Below, piece by piece: positions 1-64,000 of a DNA stretch of 64,000 bases (positions are counted from its first letter, which is position 1; every line of letters starts with the position of its first letter). The position numbers were made by a program, and so were the translations under genes. This stretch comes from Clostridiales bacterium (GTDB taxonomy: Bacteria; Bacillota; Clostridia; Lachnospirales; Lachnospiraceae): NCBI GenBank assembly GCA_015655075.1, contig JAATFT010000029.1, positions 1-64,000 of the forward strand, written 5' to 3'. Below the pieces are notes generated by a model. It was not told the origin of the DNA and searched no databases. It saw only the letters and a program-made list of their open reading frames with translations.

Positions 1-319
1 CTTCGTCCCAAAGCATCACGGCGCCGCCGCCATATTCCCCCTTGGGAATCGTCCCCTCAAAATTCCTGTATTCAAGGGGATGATCCTCCACTTGTACGGC
101 GAGCCGCTTGTCACGGGTATTATAAGAAGGCCCCTTGGGTACCGCCCAGCTTAAAAGCGTGCCATCCCATTCGAGCCGAAAATCGAAGTGATCTCTGCGG
201 GCCATATGGTGCTGGACAACAAACCTCAGACCCTCTTCGGCAATTTCTGTCATGCCCTCCGGTTCCAAGGTTTTGTCAAAATTTCTTTTCTGGTTGTATT
301 TGCTAAGCTTTTCAGACAT
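1..319 (-). CDS. ligD: DNA ligase D, N-terminal 3'-phosphoesterase part (cut by window edge)
   Basis: This frame is not in the ORF track because it runs off the window. Translating the minus strand from the ATG at 319 gives about 106 residues: a short basic leader (MSEKLSKYNQKRNF) and then a LigD 3'-phosphoesterase domain with FVVQHHMARRDHFDFRLEW, SWAVPKGPS, VEDHPLEY and FEGTIPKGEYGGG. That domain trims 3' ends during non-homologous end joining. The histidine/aspartate/arginine cluster of the active site is visible. The gene starts three bases after the Ku stop, with an AGAAGGA ribosome site inside the end of Ku, so the two are co-transcribed. The domain order starts with phosphoesterase; ligase and polymerase domains, if present, lie outside the window. 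Confidence 0.88.
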   Translation of the reverse strand, partial: MSEKLSKYNQKRNFDKTLEPEGMTEIAEEGLRFVVQHHMARRDHFDFRLEWDGTLLSWAVPKGPSYNTRDKRLAVQVEDHPLEYRNFEGTIPKGEYGGGAVMLWDE

Positions 320-322
320 ACA

Positions 323-1096
323 TTACGCCGGTTCCTTCTCTTTTTTCGCCTTCTCTACACTGGCTCTTAAGGCCGCCATGAGGTCGATGACTTTGCCGTC
401 ATCCTCGGACTCTGGAGCGACAACCTCCTTGCCCGATATTTTGGTCTCGATGAGCCCACGGAGCTTAATCTGGTACTCATCTTTATATTTCGCAGGATCA
501 AATGGCGTGTCCATGGAGCCTATCAGCATCTTGGCCATATTAAGTTCCTGCTCGGCAACTTCGGGCTTCGTATACTGTTTTTGAAGTTCTTTGATGTCAT
601 CAGCATAGAACATCGTGGAAATCAGGATGCCATCCTCTCTGGGGATGATCGCCATCAGTGTGTCCTTCGTACCCATGACAGTTTTACCTATGGCTATCTT
701 CTGCTCGGCCATCAGAGCTGAACGAAGCAGTTCGAAGGCCTTTTCACCTCCAGCCTCAGGTGCAGCCTGATAAGTCTTGTCGTAGTAGACGGGAGAAATC
801 TGGTTCAATTGGGCGAAATGCAGGATCTGAATGGATTTTTCTTTTTCCGTCTTGATCTTTTCGATCTCGCTGTCTGTGACGACGACATACTTGTCGTTAT
901 CATACTCGTATCCTTTTACAATGTCTTCCGTCTTGATCTCCTTACCACAGTGGGCGCAGGTCTTCTTGTACCGGATGCGGCTATTATCTTCTTTATGCAA
1001 CTGATTGAAATGGATGTCATTGTCCTGCGTGGCTGTGTACATTGCGATCGGGATCGCGACCATGCCGAAAGTTATGACCGATTTACGCGATATCAT
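323..1096 (-). CDS. ku: Ku protein, DNA end binding
   Basis: Bacterial Ku binds double-strand DNA ends as a homodimer and recruits LigD for non-homologous end joining. The 257-residue protein opens with the family's beta-barrel start (SVITFGMVAIPIAMYTAT) and contains HFNQLHKED, RIRYKKTCAHCGKEI and the KAFELLRSAL/ALMAEQKIAIGK core. The CAHC pair resembles the zinc-ribbon remnant seen in some clostridial Ku proteins. The C-terminus is lysine-rich (SVEKAKKEKEPA), as expected for the LigD contact or DNA-binding tail. A GGAGG site precedes the ATG. It is followed almost without gap by ligD. Length is close to the usual 260-300 residues. Confidence 0.95.
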   Translation of the reverse strand: MISRKSVITFGMVAIPIAMYTATQDNDIHFNQLHKEDNSRIRYKKTCAHCGKEIKTEDIVKGYEYDNDKYVVVTDSEIEKIKTEKEKSIQILHFAQLNQISPVYYDKTYQAAPEAGGEKAFELLRSALMAEQKIAIGKTVMGTKDTLMAIIPREDGILISTMFYADDIKELQKQYTKPEVAEQELNMAKMLIGSMDTPFDPAKYKDEYQIKLRGLIETKISGKEVVAPESEDDGKVIDLMAALRASVEKAKKEKEPA

Positions 1097-1362
1097 TGTA
1101 GAAACACCTCCGGGATTATTGTTTCCAATTTAATTATAAGTATTCGTTTTTAATATTTTAATAGTTTTTACATTTATAAGTTTTCTTCCTGTTAACCATA
1201 AGTAAATTGGCATGCCAGAAAAATAAAGGATTATATTCTTCTTTTGATAAAACCGGAGCAATTTTTATTATATCCAACAATTTTTTTTACATTGTATTAA
1301 TATTTATTTTTCCTATTTGTAGCTATGTTCTAACCATCTTGCCTTATTTTAAAAGTAATGCA

Positions 1363-1626
1363 TTATTCCCAATCTTCTATCCCATATTTCTCAAGCAGTA
1401 CTCTGGCTTGCTCAACACCCTTATCATGAATGTGAACAGACTTGGAACGATGGCCGCCCTGATTGATAAATCCCTCTTCTTCCAGTTCATCCAACGCCTT
1501 AAACGCATATCCCTTCCATTCATTATTTTCAGATGAATAAAATCTATCCTTCTCACTGAATCTGGTCAGATACATTAACGCAAGTGTCAGTTCTTTTACA
1601 GCTTCCTCTGCTGGTGTTCTCTTCAT
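1363..1626 (-). CDS. DUF6429 family small protein
   Basis: An 87-residue protein (MKRTPAEEAVKELTLALMYL...) that I recognise as the DUF6429 type: an ELTLALMYLTRF helix, an aromatic EWKGYAFKALDELEEEGFI segment and a C-terminal helix ending in LLEKYGIEDWE. The fold looks like a small winged helix. No function is known to me. The ORF track starts 15 codons earlier, but the ATG at 1626 has a good AGAAGG site right before it, so I prefer this start. It stands alone, with no partner gene on either side. Confidence 0.7.
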   Translation of the reverse strand: MKRTPAEEAVKELTLALMYLTRFSEKDRFYSSENNEWKGYAFKALDELEEEGFINQGGHRSKSVHIHDKGVEQARVLLEKYGIEDWE

Positions 1627-1920
1627 TTTCAACCCTTCTTTCTCTTTTGTGAAATTGTTTCTTTTTGCCAAAAGTACACCGTCTTTTTACAGAATTCTTA
1701 CCCCTGGGTAAAATCAGTTTTCTTGAACCGTTTGATATCTCCAAAAACACACGTCCACTTTCTTTCCAAAATTCCAGAAACCTTTGAATTACCGGGCTTT
1801 CCGTGGCGGAAGGCAAACCGTCTCCACATGCCGATACAAAAAAGATGACATACAAAGCTGGTATCCTACGTGGTGATAATAGGGCAGATACAATAGCTAT
1901 AGAATTCACAGTACGGCTAT
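1627..1920. other. spacer with no recognised gene; shares a 19-nt block with 19845-19863
   Basis: The 118-residue minus ORF here overlaps the DUF6429 gene in another frame and shows no family motif, so I do not call it. The block GCAAACCGTCTCCACATGC (1813-1831) recurs with one mismatch at 19845-19863, and both are followed by an AAAAAAGATG-like run. This suggests two remnants of one element, but I cannot name it. Confidence 0.3.
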
Positions 1921-2133
1921 TTATTCTTTGACATTTTCATGAGCACATAAGCAAAACGGATGACCTTCGGGGTCAAGAAGAGTAATCCATTGTGGGCCCC
2001 ATTCAGGCTGCCAGTATTGCGCGAGTGGTTTAGTCGCTCCTAACGACAGTGCGAACTGCATAGATGACTCCATATCCTCAACAGAAAAATCAAGGTGCTC
2101 CATTTTCATCTGTTCTTCCCGTGAACCCGGCCA
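1921..2133 (-). pseudogene. VOC/glyoxalase-like protein, C-terminal fragment
   Basis: The peptide HLDFSVEDMESSMQFA... ALSLGATKPLAQ ... ITLLDPEGHPFCLC is the second half of a glyoxalase-like (VOC superfamily) domain of about 120 residues. The reading frame continues upstream of the track's ATG as WPGSREEQMKMEHLDF, which matches how these proteins normally enter this strand, until a TGA at 2134-2136. No first half is found further upstream. I read it as a 5'-truncated remnant, although an internal ATG (2109) could still start a 62-residue peptide. Confidence 0.65.
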
Positions 2134-2323
2134 TCAAATCTTTAAAGCGTAGTCAATCATTTCGATCATAGGTTAGCATATGTCAATGTATTGGCACATT
2201 TGTTTTAGTACTTGCCGATTTATGATTGCTATGTGCTCCCTCATCTGTCATGAAATCTCCCATCCTTTATTTATGTTTTAATATATTATAACAAATAATT
2301 TCCAATTATTCTACATAAAAAGA

Positions 2324-2455
2324 CTATCCAGATAGAATATTATTGTATAGTTCCGGCCAAACCTCGAAAAATCCTTTACCAGTATACAAAGGATTTCCTT
2401 CCGTCTCACCAGTTCTAAAAGCTGTTTTTAAGTTCGCATTACAGATATAGTACAT
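2324..2455 (-). CDS. unrecognised 43-residue ORF, possibly a gene fragment
   Basis: This minus-strand frame is too short for the ORF track. It reads MYYICNANLKTAFRTGETEG... and ends GKGFFEVWPELYNNILSG. The composition looks protein-like (aromatic and glycine turns, no low complexity), but there is no convincing ribosome site and I recognise no family. It may be the C-terminal end of a lost gene. It lies upstream of, and divergent from, the HTH gene promoter. Confidence 0.25.
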   Translation of the reverse strand: MYYICNANLKTAFRTGETEGNPLYTGKGFFEVWPELYNNILSG

Positions 2456-2467
2456 CCGCTTTTTTTC

Positions 2468-2496
2468 TTGATGTTATACGGATATGCGTATATAAT
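2468..2496 (+). promoter_or_regulatory. sigma-A-type promoter for the short HTH gene
   Basis: TTGATG at 2468-2473, a 17-nt spacer and TATAAT at 2491-2496, placed 29 bases before the GTG start. The boxes and spacing fit a housekeeping promoter. Confidence 0.7.
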
Positions 2497-2525
2497 AAAC
2501 TTAATCTATTATGGAGGTTAGCATA

Positions 2526-2693
2526 GTGTTAAATTATATTTCTGTTCGAGATGCGGCAATCAAATGGGGAATTTCAGAACGCAGGATACAAAAACTCTGT
2601 GAAGAAAACCGGATAGATGGCGTTGTTAAGTTTGGTCGCTCTTGGGCTATCCCTAAAAATGCGGAAAAGCCTGCTGATGGGCGATATAAATAA
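2526..2693 (+). CDS. short helix-turn-helix (excisionase-like) DNA-binding protein
   Basis: A 55-residue protein of the short HTH type common next to Firmicute mobile elements: ISVRDAAIKWGISERRIQKL forms the helix-turn-helix, followed by CEENRIDGVVKFGRSW and AIPKNAEKPADGR. The track starts at 2511, but that ATG lies in the GGAGG ribosome site. The GTG at 2526, seven bases downstream of GGAGG, is the better start. It likely acts as a small transcription factor or excisionase-like protein. A second, broken copy of the same family ends the chimeric frame at 7784-8157, so the 2.5-8.1 kb segment is bracketed by related HTH sequences. Confidence 0.75.
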   Translation: MLNYISVRDAAIKWGISERRIQKLCEENRIDGVVKFGRSWAIPKNAEKPADGRYK

Positions 2694-2713
2694 AAGCGAA
2701 AAGGGGTTCCTAT

Positions 2714-3202
2714 ATGAAAGCGAAAAAAATTTTGTATATTGAAGATAATCAGGAAATCGGTCGTTGGGTCAAACAAGAATTGGAGCAACGAGGCTACGAG
2801 GTTTGCTGGTTGCTGTCGGGCGATGATGCAGAAAGGGAAATTCGCGGGTGTGATGTGGCAATCCTTGATATTATGCTGCCGGGCCTCGACGGTTTCACAG
2901 TTGGCCAGCGTTTGAAAAAAATAATGCCGTCGGTTCCGATTTTATTGCTGTCTGCTCGGACGGCAGTCGATGACAAACTACAGGGGCTACAGTTTGCTGA
3001 TGATTATGTGACCAAACCGTTTCACCCCGACGAATTAGCAGCGAGAGTAGAAGTTCTGCTTCGCCGCAATGGAGAAGAAAGCCAAAATCAAATAATGCTC
3101 GGACAACATATCACTGTAGATTTGTCCGGGCATACAGTGTCAGATGAGCGCACCGGAGAAGAAATTATACTTACAGGCAAGGAGTATGGAATTGACCTAT
3201 GA
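2714..3202 (+). pseudogene. OmpR-type response regulator, truncated in the DNA-binding domain
   Basis: The receiver domain is recognisable: acidic pair YIEDN, phospho-acceptor Asp52 in LDIMLPG, and Lys101 in YVTKPF. The stretch GLQFADDYVTKPF is shorter than the usual GLxxGADDYxxKPF, which hints at decay. The winged-helix output domain begins (DLSGHTVSDERTGEEIILTGKEY) and then stops at codon 162, where the sequence turns into a serine-recombinase C-terminus in another frame. The junction falls at about 3183, in TATGGAATTGACC. Without its recognition helix it should not bind DNA, so I treat it as a broken gene. It sits 20 bases after the HTH gene and was probably in its operon. Confidence 0.75.
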
Positions 3203-3380
3203 GAACGTCCATAAGTTTATTGACCGCATCCTGATCCACGAGCTGGACATGGAAACGGACGCTCGCAAGGTTGAAATCTATTACAGCTTTGTCGGACAAA
3301 TCGACAGCGGCGAGGAACAGACGGAAAACACAGCCTATTTACGGCGTTACGGCAAGAACGTAAAAAGTATCGCTATCTAA
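3184..3380 (+). pseudogene. large serine recombinase, C-terminal fragment
   Basis: From about 3184 the frame reads ELTYENVHKFIDRILIHELD, then ARKVEIYYSFVGQID and a short basic tail. This is the conserved end of large serine recombinases of Tn4451/Tn1549-like elements (DUF4368-type tail). The part before it in the track ORF (MSAPEKKLYLQARS) is only the response-regulator DNA read out of frame. There is no catalytic domain on this strand, so it is a remnant fused onto the truncated regulator. Confidence 0.7.
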
Positions 3381-3561
3381 CCTCAGTTAAGTTTGTTCCC
3401 GAATAGCCGTCATCACAGAATTCCATAACCTCATACTCTGCAAATTCTTCCTGCCCGGCCAGATGGGCACGAAGCAAATCTCTTTGGTTTTTTATGCTGT
3501 TACTTCCACCCTCATTTTCATCTTCCGAAGAAAGCCGGATATAGAAAATTTCATCCTCCCG
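3373..3561 (-). pseudogene. serine recombinase, N-terminal fragment in inverted orientation
   Basis: Not in the ORF track. The minus strand reads DEIFYIRLSSEDENEGGSNS, IKNQRDLLRAH, EVMEFCDDGYSGTN and then LTEVR-stop at 3373. YIRLS, the SIxNQRDLL motif and DDGYSGTN belong to the resolvase catalytic domain. No start codon is found, and an in-frame stop lies upstream, so the fragment is cut at both ends. It converges on the C-terminal fragment on the plus strand and overlaps it by a few bases, showing a rearranged element. Confidence 0.7.
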
Positions 3562-3611
3562 TGGTGAAAATAGGCTTTTTTTGACAAATTAGGTGAACGA
3601 AAAATAACAAA

Positions 3612-3645
3612 GCACACGGCGATACCTTCTTGTACCGCCGTGTGC
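3612..3645 (-). terminator. rho-independent terminator of the ABC operon
   Basis: A perfect 10-bp stem, GCACACGGCG (3612-3621) with CGCCGTGTGC (3636-3645), and a 14-nt loop. Read on the minus strand it is followed by TTTGTTATTTTT. It lies about 90 bases past the end of the ABC ATPase gene. Confidence 0.75.
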
Positions 3646-3731
3646 AATAATTATAAAAATGCGTGTATTAAATCATCTGCCCTACAACGGTTTTTTCTTT
3701 TCGTGCAAGGGGGCGGATATTTTTTTCATGT

Positions 3732-4376
3732 TCAGTTCCTTTCGTTGTTCGAGATTTGAAGATTGCCGCGTTTAATACGCAAAATCACATCGGCTTGTTT
3801 TGCCACTTCGTTAGAGTGAGTAACGACTATCACGCATTTATTAAGCTGATGTGCGCTTTCTTTTAGAATAGCGGTAATTTCTGTCGCTGTGTCCTCATCC
3901 AAGTTGCCCGTTGGCTCGTCTGCAAGAATAATTGGAGCGTCGGACGCTAACGCACGGGCAATAGCAACGCGCTGTTGCTGACCGCCGGAGAGCTGTAAAA
4001 CATTCCGCTTTGCTTCCTCTTTGGAAAGCCCCAAACGTGTGAGTATCGGCAATACTTCCTGCCTTGCTGTAAGCCGTGTATTTTCAAGGGGTGTCATATA
4101 ATCAATGAGGTTATAGCTTTGGAAAATCAGTGCCACATTGTGCCGCCTGTGGTAGTCTAATCCTTTGTTCAAAATATCCTCGCCGTTAAAGAGAACTGTT
4201 CCTTTGGTGGGAACGTCCAAACCGCCAAGCAGAGAAAGAAGCGTTGTTTTGCCGGAGCCGGACGGTCCAAGAATTGCATACAGTTTGCCGGACACTAATT
4301 CCCCGGACATCCCGTTTAAAACATTTCTCTTTTTATCGTAGGAGTAGGTTACATTTTTAATTTCTAATATTGCCAT
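3732..4376 (-). CDS. ABC transporter ATP-binding protein, MacB/LolD type
   Basis: A 214-residue ATPase that would power the adjacent FtsX-type permease. Walker A GPSGSGKTT, Q-loop IFQSYNL, signature LSGGQQQR, Walker B IILADEPTGNLDE and switch histidine VVTHS are all present. The sequence belongs to the LolD/MacB/Vex2 group used for export or envelope stress rather than nutrient import. It is the last gene of the permease-ATPase operon (18-base gap) and is followed by a strong hairpin terminator. The nearby VncRS-like two-component system and a matching DNA repeat suggest the pair responds to an extracellular peptide or antibiotic; the substrate is unknown. Confidence 0.88.
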   Translation of the reverse strand: MAILEIKNVTYSYDKKRNVLNGMSGELVSGKLYAILGPSGSGKTTLLSLLGGLDVPTKGTVLFNGEDILNKGLDYHRRHNVALIFQSYNLIDYMTPLENTRLTARQEVLPILTRLGLSKEEAKRNVLQLSGGQQQRVAIARALASDAPIILADEPTGNLDEDTATEITAILKESAHQLNKCVIVVTHSNEVAKQADVILRIKRGNLQISNNERN

Positions 4377-4394
4377 GATAAGTACCTGCCTTTC

Positions 4395-5798
4395 TTAACT
4401 CATTTTTGATAGGATTTCTCTCGGTTTAAGGCGCATGACAGGGACGGAAGCCATACCAACCGATAAGGTAATGATAAGAATACCCAATCCGAACATTTGG
4501 AGCATTTCAGTTCCGCTGATAACAACATTCAGTTCAGGTGTGGTATTTTCATCTGTTGTGTCGCCACTCAAAAAATTATCATCACCCGCCACCGCACCGC
4601 CGGGATCTGCTGCGGCAACTTCATCGGCAGACTGTTCGGCGCTTGTGTTATTCTGCTGTCCCAGGAAATAGTTTCCGACTTGTCCTGCAATCATATTGCC
4701 GGAAAAGAACGAGAGCGAAAAAGCAAGGACAGCGATAATCAATACTTCCGTGAGATATTGACCGAAAACAGAAGTTTTGCGAATACCAACGGAAAGCAGT
4801 ACCCCTGTTTCGTGGATACGTCCTCTTGCCCACATGGTAAGAATGAGCGAAAGGATTACGATACTGACCGCTATAATGATGATAAGGAATGTGCTGACAA
4901 GCTGTGAAAGCTGCTTTAGAGAAGAAGCGGCGGCGTCATAAGCGGTATTGTCCGCTGTGATTGCAAATCCGTCCCAATCAATCAGAGAGATTTCTTTTAC
5001 AGCGGAAATAATAGCGTCCATGCTTTGCGGGTCATCTACAACAATCGTTGCTTCAAAAAAGCCTTGTACCGCGGAACTGTTCTCAATCGCAATAGCCGTA
5101 GCCAAATCAATAAAGATATGGTTTTGGATTTTGTCATAAGTCGTTACCTGGTCTGTAAAACTTTCAATCGCTTTCGGCTCAAATAAACCGACAATTTCAA
5201 TTTTTACTTCTGTTTCGTCGTTGCTGTGAGTGGTAATGATATCCCCAACCTTGAGATTGTTCTTTTCTGCCAAATCGCGGCTTATGATTGCGGTGTTGGT
5301 ATCGTTTTCTGTGATATGCCGTCCGGCAGTTAGTGTCAGGCTGCCCGATGTAAACAGGCCGCTTTCATCGCTTCGCCATACGCCGCGTGTCTTTACAGAA
5401 TGGCTATATTCTTCATCAATGGGTATGTTCCCCGCAAAAAGGCTCATGTCCGCAAATACCGCCAAAGACTCGGTGTTTGCGTCGCAGTATTTTACGCCCG
5501 GAATTTCTTTGATACTTTGTACAATTTCGGGTGTGATTTGCTTTGTGGAATACATGACCGTTCCAGTTTCGCCCATGCTTTCCGTTATCAGATAAGGATT
5601 GTTTTGGGAATAATCCACACTTAACAGAAATTCACCGCCAAGACTTTGCCGCAATTCCTGCTGTGCGTTGTCAGATGCTTTTCCAAGCGATAAGCCTGTC
5701 AAAACAAAAGTTGCCATAACCAACAGGATTATAAAGAGCAATAGGCTTTTGCCTTTTTTTCGCGTGACATATAGCCACGCCCGTTTTAGAAAACTCAC
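4395..5798 (-). CDS. ABC transporter permease, FtsX/MacB family
   Basis: A 467-residue membrane protein with the MacB layout: a membrane helix near residues 15-40 (SLLLFIILLVMATFVLTGL), a long extracellular MacB core domain and three C-terminal helices (VSTFLIIIIAVSIVILSLIL, VLIIAVLAFSLSFFSGNMIA, FGLGILIITLSVGMASVPVM). An Asn/Asp-rich linker before the last helix is unusual (AAADPGGAVAGDDNFLSG). I moved the start from 5813 to the GTG at 5798 because GGAGG lies directly before it and MSFLKRAWLYVTRKKGKS is the usual family start. It works with the downstream ATPase. Direct repeats shared with the regulator promoter lie 54-97 bases upstream. Confidence 0.85.
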   Translation of the reverse strand: MSFLKRAWLYVTRKKGKSLLLFIILLVMATFVLTGLSLGKASDNAQQELRQSLGGEFLLSVDYSQNNPYLITESMGETGTVMYSTKQITPEIVQSIKEIPGVKYCDANTESLAVFADMSLFAGNIPIDEEYSHSVKTRGVWRSDESGLFTSGSLTLTAGRHITENDTNTAIISRDLAEKNNLKVGDIITTHSNDETEVKIEIVGLFEPKAIESFTDQVTTYDKIQNHIFIDLATAIAIENSSAVQGFFEATIVVDDPQSMDAIISAVKEISLIDWDGFAITADNTAYDAAASSLKQLSQLVSTFLIIIIAVSIVILSLILTMWARGRIHETGVLLSVGIRKTSVFGQYLTEVLIIAVLAFSLSFFSGNMIAGQVGNYFLGQQNNTSAEQSADEVAAADPGGAVAGDDNFLSGDTTDENTTPELNVVISGTEMLQMFGLGILIITLSVGMASVPVMRLKPREILSKMS

Positions 5799-5851
5799 AA
5801 ATACTACCTCCAATTTTGATATTTGCTTTTCATCGAGGAAATAATATCACG

Positions 5852-5895
5852 CCAATATGGAAGCAGTATGAAACGTATATGGAGTTGGTATGGAA
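5852..5895 (-). promoter_or_regulatory. tandem 22-bp direct repeats, probable response-regulator site
   Basis: Two 22-bp repeats in tandem (5852-5873 and 5874-5895) match at 15 of 22 positions and share AATATGG...GTATG. In transcription direction the core is TTYCATAC..N..TCCATAT, followed about 10 bases later by a TATTAT-like -10 box. The first repeat recurs almost exactly at 7752-7773 before the regulator gene. The two-turn spacing fits an OmpR-type dimer site. Confidence 0.65.
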
Positions 5896-5900
5896 CGCAA

Positions 5901-5924
5901 AAAACCTCCCAAATGGGAGGTTTT
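5901..5924 (-). terminator. terminator after the histidine kinase gene
   Basis: Perfect stem AAAACCTCCC (5901-5910) with GGGAGGTTTT (5915-5924) and an AAAT loop. On the minus strand it ends in TTTTTTGCG, 20 bases past the kinase stop. It separates the regulator operon from the ABC operon. Confidence 0.8.
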
Positions 5925-5945
5925 CGCTCAAATGCGTTTCGTATA

Positions 5946-7061
5946 TCAAAGATTGATTGTAAACCGCATACCCTGCGGCTTCTGCATAGCGGAAAAATCA
6001 TATTTTAACCGCATGGATTTTAGCAATGTATCAACAATATAAAGTCCAAGACCATTGCCGCCGTCACTCTGATTACGGGCAAAATCCGGTCGATAAAAAG
6101 GCTCAAACAAATGCGGAATTTTATCAGTTTCAAATGGTTTACACTCGTTTTCAATTATCACTCTGTGTTCAGAAAGATAAACCGATACCGCGCCGCCCGA
6201 TTTCGTGTAAGAAACGGCGTTTGACAGAATGTTTGAAAGTGCCTTGCCAAGCGAGAGCTGCGGGAGTGTTACGGAAAAGGTGTTTGCAGTATTAAGGGAA
6301 AATGTCACACCCTTTGTTTTTGCAATCAACTGAAACGGCTCACAAATCGACGCGAGGGATACTGCCACATCAAATTGCTGTGCCGCTTCGTCATTTATTC
6401 CAAGTCCGAGTTTTGAGGTTTCGAGAATATCCCGTATCATAACGGAAAGCTGCTGCGTCAGTTCTTTGCATTGTGGCAGATAGGTTTCATAATCCTTGTA
6501 CTTGCCAACACCCAACAGCATATTTTCCAAAATGGCGTTTAGGGCAGTTACGGGAGTTTTCAGTTCATGGGACGCTGTGCGTAAAAAGTCCGCTTTTGAT
6601 TTTTCTGCTTGACTGACTTTTTCCTTTTCAGCTTCCAGGCTTTCAATCGTGCCCAACAGCTCCCCATATAGGCGATTGACATTTTCGGCTAATGCTCCGA
6701 TTTCGTCCGTCGTATGGATATTACAGGCTGCGCCTTTATCCATTTTTGCCATTCGCTGCGTTGTTGCAGAAATATGCTTGACAGGAACAGTAATTGCTTT
6801 TGAAAAGAGCAAGGAGCAAATAATTGAAATAACAAAGCTACAAAGCAAGGATACAGGCAACGCCTTTTTGATTGCCCCCGTAACAAAAGAAGCCGTATCC
6901 ATTTCAGCCCCAACAATAGCACCGTCTGAAGTAGGGAAAGAGGTTGACATTACCATTTGAGGGGCAAACAAATACAACAGTAAATGAGCAATCACGGTAA
7001 TGAAAATCATCATTCCCAATGTGTAAAGGAATGTTTTAGGAAAGAGCTTCAACCGTTTCAT
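5946..7061 (-). CDS. sensor histidine kinase, VncS-like
   Basis: A 371-residue membrane kinase. Two membrane helices (about residues 11-32 and 68-87) flank a short extracellular loop, followed by a HAMP segment, the phospho-acceptor His165 in FLRTASHELKTPVTAL, and an ATPase domain with NILSNAVSYT, LFEPFYRPD and GGNGLGLYIV. It should phosphorylate the response regulator encoded just upstream, whose stop overlaps its start by four bases (ATGA). The small sensor loop and the neighbouring ABC exporter resemble VncRS-Vex and related systems. The signal is unknown. Confidence 0.88.
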   Translation of the reverse strand: MKRLKLFPKTFLYTLGMMIFITVIAHLLLYLFAPQMVMSTSFPTSDGAIVGAEMDTASFVTGAIKKALPVSLLCSFVISIICSLLFSKAITVPVKHISATTQRMAKMDKGAACNIHTTDEIGALAENVNRLYGELLGTIESLEAEKEKVSQAEKSKADFLRTASHELKTPVTALNAILENMLLGVGKYKDYETYLPQCKELTQQLSVMIRDILETSKLGLGINDEAAQQFDVAVSLASICEPFQLIAKTKGVTFSLNTANTFSVTLPQLSLGKALSNILSNAVSYTKSGGAVSVYLSEHRVIIENECKPFETDKIPHLFEPFYRPDFARNQSDGGNGLGLYIVDTLLKSMRLKYDFSAMQKPQGMRFTINL

Positions 7062-7723
7062 TTTATCACCTCGTATTTATAGCCCACGCCTTTGACAGTT
7101 ACGATACAGTCAAGACGCAGCTTCTTCCGTAGATTTTTGATATAGGTATCAATCGTGCGGTCAATAATCGGATAATCAAATCCCCACAATTCATCTAATA
7201 TTTGCGTCCTCGTCAAAACCAAGCCTTTATGCTCAATGAGCAATCGCAACAGGTCAATTTCCTTTGGAGTAATATCAATCTTCCCTTCATTGTCGCTTGC
7301 CGTATAACCGGAAAAATTAACGGTAACATTTCCTAAAACGATATTATCAAGCTGCGGGCTTTTGCCGCTTCTGCGGAGCAGGGCGGTTATCCGTTTGCCA
7401 AGCAAAACCATAGAAAAAGGCTTTGTCATATAGTCGTCTGCCTGTTCGTCAAAGCTGGAAACTTGCGTGTATTCATCTTCAACAGCGGTCAGCATAAGAA
7501 CAGGTACCGTATTTGTCTTTCTGATTTCATGCAATACGGAAAGTCCCGTAATCTTTGGCAGCATAATGTCTAACACAACAAGGTCTATCTTTTCATTTCT
7601 GAACAGTTCAAGCGCCTGCGCTCCGTCATAGGCGGGAATGACTGTGTGTTCCGCACTTTTCAGATATTCGCAGACCGCTTCATTTGTTTGAGTATCGTCC
7701 TCGACGATTAACAATCGAGCCAT
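7058..7723 (-). CDS. OmpR/PhoB-type response regulator, VncR-like
   Basis: A 221-residue regulator with an intact receiver (VEDD acidic pair, phospho-acceptor Asp52 in VLDIMLP, Lys101 in DDYMTKPF) and a complete winged helix (KEIDLLRLLIEHKGLVLTRT, IDRTIDTYIKNLRKKL, VTVKGVGYKYE). I set the start at 7723 (MARLLIVEDD), with GGAGGTGATATT before it, rather than the track start at 7756. It overlaps the kinase gene by four bases. A copy of the 22-bp repeat found before the ABC permease lies 29-50 bases upstream of this start, so it probably controls both its own operon and the ABC operon. Confidence 0.9.
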   Translation of the reverse strand: MARLLIVEDDTQTNEAVCEYLKSAEHTVIPAYDGAQALELFRNEKIDLVVLDIMLPKITGLSVLHEIRKTNTVPVLMLTAVEDEYTQVSSFDEQADDYMTKPFSMVLLGKRITALLRRSGKSPQLDNIVLGNVTVNFSGYTASDNEGKIDITPKEIDLLRLLIEHKGLVLTRTQILDELWGFDYPIIDRTIDTYIKNLRKKLRLDCIVTVKGVGYKYEVIK

Positions 7724-7751
7724 AATATCACCTCCGCATTTAGTGTAGCAT

Positions 7752-7773
7752 TGCAATATGGAAGCAGTATGAA
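7752..7773 (-). promoter_or_regulatory. second copy of the 22-bp regulator repeat
   Basis: GCAATATGGAAGCAGTATGA matches 5852-5871 at all but its first two bases. It stands directly upstream of a TACACT -10-like box and the regulator start, consistent with autoregulation. Confidence 0.6.
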
Positions 7774-7783
7774 ATCATACTTG

Positions 7784-8157
7784 CTATTTATTTTCTTTAC
7801 GCCGCCCGTCCTCCGGCTTTTCCGCGTCTTTTGGTATCAGCCATATACAACTAAAACGTGCAACGCCCGGTATGCGGTTTTCTTTGCAAAGTTTTTGTAC
7901 GCGCCGTTCTGAACGCCCCACTTTGTGGGAGGTAATGGCCTTCGGATGGCGGTCATATGTAAGTAAACCATTGTTCTCCTGTTCGACATCAGATAACAGA
8001 GTATAGCAAAAGCCTTGAATATGCTCTGATTGCAGCAACGGAGTTACGAAATCAGAATAACGCTTCAGGAAATCCTGCTCCGAAGAAGCACTTGAATAGC
8101 CCCAGCCCTTCACCCCGTCCTTCTCAAAGGAAATACCACCAAACTCGCTAACAAATT
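7784..8157 (-). pseudogene. chimeric remnant: GH2 C-terminus joined to a short HTH C-terminus
   Basis: Read from an in-frame stop near 8158, the frame starts FVSEFGGISFEKDGVKGWGY and continues DFLKRYSDFVTPLLQSEHI, QGFCYTLLSDVEQENNGLLT, YDRHPKAI. This is the end of a glycoside hydrolase family 2 catalytic domain. It then switches to RSERRVQKLCKENRIPGV... IPKDAEKPEDGRR, the second half of the short HTH family seen at 2526-2693. Neither gene is complete, so the open frame is an accidental fusion. The track start at 8113 is only an internal Met. The join lies near 7920. Confidence 0.75.
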
Positions 8158-8169
8158 ATGGGTTCTTTG

Positions 8170-8790
8170 TTATACTGCACAGCAAGTTTCCACAAGTTTT
8201 TTCGCATATTCTGTAATATGAAAGAAATCTCCATCTTCTGGAAGTTTACACAAATTGCCGCCAACTCCAAGTCCATAAGCACCAGCCCCCATATATTGTC
8301 CGGCATTCTTGTCATCTACTCCACCTACAGCTATCAGTTTAACATCAGACAGAGGCGCCAGTATATCCTTAATGTAGCCAGCACCTAATGACCTGATTGG
8401 AAACACCTTTACATATTTGGCACCAAACTGTACCGCTTCTATTATTTCTGTAGGGGTAAATGCTCCCGGAGTTATCAGTATATCCCTTTCAGCACAATAA
8501 GAAATTACCTGCTTGTTCATATTGGGGGTTACTATAAACTCAGCGCCAGCCGAAACTGCATCTTTCACAGCCTGCAAATTAAGCACAGTTCCAGCCCCGA
8601 TGTGTATCTCATCCTGATACATTTCTTTGAGCTTCGCAATAGAATTCAATGCACCTTTAGAATTAAGAGTAACTTCTGCCAGACGGATCCTTCCGTCTAT
8701 AAGTGCTCTAACCAGTCTCCTTAAATCATCATATTCCATTCCTCTTGCTATCGCTATTACCCTTGTCAGAAAAAAATCATGTTCAACCAT
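8170..8790 (-). CDS. KDPG/KHG-type aldolase (2-keto-3-deoxy-6-phospho sugar acid aldolase)
   Basis: A 206-residue class I aldolase that would split a 2-keto-3-deoxy-6-phosphosugar acid into pyruvate and glyceraldehyde 3-phosphate. The TIM-barrel shows the catalytic Glu39 in AEVTLNS, IGAGTV, FIVTPN, ITPGAFTPTEI, the Schiff-base Lys128 in YVKVFP and phosphate-site loop AVGGVDD. The closest named types are DgoA (galacto) and Eda (gluco). It is the last gene of the long minus-strand operon and lies five bases after the sugar-acid kinase gene, so the pair completes the route to pyruvate. A GGAGG site precedes the ATG. Confidence 0.88.
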   Translation of the reverse strand: MVEHDFFLTRVIAIARGMEYDDLRRLVRALIDGRIRLAEVTLNSKGALNSIAKLKEMYQDEIHIGAGTVLNLQAVKDAVSAGAEFIVTPNMNKQVISYCAERDILITPGAFTPTEIIEAVQFGAKYVKVFPIRSLGAGYIKDILAPLSDVKLIAVGGVDDKNAGQYMGAGAYGLGVGGNLCKLPEDGDFFHITEYAKKLVETCCAV

Positions 8791-8795
8791 TCTCT

Positions 8796-9797
8796 TTACG
8801 CCTCCTTACCGCCGCACTCTTTAAGTTTCATAAAACTCTCTCTTATTTTGCCTATCCCTTTGACGCTTAACATCTCGCTATCCCCACGAGAAATTGTACA
8901 TACCATATCCGGCGTTATTTTCACAATTCCAGAAAGCGGCAGACACATCTCTAAAGCACGAATAAAAGCATCCCTTCCATATAGTATGATTTTGTCACAC
9001 CGATCATCTATGAATTTACCCAGCACTTGCAGATCCGACGAAACAATAGCACCATAAATAAAAGAAAGCACCTGGTTTTTATCTGCACCTTCTATCACCT
9101 GACATATTCGAGCCAGGAACAGTGCCCGTGACAGGCCGCACTTAACCACTTCGCCATATCCCCGTTCTACATATTCTCTATCCAATTGAACAGATTCCGA
9201 TATCTCCGCCGCAGAACTTTTCAAAATCGTATCATGAAGCACCGCCCAAAGTAGCTCTCCGCCAATAGTCGTTACAGATTCTTGTATTTTACCATCATAA
9301 TAACGAATTAACTTATTATGAGAGCCGCAGTGGAGAAAAAGAACAGATTTATGTATCAGCTCATCATCTATCACACCCATAATTTCTGTTTCTTCCCCTC
9401 GCATCATGTCTGCACCGCACTTAATCTGATCCGTAAAACGTATTCCCGGAACAAAGTGAAATTCTATTTCTATGCTTATATCAGGGATTACAACTGTTTC
9501 AACCCCTCTCGCCAAATCCTGCAGCGAAGCCGGAGCCTGAATGTGCGTTACTTCATAAAGTCCTGCATTCGATGTAATCATACCGGAGGCAAATATATCC
9601 GTTATGCATCCATATCGGGCCTGCAGGCAGCGAACTTCTTCTCTAATCACTTGTTTCAAACGCTCGTTACCACGAGCGGCATCTGCATCCGCTGCCCCCG
9701 TTCTGCGTTCCGTCCTTACAACAACATTTTTACCTTCCAAAAGTGTAAATCGCGTATACGTAGTGCCTCCATCTATCACTAAATGATATTTCACCAT
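8796..9797 (-). CDS. dgoK: 2-keto-3-deoxy-galactonokinase family sugar-acid kinase
   Basis: A 333-residue kinase of the DgoK family, which phosphorylates 2-keto-3-deoxygalactonate at O6. The ATP-site start YHLVIDGGTTYTRF, ASGMITSNAGLYEV, FVPGI and the family signature DMMRGEETEIMG are present. The track starts at a TTG two codons earlier; the ATG at 9797 sits six bases after AAGGGGGA, so I use it. It is flanked by the Opp ATPase (12-base gap) and the aldolase (five-base gap). DgoK membership points to a galacto-configured acid, but family members may also take the gluco form. No dehydratase of the galactonate type is nearby. Confidence 0.88.
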   Translation of the reverse strand: MVKYHLVIDGGTTYTRFTLLEGKNVVVRTERRTGAADADAARGNERLKQVIREEVRCLQARYGCITDIFASGMITSNAGLYEVTHIQAPASLQDLARGVETVVIPDISIEIEFHFVPGIRFTDQIKCGADMMRGEETEIMGVIDDELIHKSVLFLHCGSHNKLIRYYDGKIQESVTTIGGELLWAVLHDTILKSSAAEISESVQLDREYVERGYGEVVKCGLSRALFLARICQVIEGADKNQVLSFIYGAIVSSDLQVLGKFIDDRCDKIILYGRDAFIRALEMCLPLSGIVKITPDMVCTISRGDSEMLSVKGIGKIRESFMKLKECGGKEA

Positions 9798-9809
9798 ACA
9801 CAATCCCCC

Positions 9810-10775
9810 TTATTTTTCATACAGATGGCAATTCACAGTATGGTCCTTAGCCATTTCCTTTTTGACCGGCTTTTCTTGTGAGCATATAGGTTTAGCATAG
9901 GGGCACCTTTCATGGAAGACGCATCCTGACGGAGGATTCAGCGGAGACGGTACGTCGCCTTGTAGCACAATCCTCTTTTTGCGTACGTGTGGATTTGCCT
10001 CAGGCACCGCAGAAAGCAGAGCCTGCGTGTAAGGGTGAAGCGGATTTGCAAATAATTCCGCCGTTTCAGCCTCTTCTACCAGGTGTCCTAGATACATAAC
10101 TCCTATTCTATCCGAAATAAACTTCACCACGCTCATGTCATGCGCTATAAACAGATACGAAAGATTCCTCTCCTCCTGTAAATCCAACAGCAAATTAATA
10201 ATCTGTGACTGTATTGATACATCAAGTGCAGATACTGGTTCATCACACACTATAATACCCGGATTGAGAATTAACGCCCTGGCCAGACCGATTCGTTGGC
10301 GCTGTCCGCCCGAAAATTCATGTGGAAAGCGATAATAGTGTTCCTTTCGCAACCCAACCTTCTCAAGGATATCCAACACGGTTTTCTGTCTATCACATTT
10401 AATTTTCTGAATCATCAGAACTTCTTCTAATATTTGTCCCACTTTCTTTCGTGGGTTTAAGGATGAATATGGGTCCTGAAAAACCATCTGTATATAACTT
10501 CGCACAGACCTCATCTTTCTTTCGGAATAGTTTGTAATATCTTTATTTTCTATGCAAATCGTTCCCGCAGTCGGTTCTAAAAGCTTCATAAGCGTCCGCC
10601 CCAGCGTACTTTTTCCACATCCCGTTTCTCCAACAAGACCAAACGTTTCTCCACGGTAAAGTTTCACTGACACATCATCCACCGCTTTTACATGGTTCAC
10701 AACTTTTCCCATATTTCCCTTTACAGGAAAATATTTCCTAATATTCTGTGCTTCCAATACTACTTCCATTGACAT
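9810..10775 (-). CDS. oppF: oligopeptide-type ABC transporter ATPase, OppF-like
   Basis: A 321-residue ATPase with Walker A GETGCGKST, signature FSGGQRQRIG, Walker B GIIVCDEPVSALD and switch histidine FIAHD. The peptide-transporter tail (HPYTQALLSAVPEAN) and its cysteine cluster (GCVFHERCPYAKPIC) are typical of the OppD/OppF/DppF group. I use the ATG at 10775, preceded by AGGAGG, instead of the track start at 10814. It forms a heterodimer with the upstream OppD-like ATPase. Opp-family importers carry peptides but also oligosaccharides and opines, so the substrate must be judged from the operon. Confidence 0.88.
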   Translation of the reverse strand: MSMEVVLEAQNIRKYFPVKGNMGKVVNHVKAVDDVSVKLYRGETFGLVGETGCGKSTLGRTLMKLLEPTAGTICIENKDITNYSERKMRSVRSYIQMVFQDPYSSLNPRKKVGQILEEVLMIQKIKCDRQKTVLDILEKVGLRKEHYYRFPHEFSGGQRQRIGLARALILNPGIIVCDEPVSALDVSIQSQIINLLLDLQEERNLSYLFIAHDMSVVKFISDRIGVMYLGHLVEEAETAELFANPLHPYTQALLSAVPEANPHVRKKRIVLQGDVPSPLNPPSGCVFHERCPYAKPICSQEKPVKKEMAKDHTVNCHLYEK

Positions 10776-10786
10776 TCCACCACCTC

Positions 10787-11773
10787 CTATTCGAGTCCAA
10801 TCGGATAAAAGCATCTGACCTTATGCCTTCCATCAGCATTAACAAATTCTGGCATCTCCCGATGACAGCGTTCTGTCGCATAAGGACATCGGGGTGCAAA
10901 ACGGCATCCCTTAGGAATCTGATTCAAAAGTGGCACCATACCAGAGATTGTATGCAGCCTTTTCACTCCTTTATCCTCAAGTAAAGGAATAGATTCAATC
11001 AGACCATTGGTATATGGATGCATTGGATGATCAAAAATATCATTTACATCAGCTTCTTCTACCGTCTGCCCAAGATACATAACTATAACCCTTTTACACG
11101 TTTCTGCAACAACCGCCAGGTCATGAGTGATCAGAATAACACCCATGTGCATCTTAAAATTCAGTTCTACAATCAGGTCTATAATCTGAGCTTGAATTGT
11201 TACATCCAGAGCCGTCGTCGGTTCATCTGCAATCAAAAGTCTGGGATTGCACGAAAGGGCAATTGCTATCATCACTCTCTGCCTCATGCCGCCTGACAAT
11301 TCATGCGGGTATTGGCTCACTCTTTTTTCAGGTGCAGGGATTCCAACCAGGCGCAGCATTTCAACCGCCCGTTTTCTTGCCTCTTCCTTTTTCATATGCT
11401 GGTGATTCATAAGCGGCTCCATAATCTGCTCGCCCACTGTAAACACAGGATTCAAAGCGCTCAGTGCATCCTGAAACACCATAGATATATCCTTGCCGCG
11501 TTTATTCTGCATCTCTTTTTCCGGAATTTCTAGTAAATCTACTCCATCAAACAGAATCTCTCCTTGATATTCAACCAGGTATTTTTCATCATACAATCGC
11601 AATATCGATTGAGCAGTAACACTTTTACCACATCCGGATTCTCCAACCACGCCCAGAATCTCGCCCTTGTTTACATAAAAAGAAACCCCTTGAACCGCAT
11701 TCATTTTCCCACGTTCAGTTTTAAACGACGTTGTTAGTTTTTTAACTTCTAATATTTTTTCCTGCTCTGCCAT
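10787..11773 (-). CDS. oppD: oligopeptide-type ABC transporter ATPase, OppD-like
   Basis: A 328-residue ATPase: Walker A GESGCGKS, Q-loop MVFQDALSALNPVF, signature LSGGMRQRV, Walker B LLIADEPTTALD, switch LITHDLAVV, then the Opp C-terminal domain (HPMHPYTNGLIESIP) and cysteine cluster GCRFAPRCPYATERC. It pairs with the OppF-like protein 11 bases downstream. All five Opp subunits are encoded together and in the standard order. Confidence 0.9.
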   Translation of the reverse strand: MAEQEKILEVKKLTTSFKTERGKMNAVQGVSFYVNKGEILGVVGESGCGKSVTAQSILRLYDEKYLVEYQGEILFDGVDLLEIPEKEMQNKRGKDISMVFQDALSALNPVFTVGEQIMEPLMNHQHMKKEEARKRAVEMLRLVGIPAPEKRVSQYPHELSGGMRQRVMIAIALSCNPRLLIADEPTTALDVTIQAQIIDLIVELNFKMHMGVILITHDLAVVAETCKRVIVMYLGQTVEEADVNDIFDHPMHPYTNGLIESIPLLEDKGVKRLHTISGMVPLLNQIPKGCRFAPRCPYATERCHREMPEFVNADGRHKVRCFYPIGLE

Positions 11774-11794
11774 TTACAGTCTGCCTCCTTTCCT

Positions 11795-12703
11795 TCAATT
11801 GCTCATAGGATCCATAACTTCACGAATTCCATCACCGAACAGATTGAGCCCAAGTACCGGAAATGCCATAGAAAGTCCAGGTAATACAATCATCCACCAT
11901 GCATTGTAAATAACCGTCTTTCCCTCATACAAGATGTTTCCCCAGCTCGGAGCCGGCACGGGAACGCCCACTCCCAGAAAACTCAAAGAAGCTTCCTGTA
12001 CAATCGCCGTAGCAAAAATAAAAGAAGTCTGAACAATAACCGGGGATAGCACATTAGGAGCAATATGAAACCAGATAATTCGGTTCGCGCTGGCTCCCAA
12101 AGCCTTCATGGATTCGATGTACATCTGCTCTTTTACCATCAACGCTGATGACCTGGTAATTCTGGCGATATCCGGTATATATACAATTGCCAGAGAGATT
12201 ATTACGTTCCTTACGCTGGTACCCATAACTGCCATAAATGCGATAGCCAGCAAGATGGCCGGAATCGCTTTCAAGCCATCGCAGATACGCATCAAAATAC
12301 TGTCCAGGGTCTTGTAATAGCTTGAATACAGACCAATAACCATCCCCACTACCAGTGAGATTGTGCTGACTGCCGCGCCGACCCCCATGGAAACTCTCGC
12401 TCCATATATAATACGAGAAAACAAATCACGACCAAATGTATCAGTGCCAAAAATATGGACCGAGGAGGGATTCTTGAGGCGATCGCTCACAAGCATATCA
12501 TAAGGTCCTGCCGGAGCTATAACCGGTGCCAAAATCGCAACCAACGCCATAGCTATAGTTATCACAGCTCCTATCATTGCCAACTTATTATTCGTAAATT
12601 TATGAATCTTAATTTGCCGCTGTTCCTTTTTCAACTGTTTCTTGAGAACAGCTATATTCTCTTCTTCCTGCATATTTGTCGTCTTTGCGGATATATTATC
12701 CAT
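11795..12703 (-). CDS. oppC: oligopeptide-type ABC transporter permease, OppC-like
   Basis: A 302-residue membrane permease with a charged cytoplasmic start, a first helix at LAMIGAVITIAMALVAILAP, the conserved GTDTFGRDLFSRIIYGAR segment of OppC/DppC and the EAA loop (SMKALGASANRIIWFHIAPN). The C-terminal helices end with LGLNLFGDGIREVMDP, the family hallmark. AGGAGTG precedes the ATG. It forms the membrane channel with the OppB-like subunit encoded just upstream. Confidence 0.9.
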   Translation of the reverse strand: MDNISAKTTNMQEEENIAVLKKQLKKEQRQIKIHKFTNNKLAMIGAVITIAMALVAILAPVIAPAGPYDMLVSDRLKNPSSVHIFGTDTFGRDLFSRIIYGARVSMGVGAAVSTISLVVGMVIGLYSSYYKTLDSILMRICDGLKAIPAILLAIAFMAVMGTSVRNVIISLAIVYIPDIARITRSSALMVKEQMYIESMKALGASANRIIWFHIAPNVLSPVIVQTSFIFATAIVQEASLSFLGVGVPVPAPSWGNILYEGKTVIYNAWWMIVLPGLSMAFPVLGLNLFGDGIREVMDPMSN

Positions 12704-12732
12704 GCCGCACTCCTTTCAAACTAATCATAACA

Positions 12733-13680
12733 TTACTCTAAACTGATTCGCGGATCTGCCAGACCATACAGCAAATCTACGATAAGATTCACAACTACAT
12801 TACCTAAAGCTATGACTAAGACCACCGCCTGGATTACTTCATAATCTCTACGTAAAACAGAATTGACAACCAGCTGCCCTATCCCCGGTATGTTAAATAC
12901 AGTCTCAACTACCGTAGCACCGGATAAAAGAGCAATAAAACTTTGCCCAATCACCGTTATGATAGGAAGCAGCGCATTGCGCAGCGCATGTTTGATAAGA
13001 ATCACTTTGTCTTTCACGCCTTTGGCTTTTGCCATTTTGATATAATCGCTCCCCAGTACCTCCAGCACCGACGAACGAGTCATTCTTGTTATCAAGGCAG
13101 CCTGCATAAGACCCAGTGAAATAGCCGGAAGCGTCAGATATTCAATGTGTTTCAAAAAGCCATTATCCACAATCGCTTTATACCCAGCCGAAGGAAGTAT
13201 TTTCATCCTGACAGAAAACAGTATGATCAAAAGCATACCCAGCAAAAAACTTGGAACTGAAATCCCTACCATACTAAACACAGAAATAACCTGATCCTGA
13301 GATTTTCCTCGCTTTCTGGCTGCAATAATACCGCATGGCATGGCAATTATTAACGAAATCAGCAATGCATAAATCGTCAGGGATATTGTCGGACCGATAT
13401 GATCCAGGATAATTTTGTACATTGGCTCATCCATAAAAATTGATGTACCAAAATCACCATGAAATATTCCACCTACCCAATGTACATACTGGACAACTAT
13501 CGGATCATTAAGTCCCATACTTTCTCTAAGGTTTTCAACCTCTATCTCTGAAGCCTGATCCCCCAGCATGGTCCGCGCAGGGTCACCTGGTGTCAGATGT
13601 ATTAAGCAAAATATTACAACAGACACAATAATCAGCACCGGAATCAACGATAAAACTCTTTTTACAACATATTTTTTCAT
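12733..13680 (-). CDS. oppB: oligopeptide-type ABC transporter permease, OppB-like
   Basis: A 315-residue permease starting MKKYVVKRVLSLIPVLIIVS, with the HLTPGDPARTMLGDQAS segment, the EAA loop (KAKGVKDKVILIKHALRNAL) and the closing GNVVVNLIVDLLYGLADPRI that identifies OppB/DppB. The track ORF begins 22 codons earlier, but the ATG at 13680 has GGAGAGAG before it and is the family start. It is co-transcribed with oppC (29-base gap) and follows the binding-protein gene. Confidence 0.9.
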   Translation of the reverse strand: MKKYVVKRVLSLIPVLIIVSVVIFCLIHLTPGDPARTMLGDQASEIEVENLRESMGLNDPIVVQYVHWVGGIFHGDFGTSIFMDEPMYKIILDHIGPTISLTIYALLISLIIAMPCGIIAARKRGKSQDQVISVFSMVGISVPSFLLGMLLIILFSVRMKILPSAGYKAIVDNGFLKHIEYLTLPAISLGLMQAALITRMTRSSVLEVLGSDYIKMAKAKGVKDKVILIKHALRNALLPIITVIGQSFIALLSGATVVETVFNIPGIGQLVVNSVLRRDYEVIQAVVLVIALGNVVVNLIVDLLYGLADPRISLE

Positions 13681-13758
13681 AGGCTCTCTCCATAAACAAG
13701 AACGTGGTGGCAAATAATCTTTCGCCAGATATCTTGCCACCACCAAAACATTGTCAGG

Positions 13759-15390
13759 TTATTTAGATACAGTTGCATTCCACGCAAACGGTCCAAAATG
13801 ATATATCATGTTATTTATCTTTGATGAAGATACGCAGCACATACTAAAGTCTCCGAATTTGCTGATTGGCAGGCTGGTAGACCAGCAATATTCCTGCATT
13901 TCTTCCCAATTTGTTAAAGAATCCTCTTTACTCGTAGACGTGTTCAGTTCCTTCTCCATATCTATAAGCTTAGTATCAACCACCCAGCCCGGATAAGATT
14001 CTGTCATCCAGTTCATCAGTGTCGGCAGCGCAACAGGACTCCATGACGTAATAAATCCGTCAAAAGCCGTAGGGTCACTTCTATAAGATAAAAAGGTTGC
14101 CCAGTCGCAAACCAATAAAGTAACATCTATACCTGCTTTCTCCAGTTGATTTTCCACTACAACTGCAGCATTATAAAATTCCTGATAATCAGAGGAAACC
14201 AGGAGTGTAAATGTCTCGCCATTGTATCCGGCTTCATCTAGAAGTTCTTTTACCCTATTCATATCCTTTACATTATAATACTCTTTTCCTGCTTCGGTGT
14301 ACCACTCCAGCTGTTCCTGATACATATAGCAGGAATCCAATCTATAAAATGTCGGATCTGTATAGGCCGACTGCATAATAGCATCCATATCCAGTGCAGC
14401 ATTTACAGCTTGTCTAAATACAGAATCAGCACTAATCCCTTGCTTCTTATTGTAAATCATACCCAGAGAACCATTCATATCATTGAAGAGCGTGTAGTCG
14501 CTATTATTTTCAAACATCGAATAGTTATCTAACGGCAGTTTGTAGATGAAGTCGTACTCACCTGTCTGAATGCCGGCCACTCGGGTTGCATCGTCAGGAA
14601 CTATATCAAAATAAACATCCGGTGTCTTCGCTTCTTTATAACCAACACGTGCATCGCACTCCCCCGGTGTTCCATATGGTGTATAATCATCAAATTTTAC
14701 TATCTTGATGTATTGATCCTGCTGCCATTCATCAAATTTATAAGGTCCTGTGCCTATATACTCTTTTAGCAAACCAGTTTCTGGATCTGCATCCGCAATC
14801 GTAGACGCCGGAACGATCGCTGGCATCTGACCTGCCGTTGCCATCAATTCATTCAGATACATCAACGATTCCTCCATCGAAATCTTAACTGTATAGTCAT
14901 CTACTTTCTCAAATCTGGAATTTCCGATCATCTGGGATGCATTACTGCAACATTCAATCCAGCGATTCATGGATGCCACTACATCATCCGCTTTCATTTC
15001 CTGCCCATTATGGAACATGACGCCCTGGCGCAGTTTATAAGTCCATTCCGTATAATCCTCATTGACCTCATATGATTCTGCTAACTCCAAACCAGCCGTA
15101 TAGTCGGATTTCATATTGACAATACCTTCAAATATGTTGCCATCTGCAATCGTTCTTCCTACATCACCACCTGTTTTTATGATATCCAAAGTAGCCGGAG
15201 CTGCATTGATGGCAATATGCATTTCACTTTTTATATCTTCTGTTGGAGCCGCCGCAGATGAAGATTCCTCTTTAGCTGTAGAATCTTTTGAAGAGTCGGG
15301 AGAAACAGACTTATTTCCACAACCAGAAATCATAGTAACTGATAACAATGCCGACAGAAACAACGTTGCTAGTTTATTAAATTTTTTCAT
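13759..15390 (-). CDS. oppA: solute-binding lipoprotein of the Opp-type ABC importer
   Basis: A 543-residue extracytoplasmic binding protein of SBP family 5. A signal peptide with lipobox (LLSVTMISGCGNKS) anchors it at the membrane surface, followed by a Ser/Glu-rich linker and the conserved family segments FEGIVNM, YEVNEDYTEWTYKLRQGVMF and GTGPYKFDEW. I use the ATG at 15390, behind AGGAGG, not the upstream track start. It delivers the substrate to OppBCDF. Family 5 proteins bind peptides, but close relatives bind oligosaccharides, so the ligand remains open; a small N-acylated amino acid or sugar acid fits the operon. Confidence 0.9.
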   Translation of the reverse strand: MKKFNKLATLFLSALLSVTMISGCGNKSVSPDSSKDSTAKEESSSAAAPTEDIKSEMHIAINAAPATLDIIKTGGDVGRTIADGNIFEGIVNMKSDYTAGLELAESYEVNEDYTEWTYKLRQGVMFHNGQEMKADDVVASMNRWIECCSNASQMIGNSRFEKVDDYTVKISMEESLMYLNELMATAGQMPAIVPASTIADADPETGLLKEYIGTGPYKFDEWQQDQYIKIVKFDDYTPYGTPGECDARVGYKEAKTPDVYFDIVPDDATRVAGIQTGEYDFIYKLPLDNYSMFENNSDYTLFNDMNGSLGMIYNKKQGISADSVFRQAVNAALDMDAIMQSAYTDPTFYRLDSCYMYQEQLEWYTEAGKEYYNVKDMNRVKELLDEAGYNGETFTLLVSSDYQEFYNAAVVVENQLEKAGIDVTLLVCDWATFLSYRSDPTAFDGFITSWSPVALPTLMNWMTESYPGWVVDTKLIDMEKELNTSTSKEDSLTNWEEMQEYCWSTSLPISKFGDFSMCCVSSSKINNMIYHFGPFAWNATVSK

Positions 15391-15455
15391 ATAAATCCTC
15401 CTCATATAATAAGTTTTTAGATTTTTTCAAATAAATCTTCTTTATATGTCTTCTC

Positions 15456-15920
15456 CTATTCCACTTCTACCAATGCTTCTATCTCACATGCAAATCCTCC
15501 CGGCAGCGCATTGGTACCAATTGCAGATCTCGCTGGGCATCCTGCTTCTGATCCAAATAATGTCATAAGGAGATCCGAGCCTCCATTAACTACCTGTGGC
15601 TGCTGCCCGAAATCATCAGTACAATTTACAAATGCCAGAACTTTAACAAATCTTTTTATTCGATTCAAATCCCCAAGTTCCGCCTCCAGATTGGCCAATA
15701 TATTAAGCATGCATTGGTACGCCGCCTTTTGCCCTTCTTCTAAAGTGAGTTCCTTTCCCAATTTGCCAATAACGTTACTGTCACCGCCTATATCAGGTCC
15801 ACATCCAGAGCAATAATACAAATTGGTTCCGAACATCTGCACTGGTGTATACACACCTCCTTTTGGCGGCGGTGCAGGAAGTGTTATTTTCTTCTCCTTC
15901 ATTATCTCATAAACGTTCAT
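15456..15920 (-). CDS. ridA: RidA/YjgF family imine deaminase
   Basis: A 154-residue member of the RidA superfamily, which hydrolyses reactive enamine or imine intermediates released by PLP-dependent dehydratases. The core shows GTNLYYCSGCGPDIGG, LNILANLEAELGDLN and the catalytic-arginine region GCPARSAIGTNALPGG followed by CEIEALVEVE, which matches the PARS...IEIEA signature. The two CSGCG cysteines are not typical. It is encoded 22 bases after the PLP enzyme gene, so it probably finishes or detoxifies that enzyme's deamination reaction. Confidence 0.88.
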   Translation of the reverse strand: MNVYEIMKEKKITLPAPPPKGGVYTPVQMFGTNLYYCSGCGPDIGGDSNVIGKLGKELTLEEGQKAAYQCMLNILANLEAELGDLNRIKRFVKVLAFVNCTDDFGQQPQVVNGGSDLLMTLFGSEAGCPARSAIGTNALPGGFACEIEALVEVE

Positions 15921-15942
15921 TTTATCCTCCTTTATTCCTTTA

Positions 15943-17061
15943 TTAATAAATTATTTTTCTATTACGCGCTGTTATCATCCATTCTCCGATGATCCTGTTA
16001 TTCTTTACTACAACGGCTGAAGTATACAATGCACTTGTTGGACAGATATGCGTTGGAATCACATAGAATTCATCTCCAGGTTCTGGTGTCTCTTCTTCAT
16101 ACCCTTCATCCATACGCCACGTCCAGTGTTCTTCACTTTGGAACATTTCTTCTGCATGCTCCAATCCCAGGATTTTCCCGCGTTTCCCCGGCGGGTCTGC
16201 CGCAATCCCTTTGTATCCCAGATCCAGCGTAAAATATCCTTCAGCCGGATTGCTGACGACCCTGGTCAGGATGGCTGCACCTGGTCTAAATTTCAAATCC
16301 GGATATTTCATAGAGTATCCACAGTCATTTATCAAAACTGTTCCCGGCGAATAATAAGCATCGTTAAACCCAAGTTTACGGTAGCATGGAAAAGAAGGGC
16401 TTCCTCCCACGACTAAAGTATCACAGCAATATTTCTGTTCCAGCAATTCTTCTCTTATCTGTACCATCTTCTCCAGATATTCTTTAACACATGCTGTCCG
16501 TACTTCCAGTTCTTTTTCTGTTCTTTGCCCGTCATAGCAGTGAAAACCCCGTATCGCCAAGTTATCCAAGGTAGAACAGTACCGATATAAATCTTTTAAG
16601 TAAGAAAGTTTCACTCCGGTCCGATCCATGCCGGTATTAACATCTATTAAGACATTACATCTGGTACCAAATGTTCTAGCTCTTTCGTTCAGCCTCTCTA
16701 ATTGCGTCCTGCAGTCGCCTATCGCCCAAAACTCAGCCATCGGAAACCCTTGCTTCAATCGTAGAAAGCGTTCAATATCAGGTCCGATTAACGGATACGC
16801 TACCAAAACATGTGATGCGCCATAACTTGCTGCCGTTTCCGCTTCAGCAATAGTTGCGCACTTAAATCTGGTAATCCCCATCTCGATCTGCATCCGTATC
16901 ACCTGTGCGCACTTGTGTGTTTTAACATGAGGCCACAGATGTTTTGCACCACCTGCCATCGCAATTGCCTTCTGTACATTATCCTTTATTGTATCGTAGT
17001 AATAGATTAACGCCGGAGTAATAACCGATTCAGTCCCTGCAAAATCATAATTCATTCTCAT
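15943..17061 (-). CDS. PLP enzyme of the D-threonine aldolase / D-serine dehydratase fold
   Basis: A 372-residue fold-type III PLP enzyme. The PLP lysine is in PHVKTHK (Lys47); KCATIAEAE, LIDVNTGMDRTGV and GFHCYDGQ line the barrel. The C-terminal beta domain carries IPTHICPTSALY. The H-x-C pair there matches the zinc ligands I recall for D-serine dehydratase, whereas D-threonine aldolases usually have H-x-D. This favours dehydration of a D-beta-hydroxy amino acid to a 2-keto acid and ammonia. D-glucosaminate dehydratase belongs to the same fold. It is the first gene of the long operon, behind AGGAGG, and divergent from a DauR-like regulator. Exact substrate unproven. Confidence 0.85.
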   Translation of the reverse strand: MRMNYDFAGTESVITPALIYYYDTIKDNVQKAIAMAGGAKHLWPHVKTHKCAQVIRMQIEMGITRFKCATIAEAETAASYGASHVLVAYPLIGPDIERFLRLKQGFPMAEFWAIGDCRTQLERLNERARTFGTRCNVLIDVNTGMDRTGVKLSYLKDLYRYCSTLDNLAIRGFHCYDGQRTEKELEVRTACVKEYLEKMVQIREELLEQKYCCDTLVVGGSPSFPCYRKLGFNDAYYSPGTVLINDCGYSMKYPDLKFRPGAAILTRVVSNPAEGYFTLDLGYKGIAADPPGKRGKILGLEHAEEMFQSEEHWTWRMDEGYEEETPEPGDEFYVIPTHICPTSALYTSAVVVKNNRIIGEWMITARNRKIIY

Positions 17062-17082
17062 CCTCCTTTTCCGTCTTAAATA

Positions 17083-17130
17083 TTTTGTTGAAATTTACTT
17101 TCCAGTTTTTGTACACATTTTGTTGAAATT
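17083..17130 (-). promoter_or_regulatory. duplicated AATTTCAACAAAA motif in the operon leader
   Basis: TTTTGTTGAAATT occurs at 17083-17095 and again at 17118-17130, 35 bases apart, between the minus-strand promoter and the first gene. The same core in the opposite sense (AATTTCAAC) is at 17288-17296, and TGTTGAATT overlaps the promoter of the divergent regulator. I infer binding sites for the DauR-like protein. Confidence 0.5.
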
Positions 17131-17181
17131 CATCTCCCATTTTATGCAAATATATTGTTATTTGCTTTATGTTTCTAGTTA

Positions 17182-17210
17182 ATTGTACTATGTTATTTTT
17201 GTAAAGTCAA
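17182..17210 (-). promoter_or_regulatory. sigma-A-type promoter of the long minus-strand operon
   Basis: On the minus strand TTGACT (17205-17210), 17-nt spacer, TACAAT (17182-17187). It is about 120 bases upstream of the PLP enzyme start and would drive the nine-gene operon down to the aldolase. Confidence 0.65.
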
Positions 17211-17287
17211 ATATTATATTATATATTTTTTATTAATTCAGTATCATATTTTATTTTTTTGTAATTATTTATTATCATAGTTATATT

Positions 17288-17349
17288 AATTTCAACGTTT
17301 TGTTTATTTGGATTTAACACTTGATTTAAACGATATGTTGAATTATAAT
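17288..17349 (+). promoter_or_regulatory. promoter of the DauR-like gene with operator-like motifs
   Basis: TTGATT (17321-17326), 17-nt spacer, TATAAT (17344-17349). The spacer holds TGTTGAAT, and AATTTCAAC lies 25 bases upstream of the -35 box. Both match the repeated motif found in the leader of the divergent operon, suggesting autoregulation and joint control. Confidence 0.6.
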
Positions 17350-17384
17350 ACAGTTATATTCTACGTCAAGGGAGGTTTTACAAA

Positions 17385-18020
17385 ATGAGTTTTGTTTCGG
17401 ATAATTTCGAAATGCTTTCGGAAATTGCGAAATGTATCGCTATGCAATTTGGTCCAGAATGTGAAGTTGTTCTTCACGATCTTACCCAACCATACGATCA
17501 TACCATTGTTGCTATTTACAACGGCCATATCACAGGCAGAAAGATAGGAGGGGTCGGTACAAATACCGGTTTAGAGATTCTTCAAGGCAGTGTACAACCA
17601 AAAGATCAATACAATTATATCAACACTACAGAAAAGGGGCGTACTCTGCGCTCCTCCAGTAAATATTTCAGAGATCATACAGGTAAAATCGTAGGCAGTT
17701 TATGCATCAATTACGATATCACAAACCTGCTGTATGGACAGTCAGCTGTTTCACACCTGACATCTTCGGAAAATACCTCCAATATAAAAGAAGTCTTTGT
17801 AGACAATATTGATGATTTATTGGATTATATGATGAAAGAAGCAGTTGCCAATACCAGCAAATCTTTAGATGAATTGACAAAAGAAGACATGGTCTCCATC
17901 GTCCACAGTTTAAATTCTAAAGGATTATTCCTCATAAAAAAATCCGTAGAACGAGTTGCAGAATTTCTTGGTATCTCCAGATTCAGCATTTACAACTATT
18001 TGAACGAAGAATCCGAATAA
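17385..18020 (+). CDS. DauR/YheO-type transcriptional regulator
   Basis: A 211-residue regulator. Residues about 10-115 form the YheO-like PAS domain (AKCIAMQFGPECEVVLHDLT, GRKIGGVGTNTGLEILQG, GSLCINYDIT). The C-terminus has the DauR-type helix-turn-helix (SVERVAEFLGISRFSIYNYL). The best known member, DauR, represses D-arginine catabolism genes, so a D-amino-acid-like inducer is plausible here. It is transcribed with the deacylase gene 25 bases downstream and divergently from the nine-gene operon, the usual position for a local regulator. A GGGAGG site precedes the ATG. Confidence 0.85.
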   Translation: MSFVSDNFEMLSEIAKCIAMQFGPECEVVLHDLTQPYDHTIVAIYNGHITGRKIGGVGTNTGLEILQGSVQPKDQYNYINTTEKGRTLRSSSKYFRDHTGKIVGSLCINYDITNLLYGQSAVSHLTSSENTSNIKEVFVDNIDDLLDYMMKEAVANTSKSLDELTKEDMVSIVHSLNSKGLFLIKKSVERVAEFLGISRFSIYNYLNEESE

Positions 18021-18045
18021 AAAACTCTAGAAAGGAATTTGTGCA

Positions 18046-19668
18046 ATGAGTACAATATTAATTAAAAACGGACTACTATTTGACGGGCTTGGGTCTGAAC
18101 CTTTTCCCGGGTCAGTTCTGTTAGTTGACGATAAGATTGCCAAAATCGGTACTGACATAGAGGCCGATGCCGACCAGATCATCCATGCGGATGGCATGGC
18201 AATCACTCCAGGATTTATAGATATCCATCGTCACTGTGATATCATGCCATTCTATTCTGATTCTTTTTCTGCTTGTATGCTGGCACAGGGAATCACTACT
18301 ACCGTCGTAGGAAATTGTGGGATATCCATGACACCAGTCAGTCAGAATCCGGTAACAGCCAGAGAGATGCATAACTTCAACGAACCCGTTTTGGGACCGT
18401 TCCGCGCTGGTCACATCTCTACGTTCCCAGAATACTTATCGGCATTGGACAATGCACAGCTATTTTTGAATTTTGCGTCTCTCATCGGAACTGGCTCCGT
18501 GAAAATAGCTGCAAAGGGATTTTCCAATACCCCGTTTACCGACGATGAGATGAACACTGCATCCGACATGATAAGAGAAGCCCTGGCAGAGGGCGCCGCC
18601 GGTGTTTCCGTGGGGATTATGTACATTCCCGAATGCTACAGCAGCACAGAAGAGTACATTCGCCTGTTAAAGCCAGTTGGAATCTATGGCGGAATCGTCA
18701 CAGCCCATATCAGAGATGAGGGAGATACTCTGACAGCCAGCATTAAAGAGATGATTGAGATAGGAAAACAGATAAACTGCGCTATAGAAATCAGTCATTT
18801 TAAATCCATCTATAAAAATAACTGGCACAAAGAAATCTATCAAGCAATCGAACTGATCGAACAGGCACGGGCTGATGGTCTTGACATCACTTGTGATTTT
18901 TATCCGTATGACTGCGGCTCCACCGCACTGACCACTATAATACCTCCCGATTTTGTAGCCGGTGATATGGGAGGCGCTATCAGATTGCTGGGAACTCCAA
19001 AAGGTGTAGACGAATATCGGCGTTTAGGAGCAGCCTATTATGGCAGTTGGGAACGTTTCGAAGAAATCCTCGGTTGGAATCGTATTATCATTTCCGGCGT
19101 TGTCAAAGACCACAACCGCAAATACATAGGAAAATCTGTTGATGCCGCTGCGGCGGAATACGGATTTCAGGACAGCTGTGCTTTCGTTGCCTATCTCATC
19201 CACGATGAGGATGGCAAAACTGCTATAATTAATCGGACTATGTGCCAGGAAGATATTGATGCTGTTGCCAAACTACCATACTCTATAGTTATTTCAGACT
19301 CCATCTACGCACAGACGGATACCCCCCATCCCCGCATGTACGGAGCCTTTCCGAAAATCATCCGCGAATACGTATACGAAAGAGGGTTAATCACACTTCC
19401 TGAAGCGATCTATAAGATGACCGGTGCACCGGCACAACGCATGCGCATCGACCGCCGAGGTCAGTTAAAAGAGGGATTTTATGCTGATATCAATATCTTC
19501 CGGCCTGAAGAGTTTCGCGATAACGCAACATTTGATGCCCCTACCAAACTGGCTTCCGGCCTAGGTTACAGCATTGTCAACGGTAATATAGCCTGGAAAT
19601 CCAACAAGGTAGAACCTGGATTTTTTGGTAGAAATTTGCGTATTAAAAACAAGCCCAAACTTATTTAG
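18046..19668 (+). CDS. N-acyl-D-amino-acid deacylase (D-aminoacylase)
   Basis: A 540-residue amidohydrolase-superfamily enzyme that removes the acyl group from N-acyl-D-amino acids. Metal-site residues are visible: His61/His63 in GFIDIHRHCD, Cys91 in VVGNCGIS (typical of D-aminoacylases), histidines in VTAHIRDEGD and IEISHFKS, and the acidic end motif SDSIYAQTDTPHPRMYGAFP. Length matches the family (about 480-540). It follows the DauR-like gene and faces the operon with a D-amino-acid-type PLP enzyme. N-acetyl-D-glucosaminate or galactosaminate would count chemically as an N-acyl-D-amino acid; that assignment is my inference. Confidence 0.88.
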   Translation: MSTILIKNGLLFDGLGSEPFPGSVLLVDDKIAKIGTDIEADADQIIHADGMAITPGFIDIHRHCDIMPFYSDSFSACMLAQGITTTVVGNCGISMTPVSQNPVTAREMHNFNEPVLGPFRAGHISTFPEYLSALDNAQLFLNFASLIGTGSVKIAAKGFSNTPFTDDEMNTASDMIREALAEGAAGVSVGIMYIPECYSSTEEYIRLLKPVGIYGGIVTAHIRDEGDTLTASIKEMIEIGKQINCAIEISHFKSIYKNNWHKEIYQAIELIEQARADGLDITCDFYPYDCGSTALTTIIPPDFVAGDMGGAIRLLGTPKGVDEYRRLGAAYYGSWERFEEILGWNRIIISGVVKDHNRKYIGKSVDAAAAEYGFQDSCAFVAYLIHDEDGKTAIINRTMCQEDIDAVAKLPYSIVISDSIYAQTDTPHPRMYGAFPKIIREYVYERGLITLPEAIYKMTGAPAQRMRIDRRGQLKEGFYADINIFRPEEFRDNATFDAPTKLASGLGYSIVNGNIAWKSNKVEPGFFGRNLRIKNKPKLI

Positions 19669-20212
19669 AGCAAGCGATCGGTCCCAAAACATAAAATAAG
19701 TATATAGACAGCCATCAGTATACTTAAACTAATCACTGTCTATATGCTTCTAATATGTTACCGCCGTATTTACTCTGCTCACAAGACTCAAAACTTAAAA
19801 ACCCGTAAAGCCACTGAATTTTCGTTCTATTTCCGCTCTAGCAAGCAGACCGTCTCCACATGCGTTGAGGAGATAAAAAAGATGCTACCTGAAACTGATA
19901 CCCTCTTGACGGCGAATGAGTACCATTTTACGTCTTACAACCTTGTCTGACATACGTTCTGCAACCTTATAGCATAAATTCATCAATTGTGAATAGCTAA
20001 TTTTATTTATAAGTCCCTTAAAACTATCATCTGCTTCTTCACTTATATATAGTTTCAGGCCTCTCTCCTCTTGGTTCTTCAAAAGACCGTATATCTGCCT
20101 TGTTTTCTGTTCCCGAATATAAAGTTTCAGCTTGGTTTATTGTAAGTGGTATATCTTTTGCCAAGTTAAGAATATCATCCATTGATCCTCTTTCAGAATA
20201 TACTCTGAAAAT
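19669..20212. other. degenerate spacer after the deacylase gene
   Basis: No intact gene is supported. An inverted repeat ATATAGACAG (19702-19711) / CTGTCTATAT (19736-19745), 34 bases after the stop, could act as a weak terminator. The block at 19845-19863 resembles 1813-1831. Two short ORFs (19744-19950 plus; 19885-20082 minus) show no family motif. They look like decayed material. Confidence 0.35.
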
Positions 20213-20471
20213 CTAAAGAATTAATACTGCCATTACACAGTTCCTTGTAACATACGCCCAATTTCCAGGAACAACAAAATCCTCATAATCTTGTGAAACG
20301 GCCGTGTTTACGGCAGCTTCCACGAGATTATGAGGGTTTTCTAAATATAAAATTAAGGGGAATTCTCTTTTATCAAGTCCCGACTGTCTGACGCCGCCGT
20401 TCATGCTGGAACCGCCGTTTCCGATATAATCGCTTTTTTCAAGAACAATGACCTAATATCCCTTCTTAGCC
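20213..20471 (-). pseudogene. FAD-dependent oxidoreductase, N-terminal fragment with a nonsense codon
   Basis: The minus strand reads AKKGY-stop-VIVLEKSDYIGNGGSS and MNGGVRQSGLDKREFPL, then ILYLENPHN. This is the FAD-binding start of a DadA/sarcosine-oxidase-like oxidoreductase (strand, VLEKS, GGSSxxNGGxRQSG). A TAG replaces the expected lysine codon before VIVLEK. After NPHN the frame enters an unrelated palindromic segment. The track ORF (20213-20404) covers only the middle. A lost D-amino-acid oxidoreductase beside a D-amino-acid-type locus is suggestive but unproven. Confidence 0.6.
20281..20335. repeat. nested inverted repeat (cruciform) inside the remnant
   Basis: CCTCATAATCTTGTG (20281-20295) pairs with CACGAGATTATGAGG (20321-20335) with one mismatch; between them GCCGT and ACGGC pair around GTTT. 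The design resembles the other multi-hairpin repeats in this window. Confidence 0.6.
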
Positions 20472-20483
20472 CTATATTATATT

Positions 20484-21926
<1,443 letters not shown>

Positions 21927-23822
21927 CTAAATCATTACCTGGTAAGCCATCTCTCCCCTTGTTACCAACTTTTTCTCATTAATAATTATATCCTTAAACT
22001 CGTCTGCATTGGAAACCAAAACAGGGGAAACCAGAGAATATCCCATTTTGCGTATTTTTTCCCGGTCAAAATGAATCAATTTCTGACCTGCCTTTACCTT
22101 ATCGCCCTGCTTTACAAAAATTTCAAAACCTTCGCCATGCAACATAACCGTGTTAAGCCCAATGTGAATCAGAATTTCCACACCCTCCTCCGTAGTGATT
22201 CCTATTGCATGTCTGGAGGAGAATAGTGCGGTAACTGTACCGTCACAGGGAGCTATTACTTCATCATTATCCGGATTGATTGCAATTCCTTTACCTGTTA
22301 CGCCGCTTGAAAACACTTCGTCCTCTACATCCTGCAATAAAATTACTTTACCATCTAAAGGTGCCAGGATATCAAGCAATTTATCCTGGCCGGCATCTGC
22401 TGTAATAGTCCCTGCCGGCTCCTTTTCTTCCTTTCCCTCCACATCAAAATCCTTTCGGTCATCCGGTGAAATTCCCCAAAAATAAGTCAACAGTACCCCA
22501 AGGATAAGTGCGGTACTGATACCGAATAAGAATCCGCTGTATGGAGAATAGGTACGCATTGCCAGTGAAAAGATATTATGAAAAACATAGGCGTCGCAGG
22601 TTACATGAAGAGTACCGTTGACTGCTCCGCCGATACCGCTGGAAATTGCAATAACTGCCATTAATCGTTTATAATTCATGATAACACCGTAAAGAATCGG
22701 TTCGGTAACCCCCGCAAAGATTCCGGTAAGAATAGACGGCCCTGCAATTCTTCTGATTCTGGAATGTTTTTTCCCTTTTAAATAAGCACCTATAGCAATA
22801 CCTATTTCCGCATATACCGCACAAACGGCAACCCCTTCAATAATATCTCCCCCAAATTCCGTTAGATTTTGCAGGGTAATTGGTGTAAAGCCCCAATGCA
22901 GTCCCAATATGGTCAAAAACGGATAGGTGGCCCCCAGAATAAAACCTGCAACGGTTTTATTGAAGTTGAACAGCCACATTACCACATCGGAAACTCCATT
23001 TCCCAGAACGTTACCGAAAGGTCCAAAAACAATGACAGAAAAGGGTACCATAATCATCAGGGAAAACATGGGAACGAGAAAAAGTTGTAATTCCTGTTTA
23101 ATTATTTTTTTTAATGCTTTTTCCAGTAATGAATAGACAATCATCGACACAAAAATAGGAAAAACCGTAGAGGCATAATCAGTTGGAGTAATTCTGATTC
23201 CCAGAAAATCGGTAGTTCCCTCCGTGCCGATCAAGGCCGTAAAATTAGGTTCTAACAGTGCCGCACCAATGGCTCCGCCCACATAGGCATTTGCACCCAA
23301 CTGTTTTGCCAAAGTGATTCCGAGAAAGATAGGCAGAAAATAAAATACGGCATTTCCGGCTGCCGATAAAATTGCATAAGTGGAATCCGCACCATCCAGA
23401 ATATGTGCTTCCGTCAGGACCGTCAGCAGGGCTTTTATCATACCGGCACCGGCTAATAAGGGTATTAATGGAGAAAAGGCACCGGATATAACTTTCATAA
23501 TCTGATCTGCAAAATTACCTTTCTTAATTTTTGCATTTGCTGTATCTTCATTGTTTTTGCCAGTGATACCAGCAAGCTCTACTATGGCATTATAATAATC
23601 CTGAACGGCAGAGCCTATTACCACTTGTAATTGTCCGCCGCTTACCATTACCTGTAAAACATAAGGCATTTTTTTTAAAGCCTCTTTATTTGACCGACTC
23701 TTGTCCTTTAGTTCAAATCTTAATCTTGTCGCACAGTGTACCAAATTAATTATGTTTTGCTTTCCGCCAACATAGGCTATAATCTGTTTTGCTTCTTCCG
23801 TATACTTCACGTTTACACCCAT
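21927..23822 (-). CDS. bglF: PTS beta-glucoside transporter, EIIBCA
   Basis: A 631-residue fused PTS protein. The IIB domain at the N-terminus has the phospho-cysteine in NLVHCATRLRF; the IIC membrane domain includes FLPIFLGITLAKQLGANAYV and TEPILYGVIMNYKR; the C-terminal IIA domain shows GVTGKGIAINPDNDEVIAP and the phospho-histidine segment VEILIHIGLNTV. It imports and phosphorylates a beta-glucoside. I start at the ATG at 23822; the upstream track start is less likely, and a GTG 12 bases downstream is possible. A RAT/terminator pair lies between it and licT. Confidence 0.92.
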   Translation of the reverse strand: MGVNVKYTEEAKQIIAYVGGKQNIINLVHCATRLRFELKDKSRSNKEALKKMPYVLQVMVSGGQLQVVIGSAVQDYYNAIVELAGITGKNNEDTANAKIKKGNFADQIMKVISGAFSPLIPLLAGAGMIKALLTVLTEAHILDGADSTYAILSAAGNAVFYFLPIFLGITLAKQLGANAYVGGAIGAALLEPNFTALIGTEGTTDFLGIRITPTDYASTVFPIFVSMIVYSLLEKALKKIIKQELQLFLVPMFSLMIMVPFSVIVFGPFGNVLGNGVSDVVMWLFNFNKTVAGFILGATYPFLTILGLHWGFTPITLQNLTEFGGDIIEGVAVCAVYAEIGIAIGAYLKGKKHSRIRRIAGPSILTGIFAGVTEPILYGVIMNYKRLMAVIAISSGIGGAVNGTLHVTCDAYVFHNIFSLAMRTYSPYSGFLFGISTALILGVLLTYFWGISPDDRKDFDVEGKEEKEPAGTITADAGQDKLLDILAPLDGKVILLQDVEDEVFSSGVTGKGIAINPDNDEVIAPCDGTVTALFSSRHAIGITTEEGVEILIHIGLNTVMLHGEGFEIFVKQGDKVKAGQKLIHFDREKIRKMGYSLVSPVLVSNADEFKDIIINEKKLVTRGEMAYQVMI

Positions 23823-23979
23823 TGCATATCGCAAGCAGACCTGCGATACCGCCACATTTTAAAAGGTTGAAAGAATCGTACCGTGGCATCCTTTCTCTAT
23901 TAATATTCTCTTCCAGCCTTAACCTCTTATAATAATTTCCAGTTGCAAAGTTTCCTGGTTACATAGCATCGGATTACGA

Positions 23980-24057
23980 AATAAAAATAGCCCAAAACGG
24001 GTTGATTCAACATGAATTAACCGTCTTGAGCCATGCCTGCTTTACCAGTAACACCTC
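23980..24057 (-). promoter_or_regulatory. RAT antiterminator site overlapping a terminator, before bglF
   Basis: On the minus strand the ribonucleic antiterminator GTGTTACTGGTAAAGCAGGC (24036-24055) is followed by a long stem, GGCTCAAGACGGTTAATTCA pairing with TGAATCAACCCGTTTTGGGC, and a TATTTTTATTT tail. This is the LicT/BglG arrangement: bound regulator stabilises the RAT hairpin and prevents the terminator. Confidence 0.9.
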
Positions 24058-24073
24058 TAATTTGGTAATACCT

Positions 24074-24907
24074 CTAATTTAAGTTCATTCTGTTTAAATG
24101 CAGGGTTAAATAAAACATTTCCCCCTTGCTTATATCCCAAGCATAACTCTGCATTAAAAATTGTGATATTTTTAATGCACATTTATAATCCCTCGGACAC
24201 TTCTCAACAACTGCCTCCGCCACCGAGCCATCCGCCCTTAATACCTCTCCTTGTACCTGCCTCCTTACAAAATAGCGAATATGTGTTATGAATCTCTTCA
24301 CATCAAAATTATCTTCGCTAAATTCCCTTCCATAGTACAACTTGGTAATATTAAGGATGTTCTGTATTATTTTAGTGCACAGGATTATTTCCTGCATTTC
24401 ATTATCATTATTAAAATGTGCATTGATAAAATGCAATGCAATAAATGAGGCCTCCTGCTCGGGAATTTCATACCCGGTCTTTTTGTTCACTTCGTAAACT
24501 ACGTCTTTGGCAAATTTAAATTCCTCTGGATAGATTAACTTAATATCCCATTCCAGCGGAGATGTGAAATATAACCCTTCCTTTGCCCTTTCGAGCATCA
24601 TACCCAAGTGATCTGATAAAGTAAGCAGTATAATGTCATCACAATGGTAACCAAGTTTTTCTTCCCCTATTTTAATGATTTCGCTGGCCATTTCGACATC
24701 ATTAATGCTGATTCTTTTCAGCAGGTTGTTAAAATCCTTTTTTCTTCCATCATTATCAAGTACAAAGCATTTTTCAATTAAGGAGTCATCAATGGAAGTG
24801 CCTGGCTGAACATTAAATGCAACACCTTTACCCATAACGATTTCTTCATGATTATCATCATTTCGTATAAATGCAACATTATTGTTTAATGCCTTAATCA
24901 ATTTCAT
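24074..24907 (-). CDS. licT: BglG/LicT family transcription antiterminator
   Basis: A 277-residue antiterminator: RNA-binding CAT domain (MKLIKALNNNVAFIRNDD, residues 1-55) and two PTS regulation domains with their conserved histidines (LSDHLGMMLERAKEG, ASFIALHFINAH, HIRYFVRRQ, LTLHLNRM). It binds the RAT RNA sites before itself and before bglF when beta-glucoside is transported. The track start at 24976 lies inside the RAT hairpin; the ATG at 24907, after AAAGGAGATAAAG, is correct. It heads the licT-bglF-bglA operon. Confidence 0.93.
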   Translation of the reverse strand: MKLIKALNNNVAFIRNDDNHEEIVMGKGVAFNVQPGTSIDDSLIEKCFVLDNDGRKKDFNNLLKRISINDVEMASEIIKIGEEKLGYHCDDIILLTLSDHLGMMLERAKEGLYFTSPLEWDIKLIYPEEFKFAKDVVYEVNKKTGYEIPEQEASFIALHFINAHFNNDNEMQEIILCTKIIQNILNITKLYYGREFSEDNFDVKRFITHIRYFVRRQVQGEVLRADGSVAEAVVEKCPRDYKCALKISQFLMQSYAWDISKGEMFYLTLHLNRMNLN

Positions 24908-24927
24908 CTTTATCTCCTTTACTAAAT

Positions 24928-24998
24928 GAAAAAGACATGACATATAAACATGTTGCAATAACATATTTACAGTCATGCCTGCTTTACCAGTAACACTC
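24928..24998 (-). promoter_or_regulatory. RAT antiterminator and terminator in the licT leader
   Basis: A second RAT copy, GTGTTACTGGTAAAGCAGGC (24977-24996), overlaps a stem built from GCATGACTGTAAATATGTT and AACATGTTTATATGTCATG, followed by TCTTTTTC. LicT therefore controls its own synthesis. The RAT core is identical to the bglF copy. Confidence 0.9.
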
Positions 24999-25005
24999 TA
25001 TACAT

Positions 25006-25034
25006 ATAATACAATACCTATTATAAATTGTCAA
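25006..25034 (-). promoter_or_regulatory. sigma-A promoter of the licT operon
   Basis: Minus-strand TTGACA (25029-25034), 17-nt spacer and TATTAT (25006-25011), just upstream of the RAT leader. The remaining bases to 25309 are AT-rich with no gene. Confidence 0.7.
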
Positions 25035-25309
25035 ATACTTTTTTATATTTGCTAGAAATATAGACAATATTAACATAGGGATGAGAATGAATATAATATA
25101 TATTTCGTTTTTTATTTTAAATCGACTAAATTCTCATTAATTATTCTATAATAGTACAAAAACGTTTGAAGAATTTTCCAACAATAAAAAAATATTTATG
25201 GTAAATCTTTGCTATAATAGAGTTCTCACAAACAAAACAGCAGGAAATTTTACATAAATTTATTATAATTAAAAAATAATATTAATTTTAAAATGATAGT
25301 TCAGCAGTA

Positions 25310-26284
25310 TCAGCCATGTATTTGATTTATTATTGTCTCAAATATCTTTGAAGTAGCGATATTGTCCTTATGTGGTATAATTTCGCTTTCAATCTTACCA
25401 CTTCTATAAAGATCAGCAAAATGCTCAATTTCATAAATGAAACCGTCATCAAATTCTGCTTCAAAAGTTTCGCACAATTTAAATTCTTTGTCATAAAGCT
25501 CTGCCTTATGAGATCCTATAAAATCATAAACAACTATAAAACCATTATCCCCATAGACATAACCGTCTTTTTTAGTTCTGGCACATAAACCACAACTTAA
25601 AGATGCAAGTTCACCATCTTCAAATTTCATAGATATGGATACAGAATCATCTACTCCAGACTCACATAGAGTCCCAACAGCTTTAACCTCCGTTGGATTC
25701 TTTCCAAGAATTCCGGTAGTAAATTCGATAGGATAGACACCCGCATCATAAAGGCTACCGCCGGCAACATTTGGATTATAGAGGCGATGCGCCGGATCAT
25801 AAGGGAAAATAAAGCAAAACGATGCTTGAACAAGCTTAATTTTTCCGATCCGGCCCTCTAAAACCCATTCCTTTGCCTTGATAAAAGTCGGGATAAATCT
25901 AGTCCACATAGCTTCCATTAACAGCACTTTTCTCTCTTTAGCCAGATTGGTGACAGAAAGTGCCTGCCGTTCGGTCAAAACCATCGGTTTTTCACAAATA
26001 ACACCTTTTTTGTTTTCAATACAAAGCTTAATCAATTTATAATGAAGGTTATGGGTTTGAGAGATGTAGACTACGTCGACCTCTGAATCTGCCACTAAAG
26101 CTGCATAATCTGCGAAATACTTCTTTACACCATACTCACTGGCAAACTGCTTGGATCTCGTATCATCCGTAGATGCAACAGCAGTAAGCTCAACTCCTTT
26201 TACCGTTTTTATTACTTCTGCAAACCGATGGGCAATTCCGCCAAGCCCCATTATCCCAAATTTTACATTCATATTATCAGCCAT
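25310..26284 (-). CDS. Gfo/Idh/MocA family NAD(P)-dependent oxidoreductase
   Basis: A 324-residue oxidoreductase. The N-terminal Rossmann fold begins VKFGIMGLGGIAHRFAEVI; the family motif VICEKPMVLTERQA and the catalytic-domain segment YDAGVYPIEFTTGILG are present. Members oxidise or reduce sugars, inositols or bile-acid-like rings; nothing here fixes the substrate. Several in-frame ATGs (26314, 26293, 26284, 26272) make the start uncertain. Homology begins at MNVKFG (26272), and I chose 26284. It stands alone between the licT operon and a membrane protein gene. Confidence 0.82.
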   Translation of the reverse strand: MADNMNVKFGIMGLGGIAHRFAEVIKTVKGVELTAVASTDDTRSKQFASEYGVKKYFADYAALVADSEVDVVYISQTHNLHYKLIKLCIENKKGVICEKPMVLTERQALSVTNLAKERKVLLMEAMWTRFIPTFIKAKEWVLEGRIGKIKLVQASFCFIFPYDPAHRLYNPNVAGGSLYDAGVYPIEFTTGILGKNPTEVKAVGTLCESGVDDSVSISMKFEDGELASLSCGLCARTKKDGYVYGDNGFIVVYDFIGSHKAELYDKEFKLCETFEAEFDDGFIYEIEHFADLYRSGKIESEIIPHKDNIATSKIFETIINQIHG

Positions 26285-26502
26285 TCCTTTCATTCCGTTT
26301 ATGACACAACTCATTATAAACTTCTGATAAAAGTAATATTATTATCAGTTAAAACTTCATCAATAAAATCATGATTCAAATACTCTGAAACCGCAATTTC
26401 TCTTTCTTCTTTAAAACGATTATAAGTTGTTTATCCCAGTTTGAAGTTGTATTGGTCTAAAAAATTTAATTACTATATTTTATTTTTTGTTTACATAACA
26501 AA
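26285..26502. other. spacer, possible gene fragment on minus strand
   Basis: A minus-strand frame reads TYNRFKEEREIAVSEYLNHD... and stops upstream, so it could be a remnant, but I recognise no family. Otherwise AT-rich. Confidence 0.2.
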
Positions 26503-27213
26503 CTATAATATAAATGATAATACTTTTAATAAAATTAAGATAACTGGGAATATAATTATTAGAAAAATTTTTTTTATTTTAGTATCTATATGAGGATTTA
26601 TTTGAATCATTACCTGATTCCATATTAAAACTATTATCATTACAATCCCAACAGGGATTACAATATATGAATAATCGCATAACATAATAATAGCAAATCC
26701 AAGAACTATTCCCACAGCCGAAATAATCTGTAAAAAAAAGTTATTATTTCTTTCACTCCTTGTAATGTTCATCCATTCAGATAATGACTCCTTTAGTTCT
26801 GAATACCCCTCAACATGTACCGGTATAAAAATATATCTGGTTATATTATTTGTTTTAATTGTTATACCTTTGTTTACAACTTCTGTTATTGAAATCACTT
26901 CTGACATTTCAATTTCTATTACGGGGGCATTTTTCTGGGATTTTCTTATAGAAGTATCTAGTAACTCAATTTTATAAGAAGTTAGCGAATCATCAATTAT
27001 TTTATTACCAAACCTTATACCTATGACAATTGCAATAGTGCTAAGTAAAACTACCGGAAGCAGAATTACGTACATATTGCCGCTGTAGTCAGATTCAGAA
27101 TTTCCGCTAAAAAGACCTATGATTAGTGCAATTAGCATAAGTGGTACAGCATAGATCAATATTTTTCTTTTTTCCATCTCAATTTGCTTTGTTGACATTT
27201 TAAATTCTTTCAT
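26503..27213 (-). CDS. orphan membrane protein with an internal PH-like domain
   Basis: A 236-residue protein with two N-terminal membrane helices (KILIYAVPLMLIALIIGLFS and YVILLPVVLLSTIAIVIGI), a soluble middle of about 80 residues with alternating beta strands (VIEIEMSEVISITEVVNKGI, TIKTNNITRYIFIPVHVEGY) like a bacterial PH domain, and three C-terminal helices. The function is unknown. I use the ATG at 27213, preceded by GAGGGTG, instead of 27249. It is AT-rich compared with the metabolic genes around it and has no operon partner. Confidence 0.6.
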   Translation of the reverse strand: MKEFKMSTKQIEMEKRKILIYAVPLMLIALIIGLFSGNSESDYSGNMYVILLPVVLLSTIAIVIGIRFGNKIIDDSLTSYKIELLDTSIRKSQKNAPVIEIEMSEVISITEVVNKGITIKTNNITRYIFIPVHVEGYSELKESLSEWMNITRSERNNNFFLQIISAVGIVLGFAIIMLCDYSYIVIPVGIVMIIVLIWNQVMIQINPHIDTKIKKIFLIIIFPVILILLKVLSFIL

Positions 27214-27447
27214 TTTATACACCCTCATTTCTCTTGTTTCATCTCTCAATCATGCCTTTCAATTCTCTGATTCCATATAGCCTGTCCGTTTAGAATAGTT
27301 TCTATAATAAGTCTATATTTTTTCAAACAAGGATGGTCTTTATTTATCTCTATGAATAGACACTGCCTAATTATATTTTCGGTATATCCGTGGAATTCTC
27401 CTCAATAGCCGACAGTTTCCTGTGTACTAATAATATTTCTGCGTAGC
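27214..27447. other. spacer with no gene seen
   Basis: AT-rich, with stops in all frames. It leads into a fragment of repeat family R1 at 27448. Confidence 0.4.
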
Positions 27448-27505
27448 AAATATAAGATTATGAGCAAGTAGCGTAGCGTATTGGGAATATCCGCTTTGAC
27501 CATAG
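27448..27505 (+). repeat. repeat family R1, right-end fragment
   Basis: TATAAGATTATGAGCAAGTA and GGGAATATCCGCTTTGAC match the right end of the complete copy at 51725-51781. The left palindrome is missing. Confidence 0.65.
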
Positions 27506-27573
27506 CAAAACCTCCTTAAGTTTAATACGGTGACATAGTGGTCAAATGCACAAAGGACGCCACTTCCCCCATC

Positions 27574-28512
27574 TTAAGCATTCTCAATAAAACCGGATAA
27601 CTCCCTGTTTAATTCCCCGATTTTTTTCTCCGTGCCACTCTCCATCTGCTTCAATTTTCCGAGTACGTTTCCTACTTCTTCCTTTACCCGCTGTACGCTG
27701 TCCAAAGAATCATGAATACGGGACTGAACTACCCAATCAAAAATAAGTCCGTCAAAGAAAAAATCCGCAAATTTTGCAAATCCTTCGATATTAATATGAA
27801 TCTCCGAATTAATTTTAATATCCGCCAACTCCGTTCTGAAATTATTCAGCAAAGACTGTATGGCGGAAACCGCATCCCTTGCGTCGTCAATATGGGAATG
27901 CTTAATCATATCGGTAATAAAGCCGCCGCCTATTATATCCCAGGTTCCCCAGCCTTGCGCGCTGTTAAGGCTTGACTCGGCACTGGATATCTGGCTCATA
28001 ACCCGGTTGCCGGCCGATATGGCTTCCTTTATCTCTTTTAAATTGGATTTACAAAGGGCAATATCATCCTCTGATTTAAAAATTTTCTCAAATGCCGCAT
28101 TACCGCTTTCTTTCATCAGATTATACTTCTTCTTATATAATTGATGATATCTTGCTTCATAATTTTCATATCGGCTTTTTTCCTCTGTCAGCTTGGAAAT
28201 CTGATATTTCATATCTTCAATCTGCTTTATATTATCGTCCAGTTTCAGTCTGGCTGCCAGCGCTTCCTGCCGTTCTTTCTCTATCTGTTCTTCCTTACTT
28301 CCCAGGATACTATAAAAGACAGCAGCCAGACTCTTTTTATTTAACTGTTCTACATCTGTTTCTTCTTTGCCCAGCTCTTTCTGTAAATTTACATTCTTAT
28401 CTTCCAATTCTTTTAATTGTTCCTGAAGGCTGTCTAACATGGACTCAATTTTTTCATACCTGTGCATTCCCTGGTTTAATTCTTCCAGTACCCGGTTCAT
28501 TTCTTCAAACAT
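27574..28512 (-). CDS. coiled-coil protein of unknown function
   Basis: A 312-residue soluble protein. Residues 1-120 form a long coiled coil (SLQEQLKELEDKNVNLQKEL; KKSLAAVFYSILGSKEEQIE). A small glycine-rich core follows (GWGTWDIIGGGFITDMIKHS), then a further helical section and a last coiled coil. The core motif GWGTWDxxGGG recurs in Firmicute hypothetical proteins, but I cannot assign a role. No signal peptide or membrane helix. The gene is monocistronic, with an R1 repeat upstream. Confidence 0.65.
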   Translation of the reverse strand: MFEEMNRVLEELNQGMHRYEKIESMLDSLQEQLKELEDKNVNLQKELGKEETDVEQLNKKSLAAVFYSILGSKEEQIEKERQEALAARLKLDDNIKQIEDMKYQISKLTEEKSRYENYEARYHQLYKKKYNLMKESGNAAFEKIFKSEDDIALCKSNLKEIKEAISAGNRVMSQISSAESSLNSAQGWGTWDIIGGGFITDMIKHSHIDDARDAVSAIQSLLNNFRTELADIKINSEIHINIEGFAKFADFFFDGLIFDWVVQSRIHDSLDSVQRVKEEVGNVLGKLKQMESGTEKKIGELNRELSGFIENA

Positions 28513-28660
28513 ATCTTATCTCCCCTCCGCCCGCTTATCAGACCCGCACGGCATTCCATACGGCCCATATCTGTGTACCATAAAAATATTACAAATTTTA
28601 CTGTTTACCCTATAATTATATACCCATATTAACCGGTAATCAAGAAACAACTGTATTTTT

Positions 28661-28775
28661 TAACCTTACAAGTAAGTCCCAAGTCCCCCGCTTCTTAGCA
28701 AAGCATAAGCGGTGGGCCTGGGACTTACTTGTTTCAGTCGGAAAGTGGGCTCCCTGAAATACCTGCGCAGCAGGT
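28661..28775 (+). repeat. repeat family R1, left and middle part
   Basis: Opens TTAACCTTACAAGTAAGTCC and closes its palindrome with GGGACTTACTTGTTTCAG; the inner CCGCTT/AAGCGG also pairs. A second small hairpin follows (TACCTGCGCAGCAGGTA). It sits downstream of the GH4 gene and may serve as its terminator. The rest of 28513-28909 holds no gene. Confidence 0.75.
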
Positions 28776-28909
28776 AAATACCAGCATAACCGAATAAAAT
28801 TAAATTTTTTCTTAATATTCCCTATTGTCAGGTAGAAAAATAATAAAAATTTCGGAAATGTAAATTACTTTTTGCCACTATCCGGGATGCCGTTCTCTTT
28901 TTAAAAATA

Positions 28910-30307
28910 TTAATGCTTCCATTCCTTCGGAAGATATTTTATCGTATTATGTATCATATTCTCCACAAGTTTTACTACTTCTGCTTCCGTGGCTCTCCCT
29001 TTAACCAGCGGATCATTTAAGAATGCCTTTACAACCAGGGATTTGTCAAAGGTTAAGGCGGCCTTTAATACCGTCTCATGATTTTCCACATGGGGCTTTA
29101 TCAGTTTTAATACCTTTTCAGGCAGGGCTCCTGCAATGACTGGACGGATGGAATCCCGTTCAAAGACCGCATTGGACTCTACGATATCATAACTTTCAAG
29201 ATTGGTAATCTGCCGGTCCTTATTAGGGATATTCACATTACTGATAACCCGTTCCAGTCCGCATAATGCTTTAATCAAAAATATTCCTTCCTCACCGGAC
29301 GGCTTTAATTCCATATCTTCGCCGTTCACCAGCCTGCGGCTCCTGGCAAGACGGTTTTGTAAGTCCTCTTTCCTCCATGCCACCGTTGTTAAAGCAAATT
29401 TCCATTCCTTCACGGTTTCAGGATCCTTTAAGTACTCCCCACCCGGCATAAATTCAGCCAGATGACGGTCACCTGCCGCCGCAATTAAACCATATTTACG
29501 GAACAGATCAAATTTAACTCTGTGAGAACACTCAAACATACTGTTTGCCCAATTATTATCATTTTCATGATAGCCTTCTTCAAAATGGGTGTCCACATAA
29601 TCCCGGTACACCGGAAAAAGGTCAATACCCTTATAGGATGCATAATCAAACCAGGTAAAATGATTGATGCCTAAAACATTAACATAAATCTCTTCCCTTT
29701 TAATACCTGGAATTCCCAGAGCTTCTTCCGCGATGTTCTTAAGCAGTTTCTGAGTGCCGAACACTTCATGGCAGCAGCCGAATGCCTTGATTTCAGGAAA
29801 GACATAATACAATGTTTTTACACACAGGGACATAGGATTCGTATAATTGATAACCCATGCCTTTGGCGCATATGTCTTGATTGCCTCCCCAATTTCCAGA
29901 AACATGGGAATGGTACGAAGTGCCCGGATCATGCCGCCAGGGCCTGCCGTGTCGCCTACCGACTGATAGATGCCCAGGTCTTCCGGAAGATGGACGTCGC
30001 TCTCCATTTCATCAAAGGTTCCCGGCAAAATTGAAATAATAATGAAGTCGGCACCAGTAATCGCTTCCTTAAGGCCGGAAGCCACCGTATACTTCCATTT
30101 TCCGCAGGTATCCTTCCTCTCATACAACCGTTTTCCGATAATCTGATTACTCGTAGCCGCATTCTTATCCAGGTCATACAGGCAGATTGCTCCGCTTAAA
30201 GCCGGCTCTAAAGCCAGGTCCGTCATGAAGGTCCAGGCCCACCCCCTGGAACCGCCGCCGATATAGGATATTTTTAAATCTTTTACTTTGTTATTCTGAT
30301 ATTCCAT
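28910..30307 (-). CDS. GH4 family NAD-dependent alpha-glycosidase
   Basis: A 465-residue glycoside hydrolase family 4 protein, a family that cleaves by NAD- and metal-dependent oxidation at C3. It shows the Rossmann start KISYIGGGSRGWAWTFM, the metal and cofactor motifs INYTNPMSLC, GCCHEVFG and GINHFTWF, and GDRHLAEFMPG. The sequence is closer to alpha-galactosidase/alpha-glucuronidase members than to the phospho-glucosidases. With GH43 and a CUT1 transporter nearby, a role in removing alpha-linked side groups from plant xylan oligosaccharides is plausible. It is divergent from an AraC regulator. Confidence 0.88.
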   Translation of the reverse strand: MEYQNNKVKDLKISYIGGGSRGWAWTFMTDLALEPALSGAICLYDLDKNAATSNQIIGKRLYERKDTCGKWKYTVASGLKEAITGADFIIISILPGTFDEMESDVHLPEDLGIYQSVGDTAGPGGMIRALRTIPMFLEIGEAIKTYAPKAWVINYTNPMSLCVKTLYYVFPEIKAFGCCHEVFGTQKLLKNIAEEALGIPGIKREEIYVNVLGINHFTWFDYASYKGIDLFPVYRDYVDTHFEEGYHENDNNWANSMFECSHRVKFDLFRKYGLIAAAGDRHLAEFMPGGEYLKDPETVKEWKFALTTVAWRKEDLQNRLARSRRLVNGEDMELKPSGEEGIFLIKALCGLERVISNVNIPNKDRQITNLESYDIVESNAVFERDSIRPVIAGALPEKVLKLIKPHVENHETVLKAALTFDKSLVVKAFLNDPLVKGRATEAEVVKLVENMIHNTIKYLPKEWKH

Positions 30308-30533
30308 TTCTGTTCTTCTCCTTTACTTCCAGCTATGCACTTTAACAGGCACTTAAATCGGATATACCTGGATGAAAACTGGTGTTATGTTTGTGCTAGA
30401 CAATGCTTATGTTAAGCATTATAATATAATATGATATAATAATCTTATAAAATATTGCTTCTTTTCTATAATTTTATAACTATATTGACCTGTCTATATT
30501 AATGTAAGAAAAACAATTTCATTTTTAATTTAG

Positions 30534-30709
30534 GCAATGGGAGTAGTGTGAATTATCCCGCCAAAAACATGCGGGCCATTGGAAGAATAGCAAAAGCGGC
30601 TATTCTTCACGATTTATGCCCAAAAGGCATGGGCGTAATGTGAAAAATAAAAAGCATATTTTTCACCCATCCTTATTTATGGCAGTGCCGCATCTGTCAG
30701 CAGATGCGG
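30534..30709. repeat. cluster of consecutive hairpins between GH4 and AraC genes
   Basis: In order: CAATGG/CCATTG enclosing CCCGC/GCGGG; GAAGAATAGC/GCTATTCTTC (10 bp, perfect); ATGCC/GGCAT; GTGAAAAAT/ATTTTTCAC (9 bp, perfect); CCGCATCTG/CAGATGCGG (9 bp, perfect, loop TCAG). Five stems in about 175 bases is far above chance. It may be a structured leader of the AraC mRNA or a mobile repeat array. Confidence 0.7.
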
Positions 30710-30768
30710 TATGCAGTGGTAGTTGGTATGATAAGATAAATCAGCATGATAAACGGAGGTATTCTTTT

Positions 30769-31674
30769 ATGAGACGAGTTGTATTTGAAGAAACCATGGA
30801 TGGCATCTGCATTGACCGGATTATCCGTAATTACGAATATAACATGCCCTCAAAGCATGTTCACGACGAATATGAAATTTATTATCTGCTGGAAGGGGAA
30901 CGCTACTATTTTATTGAAAATCAAACTTATCTTGTGAAAGAGGGAAGTCTTGTTTTTATCAATAGAGGCCAGATTCATAAAACCGGAGTTGCCGGCGGCA
31001 AGTCATATCACGACCGTATTTTAATTGAATTAAAAGCAGAACCCTATCAAACCTTCCTCTCATCCTCCCTGGGTATTTCCCTCTCCCAATTTTTCTCCTC
31101 CAATTATGGGGTGTTAAAATTGGACGGCAGCGGACAGCACTATGTGAAATGCCTGCTTTTGGGTATTGCAGAAGAACTCCATCAGAAACAGCCTCATTAC
31201 ACCGCTATGGCCATGATGAAAATGAACTCCTTATTAATCTATGTATTAAGGACTAATATGCGGGATAATTCACAGCAGATCTCAAACCTTGCCATGACGG
31301 CAAAACACAAGAAGGTCAGCGAGGTAGCCTCCTATATCATGGCCCACTCTGCACAGGCAAGATCCCTAGATGACCTCGCCAAACGTTTTTATATCAGCAA
31401 GTGCTATCTCAGCCGGATTTTTAAAGAAGTGACCGGTTTTACCGTAAGCGAGTATATTAACATTAACCGTATCCAAAAGGCTAAGAAAATGCTTCTAGAT
31501 ACCGACTTAAGCATAACGGAGATGGCCGCTTCCCTGGGTTATGAAAGTATTACCTATTTTGAAAAGGTGTTTTTTAATTTTACGGAAACCTCCCCTTTAA
31601 AGTACCGTAAGCAATACAGAAAAATGGCGCAGCCCATCCGGGATAAAAAGACGGAGCAGGAAGGAGATTCCTGA
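30769..31674 (+). CDS. AraC family transcriptional regulator
   Basis: A 301-residue regulator with an N-terminal cupin sensor (HVHDEYEIYYLLEGERYYF, SLVFINRGQIHKTG) and a C-terminal double helix-turn-helix (LDDLAKRFYISKCYLSRIFK, ITEMAASLGYESITYFEKVF). The track ORF starts at 30616 inside the hairpin cluster; the ATG at 30769 has GGAGG and fits the family start. It probably activates the GH4 gene, from which it diverges, and perhaps the GH43/ABC operon, in response to a sugar. Confidence 0.88.
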   Translation: MRRVVFEETMDGICIDRIIRNYEYNMPSKHVHDEYEIYYLLEGERYYFIENQTYLVKEGSLVFINRGQIHKTGVAGGKSYHDRILIELKAEPYQTFLSSSLGISLSQFFSSNYGVLKLDGSGQHYVKCLLLGIAEELHQKQPHYTAMAMMKMNSLLIYVLRTNMRDNSQQISNLAMTAKHKKVSEVASYIMAHSAQARSLDDLAKRFYISKCYLSRIFKEVTGFTVSEYININRIQKAKKMLLDTDLSITEMAASLGYESITYFEKVFFNFTETSPLKYRKQYRKMAQPIRDKKTEQEGDS

Positions 31675-31795
31675 TTTTTCTGTCTCCTTTTTTCATTCTC
31701 CCAAAGTAACTGCGCTGGACGCTGATGTTTCGCAAACGAAACTCTTTTGACAAAGGGGATATTTCCCGTGTGTTTCTTTGGATTATTCCTTAACA

Positions 31796-31906
31796 GATAA
31801 GTTCTCATAATAGAACTTATCAGAAGATATCTTTTTATCTTCTGATAAAAGGCGGTGTTTTTACCGCCGTGCATCCGATTATAGGAACATGATTTTCGTT
31901 TCTATA
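31796..31906 (-). repeat. repeat family R2, multi-hairpin element overlapping the end of GH43
   Basis: Stems: GATAAGTTCT/AGAACTTATC, TTATCAGAAGAT/ATCTTCTGATAA, GGCGGT/ACCGCC and TATAGGAAC/GTTTCTATA. The linkers match the copy at 55475-55563 (CTATAATCGGATGCACGGCG, GCCTTTTATCAGAAGAT), while the loops differ. It runs into the GH43 coding end. Confidence 0.75.
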
Positions 31907-33436
31907 TTCGAAATAATCAAAATCTGCATGACATCCCCTTCCGGTCATGTCATGGCAATACATTCCAAAGTGCGCTCCGGTAAAACCGCGGCAATGTTCG
32001 TCGGTTAGAATATCCGTAGCAAAATTCCCCGCCGCCTCCCAGTTTAATGAATCCTGGGAATAGGAAAAATAAGCTTTTTCTCCCCTTTCATCGGTCCGAA
32101 TCTTAAGATATAACGGAATGTCCGGTTTAAGCGGGATTGGATCGATCTCATCGGCAATGACGCCGCCGTCACTTTTTAGCAGTACAAGTACTTCCCCTCC
32201 TGATTCCTTTGCGGTCTTGCCAAAAATATAAAAATTCATTGCATCATAAAAATAGGTCAGGCCGGCCAACTGTTCCGGCCCGGAAGGCTTAAAATCCATG
32301 GCCGTCTCTACCCGCACCTGATATTCGCTTTGTTTTACGGCCACCATGGTAACCCTGTGAAGGGAATTTAAAGATTCCTGTCCATAAAGGCGCAGATATC
32401 CCTTTCTTTCCCTTAAGCTGGCCTTACCGCCCAGGGGGATTCTCGGAGTTACATAGGCAATGTTAAGCTCCTCGTCATTAAAATCATCCTTAACCGGCAT
32501 TGGCAAAAAGGGATGCTCTTTCGTAAAAGCAGGTTCCTCCACATACTCTGCCGCCCAATTACCGCCGTGGGAAAGTCTTAACCAACCGTCCTCATTCCAG
32601 TAAACCTTCTGGATTGCCGTCTCTCTTCCTAAAAGACAGGAAGTGCTTCCCCTGGGGGGTCTTGCACAGAGATGGACCATATACCATTCCCCCCGGGGCG
32701 TGTCGGTAAAGTCTGCATGGCCGCATTTTTTAAGGCTTCCTCCATCCTCATTTTTTGACGTAAGCATGGGATTTCCCGGATCCACTTCATAGGGCCCCCG
32801 GATGCATCTGGATCTTGCCTGGGTGACACAATGTCCATAACCGGTCCCGCCCTCCGCCACGATAAGATAATACCAGCCGCCAATACGGTAAAGATGAGGA
32901 CCCTCCGTGTATCCTGCCTCCGTGCCGGAAAAGATGTTCTTAATTTCCCCGGTAAGTTTCCGGTTTACCGGATCATATTCCTGGAGTAATATTCCTTTGA
33001 ATCCATTTCGCATATTCACCAGATATTTCTTCCCGTCCCTGTCATGAAAAAGGGAAGGATCGAATCCGGAGCTGTTTAAATAAGCTGGTTCCGACCATTC
33101 TCCGTAAATATCCTCCGTCTGTATGATAAAATTATGATTGTTATAATAACGTCCCTTTTTCGTTTTGACATCGGTATAAACCAGATAAAAAACGCCCTTG
33201 TCATAGCTAAGACACGGCGCCCAGACTCCTCCCGAAGGAGGATCTCCTATCATATTTAACTGGCTTATACGGGTCAACGGTGACGGAAGCTGCTCCCAAT
33301 GCTTTAAATCCCCGGAATGAAATAACTTAACACCGGGCCACCATTCAAAGGTGGAGGTGGCAATATAATAATCCTCCCCTGCCCGGATAATACTGGGGTC
33401 CGGACAAAAGCCCCTCAAAATAGGATTCTTAATCAT
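31835..33436 (-). CDS. GH43 family beta-xylosidase / arabinofuranosidase
   Basis: A 533-residue glycoside hydrolase. The five-bladed propeller shows the catalytic base in GFCPDPSIIRAGEDYYIA, the aspartate in SGFDPSLFHD and the acid glutamate in AGYTEGPHLYRIGGWY; a C-terminal beta-sandwich (from about residue 330) is typical of xylosidase-type GH43. The start at 33436 follows GGAGG. The normal end (DFDYFEYR) is extended by about 17 residues, HVPIIGCTAVKTPPFIRR, encoded by the R2 repeat. It follows an ABC transporter, so imported xylo-oligosaccharides are the likely substrate. Confidence 0.88.
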   Translation of the reverse strand: MIKNPILRGFCPDPSIIRAGEDYYIATSTFEWWPGVKLFHSGDLKHWEQLPSPLTRISQLNMIGDPPSGGVWAPCLSYDKGVFYLVYTDVKTKKGRYYNNHNFIIQTEDIYGEWSEPAYLNSSGFDPSLFHDRDGKKYLVNMRNGFKGILLQEYDPVNRKLTGEIKNIFSGTEAGYTEGPHLYRIGGWYYLIVAEGGTGYGHCVTQARSRCIRGPYEVDPGNPMLTSKNEDGGSLKKCGHADFTDTPRGEWYMVHLCARPPRGSTSCLLGRETAIQKVYWNEDGWLRLSHGGNWAAEYVEEPAFTKEHPFLPMPVKDDFNDEELNIAYVTPRIPLGGKASLRERKGYLRLYGQESLNSLHRVTMVAVKQSEYQVRVETAMDFKPSGPEQLAGLTYFYDAMNFYIFGKTAKESGGEVLVLLKSDGGVIADEIDPIPLKPDIPLYLKIRTDERGEKAYFSYSQDSLNWEAAGNFATDILTDEHCRGFTGAHFGMYCHDMTGRGCHADFDYFEYRNENHVPIIGCTAVKTPPFIRR

Positions 33437-33452
33437 AATTTCCTCCATTCCT

Positions 33453-33540
33453 GCGCACGTTTCTTGCGCCTCTGAAGTTTGTGCCGAGAATTACACAGAC
33501 ACAAATTTTGTGAGTAAAAGATTTTTCAAATCTTTCACTC
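33453..33540. repeat. hairpins between the permease gene and GH43
   Basis: AAAGATTT/AAATCTTT around TTC (33517-33535), extendable with GAGT/ACTC and followed on the plus strand by TTTTTACCC; further small stems GCGC/GCGC and TTTGTG/CACAAA precede it. It may attenuate transcription into the GH43 gene or process the mRNA. The 60-residue ORF over it is not believable. Confidence 0.45.
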
Positions 33541-33613
33541 TTTTTACCCGCCGCCACCCAAACTTGTTCGCAGCACCGCCGCAAATAAAGCGGCAGACGT
33601 TTCTTTTTCATAA

Positions 33614-34462
33614 TTAACCCTTCAGACCGCTGGTGCTGATTCCTTCTGTTAAATACTGGTTAAAAAACAGGAAGATTAAAAATACCGGTATCAGGGATAA
33701 GGTTGACATGGCAAACATGGCACCATAATCCGTCGCGGAAGAAGAATCCGCAAAAAGCTTCAGGGCTATGGATACGGTATAGGACTGGGGTTTACTCAAA
33801 TATACCAGAGGTCCCTGGAAATCATCCCACTTCCAGTAAAATTGGATAATGATCGTGGTTATAACTGCCGGTTTTAATAATGGCAGAATAATGTATGAGA
33901 AAATTCCATATTTGCTGCATCCGTCCACAAATGCGGCTTCGTCCAGCTCTCTCGGAATGCCTGCCATAAATTGCATCATCTGATAAATAAAAAATGCCTG
34001 TCCCAAAAAGTGGGGAAGTATTAACGGGATAATGGACGGAACCAGCCCCAGGGAATTATAGAGAACATATTGAGGAATCAAAAGCACCTGCCCGGGCAGT
34101 AATAATGTCATTATCATAAGAGTAAAAAGTAATTTTCTCCCTAAATATTTAAGTCTGGAAAAGGAATAAGCGATACAGGCAGAACTTAATACGGTGGCTG
34201 CCGTGGATATTCCGGCTATTATAAATGAATTGGCAAAGAAGGTGCGAAAGCTTGTTCCGCCGAATCCCTTCCATCCCCTTGCAAAATTGTCCCATCTTAA
34301 GTGGGGCGGAATCAGATTAAGGGAATCATTAAGAATCTCCGTATTATTTTTAAGGGATCCGCTGATCATCCATAAAACCGGATAAACCATAATGAACCCT
34401 GTAATAAGAATTAAAACATGATATATATATCTATTTAATACTTTCCTGGTTTTTGAATTCAT
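33614..34462 (-). CDS. carbohydrate ABC transporter permease, MalG-like
   Basis: A 282-residue CUT1 permease with six membrane helices. The EAA motif reads ELDEAAFVDGCSKYGIFSYI and the end TEGISTSGLKG is the family's usual C-terminus. It forms the channel with the MalF-like permease encoded 16 bases upstream. No ATPase is encoded in the cluster, as is usual for CUT1 systems that share an MsmX-type ATPase. Confidence 0.9.
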   Translation of the reverse strand: MNSKTRKVLNRYIYHVLILITGFIMVYPVLWMISGSLKNNTEILNDSLNLIPPHLRWDNFARGWKGFGGTSFRTFFANSFIIAGISTAATVLSSACIAYSFSRLKYLGRKLLFTLMIMTLLLPGQVLLIPQYVLYNSLGLVPSIIPLILPHFLGQAFFIYQMMQFMAGIPRELDEAAFVDGCSKYGIFSYIILPLLKPAVITTIIIQFYWKWDDFQGPLVYLSKPQSYTVSIALKLFADSSSATDYGAMFAMSTLSLIPVFLIFLFFNQYLTEGISTSGLKG

Positions 34463-34478
34463 TTACGGCACCCTCCTG

Positions 34479-35387
34479 TTAATTTCCCGCTTCACTGAAT
34501 ACCCAGTGCTTTGAGCTTTTAAATATCACCAGGGTAATCAGGCTCATGATTGCCAGCATAACCCATGACATTGCACTGGCATAACCCATGTCATAATATT
34601 CGAAAGCATTGTCATACACATACAATGCATAAAAGTTAGTCGCATCGTTAGGACCGCCCTGGGTAATAACAAAGGCCTGGGTAAATGACATAAAAGCAGA
34701 GATCGTCTGCATAATCAGATTATAAAGAATAACCGGGGACAGTCCCGGCAATGTAATATGCAGGAAGGCCCTGAAACGGTTTGCACCGTCAATTTTTGCC
34801 GCTTCGTAATAAGTGCCCGGGATTTGTTTCAGTCCCGCGGCAAATATAATCATACTGGATCCAAACTGCCAGACTGTCATAAGGATTAAAGGAATAAGAG
34901 CCATTTTTTGGTCACCAAACCAGGAAACCGCCTTTATATCCACAATACCAAGTATCTGGTTAATTAAACCCTTCCTTGAAAATAACTCCTTCCACACCAA
35001 AGCAACTGCAATACTTCCGCCAATTAAAGAAGGGACATAAAACAACGACCTGTAAAAACCGGTCAATTTCGTTGTGCGTGTCAATATCATCGCAACGAAT
35101 AACGCAAAGCACAACTTTGACGGAACGGAAAGCAAAACATATCTTAGTGTTACCTTAAGAGACTTCCAGAATCTCTCGTCATGAAGCAGACGCATATAAT
35201 TATTGGCGCCAATCCAGGATTCTTTTTGAATTAAATTATAATCAGTAAAAGAATAATACAAGGAAGACACAATCGGTATGAGTGTAAATCCTAAAAAGCC
35301 TATAATAAACGGCAGCGCAAAGACATACCCTACCGTACTTTCCCTGTAAATAAACTTTCTTGCAGCGCTCTTAACATTTCCTTTCAT
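34479..35387 (-). CDS. carbohydrate ABC transporter permease, MalF-like
   Basis: A 302-residue CUT1 permease: FALPFIIGFLGFTLIPIVSS as first helix, YYSFTDYNLI, and the EAA loop YEAAKIDGANRFRAFLHITL. It pairs with the downstream MalG-like subunit and with the binding protein encoded upstream. A short MITE copy lies between it and the binding-protein gene without breaking either. Confidence 0.9.
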   Translation of the reverse strand: MKGNVKSAARKFIYRESTVGYVFALPFIIGFLGFTLIPIVSSLYYSFTDYNLIQKESWIGANNYMRLLHDERFWKSLKVTLRYVLLSVPSKLCFALFVAMILTRTTKLTGFYRSLFYVPSLIGGSIAVALVWKELFSRKGLINQILGIVDIKAVSWFGDQKMALIPLILMTVWQFGSSMIIFAAGLKQIPGTYYEAAKIDGANRFRAFLHITLPGLSPVILYNLIMQTISAFMSFTQAFVITQGGPNDATNFYALYVYDNAFEYYDMGYASAMSWVMLAIMSLITLVIFKSSKHWVFSEAGN

Positions 35388-35462
35388 TTAGGAGCCTCCT
35401 TATGTCCATTGAAAAAGTATCATTTTATTGAATTAGAATTCTTACACTACAGTAAAAAGTTC

Positions 35463-35525
35463 TAGAGTGTGTTTGAAAAATACTTGTGCCGGGCCGGACG
35501 CTCCTGATTTTTCAAACACAATCTA
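35463..35525. mobile_element. MITE-like element, internally deleted 63-bp copy
   Basis: Ends TAGAGTGTGTTTGAAAAAT (35463-35481) and ATTTTTCAAACACAATCTA (35507-35525) are inverted repeats. Only 25 bases remain inside, matching the start of the longer copies (CTTGTGCCGGG). It lies between two genes of the ABC operon. Confidence 0.75.
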
Positions 35526-35564
35526 ATTCACATTCTTACTTCAATTTATTTAAATTGCACGAAT

Positions 35565-36896
35565 CTATTCAAACTGGGACTTTGCAAACTCATAGAAGCC
35601 TTTTGCACCATCCTCTGCCGTAAACTCGCCGTAAATAACCTTCTGGATAATTAAATCATAGTAATCTTCAATTGCCTGATAAGGTTCCGGGCTGACAGGG
35701 TTGATTTCTCCCACTTCAAAACTGCCGACTAAATTAACAAAATCGTTGGCGGCAACCTCTTCCGATGATAAATCAGGAACCTGGACTTCGGTTACGTTAG
35801 AGAAAATGGACATACCGCGTTCACCGGCTAAGATCTTATTGGCCTCTTCATCCGTCCAGAAGAAATTCAGGAATTCAGCCGCCTCTTCCGGATATTCGCA
35901 GTCTTTTGAAACACAAAACATCTGAGAGGACTGAATTGCCGCACCGGCAGGGCCGTCCGACGTTTTTCTCGGTATCGTCGCCAATTTTAATTCTCTGCCT
36001 GCAGCCTGGGACAATGCGATAAACTGATTACTTGCCACCCAGGTCATGGCAGCTTCGCCGGTTACCAGGTAATCGCCTTCAATATCCTTGATTTCTGAAA
36101 TAGCGCCGGGATCCGGATATGCTCCTGATTCCGTAAGGTCTGCCCTCATCTGGATGTAATCGGTCAGCAGGCTGTAATCGTCAAAGCCAAGTCCGTCATT
36201 GGTAAGAGCATAGAAATTTAAATTAATATCCGACTGGGAAATTCCGCAGCTGCAACCGGCGACAAAATCATCAAATTTAGAGCTCCCATAAATTTTTAAT
36301 TTTTCATGTATCGTATTACATGCCTTAGCATAATCATCCCAAGTCCAGTTCTGATCCGGTTCTGCGACTCCCGCTTCTTTAAACATCGCAGGATCATACG
36401 CAACACCGTAGGTATTAACGCCGTTGGAAATACCAATCTGCTTGCCTTCATACTGGGTCGTTTTTAAGAACGTATCCGTTGTATTGGATGTATCAATAAC
36501 ACCGGAAGCTATGTAGTCGTCCAAAGGAACTATTTTGCTTAGGTAAACAGGAAAATTACCGCCTAACTGGAACATATCCCATACTTTATCGGAAGCTACC
36601 AATGTATTGAGCTTTGTAAAATAACCGTCAGAATCATAGAATTCATATTCAATGTCTATATTGGAATGCTGCTTCTCATACATCTCAATCACCTCAATTG
36701 TCTTGTCATGACGGGCTTGAGAACCCCACCATGCCATACGTAAAACAATCTTTTCCCCATCGGATGATGTTTCAGCTGTATTATTGCTATTTCCTGACTG
36801 ATCAGCACTGGTATCTGTTTCCTTACTCTTACAAGCTGTCAATGATAAGATAGTCAAAATAGCTAAAAATAAAACTAATACTCGTTTCACTTTCAT
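35565..36896 (-). CDS. sugar-binding lipoprotein of CUT1 ABC transporter
   Basis: A 443-residue family 1 extracellular binding protein. Signal peptide and lipobox are clear (LAILTILSLTACKSKE), followed by a Ser/Asn-rich linker and the mature domain (VLRMAWWGSQARHDKTIEVI; AAEFLNFFWTDEEANKIL). It captures an oligosaccharide for the two downstream permeases. GAGGAGG precedes the ATG. Together with GH43 and GH4 this suggests plant hemicellulose oligomers, though the ligand is not shown by sequence. Confidence 0.9.
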   Translation of the reverse strand: MKVKRVLVLFLAILTILSLTACKSKETDTSADQSGNSNNTAETSSDGEKIVLRMAWWGSQARHDKTIEVIEMYEKQHSNIDIEYEFYDSDGYFTKLNTLVASDKVWDMFQLGGNFPVYLSKIVPLDDYIASGVIDTSNTTDTFLKTTQYEGKQIGISNGVNTYGVAYDPAMFKEAGVAEPDQNWTWDDYAKACNTIHEKLKIYGSSKFDDFVAGCSCGISQSDINLNFYALTNDGLGFDDYSLLTDYIQMRADLTESGAYPDPGAISEIKDIEGDYLVTGEAAMTWVASNQFIALSQAAGRELKLATIPRKTSDGPAGAAIQSSQMFCVSKDCEYPEEAAEFLNFFWTDEEANKILAGERGMSIFSNVTEVQVPDLSSEEVAANDFVNLVGSFEVGEINPVSPEPYQAIEDYYDLIIQKVIYGEFTAEDGAKGFYEFAKSQFE

Positions 36897-37342
36897 AAAA
36901 AAAATACCTCCTCATAATTTGTATATATATTACATTAAAACAATACAACCAATCTATGATATAGTCAATATATAACGATTATTTCCATAAAAAATTTTGA
37001 ATATATTAATTTTTATAACTATATTTACTTCCTGATATCTGAAAAAATTGTTAATCCTATTAAGTTTCGTTAAAAATACGGGAATATCATATTGCCAATA
37101 TAATATTGCAGATATATTACAAAAACGATATGAATATTTATAGTTTTTTAGGCAATATATTGAATTCTTTCTAGACACCTAAATTTTTTTAAGTGAGGGT
37201 CAGAAAATGAATACAACTAATTAATTAAAATATGTAGAATAAGCAAAAAACATGTAGAAAATATAAAATAAACCTTTAAATCTAAGATAATATATAAATT
37301 ACTTAGTTTAAAGGTTTATTTTATTACGAAGTCTTATTAAAT
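36897..37342. other. AT-rich spacer with terminator at 37270-37317
   Basis: No gene seen; the 74-residue track ORF is AT-rich noise. AAACCTTTAAATCTAAG and CTTAGTTTAAAGGTTT form a long stem with U-rich tails both ways, probably ending the six-hairpin glycosidase transcript. ATATGTAGAATAAGCAAA at 37230-37247 resembles the tandem repeats at 40155-40192 on the other side of that gene. Confidence 0.5.
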
Positions 37343-39433
37343 TTAATAGGGAAAGGGAGAAATGGACTCGTATTCTACCGTCCACATGCCGTTCTTTGGA
37401 AATCCCGGAAGCTCTTCCTTACAGCCCGGGTATCCTGCCGTCATAATGGGAATCGCCAGAAGAAGGGAGCCGTTTCCCGGAAGATATAAGGGTAAATCAG
37501 TACGAAGTTTCTGAAAATTATTGCCGCTTGACACATAACAGTTTTTCGGCGTATCTTTTATCAGAATATTAACTGCCGTATCCGGATCCCCTAAACGAAC
37601 GGCTGTCATGGCCATCATAGCGAAATCCCAGCCCCACATAGTGGAAAAATCCCAGCATTCCAGCACTTTTTCCAATGTATTCTTCATATATTCCTTTGAA
37701 ATCCGGTCACTTGCAATAAGTCCAAAAGCACCCAGCATGGACGGATGATCCCGATTATAGTTCTCAAAAGTATCCGGACAGTTTTCATGAGCAAGATAAA
37801 GTCCGTCCTTTAACGGAAGTTCCGTCATATTTGCAGCTACATGAGCCCATTTTCCGGCCTCCTTTTCGAGACGTTCTGCCCAACGGACAGCTATCTTAAG
37901 AGTAAATCTCCAATATTCAACCTCAAAGGCAGGATTTACGGTATTTCTCGGATCATGTTCCTCCTGAGCCGGGATAATTGGGGAACGCAGATCATACATC
38001 CTGGTTACCGGATTCCATACGGCATAATCAGCCATGAAATCAGCCGTTTCCTTTACTACTTCCCAGTAATCCTCCAGAAAAGCCCTGTCCTTTTTACTTT
38101 TATATGCTAACTCCAGCATATAGATAATATGGGGCTGCTGCCATATTAACAGGGTAGCAATGGCGGAGGGACTATCGACGGCGTCCGGGCCAACCATTTT
38201 GGGCCACCTGGCACCTGCATATCCGTTTCTTTTTGCATTGGCTCTGGCGGCATCTAAATTCTTCCTGTACCAGGGCAGACTTCGTTCCAAAAGTTCCGTA
38301 CGGTTCCATAAGGGCAGATATCCAAGGTGCCACAGATACATTTCCAGATGGAACTTCCCGTACCAGCTGTTACAGGTTAACCCGGTTTCCTGGGGCGGCA
38401 TGGAACCGCAGGACTGTATTGCAGATAAATACTGGGATAACACGATCCTCCGTTCCAATTCCATCGCCCGGGGATCCCTGGATTTATGCAGGTCGACCAT
38501 CCCGCCCTTTTCCCAGAAATTTTTCCACGTACTACGGCTGTTATCAAGGACTGCCTTAAACTTATCCGTAACCTGGGATACTTCTTTTGAAAAGGCCAGG
38601 GTAAACGTTACACGGCTTCCGGAAACAGAAAGAATGAAATCATGAGGATTATCCTGACAGATATGTAGTTCTTCCTCACTGTTTAAATATACATAATAAC
38701 CCTCCCTGTCTAATACCCTCCGTATAAAGAGTGTATTGGCATCCTGTTTTAAGACCCTGCTGCTATGCCGGTCCGGGCATCCAAAATCCGACGCGGCAAT
38801 GTCCGGTGCACCATAAGGAAAGACCAGACGGATCTGCAGATTTCCCTCTGCCAAAGCCTCCGATTCCACCGAAACTCCCAAAGCACAATTACTTCCATGA
38901 CAGGCTGTCCGTACCACGCACTCTTTTCCCTGGAGCCTGAACCTGCTTTCAATCATACCTTCATATAATTTTAGTTCCTGATGTATATCCGACAGTTCAC
39001 AGGCTTTGATCTCCTTTTTTTCATAAAGGAAACCCAATCTGCCCAGATTCAGCCTGTGGGGATTATGTCTGAGCCAGTCATATACCTCCTCATTTCCCTT
39101 TTTTTTCTCCACCGCATAAGAAACAATACGTCCTGCAAAATCATAGTGCGTCATTACCACATCATCAAGAGTGTAGGAACATGGATTTTTTCTCAGATCA
39201 TCTGCCCCTGACAGGCCGTGCTGCCTGTATACCGGTGTGGTATGCCATCCCCACTGGCTCATGGTACATAAAGGAACATGGTTTTCCTTATATTCTTCAT
39301 ATAACGTCTGCAATCCCGTTACGTCCGCAGTAAACGCAAACTCCCCATTCCCAACCGTGAGGGGCGAATCCAGATCAATCCCTTCCAATACCGGATTATG
39401 CCTCGTAACTAGCTGAAACCGATTAATTGCCAT
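37343..39433 (-). CDS. six-hairpin (alpha/alpha)6-barrel glycoside hydrolase, GH65/GH95-like
   Basis: A 696-residue protein. The first 270 residues form a beta-sandwich domain (TRHNPVLEGIDLDSPLTVGN; GEFAFTADVTGLQTLYEEYK), then a helical barrel with QETGLTCNSWYGKFHLEMYL, ARWPKMVGPDAVDSPSAIAT and CWDFSTMWGWDFAMMAMTAV. No signal peptide is present, so it acts in the cytoplasm. I recognise the overall architecture of GH65/GH95-type enzymes but not the exact family or substrate. It has its own promoter region and is upstream of, and parallel to, the ABC/GH43 operon. Confidence 0.72.
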   Translation of the reverse strand: MAINRFQLVTRHNPVLEGIDLDSPLTVGNGEFAFTADVTGLQTLYEEYKENHVPLCTMSQWGWHTTPVYRQHGLSGADDLRKNPCSYTLDDVVMTHYDFAGRIVSYAVEKKKGNEEVYDWLRHNPHRLNLGRLGFLYEKKEIKACELSDIHQELKLYEGMIESRFRLQGKECVVRTACHGSNCALGVSVESEALAEGNLQIRLVFPYGAPDIAASDFGCPDRHSSRVLKQDANTLFIRRVLDREGYYVYLNSEEELHICQDNPHDFILSVSGSRVTFTLAFSKEVSQVTDKFKAVLDNSRSTWKNFWEKGGMVDLHKSRDPRAMELERRIVLSQYLSAIQSCGSMPPQETGLTCNSWYGKFHLEMYLWHLGYLPLWNRTELLERSLPWYRKNLDAARANAKRNGYAGARWPKMVGPDAVDSPSAIATLLIWQQPHIIYMLELAYKSKKDRAFLEDYWEVVKETADFMADYAVWNPVTRMYDLRSPIIPAQEEHDPRNTVNPAFEVEYWRFTLKIAVRWAERLEKEAGKWAHVAANMTELPLKDGLYLAHENCPDTFENYNRDHPSMLGAFGLIASDRISKEYMKNTLEKVLECWDFSTMWGWDFAMMAMTAVRLGDPDTAVNILIKDTPKNCYVSSGNNFQKLRTDLPLYLPGNGSLLLAIPIMTAGYPGCKEELPGFPKNGMWTVEYESISPFPY

Positions 39434-39910
39434 GATTTTTACCTCTTTTATTCCATTATTTTTACCTGTTTCATGTAAGAAATCTCGTACATAAATTATA
39501 AGGTAAACCTATGCAGCAGTCAATAAATATGGTAAACTTATATAATATCCGAGTAAAAATAACTGTTTTTATACTATATTGACTTTTATATATCCTATTT
39601 CATTTGATATACTTCATTTGCATAGTATTTTGGCCCTGTCAATTATTCCAAGCGAATTAGGTATAAAGAAGAGTTTTACCTTATTTCATGCGGATTTACG
39701 GCATTTTTTCAAGCTCTGTTACAAAATATGTTTACATTTGTAAATACTGACCTTTTACTATGCAAATCGCCCTGATTTTTACTGATTTCATGGCGATTTA
39801 TTTTTTATCCTACCGTGGAACCATTGGTATTATAGTTCTTGAGGACAGCGAAAATAATTCTTCTGTGTAAAATGAGGATGAAAAAAGTAACACTTAGTTT
39901 TGATGTAGCC
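39434..39910. other. AT-rich spacer, no gene supported
   Basis: The region upstream of the glycosidase gene holds its promoter area. A plus-strand stretch near 39869 (MKKVTLSFDVAQS) ends in the MITE and may be the start of a lost gene, but it is too short to name. Confidence 0.3.
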
Positions 39911-40074
39911 CAGAGCGTGTTTGAAAAATGCTTGTGCCGGGCTGGATGCTCCAATTTGTGGAAGGCCAGGAGCGATTTTGGGCGCGTAGTGGTGCTACGC
40001 TCCCAAAATTGCGACGCAGAATACCGCAAAGTGGGGCGGTCAAAACGGTGCAATGATTTTTCGAACACGCTCTA
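39911..40074. mobile_element. MITE-like element, near-complete 164-bp copy
   Basis: Inverted ends AGAGCGTGTTTGAAAAATG and ATTTTTCGAACACGCTCTA enclose a GC-rich core (GAGCGATTTTGGGCGCGTAG; GCAAAGTGGGGCGGTC). The first base is C instead of T. No transposase is encoded. ORFs in this stretch are only the element read in frame. Confidence 0.8.
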
Positions 40075-40495
40075 GGGAATGATAATTAAAGATAGTAGAA
40101 AACGTTCGAATTTCGAATAATTTTATTTAAAATAAGTATTAATTAATAGACTGAATATGTAGAATAGACAAAAAATATGTAGAATAGACAAATGAACTTG
40201 AAAAGTTATGTAAATAAAGTTAAAATAAGTAAAATGTTAAAATAAATTTTAATAAAAAATGTTCTTTATGAGATAGGATATTTATTTTGTTATACAAACG
40301 ATAATTTTCAAACTTCTTTGTACTAAAACATCGATGTTGGAAGTTTGTTTATATAAAAAATACGAAGGGTTAAATATAATTTTGAATTTTAAATAATTGT
40401 TATTTAAATACATATTTTTTGAGGCACCCTTATTCTATTATGATAGTTATAATATATTTATTTGTATAAATAATTTAATGAATCGGAGTGAGTGT
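40075..40495. other. AT-rich spacer with a tandem repeat at 40155-40192
   Basis: ATATGTAGAATAGACAAA occurs twice at a 20-bp period. A related single copy is at 37230-37247. No gene is seen before the TTG start at 40496. Confidence 0.4.
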
Positions 40496-41287
40496 TTGAA
40501 GAAAAAAAATTTAGTATCATTTATTGTGGCAGTAATTGCTATAGTATTTATTTCTCAATATCTGATTCCTATAGGAAGTGATAATACGTATGATGATTTT
40601 TTCTATTGGATAGATGGTTATGTAGCATTTGAAGAAAATTCACAAACTAGTTTTGCATTAACTTATTATTATAATAAAAATAAAAGTTATACAAATTTTA
40701 ATAAAATAAATAGAATGGAATTTATGAATGCAGATAATGTTTCAATAGCTAATTATACTATTGCCGATATGAAATTTGGAAAAAACGCAAAATATAGTGC
40801 ATATTCTATCACTATTAATTTATTATCGAATTCTATAGGAACAGACAGTGTACATTATTTAAAAATTTATACTGATACTATAAATTATAAAATATATCCC
40901 ATAGGTTCATGGTTTTTTGATATAGGACCTAAAGAAAGTAATCCAGATTTATTAGATACGTGGAGTTCTCCTGTTATAACAGATAATAGTAGTGAATTTC
41001 CATATTCATATAAAGTAATATCAAAAAACATAAAAATACGTGAATTGTGGTATGGAGAAAATCAATTTTTAGAATCTGCAGACGGGTTAAAATATGAAAA
41101 TAAAGTTAATATCACCAGTAGTACAGCTCCTGTTAAATATATAAAATCTAAAATAATAGTTGAAAAGAATAACCAAATTTATACTGTATATGGAAAAGGT
41201 TGCTATAGTGGTGCAATGAGTACTTCTGATGAAAGTATAGAATTATCTAAGCAATATTATTTTAATAATCAATATCAAAAAAAATGA
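40496..41287 (+). CDS. orphan exported or membrane-anchored protein, unknown family
   Basis: A 263-residue protein that starts LKKKNLVSFIVAVIAIVFIS, a signal anchor, followed by a Tyr/Asn/Ser-rich beta-like extracellular part without cysteine pairs or known repeats. I use the TTG at 40496, since GGAGTGAG stands just before it; the track start at 40397 adds an unlikely leader. The gene is much richer in A+T than its neighbours, with AAT, TAT and ATA codons dominating, and lies between a MITE and an IS21 remnant, so recent transfer is likely. No function assigned. Confidence 0.6.
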   Translation: MKKKNLVSFIVAVIAIVFISQYLIPIGSDNTYDDFFYWIDGYVAFEENSQTSFALTYYYNKNKSYTNFNKINRMEFMNADNVSIANYTIADMKFGKNAKYSAYSITINLLSNSIGTDSVHYLKIYTDTINYKIYPIGSWFFDIGPKESNPDLLDTWSSPVITDNSSEFPYSYKVISKNIKIRELWYGENQFLESADGLKYENKVNITSSTAPVKYIKSKIIVEKNNQIYTVYGKGCYSGAMSTSDESIELSKQYYFNNQYQKK

Positions 41288-41363
41288 TCATACTTGCATA
41301 TTTCGGTTTAAATGTGTAGCCATTCCGCAGGAACTGCGTGAAACGCCGCTATTCCTGTTCTAT

Positions 41364-41693
41364 CTAAGCAGGATTCCTCATGTTCTTCTCTGAATTCCGA
41401 TATGCCTTATGTATCATTCTGTCCAAGGAGGCATCTGCATAGGTGCTGTCAGCAAACAGTTCATACCAGGCCTTGACTTGCAATTGTGATACAAACATCG
41501 TCGATTTCCTGGCATCTTGGCTGCCAATGACTTCGAACAGGTCACGACACTTATCAAGGTCAAGTTCCATAAATCCGAAATCATCAATGACCATAAGCTC
41601 CAACTCTACCATCTGGTTGATGTAAGCCCAGATAGGTGGATTTAATCCGGCCTGATCCAGCTCGTTCAGCGTATTAGCACGGAAATTATGCAA
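41364..41693 (-). pseudogene. istB: IS21-family IstB ATPase, C-terminal fragment
   Basis: LMVIDDFGFMELDLDKCRDL, FEVIGSQDARKSTMFVSQL and YADASLDRMIHKAYR match the Walker B and sensor part of IstB, the helper ATPase of IS21-type elements. The Walker A half is absent, about six residues are missing near AYRNSEKNMRNPA, and the first 30 residues do not look like IstB. No IstA is nearby. It marks an old IS21 insertion. Confidence 0.75.
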
Positions 41694-41917
41694 AACTGTA
41701 TGTTATATAAAGTTGAAGTCAGAAAGTATAGTGTCAGGCTCCAGATTATTACAAGTATTAACTGCAGATAAATGTCAGATTAGTTCTAAATCCATAATTA
41801 ATTCTAGAAACTATCTGCGTTTCTTAAATGTACATTTCAATGTATCAGTTGACCTTTGCCGGTCTTTTTTTATTCTGTTATTAACTCTTTAGAAAGAAAA
41901 GAGGAAGACCACATCAC
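41694..41917. other. spacer, nothing recognised
   Basis: No ORF or repeat supported. It leads into a truncated MITE. Confidence 0.3.
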
Positions 41918-42026
41918 AAGGAGGGATTTTGGGTGCGTAGTGGTGCTTACGCTCCCAAAATCGCGACGTAGTATACCGCAAAGTGGGGCGGTCAGAACGG
42001 TGCAATGATTTTTCAAACACACTCTA
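41918..42026. mobile_element. MITE-like element, right-hand part
   Basis: GGGATTTTGGGTGCGTAGTG through CGGTGCAATGATTTTTCAAA and the end CACACTCTA at 42026 match the right two thirds of the 39911-40074 copy in the same orientation. The left end is lost. Confidence 0.75.
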
Positions 42027-42045
42027 GGACGCGTTTTTTGCAGCA

Positions 42046-43302
42046 TCAACGTTCATGCCGCATATAACAATACAGTAATAATGCCGCCGTTAATGCCATT
42101 ACAATTGCAATATAAAGCGCCAATGTATAAGTCCCTGTTATGGTATAGATTAAGCCTGCTCCATAAGAACCCAAAATGCTGGTAATCATGCCGTTCATAC
42201 TTAAAATTGCCAGATTTATGCTTAAATGGGCAGTTCCGTACTTAATACGGCAGAAATACGCAATCAAAACCGGAAGGCTTCCATAAGAAACACCCACCAG
42301 AATAAAGGTAAGCTGTAAGAGGGCAAAGCTTCCGGAAACCATGGCTTTCAAAAGCAGAATGGCCGAAATAAGAAAGGATAAAGTTGAAATGGCAAAAACC
42401 TTTTTGCCGGTTATATCACACAGCCTGCCATAGATAACACGTCCCAGACCGTTTCCGGCACTGAGTATTCCCACCGCAAAAGAAGCCTGGCTTACGGTTG
42501 CATTTATTTTCTCAGCCAGTAACGCGCCCGAACTAATAACCGTCATCCCCACCGCGCCAAGTAAAACAAGCCAGGCAAAAAAGAACTTAAAAAATTTCGT
42601 ACGAAGCATTTGTCCCGGAGTTATGTCAACAACCGGTTTTCCATGATCAAGAGCCCCTAATGCTCCGCTGTCAAGTAAACTTTGAGTGATACCGGCAACG
42701 GTTTTTCCGCAATCCGCTCCCTTGGCAATTTCTGTACTTTGTAAAGGAGACCGGCGGATAATGAATATTCCAATTGTCATAATAATCCAAAAGGAAAGTG
42801 CCAGTATTTTAAAACTTCCTCTCCAGCCCCAATCACTATGTAAAAAAACCGAAAGTATCCGGCTGAAAAGGAACCCGCCCGAACCAAAGCCCATTAACAA
42901 AACCCCGCCGGCCATTCCCGCATTTTCAGGGAACCAGGTCAATACGGTTGTTAACACAACATTATAGGTAAGTCCTATCCCCAAACCACATAAAACTCCA
43001 TAAAAAAAATACAGCCCATATATGGTATTAATATGGGAAGCACCCAGAAACCCTGTGCATAGCAGGCACATAGCCGTAAACAGGGCTTTTTTTTCCGAAA
43101 ACTTTTTTAATAGCAATCCGCATAATATACTTCCTATATTGTAGCTTATCATAGATAAAACAAACACCAGGGAAGTCTGATTTCTGGCCCATCCAAATTC
43201 TTCTTCCAACGGTTTTACAAATATGGACCACGCATAAAGCAGCCCTACAAAAAGCAATAAAATCAGACCAGTCATAAGATTGGCATATTTTTTACATCCC
43301 AT
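42046..43302 (-). CDS. MFS transporter, oxalate/formate-antiporter-like (OFA family)
   Basis: A 418-residue transporter with 12 membrane helices. The start LMTGLILLLFVGLLYAWSIF, the early EEEFGWARNQTSLVF segment and the paired halves match the OFA family of monocarboxylate exchangers; the loop after helix 2 is KKFSEKKALF, and the second-half repeat has GRVIYGRLCDITGKK. I start at 43302 (MGCKKYANLM) behind GAGGACAG; the track's extra 44 residues have no transporter homology. It may move a small organic acid, which would suit the sugar-acid enzymes further right, but no operon link exists. Confidence 0.8.
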   Translation of the reverse strand: MGCKKYANLMTGLILLLFVGLLYAWSIFVKPLEEEFGWARNQTSLVFVLSMISYNIGSILCGLLLKKFSEKKALFTAMCLLCTGFLGASHINTIYGLYFFYGVLCGLGIGLTYNVVLTTVLTWFPENAGMAGGVLLMGFGSGGFLFSRILSVFLHSDWGWRGSFKILALSFWIIMTIGIFIIRRSPLQSTEIAKGADCGKTVAGITQSLLDSGALGALDHGKPVVDITPGQMLRTKFFKFFFAWLVLLGAVGMTVISSGALLAEKINATVSQASFAVGILSAGNGLGRVIYGRLCDITGKKVFAISTLSFLISAILLLKAMVSGSFALLQLTFILVGVSYGSLPVLIAYFCRIKYGTAHLSINLAILSMNGMITSILGSYGAGLIYTITGTYTLALYIAIVMALTAALLLYCYMRHER

Positions 43303-43505
43303 TATTCTGTCCTCAAAAGTATCAGGCAGTATTTCAGGAAACAAGGGGCTGTTGAAAATAGCTTTCATAAGTCTTTCAATAATAAGCTTTTTGCAGCGGC
43401 CCCCTGTTATGTTCCCAATGATAAAATCATCCATTCCGGCCTGTTGCCGGATTCACCTTGCTATGTTCCCAATACTGCCGGACACAAGAAATCCGTCTTT
43501 TAAAT

Positions 43506-43524
43506 TAGAGCGTGTTTGAAAAAT
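43506..43524. mobile_element. solo MITE end
   Basis: TAGAGCGTGTTTGAAAAAT is the exact 19-bp terminal repeat with no matching partner. It lies between the MFS gene and the end of the binding-protein gene. Confidence 0.6.
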
Positions 43525-43579
43525 TTTTTATAAAAATAAGCAGTTCGATAAAAATACTTTTTACTTTTTAGCTTGTCCT

Positions 43580-45010
43580 TTATTCCTCCGAGTTAGCTGA
43601 CGCATTATATTCGTCCAGAATTTGCTGGCATTGGTCATTAACGGCCTTAAGGCCTTCTTCAATGCTGGGATACTTGCCGGTAATAATATTTACCAGTCCC
43701 TGGGACATGGTGGTTTCAACTTCCGTGATTCCGCCGTAGCCTGGTTTCGTGTTCGTGTTGGCCGTCAGGATACCTTCGTCGTACTGCTCCACAAGATCCG
43801 GCCATAATTTTTCCGTATCGGCGCGGAGCGTCTCATCTTCATAAGAAGCAACGGAAATCGATGTGCGGGCGCCAACCTCAGTAACCCATCTGTGCCAGTA
43901 ATTGTTATCCACAAGCCATTCCAGGAATTTACCGGCCGCTTCCCCATTCTTAGTATTGGAGGAAACGCATACCTCCTGATTGGAGCTGATCATCTTTGTG
44001 ATGGATTTGTCTTCATTTACAATTGTTCCTTCATCCGGCATAGGCATATTTGCCATTACATATTCGAAATCCTCCGAAACGTCAAGGTCCGTAATAATAC
44101 CGGGCAGATATGTATAGCCGATATTAGTTGCACTTTTTCCGCCAAAGAACAATTCATGCCTGTCCATGTAGGTCATGCTTTCCGCATTTTCGGAAAAGGT
44201 TCCCGCATCATACATTTCCTTTAAAAACGTCATTGTTGTTACCGCCGCTTCATCCGTCAGCGTAATTGTTGATAAATCATCGCTGATAGGAGCGCCGCCC
44301 AGCTGCCAGTTCCAGTAATTGAATTCATTATTCATATCCGCATAATTGGACTGACTCATGGGAACACTGTAGCCGATATAGCCTGCTTTTGTCATTGCAA
44401 TTGCCGCCTCTTTAAACTCACTCCAGGTCTTAGGTACAGAATTTTCATCCAGACCGATCGCTTTCAGGGCTTCCTTGTTATAGCACATATAGGGAGAAAG
44501 GTCGCACCAGGAAGGTATCGTCCATAATTTACCGTCCCTGGAAGCCACTTTTTCCACTACGTCCGGAAGAATGGATTCCTTAACCTTTTCGGCTAACTTC
44601 GGATACGTATCTTCAATTGGGGAAATAATACCCAATCTTTTTCCATATTCGTCAATCACGGGACCTAAAATATAAATATCCGGTGAAGAATCTCCTGAAT
44701 AGGCAGTCACAATTTTCTCATTTCTGCTGGCCCATTCCTGTGCAACCATATTAACCTGAACGTCACTTTGCGCGGCGTTAAATTCGTCCGCCAGCTCCTT
44801 CCATACCGTTACCTCTGCAGACAATCCGCCAAACATCCAGACATCAATAGTTGTGGCATCCTGCGCAGGAGCTTCTGTCCCTTGTGCTTCCTTTGTTGAA
44901 CCGCCCGTAGATCCCTCTGAACCCGAAGGTGTTTTATTACTTTTACACCCGGTAAAGGAAACCATAACCATCGCAACTAGTAACAAAACTGATAAAAATT
45001 TCTTTTTCAT
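43580..45010 (-). CDS. sugar-binding lipoprotein of CUT1 ABC transporter
   Basis: A 476-residue family 1 binding protein with signal peptide and lipobox (VAMVMVSFTGCKSNK) and a Gly/Ser/Thr linker. Mature features include ATTIDVWMFGGLSAEVTVWK and WTIPSWCDLSPYMCYNKEAL. Its gene lies after, not before, the two permease genes in transcription order, as the last gene of the cluster. Given the GH106 gene upstream, a rhamnose-containing oligosaccharide is a reasonable guess for the ligand. Confidence 0.88.
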   Translation of the reverse strand: MKKKFLSVLLLVAMVMVSFTGCKSNKTPSGSEGSTGGSTKEAQGTEAPAQDATTIDVWMFGGLSAEVTVWKELADEFNAAQSDVQVNMVAQEWASRNEKIVTAYSGDSSPDIYILGPVIDEYGKRLGIISPIEDTYPKLAEKVKESILPDVVEKVASRDGKLWTIPSWCDLSPYMCYNKEALKAIGLDENSVPKTWSEFKEAAIAMTKAGYIGYSVPMSQSNYADMNNEFNYWNWQLGGAPISDDLSTITLTDEAAVTTMTFLKEMYDAGTFSENAESMTYMDRHELFFGGKSATNIGYTYLPGIITDLDVSEDFEYVMANMPMPDEGTIVNEDKSITKMISSNQEVCVSSNTKNGEAAGKFLEWLVDNNYWHRWVTEVGARTSISVASYEDETLRADTEKLWPDLVEQYDEGILTANTNTKPGYGGITEVETTMSQGLVNIITGKYPSIEEGLKAVNDQCQQILDEYNASANSEE

Positions 45011-45132
45011 AACTACCTCCTAAAATTTTTTAGTAACATTTTCTGGTAACATATATTCCAAAAGTGCTAAGCCGCTACACCCCGTTTCGCTAATGTACGG
45101 CCCTCACCTCCTGGCACAAGTTATAATACCAA

Positions 45133-45966
45133 TCACCCTTTTACCGAACCGGCCGTCAGTCCTGTGATTAAATTCTTGCCCAACAGAAGGAACAAAAGGA
45201 GTGTGGGCAGAGTTGCAATAATGGATGCGGCGCCCATTTCATTCCAGTAGGTTCCGAATTCCGTGATGAACCTCGATAATCCCAGGGATATTACATATTT
45301 TGACTCCGTTGTGGTAAGGACCAGTGCATACATATATTCATTCCACGCGCACATAAAAGCATATACGCCCACTGCCGCAATACCGGGCCTGGAGATTGGA
45401 ACTATGACCATTAAAAAGGCCTTTAATGCTCCGCAGCCGTCAATAATGGCGGCCTCCTCCAGTTCCTTGGGCACACCTTTAAAATACCCATACATCATCC
45501 AAATGGAAAATGCCAGACTGATGGTGGAATAGAGGAAAATCAAGCCCAGATGCGTGTCATATAATCCATAGAATTTATATAAATCAAATAATGCTATAAT
45601 AACGGACGAGCTTGGAAACATCTGGGCAACCAGTACAAATAACATCAGCGGCTTTTTAAAAGGAAATCTGCACTTTGCAAACCCATATGCAGCCAGGGAA
45701 GAAACGCACATACCGATCAATGTTGCACAAACCGTTATTTTTAAAGAATTCAGAATATATATCATAAACGGTTTGTTAATCCATACTTCCGGATAGGCGG
45801 CCAGGGTAAAATTTTTCGGCCATATTGTCACCGGTATTTCCAGCAGCTCGCCTGTGGTTTTGAACGAGGTAATAAGCATCCACACAAGAGGAAATACCGC
45901 TATCAATAAAACCACGACCAAAGCAATTATTTTTAAGCATTTAAGAATTAATTTCATTTTCTTCAT
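45133..45966 (-). CDS. carbohydrate ABC transporter permease, MalG-like
   Basis: A 277-residue CUT1 permease: six helices, EAA loop ELEEAAIIDGCGALKAFLMV and the terminal KNLITGLTAGSVKG that marks MalG-type subunits. Two bases separate it from the MalF-like gene upstream, and 122 bases from the binding-protein gene downstream. Confidence 0.9.
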   Translation of the reverse strand: MKKMKLILKCLKIIALVVVLLIAVFPLVWMLITSFKTTGELLEIPVTIWPKNFTLAAYPEVWINKPFMIYILNSLKITVCATLIGMCVSSLAAYGFAKCRFPFKKPLMLFVLVAQMFPSSSVIIALFDLYKFYGLYDTHLGLIFLYSTISLAFSIWMMYGYFKGVPKELEEAAIIDGCGALKAFLMVIVPISRPGIAAVGVYAFMCAWNEYMYALVLTTTESKYVISLGLSRFITEFGTYWNEMGAASIIATLPTLLLFLLLGKNLITGLTAGSVKG

Positions 45967-45968
45967 AA

Positions 45969-46862
45969 TCAGTCCTCCCCCGCCGCCTTGGTAATTTTAA
46001 GATAAATAATACTGAAAACCATTATTATGGCAAACTGAATAACCGAATAAGTGGCTGCAAGCCCAAAGCGGAATTTCTGAAAGGCTGTTTTATAAATCAG
46101 TATCGGTAAGGTGGTACTGGAAAGTCCCGGTCCTCCCGCCGTTAAAATATTCAGAATACCAAAACCATTCATGGACCAGATAAGCGCCATCAAAGAACAG
46201 ATGGTTAATACATATTTTAATTGTGGTAAAGTAATATACCAGAATCTTTGAACCTTACCGCATCCGTCAATATCCGCCGCTTCATAAATTTCCCTGTCAA
46301 TGCTTGAGAGCCCCGCACTAAGCATAATCGTTACAAAGGGATAAGTACGCCACACATAGACAACTCCAACCGATAAAAGGGCAAAACCTGCGGAAAACCA
46401 CTGAATGTAGCTATCCATAATTTGAAGCCTGTCCGCTAAAATGGAATTTAAAAGCCCCTTATCCCCATTTAAAATCCAGCGCCAGATAGAACCTACAACT
46501 ACTTCCGGCAGAACCCACGGCATAAACACGAGAGACCGGATAATATTTTTACATTTCGTCACTGAATTTAACAGCAAGGCAATCGCCATGGAAAGAATAA
46601 CGGATACAATTGTCACTCCAAAAGCAAATTTCACTACGTTGCCTAATACCTGGTAAAAATCCGGGTCACTCAGCGCCTTGGTATAGTTCACAAATCCGAT
46701 AATATTCCTGTCCCAGCTTTTTAACAGATTATAATCCGTAAAGCTAAAACCGAATCCTCTAATAATCGGAAACATGATAAATGCAAAAAGCATAATGAAT
46801 GCCGGAGCGATAAACAAAAATCCCCTTATTGCTTCCCTTCTTGCCAGTTTTGACTTTCCCAT
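45969..46862 (-). CDS. carbohydrate ABC transporter permease, MalF-like
   Basis: A 297-residue CUT1 permease starting MGKSKLARREAIRGFLFIAP, with GFSFTDYNLL and the EAA loop YEAADIDGCGKVQRFWYITL. I moved the start to 46862, behind GGAGG, from the track start at 46898. It partners the MalG-like protein downstream and lies 72 bases after the GH106 gene, with an R1 repeat remnant between. Confidence 0.9.
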   Translation of the reverse strand: MGKSKLARREAIRGFLFIAPAFIMLFAFIMFPIIRGFGFSFTDYNLLKSWDRNIIGFVNYTKALSDPDFYQVLGNVVKFAFGVTIVSVILSMAIALLLNSVTKCKNIIRSLVFMPWVLPEVVVGSIWRWILNGDKGLLNSILADRLQIMDSYIQWFSAGFALLSVGVVYVWRTYPFVTIMLSAGLSSIDREIYEAADIDGCGKVQRFWYITLPQLKYVLTICSLMALIWSMNGFGILNILTAGGPGLSSTTLPILIYKTAFQKFRFGLAATYSVIQFAIIMVFSIIYLKITKAAGED

Positions 46863-46892
46863 AAAACACCTCCACTTTCCAATTACGATATG

Positions 46893-46938
46893 ATTCAAAG
46901 CGGATATTCCGGGTCCGCTCCGCTACCTGTAAGGTTAA
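46893..46938 (-). repeat. repeat family R1, internally deleted copy at the GH106 stop
   Basis: On the minus strand TTAACCTTACAGGTA (left end of R1) is joined to CCCGGAATATCCGCTTTGA (right end). The TAA of GH106 lies inside the left-end TTAA. Confidence 0.65.
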
Positions 46939-49928
46939 ACGCCAAATCTCACAAAACAATAGGTATCTGTCCAAACATTTTCCCGTGGATCATCTTCAAA
47001 TGGGCCTGGCCTAGATGTAAAATTAGCCGGGCATACCGCAAAAAGTTCCCCGTCCACATGATGATGAGGCCCTAACAGATTCCGGTTGCCTCCAAACAAT
47101 TCAATTTCTATTGTGTTCATTCCTTTTTTCAGAAACTCCGTAATATCCGTATCATAAGGCTCCCACATTAACGGCTTTACCAGTTTTCCGTTAATATACA
47201 AACGTGCCGTAACCCCATAGGGTTTTCCAGGCTTGAAAATATAGGAAGCCTCTTCTTTTTCTGTAAGATAATACTTTTGGGAAAGTCTGATTTTTCCTGC
47301 AAAAAACAGCATTCCCTGGGTTACAAAATCACCAGACCAAAGGGACGTCGGTTTATCACCGATTACAAAGGGCCCCTCTGTGTAAACTGCATTCCGTTCC
47401 CCAAAGTAATAACCGCTTTTACTGTAAACGGAAAAATCGCCCGTCAGATAAATACTTTCTATTTCCGTATCAAGAGTCAGTTTATTCTTTTCGGTTTCCA
47501 GCACGTTTTCACCAAACAGGACTTCATACACATGGGGATCCTGGTAAAAATACCGTTCCAAAATAATAACATTCATTCCCTCACGGATATATTCCCTGAT
47601 GTCAATTTTCCGGAAGGACTTATCCAGCCACCACCTGGAAGGATCCGCCTTAACCGGATTTTTGTTGACCGTAATTTTAAACTCCTCCGCCAGTTCGGCC
47701 GCCAGATAGAATTCCTTATTATTTTCCAGATCCATCTGTATTTCAAACTCAAACTTCATCTTTAAATCACAGGGGCGTTTTCGTTTTAACAGCTCCTCCA
47801 TCATCTCAATAACCGGCATTTTAGGATGCCATTCGCCGCCGTCTATCGCATAAGCACAATAATCCAGCGTAAATGAATTATGATCCATCTCTTTAATATC
47901 CCAAACCCCGCCGGGCGTAACGGAAATAGATCTGCCAGGCTCCTTCCTCTTTATAACCCTTTCACCTTCCGGCCGGAAATCAATCAGAAATACATAAGCT
48001 CCCGCCGGCAGGAACAAAACCTCCCCTTTTGTTCTTTTTCCGTCAAAATCCGTTTTAAACTCTTCATAGGTATGGTCCTCCGGATGATAAAACAGAATCT
48101 TGTGATTTCCGGGGACACAAAGCTCCCCGACTGACGTCCGGCTTTGATTTAAATTAACCATATACAGGATTTTATATTCACCGCAGTCTCTCATCTGATA
48201 ATGGATTTCCGGAATTTCACGGCCGTTTTCCGTCAATGAAATCTCAAACTCCATTCTGGGGTATAGAATTTCTTTTACATCGCTTAAATCTGCTTTCTGA
48301 AGCTTTTTTTGAAACTCTTCCAATTCCGGTTCTTTTTTTCCTTCACAGAACCTGGGGGGCTTGCCCATAGTCAGGACGATTCCGCCATTTTCCATAAATT
48401 CCTTAAGCCGATTTACCGTAGACCGGTCAATTGTTACCATGGAAGGAAGTATAACGGCAGAATAGGCGCATTCACCTATATGCAGCTTTCCCTTTTCCAC
48501 CTTTGCGTATCTTTTTATTATGCCTTCATCCCCATAATGGTGATCAATGTGCAGGTCCGCCAAATGCTGCGACAAATCGGTAAAATCCACGTCATATTCT
48601 TTTAAATTTTCATTATTGCTTCCGTCATATAGTACCCAGGCACTTCGGATAGGGTGCAGCAGTAATACTTCCGTGTGTACTTTACCTGTTGTCAGCAATA
48701 CGCTAAGCCTGGCAAAGTAATCATTAAAAGTCTTATATTCACTCCACCAGGGCTGCTGGTAATACAGAGAAGGCGGATAGTCCCTTTTCCGGATTCCCCT
48801 GATGCTATACCCCATCAGATGCTGGCACATAATATTAACACCGTTTACATACTGCCACTGTGCAATCCATCTCATTTCTTCAAAGCTTACATTCCATCCG
48901 GTCATGGCGAACATTTCCGACAGGACATATCTCTTCCCCAGCTGACTGGCTACCGACCCCACCTGTTTCGGTGTAATGGGAGATATTATCTTTCTGCGCA
49001 GCCAGTCGATTCCCGGCATATGGATATATTCATAGGACGGCATTACTCCGGCAGTTCCCGTCATCTGCATCCAGAGACTGTCTTCCCGCATAACATGCCC
49101 GGTGAGACGGCAATTATGGGACTCACACCACTCATATATCTGTTTGCAGAAGGATTCCGTATATAATTCATTTATTACCTTCCAGTAATCATAACGAAAT
49201 TTTTCACCGCCTTTTATACCGTCAAAAAACAGTGCGGGAAGCAGTGTATAATAGGAATAACCCGCTCTGCCGGCAAATTCTTCTTCCAGGATATAGGACC
49301 AGGGAATTAATAATCTGGCAAATTGAGGTTCATCCGTAAAAAAACCGGGAATATCCGTACCAAGCCGCTCCCCGAACCTCTCCCTGTATCTTTCATGAGT
49401 ATATTCAATAAATTTTTCAACCACCCTGTGATTTAAAATGTCAATATAATAGGGGTTTGATTTATAACTGACGACATAAATATCCTCCTCTTTATCCAAA
49501 CCCTCCGCACCGGCGTAACGCTTCATTTCCTTATCATATATACCCAGCAGGCATTCCGGCTTTACGTAATCCTTTGCCTTAATCCGGATGCCTTCCATCC
49601 ATTTCATATGGTAATAATCCCCCAGGCCGGTTACATAACCGCCGCCGAATCCGCTGGGCCAGCCTTCTTCATCATAAAGCCAGGCTTTCATATCATTCTC
49701 TTTGCCTTCCTCTGCACAGGCTTTAACAATGTGCATCCATTCATCCTTCATATATTCTGTTTCAAGACCGCCTCTGGCATGCATAAAGAAACCGCCGAGC
49801 CCTGCTGCTTTCATCTGATTAATCTGCCATCTGCAGTTGCTTTCCTCAAGTTTGTCATTCCAGGACCAAAAGGGAAGAGCACGATTTTCCTGCGGCGGAT
49901 TATTTAATTTTCTATTTAAATTTTTCAT
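46935..49928 (-). CDS. GH106-like alpha-L-rhamnosidase
   Basis: A 997-residue glycoside hydrolase. The N-terminal TIM-barrel shows ENRALPFWSWNDKLEESNCR, GLGGFFMHARGGLETEYMKD and WLYDEEGWPSGFGGGYVTGL, which I associate with GH106. The middle includes GHVMREDSLWMQMTGTAGVM and YVLSEMFAMTGWNVSFEEMR. The C-terminus is a galactose-binding-like beta-sandwich (YINGKLVKPLMWEPYDTDIT; FLKKGMNTIEIELFGGNRNL). No signal peptide, so it is cytoplasmic and acts on imported oligosaccharides. The start at 49928 begins MKNLNRKLNN; the track start 38 codons earlier has no homology. It heads the cluster with the ABC permeases. Confidence 0.78.
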   Translation of the reverse strand: MKNLNRKLNNPPQENRALPFWSWNDKLEESNCRWQINQMKAAGLGGFFMHARGGLETEYMKDEWMHIVKACAEEGKENDMKAWLYDEEGWPSGFGGGYVTGLGDYYHMKWMEGIRIKAKDYVKPECLLGIYDKEMKRYAGAEGLDKEEDIYVVSYKSNPYYIDILNHRVVEKFIEYTHERYRERFGERLGTDIPGFFTDEPQFARLLIPWSYILEEEFAGRAGYSYYTLLPALFFDGIKGGEKFRYDYWKVINELYTESFCKQIYEWCESHNCRLTGHVMREDSLWMQMTGTAGVMPSYEYIHMPGIDWLRRKIISPITPKQVGSVASQLGKRYVLSEMFAMTGWNVSFEEMRWIAQWQYVNGVNIMCQHLMGYSIRGIRKRDYPPSLYYQQPWWSEYKTFNDYFARLSVLLTTGKVHTEVLLLHPIRSAWVLYDGSNNENLKEYDVDFTDLSQHLADLHIDHHYGDEGIIKRYAKVEKGKLHIGECAYSAVILPSMVTIDRSTVNRLKEFMENGGIVLTMGKPPRFCEGKKEPELEEFQKKLQKADLSDVKEILYPRMEFEISLTENGREIPEIHYQMRDCGEYKILYMVNLNQSRTSVGELCVPGNHKILFYHPEDHTYEEFKTDFDGKRTKGEVLFLPAGAYVFLIDFRPEGERVIKRKEPGRSISVTPGGVWDIKEMDHNSFTLDYCAYAIDGGEWHPKMPVIEMMEELLKRKRPCDLKMKFEFEIQMDLENNKEFYLAAELAEEFKITVNKNPVKADPSRWWLDKSFRKIDIREYIREGMNVIILERYFYQDPHVYEVLFGENVLETEKNKLTLDTEIESIYLTGDFSVYSKSGYYFGERNAVYTEGPFVIGDKPTSLWSGDFVTQGMLFFAGKIRLSQKYYLTEKEEASYIFKPGKPYGVTARLYINGKLVKPLMWEPYDTDITEFLKKGMNTIEIELFGGNRNLLGPHHHVDGELFAVCPANFTSRPGPFEDDPRENVWTDTYCFVRFGV

Positions 49929-50101
49929 TTTCAGTTTTATTCTCCAATACATTAAGTGATGACAAGCAGATATTGCAATCCGCTTCCTTTGCTTACTCCT
50001 GCCCGGCAGGCTACCCGCAGGCCGCCGGTTAAATAATAACAATCTCGTTGTCGTCCTTTAGCGTAGTTACTGTTGGTTTTCCATTATGTAACGGCTTTAT
50101 C

Positions 50102-51019
50102 TTATAATTTCCCGATTTCTTTTAAAATAGCCGCGGTAACTTCCATTTCTTCAGAGGTTGCAGGCGCAAGAGGACTTCTTGCGGGTCCCAGTTTGATACC
50201 CGTAATCATTTCAATTGCAGGACGCATTATAGAGTTGGGTAAAATTCTTCCGTTTTGTCCGGTTGATTTACAAAATTTATAGATAGGAATAAACAGGTCC
50301 TTTGCCTTCTGATTATCCCCTGCTGCAAAGGCTTTAAAAATCGCACGTATTTCGTGTCCGAATATATGTGCTCCACCGCTTACAATACCCATGGCTCCCT
50401 GGACAATCGTGGGGAGCAGCATAACATCGTCCCCGTTATAAACAACAAAGTCAGGATCCACTTTTTCCGTCGCCAGGAAGAAATCCGTCACCTGCGTGGG
50501 ATTAATGCCTGCTTCATCCTTAATTCCCACAATATTATCAATGACGGCCAGCTTTGCAACGGTTTCCGCTTCCAGATTAACTCCTACAAAAATTGGAATG
50601 TTATAAAGAAGAATATTACAGTTCGTACTTTCAGCAATTGCTTTATAATGATTATAAATGCCTTCCTGTGTGGGTTTGTTATAGAAGGGTACTACAATCA
50701 AACATAAATCAATACCAATTTTCTCCGCTTCCTTTGTAAGAGTAATTGCTTCTTTGGTAGAGGCACATCCGGTTCCTGCGATAACAGGCTTTCTGCCTTT
50801 TGCCGCCCTATAGGCAGTTTCCATTAATTTTACTCTTTCTTTAAAGTTACAAAGACTTGCTTCACCGGTTGTACCTGTAACAATTAAGGAATCACATAAA
50901 TCATTTTTAATCAGATATTCAATCAATTCTTCATATCTGTCATATGCAACTTCCTCCTTATCATTGTATGGTGTAATTAGCGGCAATAAAATTTGGCCAT
51001 ACTTTTCCACAAATGTCAT
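50102..51019 (-). CDS. DHDPS/NAL-family class I aldolase (paralogue 1)
   Basis: A 305-residue TIM-barrel lyase. It has the family pyruvate-site motif VTGTTGEASLC, the proton-relay tyrosine in LLYNIPIFVGVNL and the Schiff-base lysine in VGIKDEAG. Such enzymes make or break a bond between pyruvate and an aldehyde. Dihydrodipicolinate synthase itself is possible, but the neighbourhood (second paralogue, two GldA-like dehydrogenases, local GntR) suggests 2-keto-3-deoxy sugar acid breakdown. I use the ATG at 51019 behind AAGGAGAA. Its promoter shares an operator-like sequence with three others in the cluster. Confidence 0.82.
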   Translation of the reverse strand: MTFVEKYGQILLPLITPYNDKEEVAYDRYEELIEYLIKNDLCDSLIVTGTTGEASLCNFKERVKLMETAYRAAKGRKPVIAGTGCASTKEAITLTKEAEKIGIDLCLIVVPFYNKPTQEGIYNHYKAIAESTNCNILLYNIPIFVGVNLEAETVAKLAVIDNIVGIKDEAGINPTQVTDFFLATEKVDPDFVVYNGDDVMLLPTIVQGAMGIVSGGAHIFGHEIRAIFKAFAAGDNQKAKDLFIPIYKFCKSTGQNGRILPNSIMRPAIEMITGIKLGPARSPLAPATSEEMEVTAAILKEIGKL

Positions 51020-51047
51020 TTTATGTTCTCCTTTTGCATTTATTATA

Positions 51048-51103
51048 ATTGTATATTGTATGATGTCATTTTTTATTATATTATCTTGATTTTCTTTTGT
51101 CAA
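51048..51103 (-). promoter_or_regulatory. promoter and operator of DHDPS-like gene 1
   Basis: Minus strand: TTGACA (51098-51103), 17-nt spacer, TATAAT (51075-51080), then GACATCATACAATATACAAT covering the expected transcription start. The last element matches the two other strong sites in this cluster except for one missing A. Confidence 0.8.
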
Positions 51104-51256
51104 TATAATAATGCATACTGTTTATATTTTTATTTTATTTGTTCATTTAATATACATACTATACAATTTGTAACTATATATTTAAGATAAAACACTATAA
51201 AATTAAAAATATTAAGGCTTTTAGCGTAAATTATTGTTATGCTATTATTCCCGCTA

Positions 51257-51276
51257 ATTGTATGATATCATTCAAT
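51257..51276. promoter_or_regulatory. additional operator-like palindrome
   Basis: ATTGTATGATATCATTCAAT is palindromic apart from one T/T position and contains ATCATACAAT on the minus strand, the core of the cluster's operator. It lies 150 bases upstream of the DHDPS-like gene 1 promoter. The surrounding AT-rich DNA (51104-51463) holds no gene. Confidence 0.45.
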
Positions 51277-51463
51277 TTTCAGCTTTTTTAAGTGTAATTA
51301 TAATGCATAAATTTCAATATACCGCGAGAGGCCAAAACGGCTTTTTATAGGGGTTTTTATATGGCTTTTACAGGGCAAAAATAAAATACAGGGTAAGGAT
51401 TTTCCCATATATTGTGAAATTTCCCTGCTCTGTTTCTATTTTTAACAATTTATAAATAACTTA

Positions 51464-51781
51464 ACCTTACAAATAAGTTCTCCGCTTCTTAGTGAAGCGT
51501 TAGAGCGTGTTTGAAAAATCATTGTACCGTTTTGACCGCCCCACTTTGCGGTATGCTGCGTCACAATTTCGGAAACGTAGCCCCAACGCTCCCAAAATCG
51601 CTCCTTACCTCCCACAAAGTGGAACACCCAACCCGCCACAAGCATTTTTCAAACACACTCTAGGGGTGGGTTGGAGACTTGCTTGTTTCAGCCGGAGAGT
51701 GAGCTCCGACTGATATACCTGCATAGCAGATATAAGGTTATGAGCAAGTAGCACGGCGAACCCGGAATATCCGCTTTGACT
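51464..51781 (+). repeat. repeat family R1, complete copy interrupted by a MITE
   Basis: Left part TTAACCTTACAAATAAGTTC... to GAAGCG (51464-51500), right part GGGTTGGAGACTTGCTTGTT through CTGCATAGCAG to GGAATATCCGCTTTGAC (51663-51781). Without the insert, R1 is about 156 bp. It contains three hairpins: the long end palindrome, GGAG/CTCC and CTGC/GCAG. Confidence 0.75.
51501..51662. mobile_element. MITE-like element inserted within R1
   Basis: A full 162-bp copy: TAGAGCGTGTTTGAAAAATC at the left and GCATTTTTCAAACACACTCTA at the right. It splits the R1 palindrome between its two arms, showing that it moved in after R1 was in place. Ends begin and finish with TA. Confidence 0.85.
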
Positions 51782-51797
51782 ACAAAATTCCTCAGCC

Positions 51798-52910
51798 TTA
51801 TTTTGTAATCCGCCTGATTGCTTCTTTCAAAAATTTACGGTTGTCCTCATTATTTATAACAAATTGGGTACTGCATAAGTAATCAAAGATTTTCCTGCAA
51901 TTTTCATCTGTCTCGGCAATTCCCAGTTCGGACAAAGTTACCGGCATATGCATTTTTTTCATGAAATCTTTGAAAGCCGGGATTTTTTCCGGGGTCCTGT
52001 TATAATAAAGCTGCAGGATTAAGGAGGTTCCGACAATTTCCCCATGAAGAAAGCCAAGGGATTCCTTCGTAAAGAAAATTCTTGCCGCATAATACATCTC
52101 ATGTGCCAGCGCCGTCTGACCCAACGCTTTGGAGCTTCCGCTGATAATACCCGTGACTGCAAAATTGATAAAAAGAAAATCGTGTACTTCTTTCGATAAT
52201 TCATGCTTTTCTATATCCGAATATATCTTAATGCAATTCTTTTCCAATGTGTCATAGATATATGCTGCCAGCACATATGCCGTATATAATTCAACTCCAA
52301 AATCATCGAACTTGATTTCCTCTCGGCCGTTCTGTATTTCAATATATTTAGCCATGGCGTCAAGAATACCGGATGCCGCATATCTGGGCGGCTGATGGAG
52401 CATAATAGTCTCATCCACAATAACCGCCGACACCTCCCGCGGATGATAAAAGTTGCCTCCCGCCGTCCCCATTGCCGCCCCTTCCTTTGTATACATGACG
52501 CTCATTGGCGTAAATGCGGCACAGGTACCCGCCTGCGTAGGGATATTAACAACGGGAAGTTCTGCATAATGCGCCACCGCTTTAGCCAGATCCATAATTC
52601 TTCCGCCTCCGGCGCCTGCAACAACATCAAAATGATTTTCCCTGCAATAAGCTCCGTACTTTTTTGCAGCTTCATGAGTGGTATAGCCGTCATAAATCTT
52701 ATATTCGTATTGTATACCCGCATCTTTAAGGCTTTTTGTCAATTGCTCTTCCACTATTTTTATTGCCCTGCCTCCTCCCACAATAAATGCCTTATTTCCC
52801 AAACGGCTTATTTCTTTTCCCGCCAGCTTAATGGCACCCGGTTCCTGTATATAACGCCCGGCACCAAATTTAAAAGCCGCATCCGACTTTGATTTTAAAC
52901 TATTTTCCAT
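51798..52910 (-). CDS. GldA-like iron/zinc alcohol dehydrogenase (paralogue 1)
   Basis: A 370-residue member of the glycerol-dehydrogenase branch of the iron-ADH superfamily. The NAD site is VVAGAGGGRIMDLAKAVA, where arginine replaces the usual lysine of GGGKxxD. Metal ligands appear as Asp in SGILDAMAKYIE, His in TALAHEMYYAA and His in LGFLHGEIVG. It should interconvert a small hydroxy-carbonyl compound with NAD(H). I start at 52910 behind GGAG. It lies 21 bases after DHDPS-like gene 2 in the same operon, so it may process that aldolase's aldehyde product. Confidence 0.82.
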   Translation of the reverse strand: MENSLKSKSDAAFKFGAGRYIQEPGAIKLAGKEISRLGNKAFIVGGGRAIKIVEEQLTKSLKDAGIQYEYKIYDGYTTHEAAKKYGAYCRENHFDVVAGAGGGRIMDLAKAVAHYAELPVVNIPTQAGTCAAFTPMSVMYTKEGAAMGTAGGNFYHPREVSAVIVDETIMLHQPPRYAASGILDAMAKYIEIQNGREEIKFDDFGVELYTAYVLAAYIYDTLEKNCIKIYSDIEKHELSKEVHDFLFINFAVTGIISGSSKALGQTALAHEMYYAARIFFTKESLGFLHGEIVGTSLILQLYYNRTPEKIPAFKDFMKKMHMPVTLSELGIAETDENCRKIFDYLCSTQFVINNEDNRKFLKEAIRRITK

Positions 52911-52931
52911 ATCCGCTCCCAATGTATTCTA

Positions 52932-53813
52932 TTATTCCTCGCCTGAAAAGGCCTTTTTAATCTTTTCTTTTTCATCATCAGGTAAATAGGTAATAGGACT
53001 TCTGCATAACCCCGGCCCGCGTCCCATTACTTCCAGGGCATATTTCAGCCTGATTGGGAACTGGTTTCCTCCCAGGCACTGCCATTTGTTATACAACTGA
53101 TTCTGAATTTCAAACGCTCTTTCCTTATTTCCCGCCACAAAGCAGTCCCACATCTCTACACACTGCTTTGGAAATACCGACAGAATGGCCGATATGGCGC
53201 CTCTTGCCCCTAAATCATAACAGGTATAAAGCATGTCGTCTGTAGCCGCATATATTCTACCCTTATCCTTGCAGGTCATTTTCATGGCATAAAGCGCCTG
53301 GACACCGCCTACGCTCTGTTTTACACCCATTACATAATCCGTTTCCTCCAATAGACGCTTAAACAGCCCTGGATATATCGTATTTTGAGGAATAACATTA
53401 TATACAATTACAGGAAGCTGTACTTCCTTTGAAATAGTGCTATAAAAGTCAAACATCCCCTCTTCGTTGGGGACAAGAACGTTATACGCGGTCGGTGTAA
53501 CCATGATTACGTCGGCGCCTGCTTCCTTTGCAGCCAGGCCCGATCTGACGGCGTCCCTTGTACAGGCGCGCATAATCCCGCATACAATTGGCTGTTCTTT
53601 GCTTACATGTTCTTTTGCTATTGTAATTAATAACTGTAATTCTTCATCCCTTAATGTCGGGCCTTCTCCCGTGCTTCCTCCAACACTAAGACCATGAACC
53701 CCCGCTTTTATACAAATATCCATTTCCTTTGCGGCAAGCTTTTCATCAATAGTTCCGTCAGCCTTAAACGGCGTTATGGTCGGCGGAATGATTCCCTCAT
53801 ATTTTTTTCCCAT
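52932..53813 (-). CDS. DHDPS/NAL-family class I aldolase (paralogue 2)
   Basis: A 293-residue aldolase or dehydratase. Motifs: GLSVGGSTGEGPTLRDEE, proton-relay tyrosine in VIVYNVIPQNT and Schiff-base lysine in YVMGVKQSVGG. Only distantly similar to paralogue 1 (its glycine-rich loop reads GGSTGE instead of GTTGE), so the two probably have different substrates. AAGGAGG precedes the ATG. It is the first gene of an operon with a GldA-like dehydrogenase and is divergent from the second GldA-like gene. Confidence 0.83.
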   Translation of the reverse strand: MGKKYEGIIPPTITPFKADGTIDEKLAAKEMDICIKAGVHGLSVGGSTGEGPTLRDEELQLLITIAKEHVSKEQPIVCGIMRACTRDAVRSGLAAKEAGADVIMVTPTAYNVLVPNEEGMFDFYSTISKEVQLPVIVYNVIPQNTIYPGLFKRLLEETDYVMGVKQSVGGVQALYAMKMTCKDKGRIYAATDDMLYTCYDLGARGAISAILSVFPKQCVEMWDCFVAGNKERAFEIQNQLYNKWQCLGGNQFPIRLKYALEVMGRGPGLCRSPITYLPDDEKEKIKKAFSGEE

Positions 53814-53852
53814 AAGAACCTCCTTGTGATAACTGGTTAATCTGTTATGTAT

Positions 53853-53907
53853 ATTGTATTATTGTATGACATAATATGATTTTATATTAATTTACCTTTT
53901 TCGTCAA
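53853..53907 (-). promoter_or_regulatory. promoter and operator of the DHDPS-like 2 / GldA-like 1 operon
   Basis: Minus strand: TTGACG (53902-53907), 17-nt spacer, TAAAAT (53879-53884), then TATGTCATACAATAATACAA three bases further on. Same layout as the promoters at 51048 and 53988. Confidence 0.78.
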
Positions 53908-53987
53908 CCTTATTGTAAAAGAATCGCTATTTTTCCTGAATAGCCATTAATTATATTTTCCCCACTCCTTAAATTTAAAATACAGGA

Positions 53988-54049
53988 TTGACAAAATTGA
54001 AAATGTAAGATATGATTTTATTAGTAATATTGTATTATTGTATGATGTC
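53988..54049 (+). promoter_or_regulatory. promoter and operator of GldA-like gene 2
   Basis: TTGACA (53988-53993), 17-nt spacer, TATGAT (54011-54016), then ATTGTATTATTGTATGATGT (54029-54048). The operator is in inverted orientation relative to transcription but again sits over the first transcribed bases. Confidence 0.8.
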
Positions 54050-54084
54050 TTTAACTTATTTAATCCATCCTATGGGAGGTACTT

Positions 54085-55158
54085 ATGTCAAATAATATTT
54101 CTGCTTTAAAAATAGGATGCGGAAAATATTTTCACGGACAGGGTGTTATTTCACTGCTTGCCGAAGAAATTAAGCTTTTAGGCGGACATGCCCTTATTAT
54201 AGGCGGAAGCCGTACATTAGATATCGTTATGAATTCCGTATCCGATCAATTGGAAGCTTCCTCCGTTACCTATAAACTTTGCAGGCACACTGCCCAGTGC
54301 ACCACCGAATGGGCGCAGAGATATGCGGATATAGCCAAGGAACAGGAATGCACGGTATTCGTCGCCTGCGGCGGCGGAAAATGCATCGATACTGTAAAGT
54401 GTGCCTCCGTTTTTTCGGGTCTGCCCATTATCACAGTTCCCACTTCCATAGCAACCTGTGTCGCCGCATCAATGATTGCTATTATGTATGACGATTCGGG
54501 GAAAAGGGCGCCTGCGGTAAAATTAAAAAAAGCAATCGAAGTATGTATTGCCGACGACGGCCTGATCGGCACCGCTCCGAAAAGATTGCTGGCCGCAGGT
54601 ATTTTTGATTCTATTGCTAAATTTCCCGAAAGTCTGCATCAGAAAAAAGCCGCTTCCTATAAAGACTGCGATTTGTGCGAATATATCCAAATTACGAATT
54701 CTGAATGCATTTATGAATTTCTTGTCAACGAGGGACGCAACTTATATGCAAACGGAAAAAACGCAAACCGGTTTACCGATTGTATTTTAACCAATCTGCT
54801 GCATACAGCCATTGTGAGCGGATTCGCAGACGGTTCCGGTCAGCTGGCTCTTGCCCATGCAACCTATGATTTTATGAGAAATTATAATACTGAAAAAAGT
54901 GCTTCTATTTTGCACGGTGAAATTGTAGCCGTCGGTATATTAATTCAAATGGTTTTTAACCAGTCGCCCCAAAAGGATATTGATGAGATTTATGACCTGA
55001 TGAGATTTATGAATATGCCTCTGAAATTTAAGGATTTGAATTATGAAATTACGGAAGAAAGCCTTGGGTTTTTTACGGAAAAACTGGCACAGGCAACCAA
55101 TATCACAGCCGGGGAAGAGCTTGCCTTATTAAATAAAGCAGTTAAGGCCGTATTGTAA
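54085..55158 (+). CDS. GldA-like iron/zinc alcohol dehydrogenase (paralogue 2)
   Basis: A 357-residue glycerol-dehydrogenase-like enzyme. It has the standard NAD motif VACGGGKCIDTVKC and metal ligands in AGIFDSIAKFPE, LALAHATYDFM and SILHGEIVAVG. It differs clearly from paralogue 1 in the nucleotide loop. Typical reactions are NAD-linked reduction of dihydroxyacetone, lactaldehyde or glyoxal-like carbonyls. It is divergent from the aldolase operon and carries the same operator, so the two units should be co-regulated. Confidence 0.82.
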   Translation: MSNNISALKIGCGKYFHGQGVISLLAEEIKLLGGHALIIGGSRTLDIVMNSVSDQLEASSVTYKLCRHTAQCTTEWAQRYADIAKEQECTVFVACGGGKCIDTVKCASVFSGLPIITVPTSIATCVAASMIAIMYDDSGKRAPAVKLKKAIEVCIADDGLIGTAPKRLLAAGIFDSIAKFPESLHQKKAASYKDCDLCEYIQITNSECIYEFLVNEGRNLYANGKNANRFTDCILTNLLHTAIVSGFADGSGQLALAHATYDFMRNYNTEKSASILHGEIVAVGILIQMVFNQSPQKDIDEIYDLMRFMNMPLKFKDLNYEITEESLGFFTEKLAQATNITAGEELALLNKAVKAVL

Positions 55159-55318
55159 TCGAAAGTGAAAGATAGCCATTGGTGATGTATTGGCATTATT
55201 GCTTATATATTATATACATTTAATCAGCCTGTATATTTACAAACATCACCGGGCCATAGGAAGAACCTGTCTTTTGAATCGGCCGGGTCTTGCCGGGTCT
55301 TTGCCGACAACAGAATTT

Positions 55319-55390
55319 AGCCTTACAAGTAAGTCCCCCGCTTCTTAGCCAAGCGTAAGCAGTGAGTTTGGGACTTACTTGTTTCAGGAG
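55319..55390 (+). repeat. repeat family R1, left-half copy
   Basis: AGCCTTACAAGTAAGTCCCC ... GGGACTTACTTGTTTCAGG with inner CCGCTTC/AAGC pairing. It lies 160 bases after the GldA-like 2 gene and could end its transcript. Confidence 0.75.
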
Positions 55391-55428
55391 GTCATAAGTT
55401 ATGTGTACCCTTTCAAAAAGTAATTTAT

Positions 55429-55470
55429 TTGACAATAATTGCAAAATAATATAATATTACAACATACAAT
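55429..55470 (+). promoter_or_regulatory. promoter of the GntR gene with partial operator
   Basis: TTGACA (55429-55434), 17-nt spacer, TAATAT (55452-55457), followed by ACATACAAT (55462-55470). CATACAAT is the core of the operator found at the other three promoters, so weak autoregulation is likely. Confidence 0.65.
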
Positions 55471-55474
55471 TCTA

Positions 55475-55563
55475 TTATAGAAACAAAAAACGTGTTTCTA
55501 TAATCGGATGCACGGCGCAGAACCAGCGCCTTTTATCAGAAGATAAAAACAATCTTCTGATAA
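55475..55563 (+). repeat. repeat family R2, three-hairpin copy in the GntR leader
   Basis: Three stems in a row: TTATAGAAAC/GTTTCTATAA (10 bp), GGCGC/GCGCC (5 bp), TTATCAGAAGAT/ATCTTCTGATAA (12 bp), all perfect. It would be transcribed as the 5' leader of the GntR mRNA. Confidence 0.75.
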
Positions 55564-55618
55564 GTTATATTATATTTTATAATTATATAAATACTATTTT
55601 CCCGTTAGGAGGGCGTAT

Positions 55619-56314
55619 ATGAAGGAAATCAAGCGAATATCTGTTACAGATTCTGTTGTTGAAAATATTAAACTTTCCATTGATTCCGGCGAATATCTGC
55701 CGGGAGATAAGCTTCCAACCGAAAACAGAATGTGTCAGGAAATGGGCGTAAGCCGTACTTGTATCCGCGAGGCAATACGTGTTTTACAGGCTATCGGGTA
55801 CGTGGATATATTTCCTGGCAAAGGTGCCTTCGTATCAAAAAAAATAACAGAATCAAAAAAACAATGGTATGATATACCCGACGTTCAGTTTTATGATTTT
55901 ATGGAAGTGCGTATGGCAATTGAAACTCTTTCAACCCGCCTGGCAATTAAACGCGCTACAAAAAAACAAATCCAGAAGTTATCTGTGATTCATGAAAAAT
56001 TTGTACAGGCTGTGGAGGATAAAAACCTTATTCAGTTAATCATGTATGATGAATTATTTCATACGGAAATTGTCAAAATTACAAACAATAACTTACTGAT
56101 AGCAATCAATAAACAGATTAATACCGCTTTTAAAAAATACCGCGGGGAATCTTTTATGGATAACTCAGTCTACAAAAATGCGGTGGTACCCCATACAAAA
56201 ATTCTTGAGGCCTTTAAATTAAACGATCCGGAACTGGGTCAGGCCGAAATGTACAACCACCTTGTTATTACCGAACAAGACATCAAGCATATCAACGAAG
56301 GCTTTGATCAATAA
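55619..56314 (+). CDS. GntR family regulator, FadR subfamily (FCD domain)
   Basis: A 231-residue regulator: N-terminal winged helix (SIDSGEYLPGDKLPTENRMC, MGVSRTCIREAIRVLQAIGY, GKGAFVSKK) and a helical FCD ligand domain (DFMEVRMAIETLSTRLAIKR, MYDELFHTEIVKITNNNLLI, EMYNHL). FadR-type proteins with FCD domains usually sense sugar acids or their breakdown products and repress nearby genes. Four operator-like sites lie at promoters in this cluster, including its own. GGAGG precedes the ATG. A MITE remnant directly follows its stop. Confidence 0.9.
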   Translation: MKEIKRISVTDSVVENIKLSIDSGEYLPGDKLPTENRMCQEMGVSRTCIREAIRVLQAIGYVDIFPGKGAFVSKKITESKKQWYDIPDVQFYDFMEVRMAIETLSTRLAIKRATKKQIQKLSVIHEKFVQAVEDKNLIQLIMYDELFHTEIVKITNNNLLIAINKQINTAFKKYRGESFMDNSVYKNAVVPHTKILEAFKLNDPELGQAEMYNHLVITEQDIKHINEGFDQ

Positions 56315-56315
56315 A

Positions 56316-56461
56316 TTATTGCACCGTTCTGGCCGCTCCACTTTGCGGTATACTGCGTCGAGGTTTTGGGAGCGTAGCACCACTACGCGCCCAAAATCGC
56401 TCCTTGCCTCCCACAAATTGGAGCATCCAGCCCGGTACAAGCATTTTTCAAACACACTCTA
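56316..56461. mobile_element. MITE-like element, left end lost, supplying a stop codon
   Basis: ATTGCACCGTTCTGGCCGCT through GCATTTTTCAAACACACTCTA. It fills the whole gap between the convergent GntR and GH130 genes. Its terminal CTA is the TAG stop of the GH130 frame. Confidence 0.8.
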
Positions 56462-57484
56462 GCGCATTCCAATTTCAGTGTCTTCCTCTGTTAATACACT
56501 GTGTTCCTTAATATAATCCACTATTTCATCAAATTGGGTAAATGCCAGGCACACATAACTGTCCGCCGCGCCATAGTAGATAGCAATTTTTCCGCTCTCC
56601 GGGTCATGGATTGTGGCGCAGGGGAATACAACGTTTGGAACAAAGCCCCTTTCTTCATACCACTCCTGGGGTGTTAATAAGAAGTTTTCGCATCTGTATT
56701 TTACTACGGACGGATTCTCAAGATCTAAGATTGCTCCGCCAATGCTGTATACAAAACCGTTGCAGGTTCCGCTTACGCCGTGATAGAATAACAGCCAGCC
56801 TTGCGTTGTTTCAATGGGAGCCGCTCCGCCGCCTATTTTAACGGATTCCCACCATCCGCGGCCTCTTCCCATCACATGTCTGTGTTTGCCCCAGTAAACC
56901 AGGTCCGGGCTTTCGCTTACAAATATATCGCCGAAGGGTGTATGGCCCCCGTCGCTTGGACGGCTTAGCATAACGAAGTTGCCGTTGATTTTTCTCGGAA
57001 ATAATACCGCATTTCTGTTATAAGGAATAAAAGGATTTTCCAGTCTGACAAACTTTTTGAAATTAACAGTTTTAGCCATTCCTATGGCGGCTCCGTAAAA
57101 ATCCTGGCACCAGATAATATAATAGGTGTCCTCCACTTTTACTAAACGGGGATCATAGGCATATCCTGGTATGAACGGATTTGCGTTTTCATCTTCAAAA
57201 GGAACTTTTTCCTTCTCCATATCCCAGTGAATTGCGTCCTTACTTCTTCCCATATAGATATAAGGAACCCCATTTACCTGTTCTGCACGGAATACGCCGA
57301 TAAATTCGTCATTATAAGGTATTACGGCGCTATTAAAAATTCTTGCAACGCCTTCCGCCGGATTTCTTCCTATAACAGGATTCTCTTTATATCTCCAAAT
57401 GGGTGCTCCCACAATTTTTTCAGGTCTTTCCTGCCATGGTACGTTTTTTACCGCAGGACCTATCATTTTAATTTTACTCATCAT
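56459..57484 (-). CDS. GH130 beta-mannoside phosphorylase
   Basis: A 341-residue glycoside phosphorylase. Family motifs: NPAEGVARIFNSAVIPYNDE, the catalytic aspartate region GYAYDPRLVKVEDTYYI, and GGGAAPIETTQGWLLFYHGV. GH130 enzymes use phosphate to split beta-mannosides to alpha-mannose 1-phosphate. No signal peptide, so it is cytoplasmic. I start at 57484 (MMSKIKMIGP) behind GAAGGAAAA. Its last residues (TEIGMR) and stop abut a MITE, so the native C-terminus may have been slightly longer. It is downstream of a sugar ABC operon and near a mannose-6-phosphate isomerase gene. Confidence 0.9.
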   Translation of the reverse strand: MMSKIKMIGPAVKNVPWQERPEKIVGAPIWRYKENPVIGRNPAEGVARIFNSAVIPYNDEFIGVFRAEQVNGVPYIYMGRSKDAIHWDMEKEKVPFEDENANPFIPGYAYDPRLVKVEDTYYIIWCQDFYGAAIGMAKTVNFKKFVRLENPFIPYNRNAVLFPRKINGNFVMLSRPSDGGHTPFGDIFVSESPDLVYWGKHRHVMGRGRGWWESVKIGGGAAPIETTQGWLLFYHGVSGTCNGFVYSIGGAILDLENPSVVKYRCENFLLTPQEWYEERGFVPNVVFPCATIHDPESGKIAIYYGAADSYVCLAFTQFDEIVDYIKEHSVLTEEDTEIGMR

Positions 57485-57651
57485 AGTTTTCCTTCTAAAT
57501 TTACTTAATATATCCAATATTTTAATTTTTTTATGTAAAATTCAGTACTTGTAAAAAAAGTTATTAGAAAAAAGTGCTGACTACAACAATTACAGCAAAT
57601 ACCGGTATAAGGAACTGTAATTTATACAGCATGCAAAAGGCTGCTTCAATA

Positions 57652-58479
57652 TCATGATTTAACAGCTCCCGCCAAACCGTAGTATATGTATTTCTGGAGG
57701 AATAAATAAACAATACCGATTGGTATGATACCCAATAAAATTGCTGCCGATACAATTTCAAAAGGTGTGGCCGTACTGCCGAAAAACTGGTATAACGCAA
57801 CGGTAAATGTCTGTACATTTTTTCTTAGGTAAAGATTCGGTATAAAGAAATCATTATACATACCGATTCCGTTTAATATCAAAAGAGTGGTGCAGGCCGG
57901 CTTCAGCAAAGGCAGTATGATACGGCGGTAAATGGTAAAATAACTGGCGCCGTCAATTAAGGCGGATTCATCCAACTCCTTTGATATGGAGGCCAATAAG
58001 TTAAACATAATATAAATTCCCACAATGCCCACCCCTGAATAAAGAATTATGACACTGGGCATTTTATTCACCAGACGCATTCTGTAAATAATCTGAAATA
58101 CAACGGTTTGGGTGGTTACAACGGGAATAAACATGGTTAAGGTGAACAATGTCATAACGATTTTCTTACCGCGGAATTCAAAACGGTGAAGGACATAGGA
58201 AACCATTGTGGTAAACAAAATCTGAAGGGAAAGTGATATACCTAAAATAACGGCAGTATTCATTAAGGCCCTTCCTAACTTTCCGACTCTGATTGCATAT
58301 GCAAAATTATAGAAATTTAACCAGTTTGAAGGCGGCGTCAGCACATTTGTGGAGGAGTATTCAACTCCGGTTTTAAATGCCATATAAACCACGGGAACAA
58401 CCGGTATAATTACAAATATGCAGGCTGCCAGCAAAAAAACATATCTTAATATTCTATATAATTTACTCTCCTGAATCAT
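57652..58479 (-). CDS. carbohydrate ABC transporter permease, MalG-like
   Basis: A 275-residue CUT1 permease: first helix LAACIFVIIPVVPVVYMAF, EAA loop ELDESALIDGASYFTIYRRI and end KYIYYGLAGAVKS. Its start overlaps the MalF-like gene by four bases. The GH130 gene lies 167 bases downstream; the gap shows no intact gene. Confidence 0.9.
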   Translation of the reverse strand: MIQESKLYRILRYVFLLAACIFVIIPVVPVVYMAFKTGVEYSSTNVLTPPSNWLNFYNFAYAIRVGKLGRALMNTAVILGISLSLQILFTTMVSYVLHRFEFRGKKIVMTLFTLTMFIPVVTTQTVVFQIIYRMRLVNKMPSVIILYSGVGIVGIYIMFNLLASISKELDESALIDGASYFTIYRRIILPLLKPACTTLLILNGIGMYNDFFIPNLYLRKNVQTFTVALYQFFGSTATPFEIVSAAILLGIIPIGIVYLFLQKYIYYGLAGAVKS

Positions 58480-59345
58480 CTTTGTTTATCGCCTTTCTTA
58501 CTCAATACATTCTGTAAGCCTACCGCAATTAATACGATAACAAATACCAAAATAGAAAGCGCCGCCGCAAAGCCAACACGGTTTTCGGCAAAGGCGCTCT
58601 GCTGAATCTGAATTACAGGTGTTACGGTTCCGTTGGCGCCGTTTAACATAATATATGGAATTTCAAATACCTGTATGGAACCGGATACGCTTAATAAAAT
58701 GTTGATAAACAGCACATTCCGTATGGAAGGAATTGAAATGTATAAAATTTCCTGCCACTTTTTGCACCCGTCAACAGCCGCAGCCTCAAACAATTCAGAC
58801 GGAATCGTCTGCAATGCCCCGAAAAACATAATGAAATTCATGCCGTAATATCTCCAGATACTGATGGACGCTATGGACGGATTTACAAGTTTCAAATCCT
58901 GAAGCCATTGATGCTTAAAAGAATCCAGTCCAATAAAATCTAATATAGCATTCAATGTACCGGAATTATTAAAAAATATAATAAATATGGTGGAAACAAT
59001 AACGCCGTTTAACAGGTATGGAATAATTAAAATTGACTTAACCACGCTAAGACCCCGGAATTTTCCGTTTACAAAGACCGCCAGCACAAAGGCAAACACT
59101 AACTGGGGGATTGCCGCAAGCATATACCACAGGCAGTTTTTAAACAGCTTTATATACTGCGTATCCGTCAGAAGCCTCTTATAATTCTCAAGCCCAATAA
59201 AAAGCGGGGTGCCAATTCCCTTATAATTAGTAAAACTTAAGTACAAGTTGCAAAGTATAGGAATGTAAGAGAATACTAATAATTGTAAAATAGGTAATAT
59301 TAAAAATGTAATAATTAAAATTCTGCTGCTTTTTGATTTTTTCAT
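58476..59345 (-). CDS. carbohydrate ABC transporter permease, MalF-like
   Basis: A 289-residue CUT1 permease with ILQLLVFSYIPILCNLYLSF, a periplasmic loop and the EAA loop FEAAAVDGCKKWQEILYISI. It directly follows the binding-protein gene (no gap) and overlaps the next permease gene by four bases, so all three are translated together. No ATPase gene is present; a shared MsmX-like ATPase is assumed. Confidence 0.9.
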   Translation of the reverse strand: MKKSKSSRILIITFLILPILQLLVFSYIPILCNLYLSFTNYKGIGTPLFIGLENYKRLLTDTQYIKLFKNCLWYMLAAIPQLVFAFVLAVFVNGKFRGLSVVKSILIIPYLLNGVIVSTIFIIFFNNSGTLNAILDFIGLDSFKHQWLQDLKLVNPSIASISIWRYYGMNFIMFFGALQTIPSELFEAAAVDGCKKWQEILYISIPSIRNVLFINILLSVSGSIQVFEIPYIMLNGANGTVTPVIQIQQSAFAENRVGFAAALSILVFVIVLIAVGLQNVLSKKGDKQR

Positions 59346-60797
59346 TTAATCTACCCATTTAATTCCAAGCTTTTCTTTACCTTCAGCATAAGCCTTGTTC
59401 TGAGCCTCCACCTGTTTATTATATGCCGTCCAGTCATCCGGTTTTGTCACATCCAGCGCGTCAAATAACAACCCCACATATTTGTAATCCGCATATAAAC
59501 CGGCTTCTGTTAAAACCTCCTGATTTGCCTGCGTATTTTCATCCGACGCGGGAGCAATTAACGCAGTGCATTCTCCGTCTTCAACCATACTGTCAATAAT
59601 GGAATATAAGTCGGGAATAACAGGTTCAATTTCTTTTTTATTTGCAATAAATCCCATATCGGCAATAAACTGCGCATCTTCCGATATAAATTCGATAAAT
59701 GCCCTGGAGGCTTCTTTATTTTTAGAGAATTTACTGATTGACCAGTTGCTTGCCGGAGCGGATAACACATATCTGCCTGCGCCGAAATCCGGAGCCGGAG
59801 CAAATTTAATAATAGAAGGATCTTTTCCTTCCGGGACACGTCCCTGTATCTGAGGGACAACCCAGGAACCGAATAACATCATAGCCGCTTTTCCGTATGC
59901 TACGCTGTCCATGGCTACGCCAAAATCCGTGTAGACTTCCGGTTCAAAAAATCCGTCCGCTTTCCACTGGGTATACATTTTAATTGTCTTTCCAAATGGA
60001 TTTTCAGGACTGAAAGGGTTATCTATTTTTAAGGATTCCGTAAATATGTTGGCGTCGCCGGCAACATAACCTGCGAAGTCCGAAACGGTAGCCAAAGGCC
60101 AGTTTTCAACCCTGTGTAAGGAAATGGGAGTTACGCCCATGGCCTTGACTGCTTCACACATTTTATTAAATTCATCTAAGGTGGCGGGGATTTCATCATA
60201 TCCTGCTGCTTTGATAACTTCTTCATTATAAACAACCGCCTGATTATATGCTCTTGCAGGCATAATACTGTAAATCTGACCGTCTTTTTGGGGCATGGAT
60301 AAAGCATAATCGCCGTATAACCCCTCCGCCTCCTCCAATGTGCAGTATGACTGTGCATAAGCGGCCCATTCGTCAATGCTCCAGTTAGGCATTGTATACA
60401 CATCCACACTGTCATCCTGAACCTGGAATAAAGGCCTGACATCATCTTCATTGGCAGCTACGTGAAGCTCAACATGAATACCGGTTTCTTCTGTAAATCT
60501 CTCTGCTAACTGTGCTAAATACGCGGTGGATTCATCACGATATGTATTACCGTCGGCATCTTTCTTTTCTTCTCCCAGTACAAGATTACCGCCTTGTGTA
60601 TATACGTTTATCGTTGTTCCTTTAAGAGAAGATAAATCCGTTTCACCCGACGCCTGATTTTCTGTATCGGAATCTGTTGACGCACCTGCTTCTTCGGCCG
60701 AACCGGCCGTATCCTTTTGCGTATCACCGCCAAAGCTGCATCCCGCCAATGTTAAAACAGCAGCTAAACTAAGTGCAATTAATCTTTTTAGTTTCAT
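59346..60797 (-). CDS. sugar-binding lipoprotein of CUT1 ABC transporter
   Basis: A 483-residue family 1 binding protein with lipobox ALSLAAVLTLAGCSFGG and an Asp/Glu/Ser-rich linker. Mature motifs include TINVYTQGGNLVLGEEKKD, YNQAVVYNEEVIKAAGYDEI and MLFGSWVVPQIQGRVP. It should bind a beta-mannoside or related oligosaccharide, judged from GH130 and ManA in the same region. It heads the ABC operon and is divergent from an AraC gene. GGGAGG precedes the ATG. Confidence 0.9.
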   Translation of the reverse strand: MKLKRLIALSLAAVLTLAGCSFGGDTQKDTAGSAEEAGASTDSDTENQASGETDLSSLKGTTINVYTQGGNLVLGEEKKDADGNTYRDESTAYLAQLAERFTEETGIHVELHVAANEDDVRPLFQVQDDSVDVYTMPNWSIDEWAAYAQSYCTLEEAEGLYGDYALSMPQKDGQIYSIMPARAYNQAVVYNEEVIKAAGYDEIPATLDEFNKMCEAVKAMGVTPISLHRVENWPLATVSDFAGYVAGDANIFTESLKIDNPFSPENPFGKTIKMYTQWKADGFFEPEVYTDFGVAMDSVAYGKAAMMLFGSWVVPQIQGRVPEGKDPSIIKFAPAPDFGAGRYVLSAPASNWSISKFSKNKEASRAFIEFISEDAQFIADMGFIANKKEIEPVIPDLYSIIDSMVEDGECTALIAPASDENTQANQEVLTEAGLYADYKYVGLLFDALDVTKPDDWTAYNKQVEAQNKAYAEGKEKLGIKWVD

Positions 60798-61087
60798 ACT
60801 TAAATTCCTCCCTAAATTTAATAAAGTTACTCTTTAAATAACTTATTTTAATTATAACTTAGTTAAAAAATTAATCATCACCTATTCTTGTATTTTATAT
60901 TCTTTTCTTGCAAGCCTTGTGCAATATATTAATATTGCTTAATATTAATGTTACTATTTGTGCATTTATACCAATCGTTTTTACAATTACTAATTTTTTT
61001 ATTTATATAAGTCCTATTAATCTTTATTTTTTTAACTAAATATAGTATAGTAAAAAGCATAAACATATTTAATTAAGGAGTGATATT
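60798..61087. other. divergent control region between the binding-protein and AraC genes
   Basis: 290 AT-rich bases. An imperfect inverted repeat AAGTTA...TAACTT on the minus strand (about 60823-60845) lies just before the ABC operon and could be a regulator site. No gene is seen. Confidence 0.35.
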
Positions 61088-61993
61088 TTGGACTTCCGAC
61101 AAGCTTTTCTTAACGCGTTAAAAACGAATACCCAGCTTACAAAATCAGTTTCCTTATTGGATTACCTTCCGAAATTCATAATTACCTCCGGTACTGTAAA
61201 GGATAATCTGCCATATGTACAAGCTTACGGAAATTTATGCTGCTCTTATCCTTATCACTATATGATATCCGGTTTGGATTCCTACTGCCTGTTATATACG
61301 GAAAACGGTTCCGGAACCCTGACGTTAAACAAACAATGCCGCTTACTGGCTGCCGGCACTCTTGCTTTTATAAATTGCAGAGAACCTCACAGATTGGAAA
61401 TAAAGAATTCTTCCTGGAATTACAGGGTGATTTTTATAAACGGAAAGCCTCTGTCCTTTTTTCACGATACAATAAAAGGGATGGGAACGGTGACTAACTT
61501 GCCCCTGTATTCGGCTGTCCCGGAAATGATTAAGAAATTATTCTTTTACCTGGATAAAAATGCTCCGAACCCTTTCCTTTTTTCCAAGCTTATTTTTGAT
61601 ATTTTGTTTGAAATTATTTTAGAAAGTAAAAGATTAACCGATATGAAATCTTTGGTACCGGACTATCTGATGCTGATAAAGAATGATTTTGATTTACATT
61701 ACCATAACAAATACACTTTAGATTTTCTTGAACAGAGGCACCATGTCAGCAAATACAGAATATGCCGGGAATTTTCCAGGTACTTTGACTCATCCCCGAT
61801 TCTATATCTGAACCGCAGAAGAATCACGGCGGCAAAGAAAGCCTTAATTCAAACCGATAAAAGAATAAACGAAATCGGACAAACGGTTGGCTTTGATAAT
61901 ACAAACCATTTTATACGTTTATTCAAACAGCATACCGGCGTTACTCCTCTTGAATTCAGGAAGCAGACGCCGGCCGGGCATTTTTTTATTTAA
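61088..61993 (+). CDS. AraC family transcriptional regulator
   Basis: A 301-residue regulator that starts with TTG at 61088, preceded by AAGGAGTGATATT. The N-terminal cupin part (LLYTENGSGTLTLNKQCRLL, LAFINCREPHRLEIKNSSW) senses a ligand; the C-terminal helix-turn-helix pair reads YTLDFLEQRHHVSKYRICRE and INEIGQTVGFDNTNHFIRLF. It probably activates the divergent ABC/GH130 operon. Its TAA stop lies inside the left end of an R1 repeat. Confidence 0.88.
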   Translation: MDFRQAFLNALKTNTQLTKSVSLLDYLPKFIITSGTVKDNLPYVQAYGNLCCSYPYHYMISGLDSYCLLYTENGSGTLTLNKQCRLLAAGTLAFINCREPHRLEIKNSSWNYRVIFINGKPLSFFHDTIKGMGTVTNLPLYSAVPEMIKKLFFYLDKNAPNPFLFSKLIFDILFEIILESKRLTDMKSLVPDYLMLIKNDFDLHYHNKYTLDFLEQRHHVSKYRICREFSRYFDSSPILYLNRRRITAAKKALIQTDKRINEIGQTVGFDNTNHFIRLFKQHTGVTPLEFRKQTPAGHFFI

Positions 61994-62062
61994 CCTTACA
62001 AGTAAGTTTCCCGCTTTATAGCGAAGGGCAATTGGTGGGTTTGGGACTTACTTATTTAGCCG
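61990..62062 (+). repeat. repeat family R1, left-half copy between convergent genes
   Basis: TTTAACCTTACAAGTAAGTT ... GGGACTTACTTATTTAGCCGG. It lies between the AraC stop, which it overlaps, and the LacI stop, and could terminate both transcripts. Confidence 0.7.
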
Positions 62063-62078
62063 GAGTTCAAATGTTTTT

Positions 62079-63095
62079 TTATTTCCCCATAACACTATCT
62101 CTATATACGATATTTCCTTCCACGATGTGGACCCCCGCCTTATAACTTTTATGACTCATTTTTTTAATTAAAATGTTAATACTCTTGCGTGCCATCTCTT
62201 TTACGTCAACATCATAAGTTGTTAATCCAATATCCAATAATCCCGGATAGAGATAATTATCATACCCGACAACAGATATATCTTCCGGAACACGATATCC
62301 GGTTTTCCTCAATGTCTTTATCAAAGCGCTTGCCGCCAGATCACAATTGCAGACAAAGGCTGACGGCATGACCTCCGGAAACTTAAATTGAAATCCCGCA
62401 ACATCCCCGGTATCCCAGTCACGGTCATCTATAGCGCATATCTCCGACACAGGTTTTTTATGCTCCATCATGGATTTATAATATCCTAAATACCGGTCGG
62501 TAATACTGTTTGTATAAAGTAAAGTTCCTACGTACACTATGCTTTCATGCCCCATATCAAATAAATAATTTGTTAACATGTAGGTACCGTAGAATCCGTT
62601 TGATATTACGGCGTCGCAATTACTGGACTGGTCAAAAAAATCCAGGCATACAAAGGGTATGCCGTCTTCCTTCCGAATTCTTTGAATATATCCGCTGCCC
62701 GGACGGCCAATTAATATAATTCCATCCACCTTTTTTTCTTTGATTAACTTAGGCAGTTCAAAATTCTTCTCATCCTCTGTGCTTATTACCTCAAGCATGG
62801 TAAAACATTCTTTTTGAACAGCTTCGGTAGCAACCTCCTGATACAGCTGCCAGTAAAAAGAGTCATACTTTCCAAAATAACTTCCGGGAACAATAATTCC
62901 AATATTAAAGCTTTTATCCTTTGTAGAATTCTTAGCTGCCGGCAATTGTTTATATCCCATTTGGTCCGCCAGACTTTTGATTTTTTCACGCATCCCTTCG
63001 CTGACACCCTTCTGGTCCGACAATGCTTTCGAAACAGTAACGGTGCTTACTTTGAGAGCTGCTGCAATATCTGCCATTTTAACTTCTTTAGCCAT
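62079..63095 (-). CDS. LacI family transcriptional regulator
   Basis: A 338-residue repressor: N-terminal helix-turn-helix with hinge (VKMADIAAALKVSTVTVSKA, LSDQKGVSEGMREKIKSLAD) and a periplasmic-binding-protein-like sensor (FNIGIIVPGSYFGKYDSFYW, VDGIILIGRPGSGYIQRI, PEDISVVGYDNYLYPGLLDI). It likely senses a sugar from the mannoside unit. A palindrome directly upstream of its start may be its operator. It is convergent with the AraC gene and upstream of no other gene in the same direction. Confidence 0.9.
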   Translation of the reverse strand: MAKEVKMADIAAALKVSTVTVSKALSDQKGVSEGMREKIKSLADQMGYKQLPAAKNSTKDKSFNIGIIVPGSYFGKYDSFYWQLYQEVATEAVQKECFTMLEVISTEDEKNFELPKLIKEKKVDGIILIGRPGSGYIQRIRKEDGIPFVCLDFFDQSSNCDAVISNGFYGTYMLTNYLFDMGHESIVYVGTLLYTNSITDRYLGYYKSMMEHKKPVSEICAIDDRDWDTGDVAGFQFKFPEVMPSAFVCNCDLAASALIKTLRKTGYRVPEDISVVGYDNYLYPGLLDIGLTTYDVDVKEMARKSINILIKKMSHKSYKAGVHIVEGNIVYRDSVMGK

Positions 63096-63119
63096 AACCC
63101 GCGCCCTTTTTAAGTTTTT

Positions 63120-63137
63120 TTAAGTGAATTTACTTAA
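63120..63137. promoter_or_regulatory. palindrome before the LacI gene, possible operator
   Basis: TTAAGTGAATTTACTTAA is a near-perfect palindrome 25 bases before the LacI start. AATTTACTTAATA, its right half, also occurs close before the GH130 start (57496-57508). Confidence 0.45.
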
Positions 63138-63207
63138 TAATTTATCATCATTGTAAAGAATAAATAGAATTTTGTCAACTGGCATATTTGCCAAAGCATA
63201 CGGAAGT

Positions 63208-63372
63208 GACAGATTTTTGAACGTCCGCTCATGGCTTCCTCCAAAGTTAAACCCCCATACAACATTCCCGGAGAAGTTACTTTGACACGATCATCATACA
63301 CAGCCACCTGCACACAGAAACTGTCTATATAATTTCTGATATACTACATTAACAATCATCTCGCGGATTGGG
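63208..63372 (-). pseudogene. AlbA/RecG-like ATP-binding protein, internal fragment with frame breaks
   Basis: Minus strand: NPIREMIVNVVYQKLYRQF, a stop, then YDDRVKVTSPGMLYGGLTLE and EAMSGRSKI. This matches the ATP-binding domain of AlbA_2/RecG-like putative regulators (REAIVNAVxHRDY ... VYDDRxEIxSPGxLxGGLT). Both ends are missing. It overlaps the last codons of the mannose-6-phosphate isomerase gene in another frame. Confidence 0.6.
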
Positions 63373-64000
63373 TTAAATCTTCCGCTTGTTGTTCCTCCGA
63401 CGTCAGTATAAGGTCCATATCTCCGTCCAGGGATACTTCCCCATACCCGGCGGGAATTAAAAAGCTTTTCCCAATGGAAACCTGCATTCCCTCTACAATA
63501 CCGTTTCCCCGGATAACCGTTGCCAGCTGATATTTTTCAAAGATTATTTTCGAAAAACCGTTGATTTCAATTTTTGTAATGCAGAAATTCTCATCATTGT
63601 GATACCGGGTAAGCCGGCAATTTTTATTTTCATAAATAACCCGGCTTTCCTCGTTTCCAGCCGGTTTCTCATAGGAAATACATGCAATTGCATCTTCCAG
63701 GTGCAGTATTCGTCTGTTTCCGTTTTGATCTGTTCTTCCGTAATCATAAAACCGGTACGTAATATCCGCAGCCTGCTGTACCTCATAAACGATATTCCCT
63801 TTTTTTAAAGCATGGAGCGTCCCTGCCGGAATATAGACAAAATCCTCTGTCCGCACCGGTTTTAAACAGATCAGTGAATTCCATTCCTCCTTGTCTATAT
63901 ACTTTCTAAGTTCCGTTTCATTTTCCGCCCCATGACCATATACGATACTGCTGTCTTCCTCCGTCCGGATAAAATACCAAGCCTCGTTTTTACCCATGGG
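63356..64000 (-). CDS. manA: mannose-6-phosphate isomerase, class I (cut by window end)
   Basis: The C-terminal 215 residues of a zinc-dependent isomerase that interconverts mannose 6-phosphate and fructose 6-phosphate. GKNEAWYFIRTEEDSSIVYG marks the metal-site strand; EDFVYIPAGTLHALKKGNIVYE carries the zinc histidine, and YRFYDYGRTD the catalytic arginine. The track's Met is internal: the frame stays open to the window edge. The final residues DLTQSAR are encoded by DNA from a foreign fragment, so the C-terminus is probably altered. With GH130 and a sugar ABC importer it fits mannoside use. Confidence 0.87.
   Translation of the reverse strand, partial: PMGKNEAWYFIRTEEDSSIVYGHGAENETELRKYIDKEEWNSLICLKPVRTEDFVYIPAGTLHALKKGNIVYEVQQAADITYRFYDYGRTDQNGNRRILHLEDAIACISYEKPAGNEESRVIYENKNCRLTRYHNDENFCITKIEINGFSKIIFEKYQLATVIRGNGIVEGMQVSIGKSFLIPAGYGEVSLDGDMDLILTSEEQQAEDLTQSAR

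Follow-up and report, generated by a model that had tools for sequence, protein, structure and literature searches.

The 64-kb stretch of DNA analysed here (the window; 64,000 nt) is highly likely to carry a local regulon under one FCD-type GntR repressor, which would also control its own gene, with a conserved predicted operator over or after the −10 boxes of its promoters. The regulator gene adjoins a small sugar-acid gene cluster. Because the pairing of regulator and site is kept in six related genomes, the predicted regulon is very probably real; it is of an ordinary kind. Its likely members are gntR itself, DH2, dapA2-DH1, and dapA1 followed by a GH106-like gene and an ABC transporter. 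The original prediction of an operator and regulon for this regulator thus holds for the link between regulator and site, but the shape of the operator, the number of sites and the description as "unusual" are corrected below.

Gene Cluster and Probable Pathway

The genes concerned are the following (L numbers denote related loci).

43580–46898, minus strand: ABC sugar transporter, two permeases and a solute-binding protein (ORFs; Pfam for the binding protein and one permease)
46935–49928, minus strand: GH106-like protein, the next gene downstream of dapA1 and on the same strand (Pfam Glyco_hydro_106, 66 bits, above cut-off)
50102–51019, minus strand: dapA1, DHDPS-family protein (Pfam; alignment to 1xky)
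51798–52910, minus strand: DH1, second glycerol-dehydrogenase-like protein (Pfam, NCBIfam; follows dapA1 in L058 and L087)
52932–53813, minus strand: dapA2, DHDPS/NAL-family lyase or aldolase (Pfam; alignment to 3si9)
54085–55158, plus strand: DH2, glycerol-dehydrogenase-like protein of the Fe-ADH family (Pfam, NCBIfam; orthologues in L025, L058 and L087)
55619–56314, plus strand: gntR, FCD-domain GntR regulator of 231 aa (GntR and FCD domains above the Pfam cut-offs, at 67.5 and 78.1 bits; orthologues 52–81% identical in conserved clusters)

DH1 lies about 20 bp after dapA2 on the same strand. The GH106-like gene is in one block with DH1, dapA1 and dapA2 in L087, which makes it a probable part of the same pathway and a probable member of the regulon. 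We infer read-through from dapA1 into the GH106-like and ABC transporter genes, across a gap of ~170 bp, by which the transporter may also be a member; a related solute-binding protein is found near the cluster in L025.

Alignments to 1xky and 3si9 show that dapA1 and dapA2 keep the Schiff-base lysine of the family, and that the DHDPS substrate arginine is replaced by Phe in dapA1 and Gln in dapA2. This arginine, Arg138 in E. coli DapA numbering, binds aspartate semialdehyde. With it lost, both DapA-like proteins are probably catabolic. A role in lysine synthesis is unlikely for either from these residues, despite dapA1 passing the NCBIfam DapA cut-off (TIGR00674; 230 versus 206 bits), and the assembly carries five other full-length DHDPS-family genes. 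A protein that exceeds an equivalog cut-off with Phe in place of the substrate arginine is a likely source of misannotation. The most likely reading of the gene content is catabolism of a 2-keto-3-deoxy acid or similar compound, in which the GldA-like dehydrogenases would take aldehyde or alcohol products. Searches of the open-access literature found no paper on this gene combination, nor any on the operator sequence.

The leader of gntR (55465–55618), which spans the ~150 nt from operator to start codon, contains three strong hairpins, two of them with 12-bp stems (z-score −5.65). An Rfam search of the window, this leader included, gave no match. The hairpins are not seen in L025, where gntR directly follows DH2. 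The cluster is also flanked by copies (51505–51665 and 56313–56462) of a dispersed repeat of ~160 bp with partly complementary ends, present in at least 40 copies across the assembly at 87–95% identity. Further repeats, 83–85% identical, pair up on both sides of the cluster (51458–51503 with 55314–55359, and 51666–51691 with 55362–55387).

Promoters and Operator Sites

A TTGTATGAYRTCAT-like site lies over the start region of the dapA1, dapA2, DH2 and gntR promoters. Ranks in the list below are those given by a matrix built from the sites of the related loci only (the relatives-only matrix).

51075–51103, minus strand: predicted dapA1 promoter, TTGACA (51103–51098), N17, TATAAT (51080–51075), a perfect consensus (read from the sequence)
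51048–51073, plus strand: dapA1 operator, TTGTATA-TTGTATGA-TG-TCATTTTT (ranked third)
53879–53907, minus strand: predicted dapA2 promoter, TTGACG (53907–53902), N17, TAAAAT (53884–53879) (promoter scan)
53854–53879, plus strand: operator of the dapA2-DH1 operon, TTGTATTA-TTGTATGA-CA-TAATATGA (ranked second)
53988–54016, plus strand: predicted DH2 promoter, TTGACA (53988–53993), N17, TATGAT (54011–54016) (promoter scan)
54030–54055, plus strand: DH2 operator, TTGTATTA-TTGTATGA-TG-TCTTTAAC (top match, 27.7 bits)
55429–55457, plus strand: predicted gntR promoter, TTGACA (55429–55434), N17, TAATAT (55452–55457) (sequence and promoter scan)
55452–55470, minus strand: operator-like site over the gntR −10 box, TTGTATGTTGTAATATTA on the minus strand (ranked fourth)
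51258–51275, plus strand: distal, nearly perfect palindromic site, TTGTATGATATCATTCAA (ranked fifth; best palindrome match in the assembly)

The elements of the original prediction were all located: the dapA1, dapA2 and DH2 promoters have TTGAC(A/G)-N17 boxes followed by a common sequence, GACATCATACAATAATACAA or a close variant, with two sites in one sense and one in the opposite. At DH2, TTGTATTATTGTATGATGTC occupies 54030–54049, after the −10 box (the exact 20-mer on the minus strand). The site described as lacking one A is that of dapA1, where the −10 box is followed by TGACATCATACAATATACAA; the one described as differing in its first bases is that of dapA2, with TATGTCATACAATAATACAA. The core reported at the same place in the promoter of gntR is the short ACATACAAT at 55462–55470, over the −10 box. 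This promoter, for which N15-TATAAT is an alternative reading of the boxes, is weaker than the three near-consensus promoters of dapA1, dapA2 and DH2, and its site is the weakest of the four, without a good direct half-site at 8 bp. The core begins a few bases from the end of the −10 box at dapA1, dapA2 and gntR, and 21 bases after it at DH2, where the direct arm comes first.

All four reported promoter sites are real, but the fifth, at 51258–51275, had been overlooked. Of the five sites it is the most palindromic, and it stands ~200 bp upstream of the operator of dapA1. Elsewhere in the same genome, on contig 17 (L064), an FCD-like GntR gene (4938–5639; product 28% identical to the window regulator) stands just before TTGTATTACATCATACAA (5695–5712), followed by transporter genes; regulator and palindrome are probably both related to those of the window.

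On both strands of the window, the relatives-only matrix places the four reported sites at ranks 1–4, with 27.7, 20.8, 19.7 and 19.1 bits, against a mean of 13.4 and a peak of 19.6 for the best scores in 40 Markov shuffles. Matrix scans covered the window and the loci of the relatives, and the assembly (4.5 Mb) was searched by pattern; as it is 79% complete, distant regulon members could be missing. The 16-mer TCATACAATAATACAA has two exact copies, both in the window, and none elsewhere in the assembly. When up to two mismatches are allowed, its genome-wide frequency equals that of a reversed-pattern control, and as a plain 16-mer search this is uninformative. Exact tandem sites were found nowhere else in the assembly by pattern search, and the tandem form is thus not a sequence of many unrelated promoters, an outcome that the original prediction had named as contrary to it.

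Shape of the Operator

The 21-bp operator initially proposed corresponds to a conserved site that is real, but its structure, a dyad with an added direct repeat, has three arms and is not that of a plain 21-mer. The core TTGTATGA is one arm; a direct half-site precedes it by 8 bp and an inverted half-site follows it by 10 bp, giving the consensus TTGTATKA-TTGTATGA-YR-TCATANNN. The 20-mer first noticed consists of the direct-repeat part and the beginning of the inverted arm, and the "missing A" of dapA1 arises because its direct arm lies at 7 instead of 8 bp. When the sites are aligned on TTGTATGA, the best of all offsets tested is −8 for the direct half-site (4.8 of 8 matches versus a background of 2.4, sd 0.3) and +10 for the inverted one (4.6 versus 2.3, sd 0.26), which is ~8–9 sd above background in the orthologous set. 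The same two offsets again rank first in a separate set taken from regulators of 43–45% identity. Across sites, the better the direct arm, the poorer the inverted arm tends to be (Spearman −0.49, p 0.007, n 29; orthologous set alone, −0.37, p 0.10). This trade-off is only suggestive, because the sites are related by descent.

Conservation in Related Loci

Orthologues of the regulator were found in six loci: L025 (81% identity), L058, L087 and L059 (57%), L060 (56%) and L026 (52%). These are not fully independent, as a single bacterial family contributes several of them and L058 and L087 share a genus; genus-level searches for further close orthologues yielded one new genome. The neighbouring genes include dapA1 and dapA2 in all six and DH2 in three (L025, L058 and L087). 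In the orthologous clusters, each dapA2, DH2, dapA1 or gntR gene that opens a transcription unit has a site upstream, in most cases immediately behind the −10 box.

The sites of the relatives were chosen partly with the window core in mind, and for this reason the reverse test, with a matrix made from the four window sites only, weighs more. In all six loci its top matches include sites upstream of orthologous genes, as follows.

L025: dapA2, DH2
L026: dapA2, dapA1, gntR
L058: dapA2, gntR, DH2
L059: dapA1, dapA2, gntR
L060: dapA2, gntR, dapA1
L087: dapA2, DH2, gntR

L087, the last locus to be added and not part of any matrix, has the same layout. The core occurs within ~300 bases upstream of 14 of 23 cluster genes, with operon-internal genes scored as misses; among the 62 remaining genes of these loci, 7 have it (p ~1e-5). 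Promoter scores of at least 10 were obtained at 13 of 18 sites, versus 3% of simulated sequences. Both positions of the core relative to the −10 box (a few bases away, or DH2-like with the direct arm first) recur in the relatives. For dapA2 of L026 the automatic promoter call failed, and TTGACA-N17-TTTAAT is readable by eye; gntR of L058, L059 and L060 has no clear promoter, so that the position of the site over the start cannot be judged there. In L025, gntR, lying directly behind DH2, has no site of its own, and L058 and L087 each have one more site, midway between the divergent dapA2 and DH2 genes. In different gene contexts, the genes of more diverged regulators (43–45% identical) also adjoin this core.

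The exact palindrome TTGTATG-N4-CATACAA occurs in 5 of 200 genomes of the family, beside homologues of the regulator in two; in the ~3-kb loci of the other three no homologue was found. It was not adopted as a general mark of a wider FCD subfamily.

Repressor Model and Alternatives

In the proposed mechanism, a regulator dimer, possibly two per operator, would bind the start region and stop RNA polymerase from initiating or clearing the promoter. The FCD domain would bind a small acid, probably one that the two NAL/DHDPS-family enzymes consume or form, and the resulting release of the regulator would switch on the aldolase/dehydratase steps, the two GldA-like dehydrogenases and probably the GH106-like hydrolase together with the ABC sugar importer. 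The distal palindrome at 51258 might conceivably stabilise repression of dapA1 by looping.

A high AT content of promoter DNA could in principle produce the likeness of the sites by chance. The sequence here is AT-rich, and the site at the gntR promoter shares only a short exact core, but matrix scores exceed those of the shuffles, conservation is reciprocal across the six loci, and there is no excess elsewhere in the genome; the conservation in related loci already refutes a chance likeness, whose probability is negligible. It is very unlikely that another FCD regulator, such as the contig 17 paralogue, binds the sites while the adjacent GntR protein acts elsewhere or only in part. The palindrome adjoining the contig 17 gene is one mismatch from the palindromic form, and some cross-binding by that regulator is possible, given how similar the two sequences are. 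The site, however, tracks gntR orthologues in six loci and also adjoins the homologues of 43–45% identity, and exact direct-repeat forms are found in the assembly at the gntR cluster only (pattern search). The contig 17 protein is moreover just 28% identical, with transporter and nucleoside-type genes as neighbours.

Repression rather than activation is suggested by the position of the sites, since placement in the start region fits a repressor that blocks initiation or clearance, as is described for NanR (PMC8012715). Some GntR regulators do activate, and the distal site at 51258 lies upstream of a promoter, as would suit an activator or dual-acting protein. Such a role seems improbable here: in the window and the relatives alike, the promoter-proximal sites lie over the −10 box or after it, and the near-consensus promoters of the window would not require an activator. 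A simple repressor is the preferred reading.

Comparison with Known Systems

The regulator is an uncharacterised FCD protein, for which the analysis predicts an operator and a regulon from sequence, with cross-checks. It places four enzymes, and probably a transporter, in one pathway; two of these enzymes are open to misannotation as lysine-biosynthesis proteins: dapA1 and dapA2 share the fold family and Schiff-base lysine of the DapA/N-acetylneuraminate lyase family but differ from DapA in the residue at the position of the substrate arginine.

Palindromes of the FadR subfamily are AT-rich, with autoregulation and extra half-sites 7–12 nt from the site centre, and typically have a GT-N2/3-AC core, with listed exceptions (Suvorova et al. 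2015, PMC4494728). The present system resembles them in its FCD regulator, AT-rich palindrome, predicted autoregulation and extra half-site. A start-region operator, autoregulation and an extra half-site are usual for GntR repressors, and the architecture is not "unusual" as first described. The usual core is absent, however: the conserved dyad is GT-N10-AC, with 10 nt between GT and AC (TTGTATGAYRTCATACAA), and the inverted arm is often inferior to the extra direct arm.

NanR of E. coli is an FCD GntR repressor of sialic acid catabolism, and its direct-repeat operator, (GGTATA)3, lies downstream of where the polymerase binds (PMC8012715). The window regulator is similar in having an FCD metal site whose Asp and three His align with NanR residues (DELFH, PHTKI, NHL), in its predicted control of NAL-family enzymes, and in a start-region operator with direct repeats. 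The NCBIfam NanR profile is its best match, but at 99.1 bits it is far below the cut-off of 260. The 32-residue N-terminal extension of NanR is absent, the alignment starting at residue 5 here and 28 in NanR. Sialic acid catabolism, suggested by this resemblance, was set aside; no other nan (sialic acid) genes are seen near the cluster. The half-site also differs, being TTGTATGA and not GGTATA, with a direct repeat of TTGTAT and an inverted arm that is also conserved. We tentatively raise the possibility, itself rather doubtful, that the three-armed operator of this clade of FCD regulators can take its second half-site from either the direct repeat 8 bp before the core or the inverted repeat 10 bp after it, one dimer fitting both geometries. 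Sites would then drift between the two forms and, in evolution, link GntR palindromes of the ordinary kind to NanR-type direct repeats. If the exchange of direct and inverted half-sites is real, these operators form a natural series in which to study the origin of NanR-like direct-repeat recognition.
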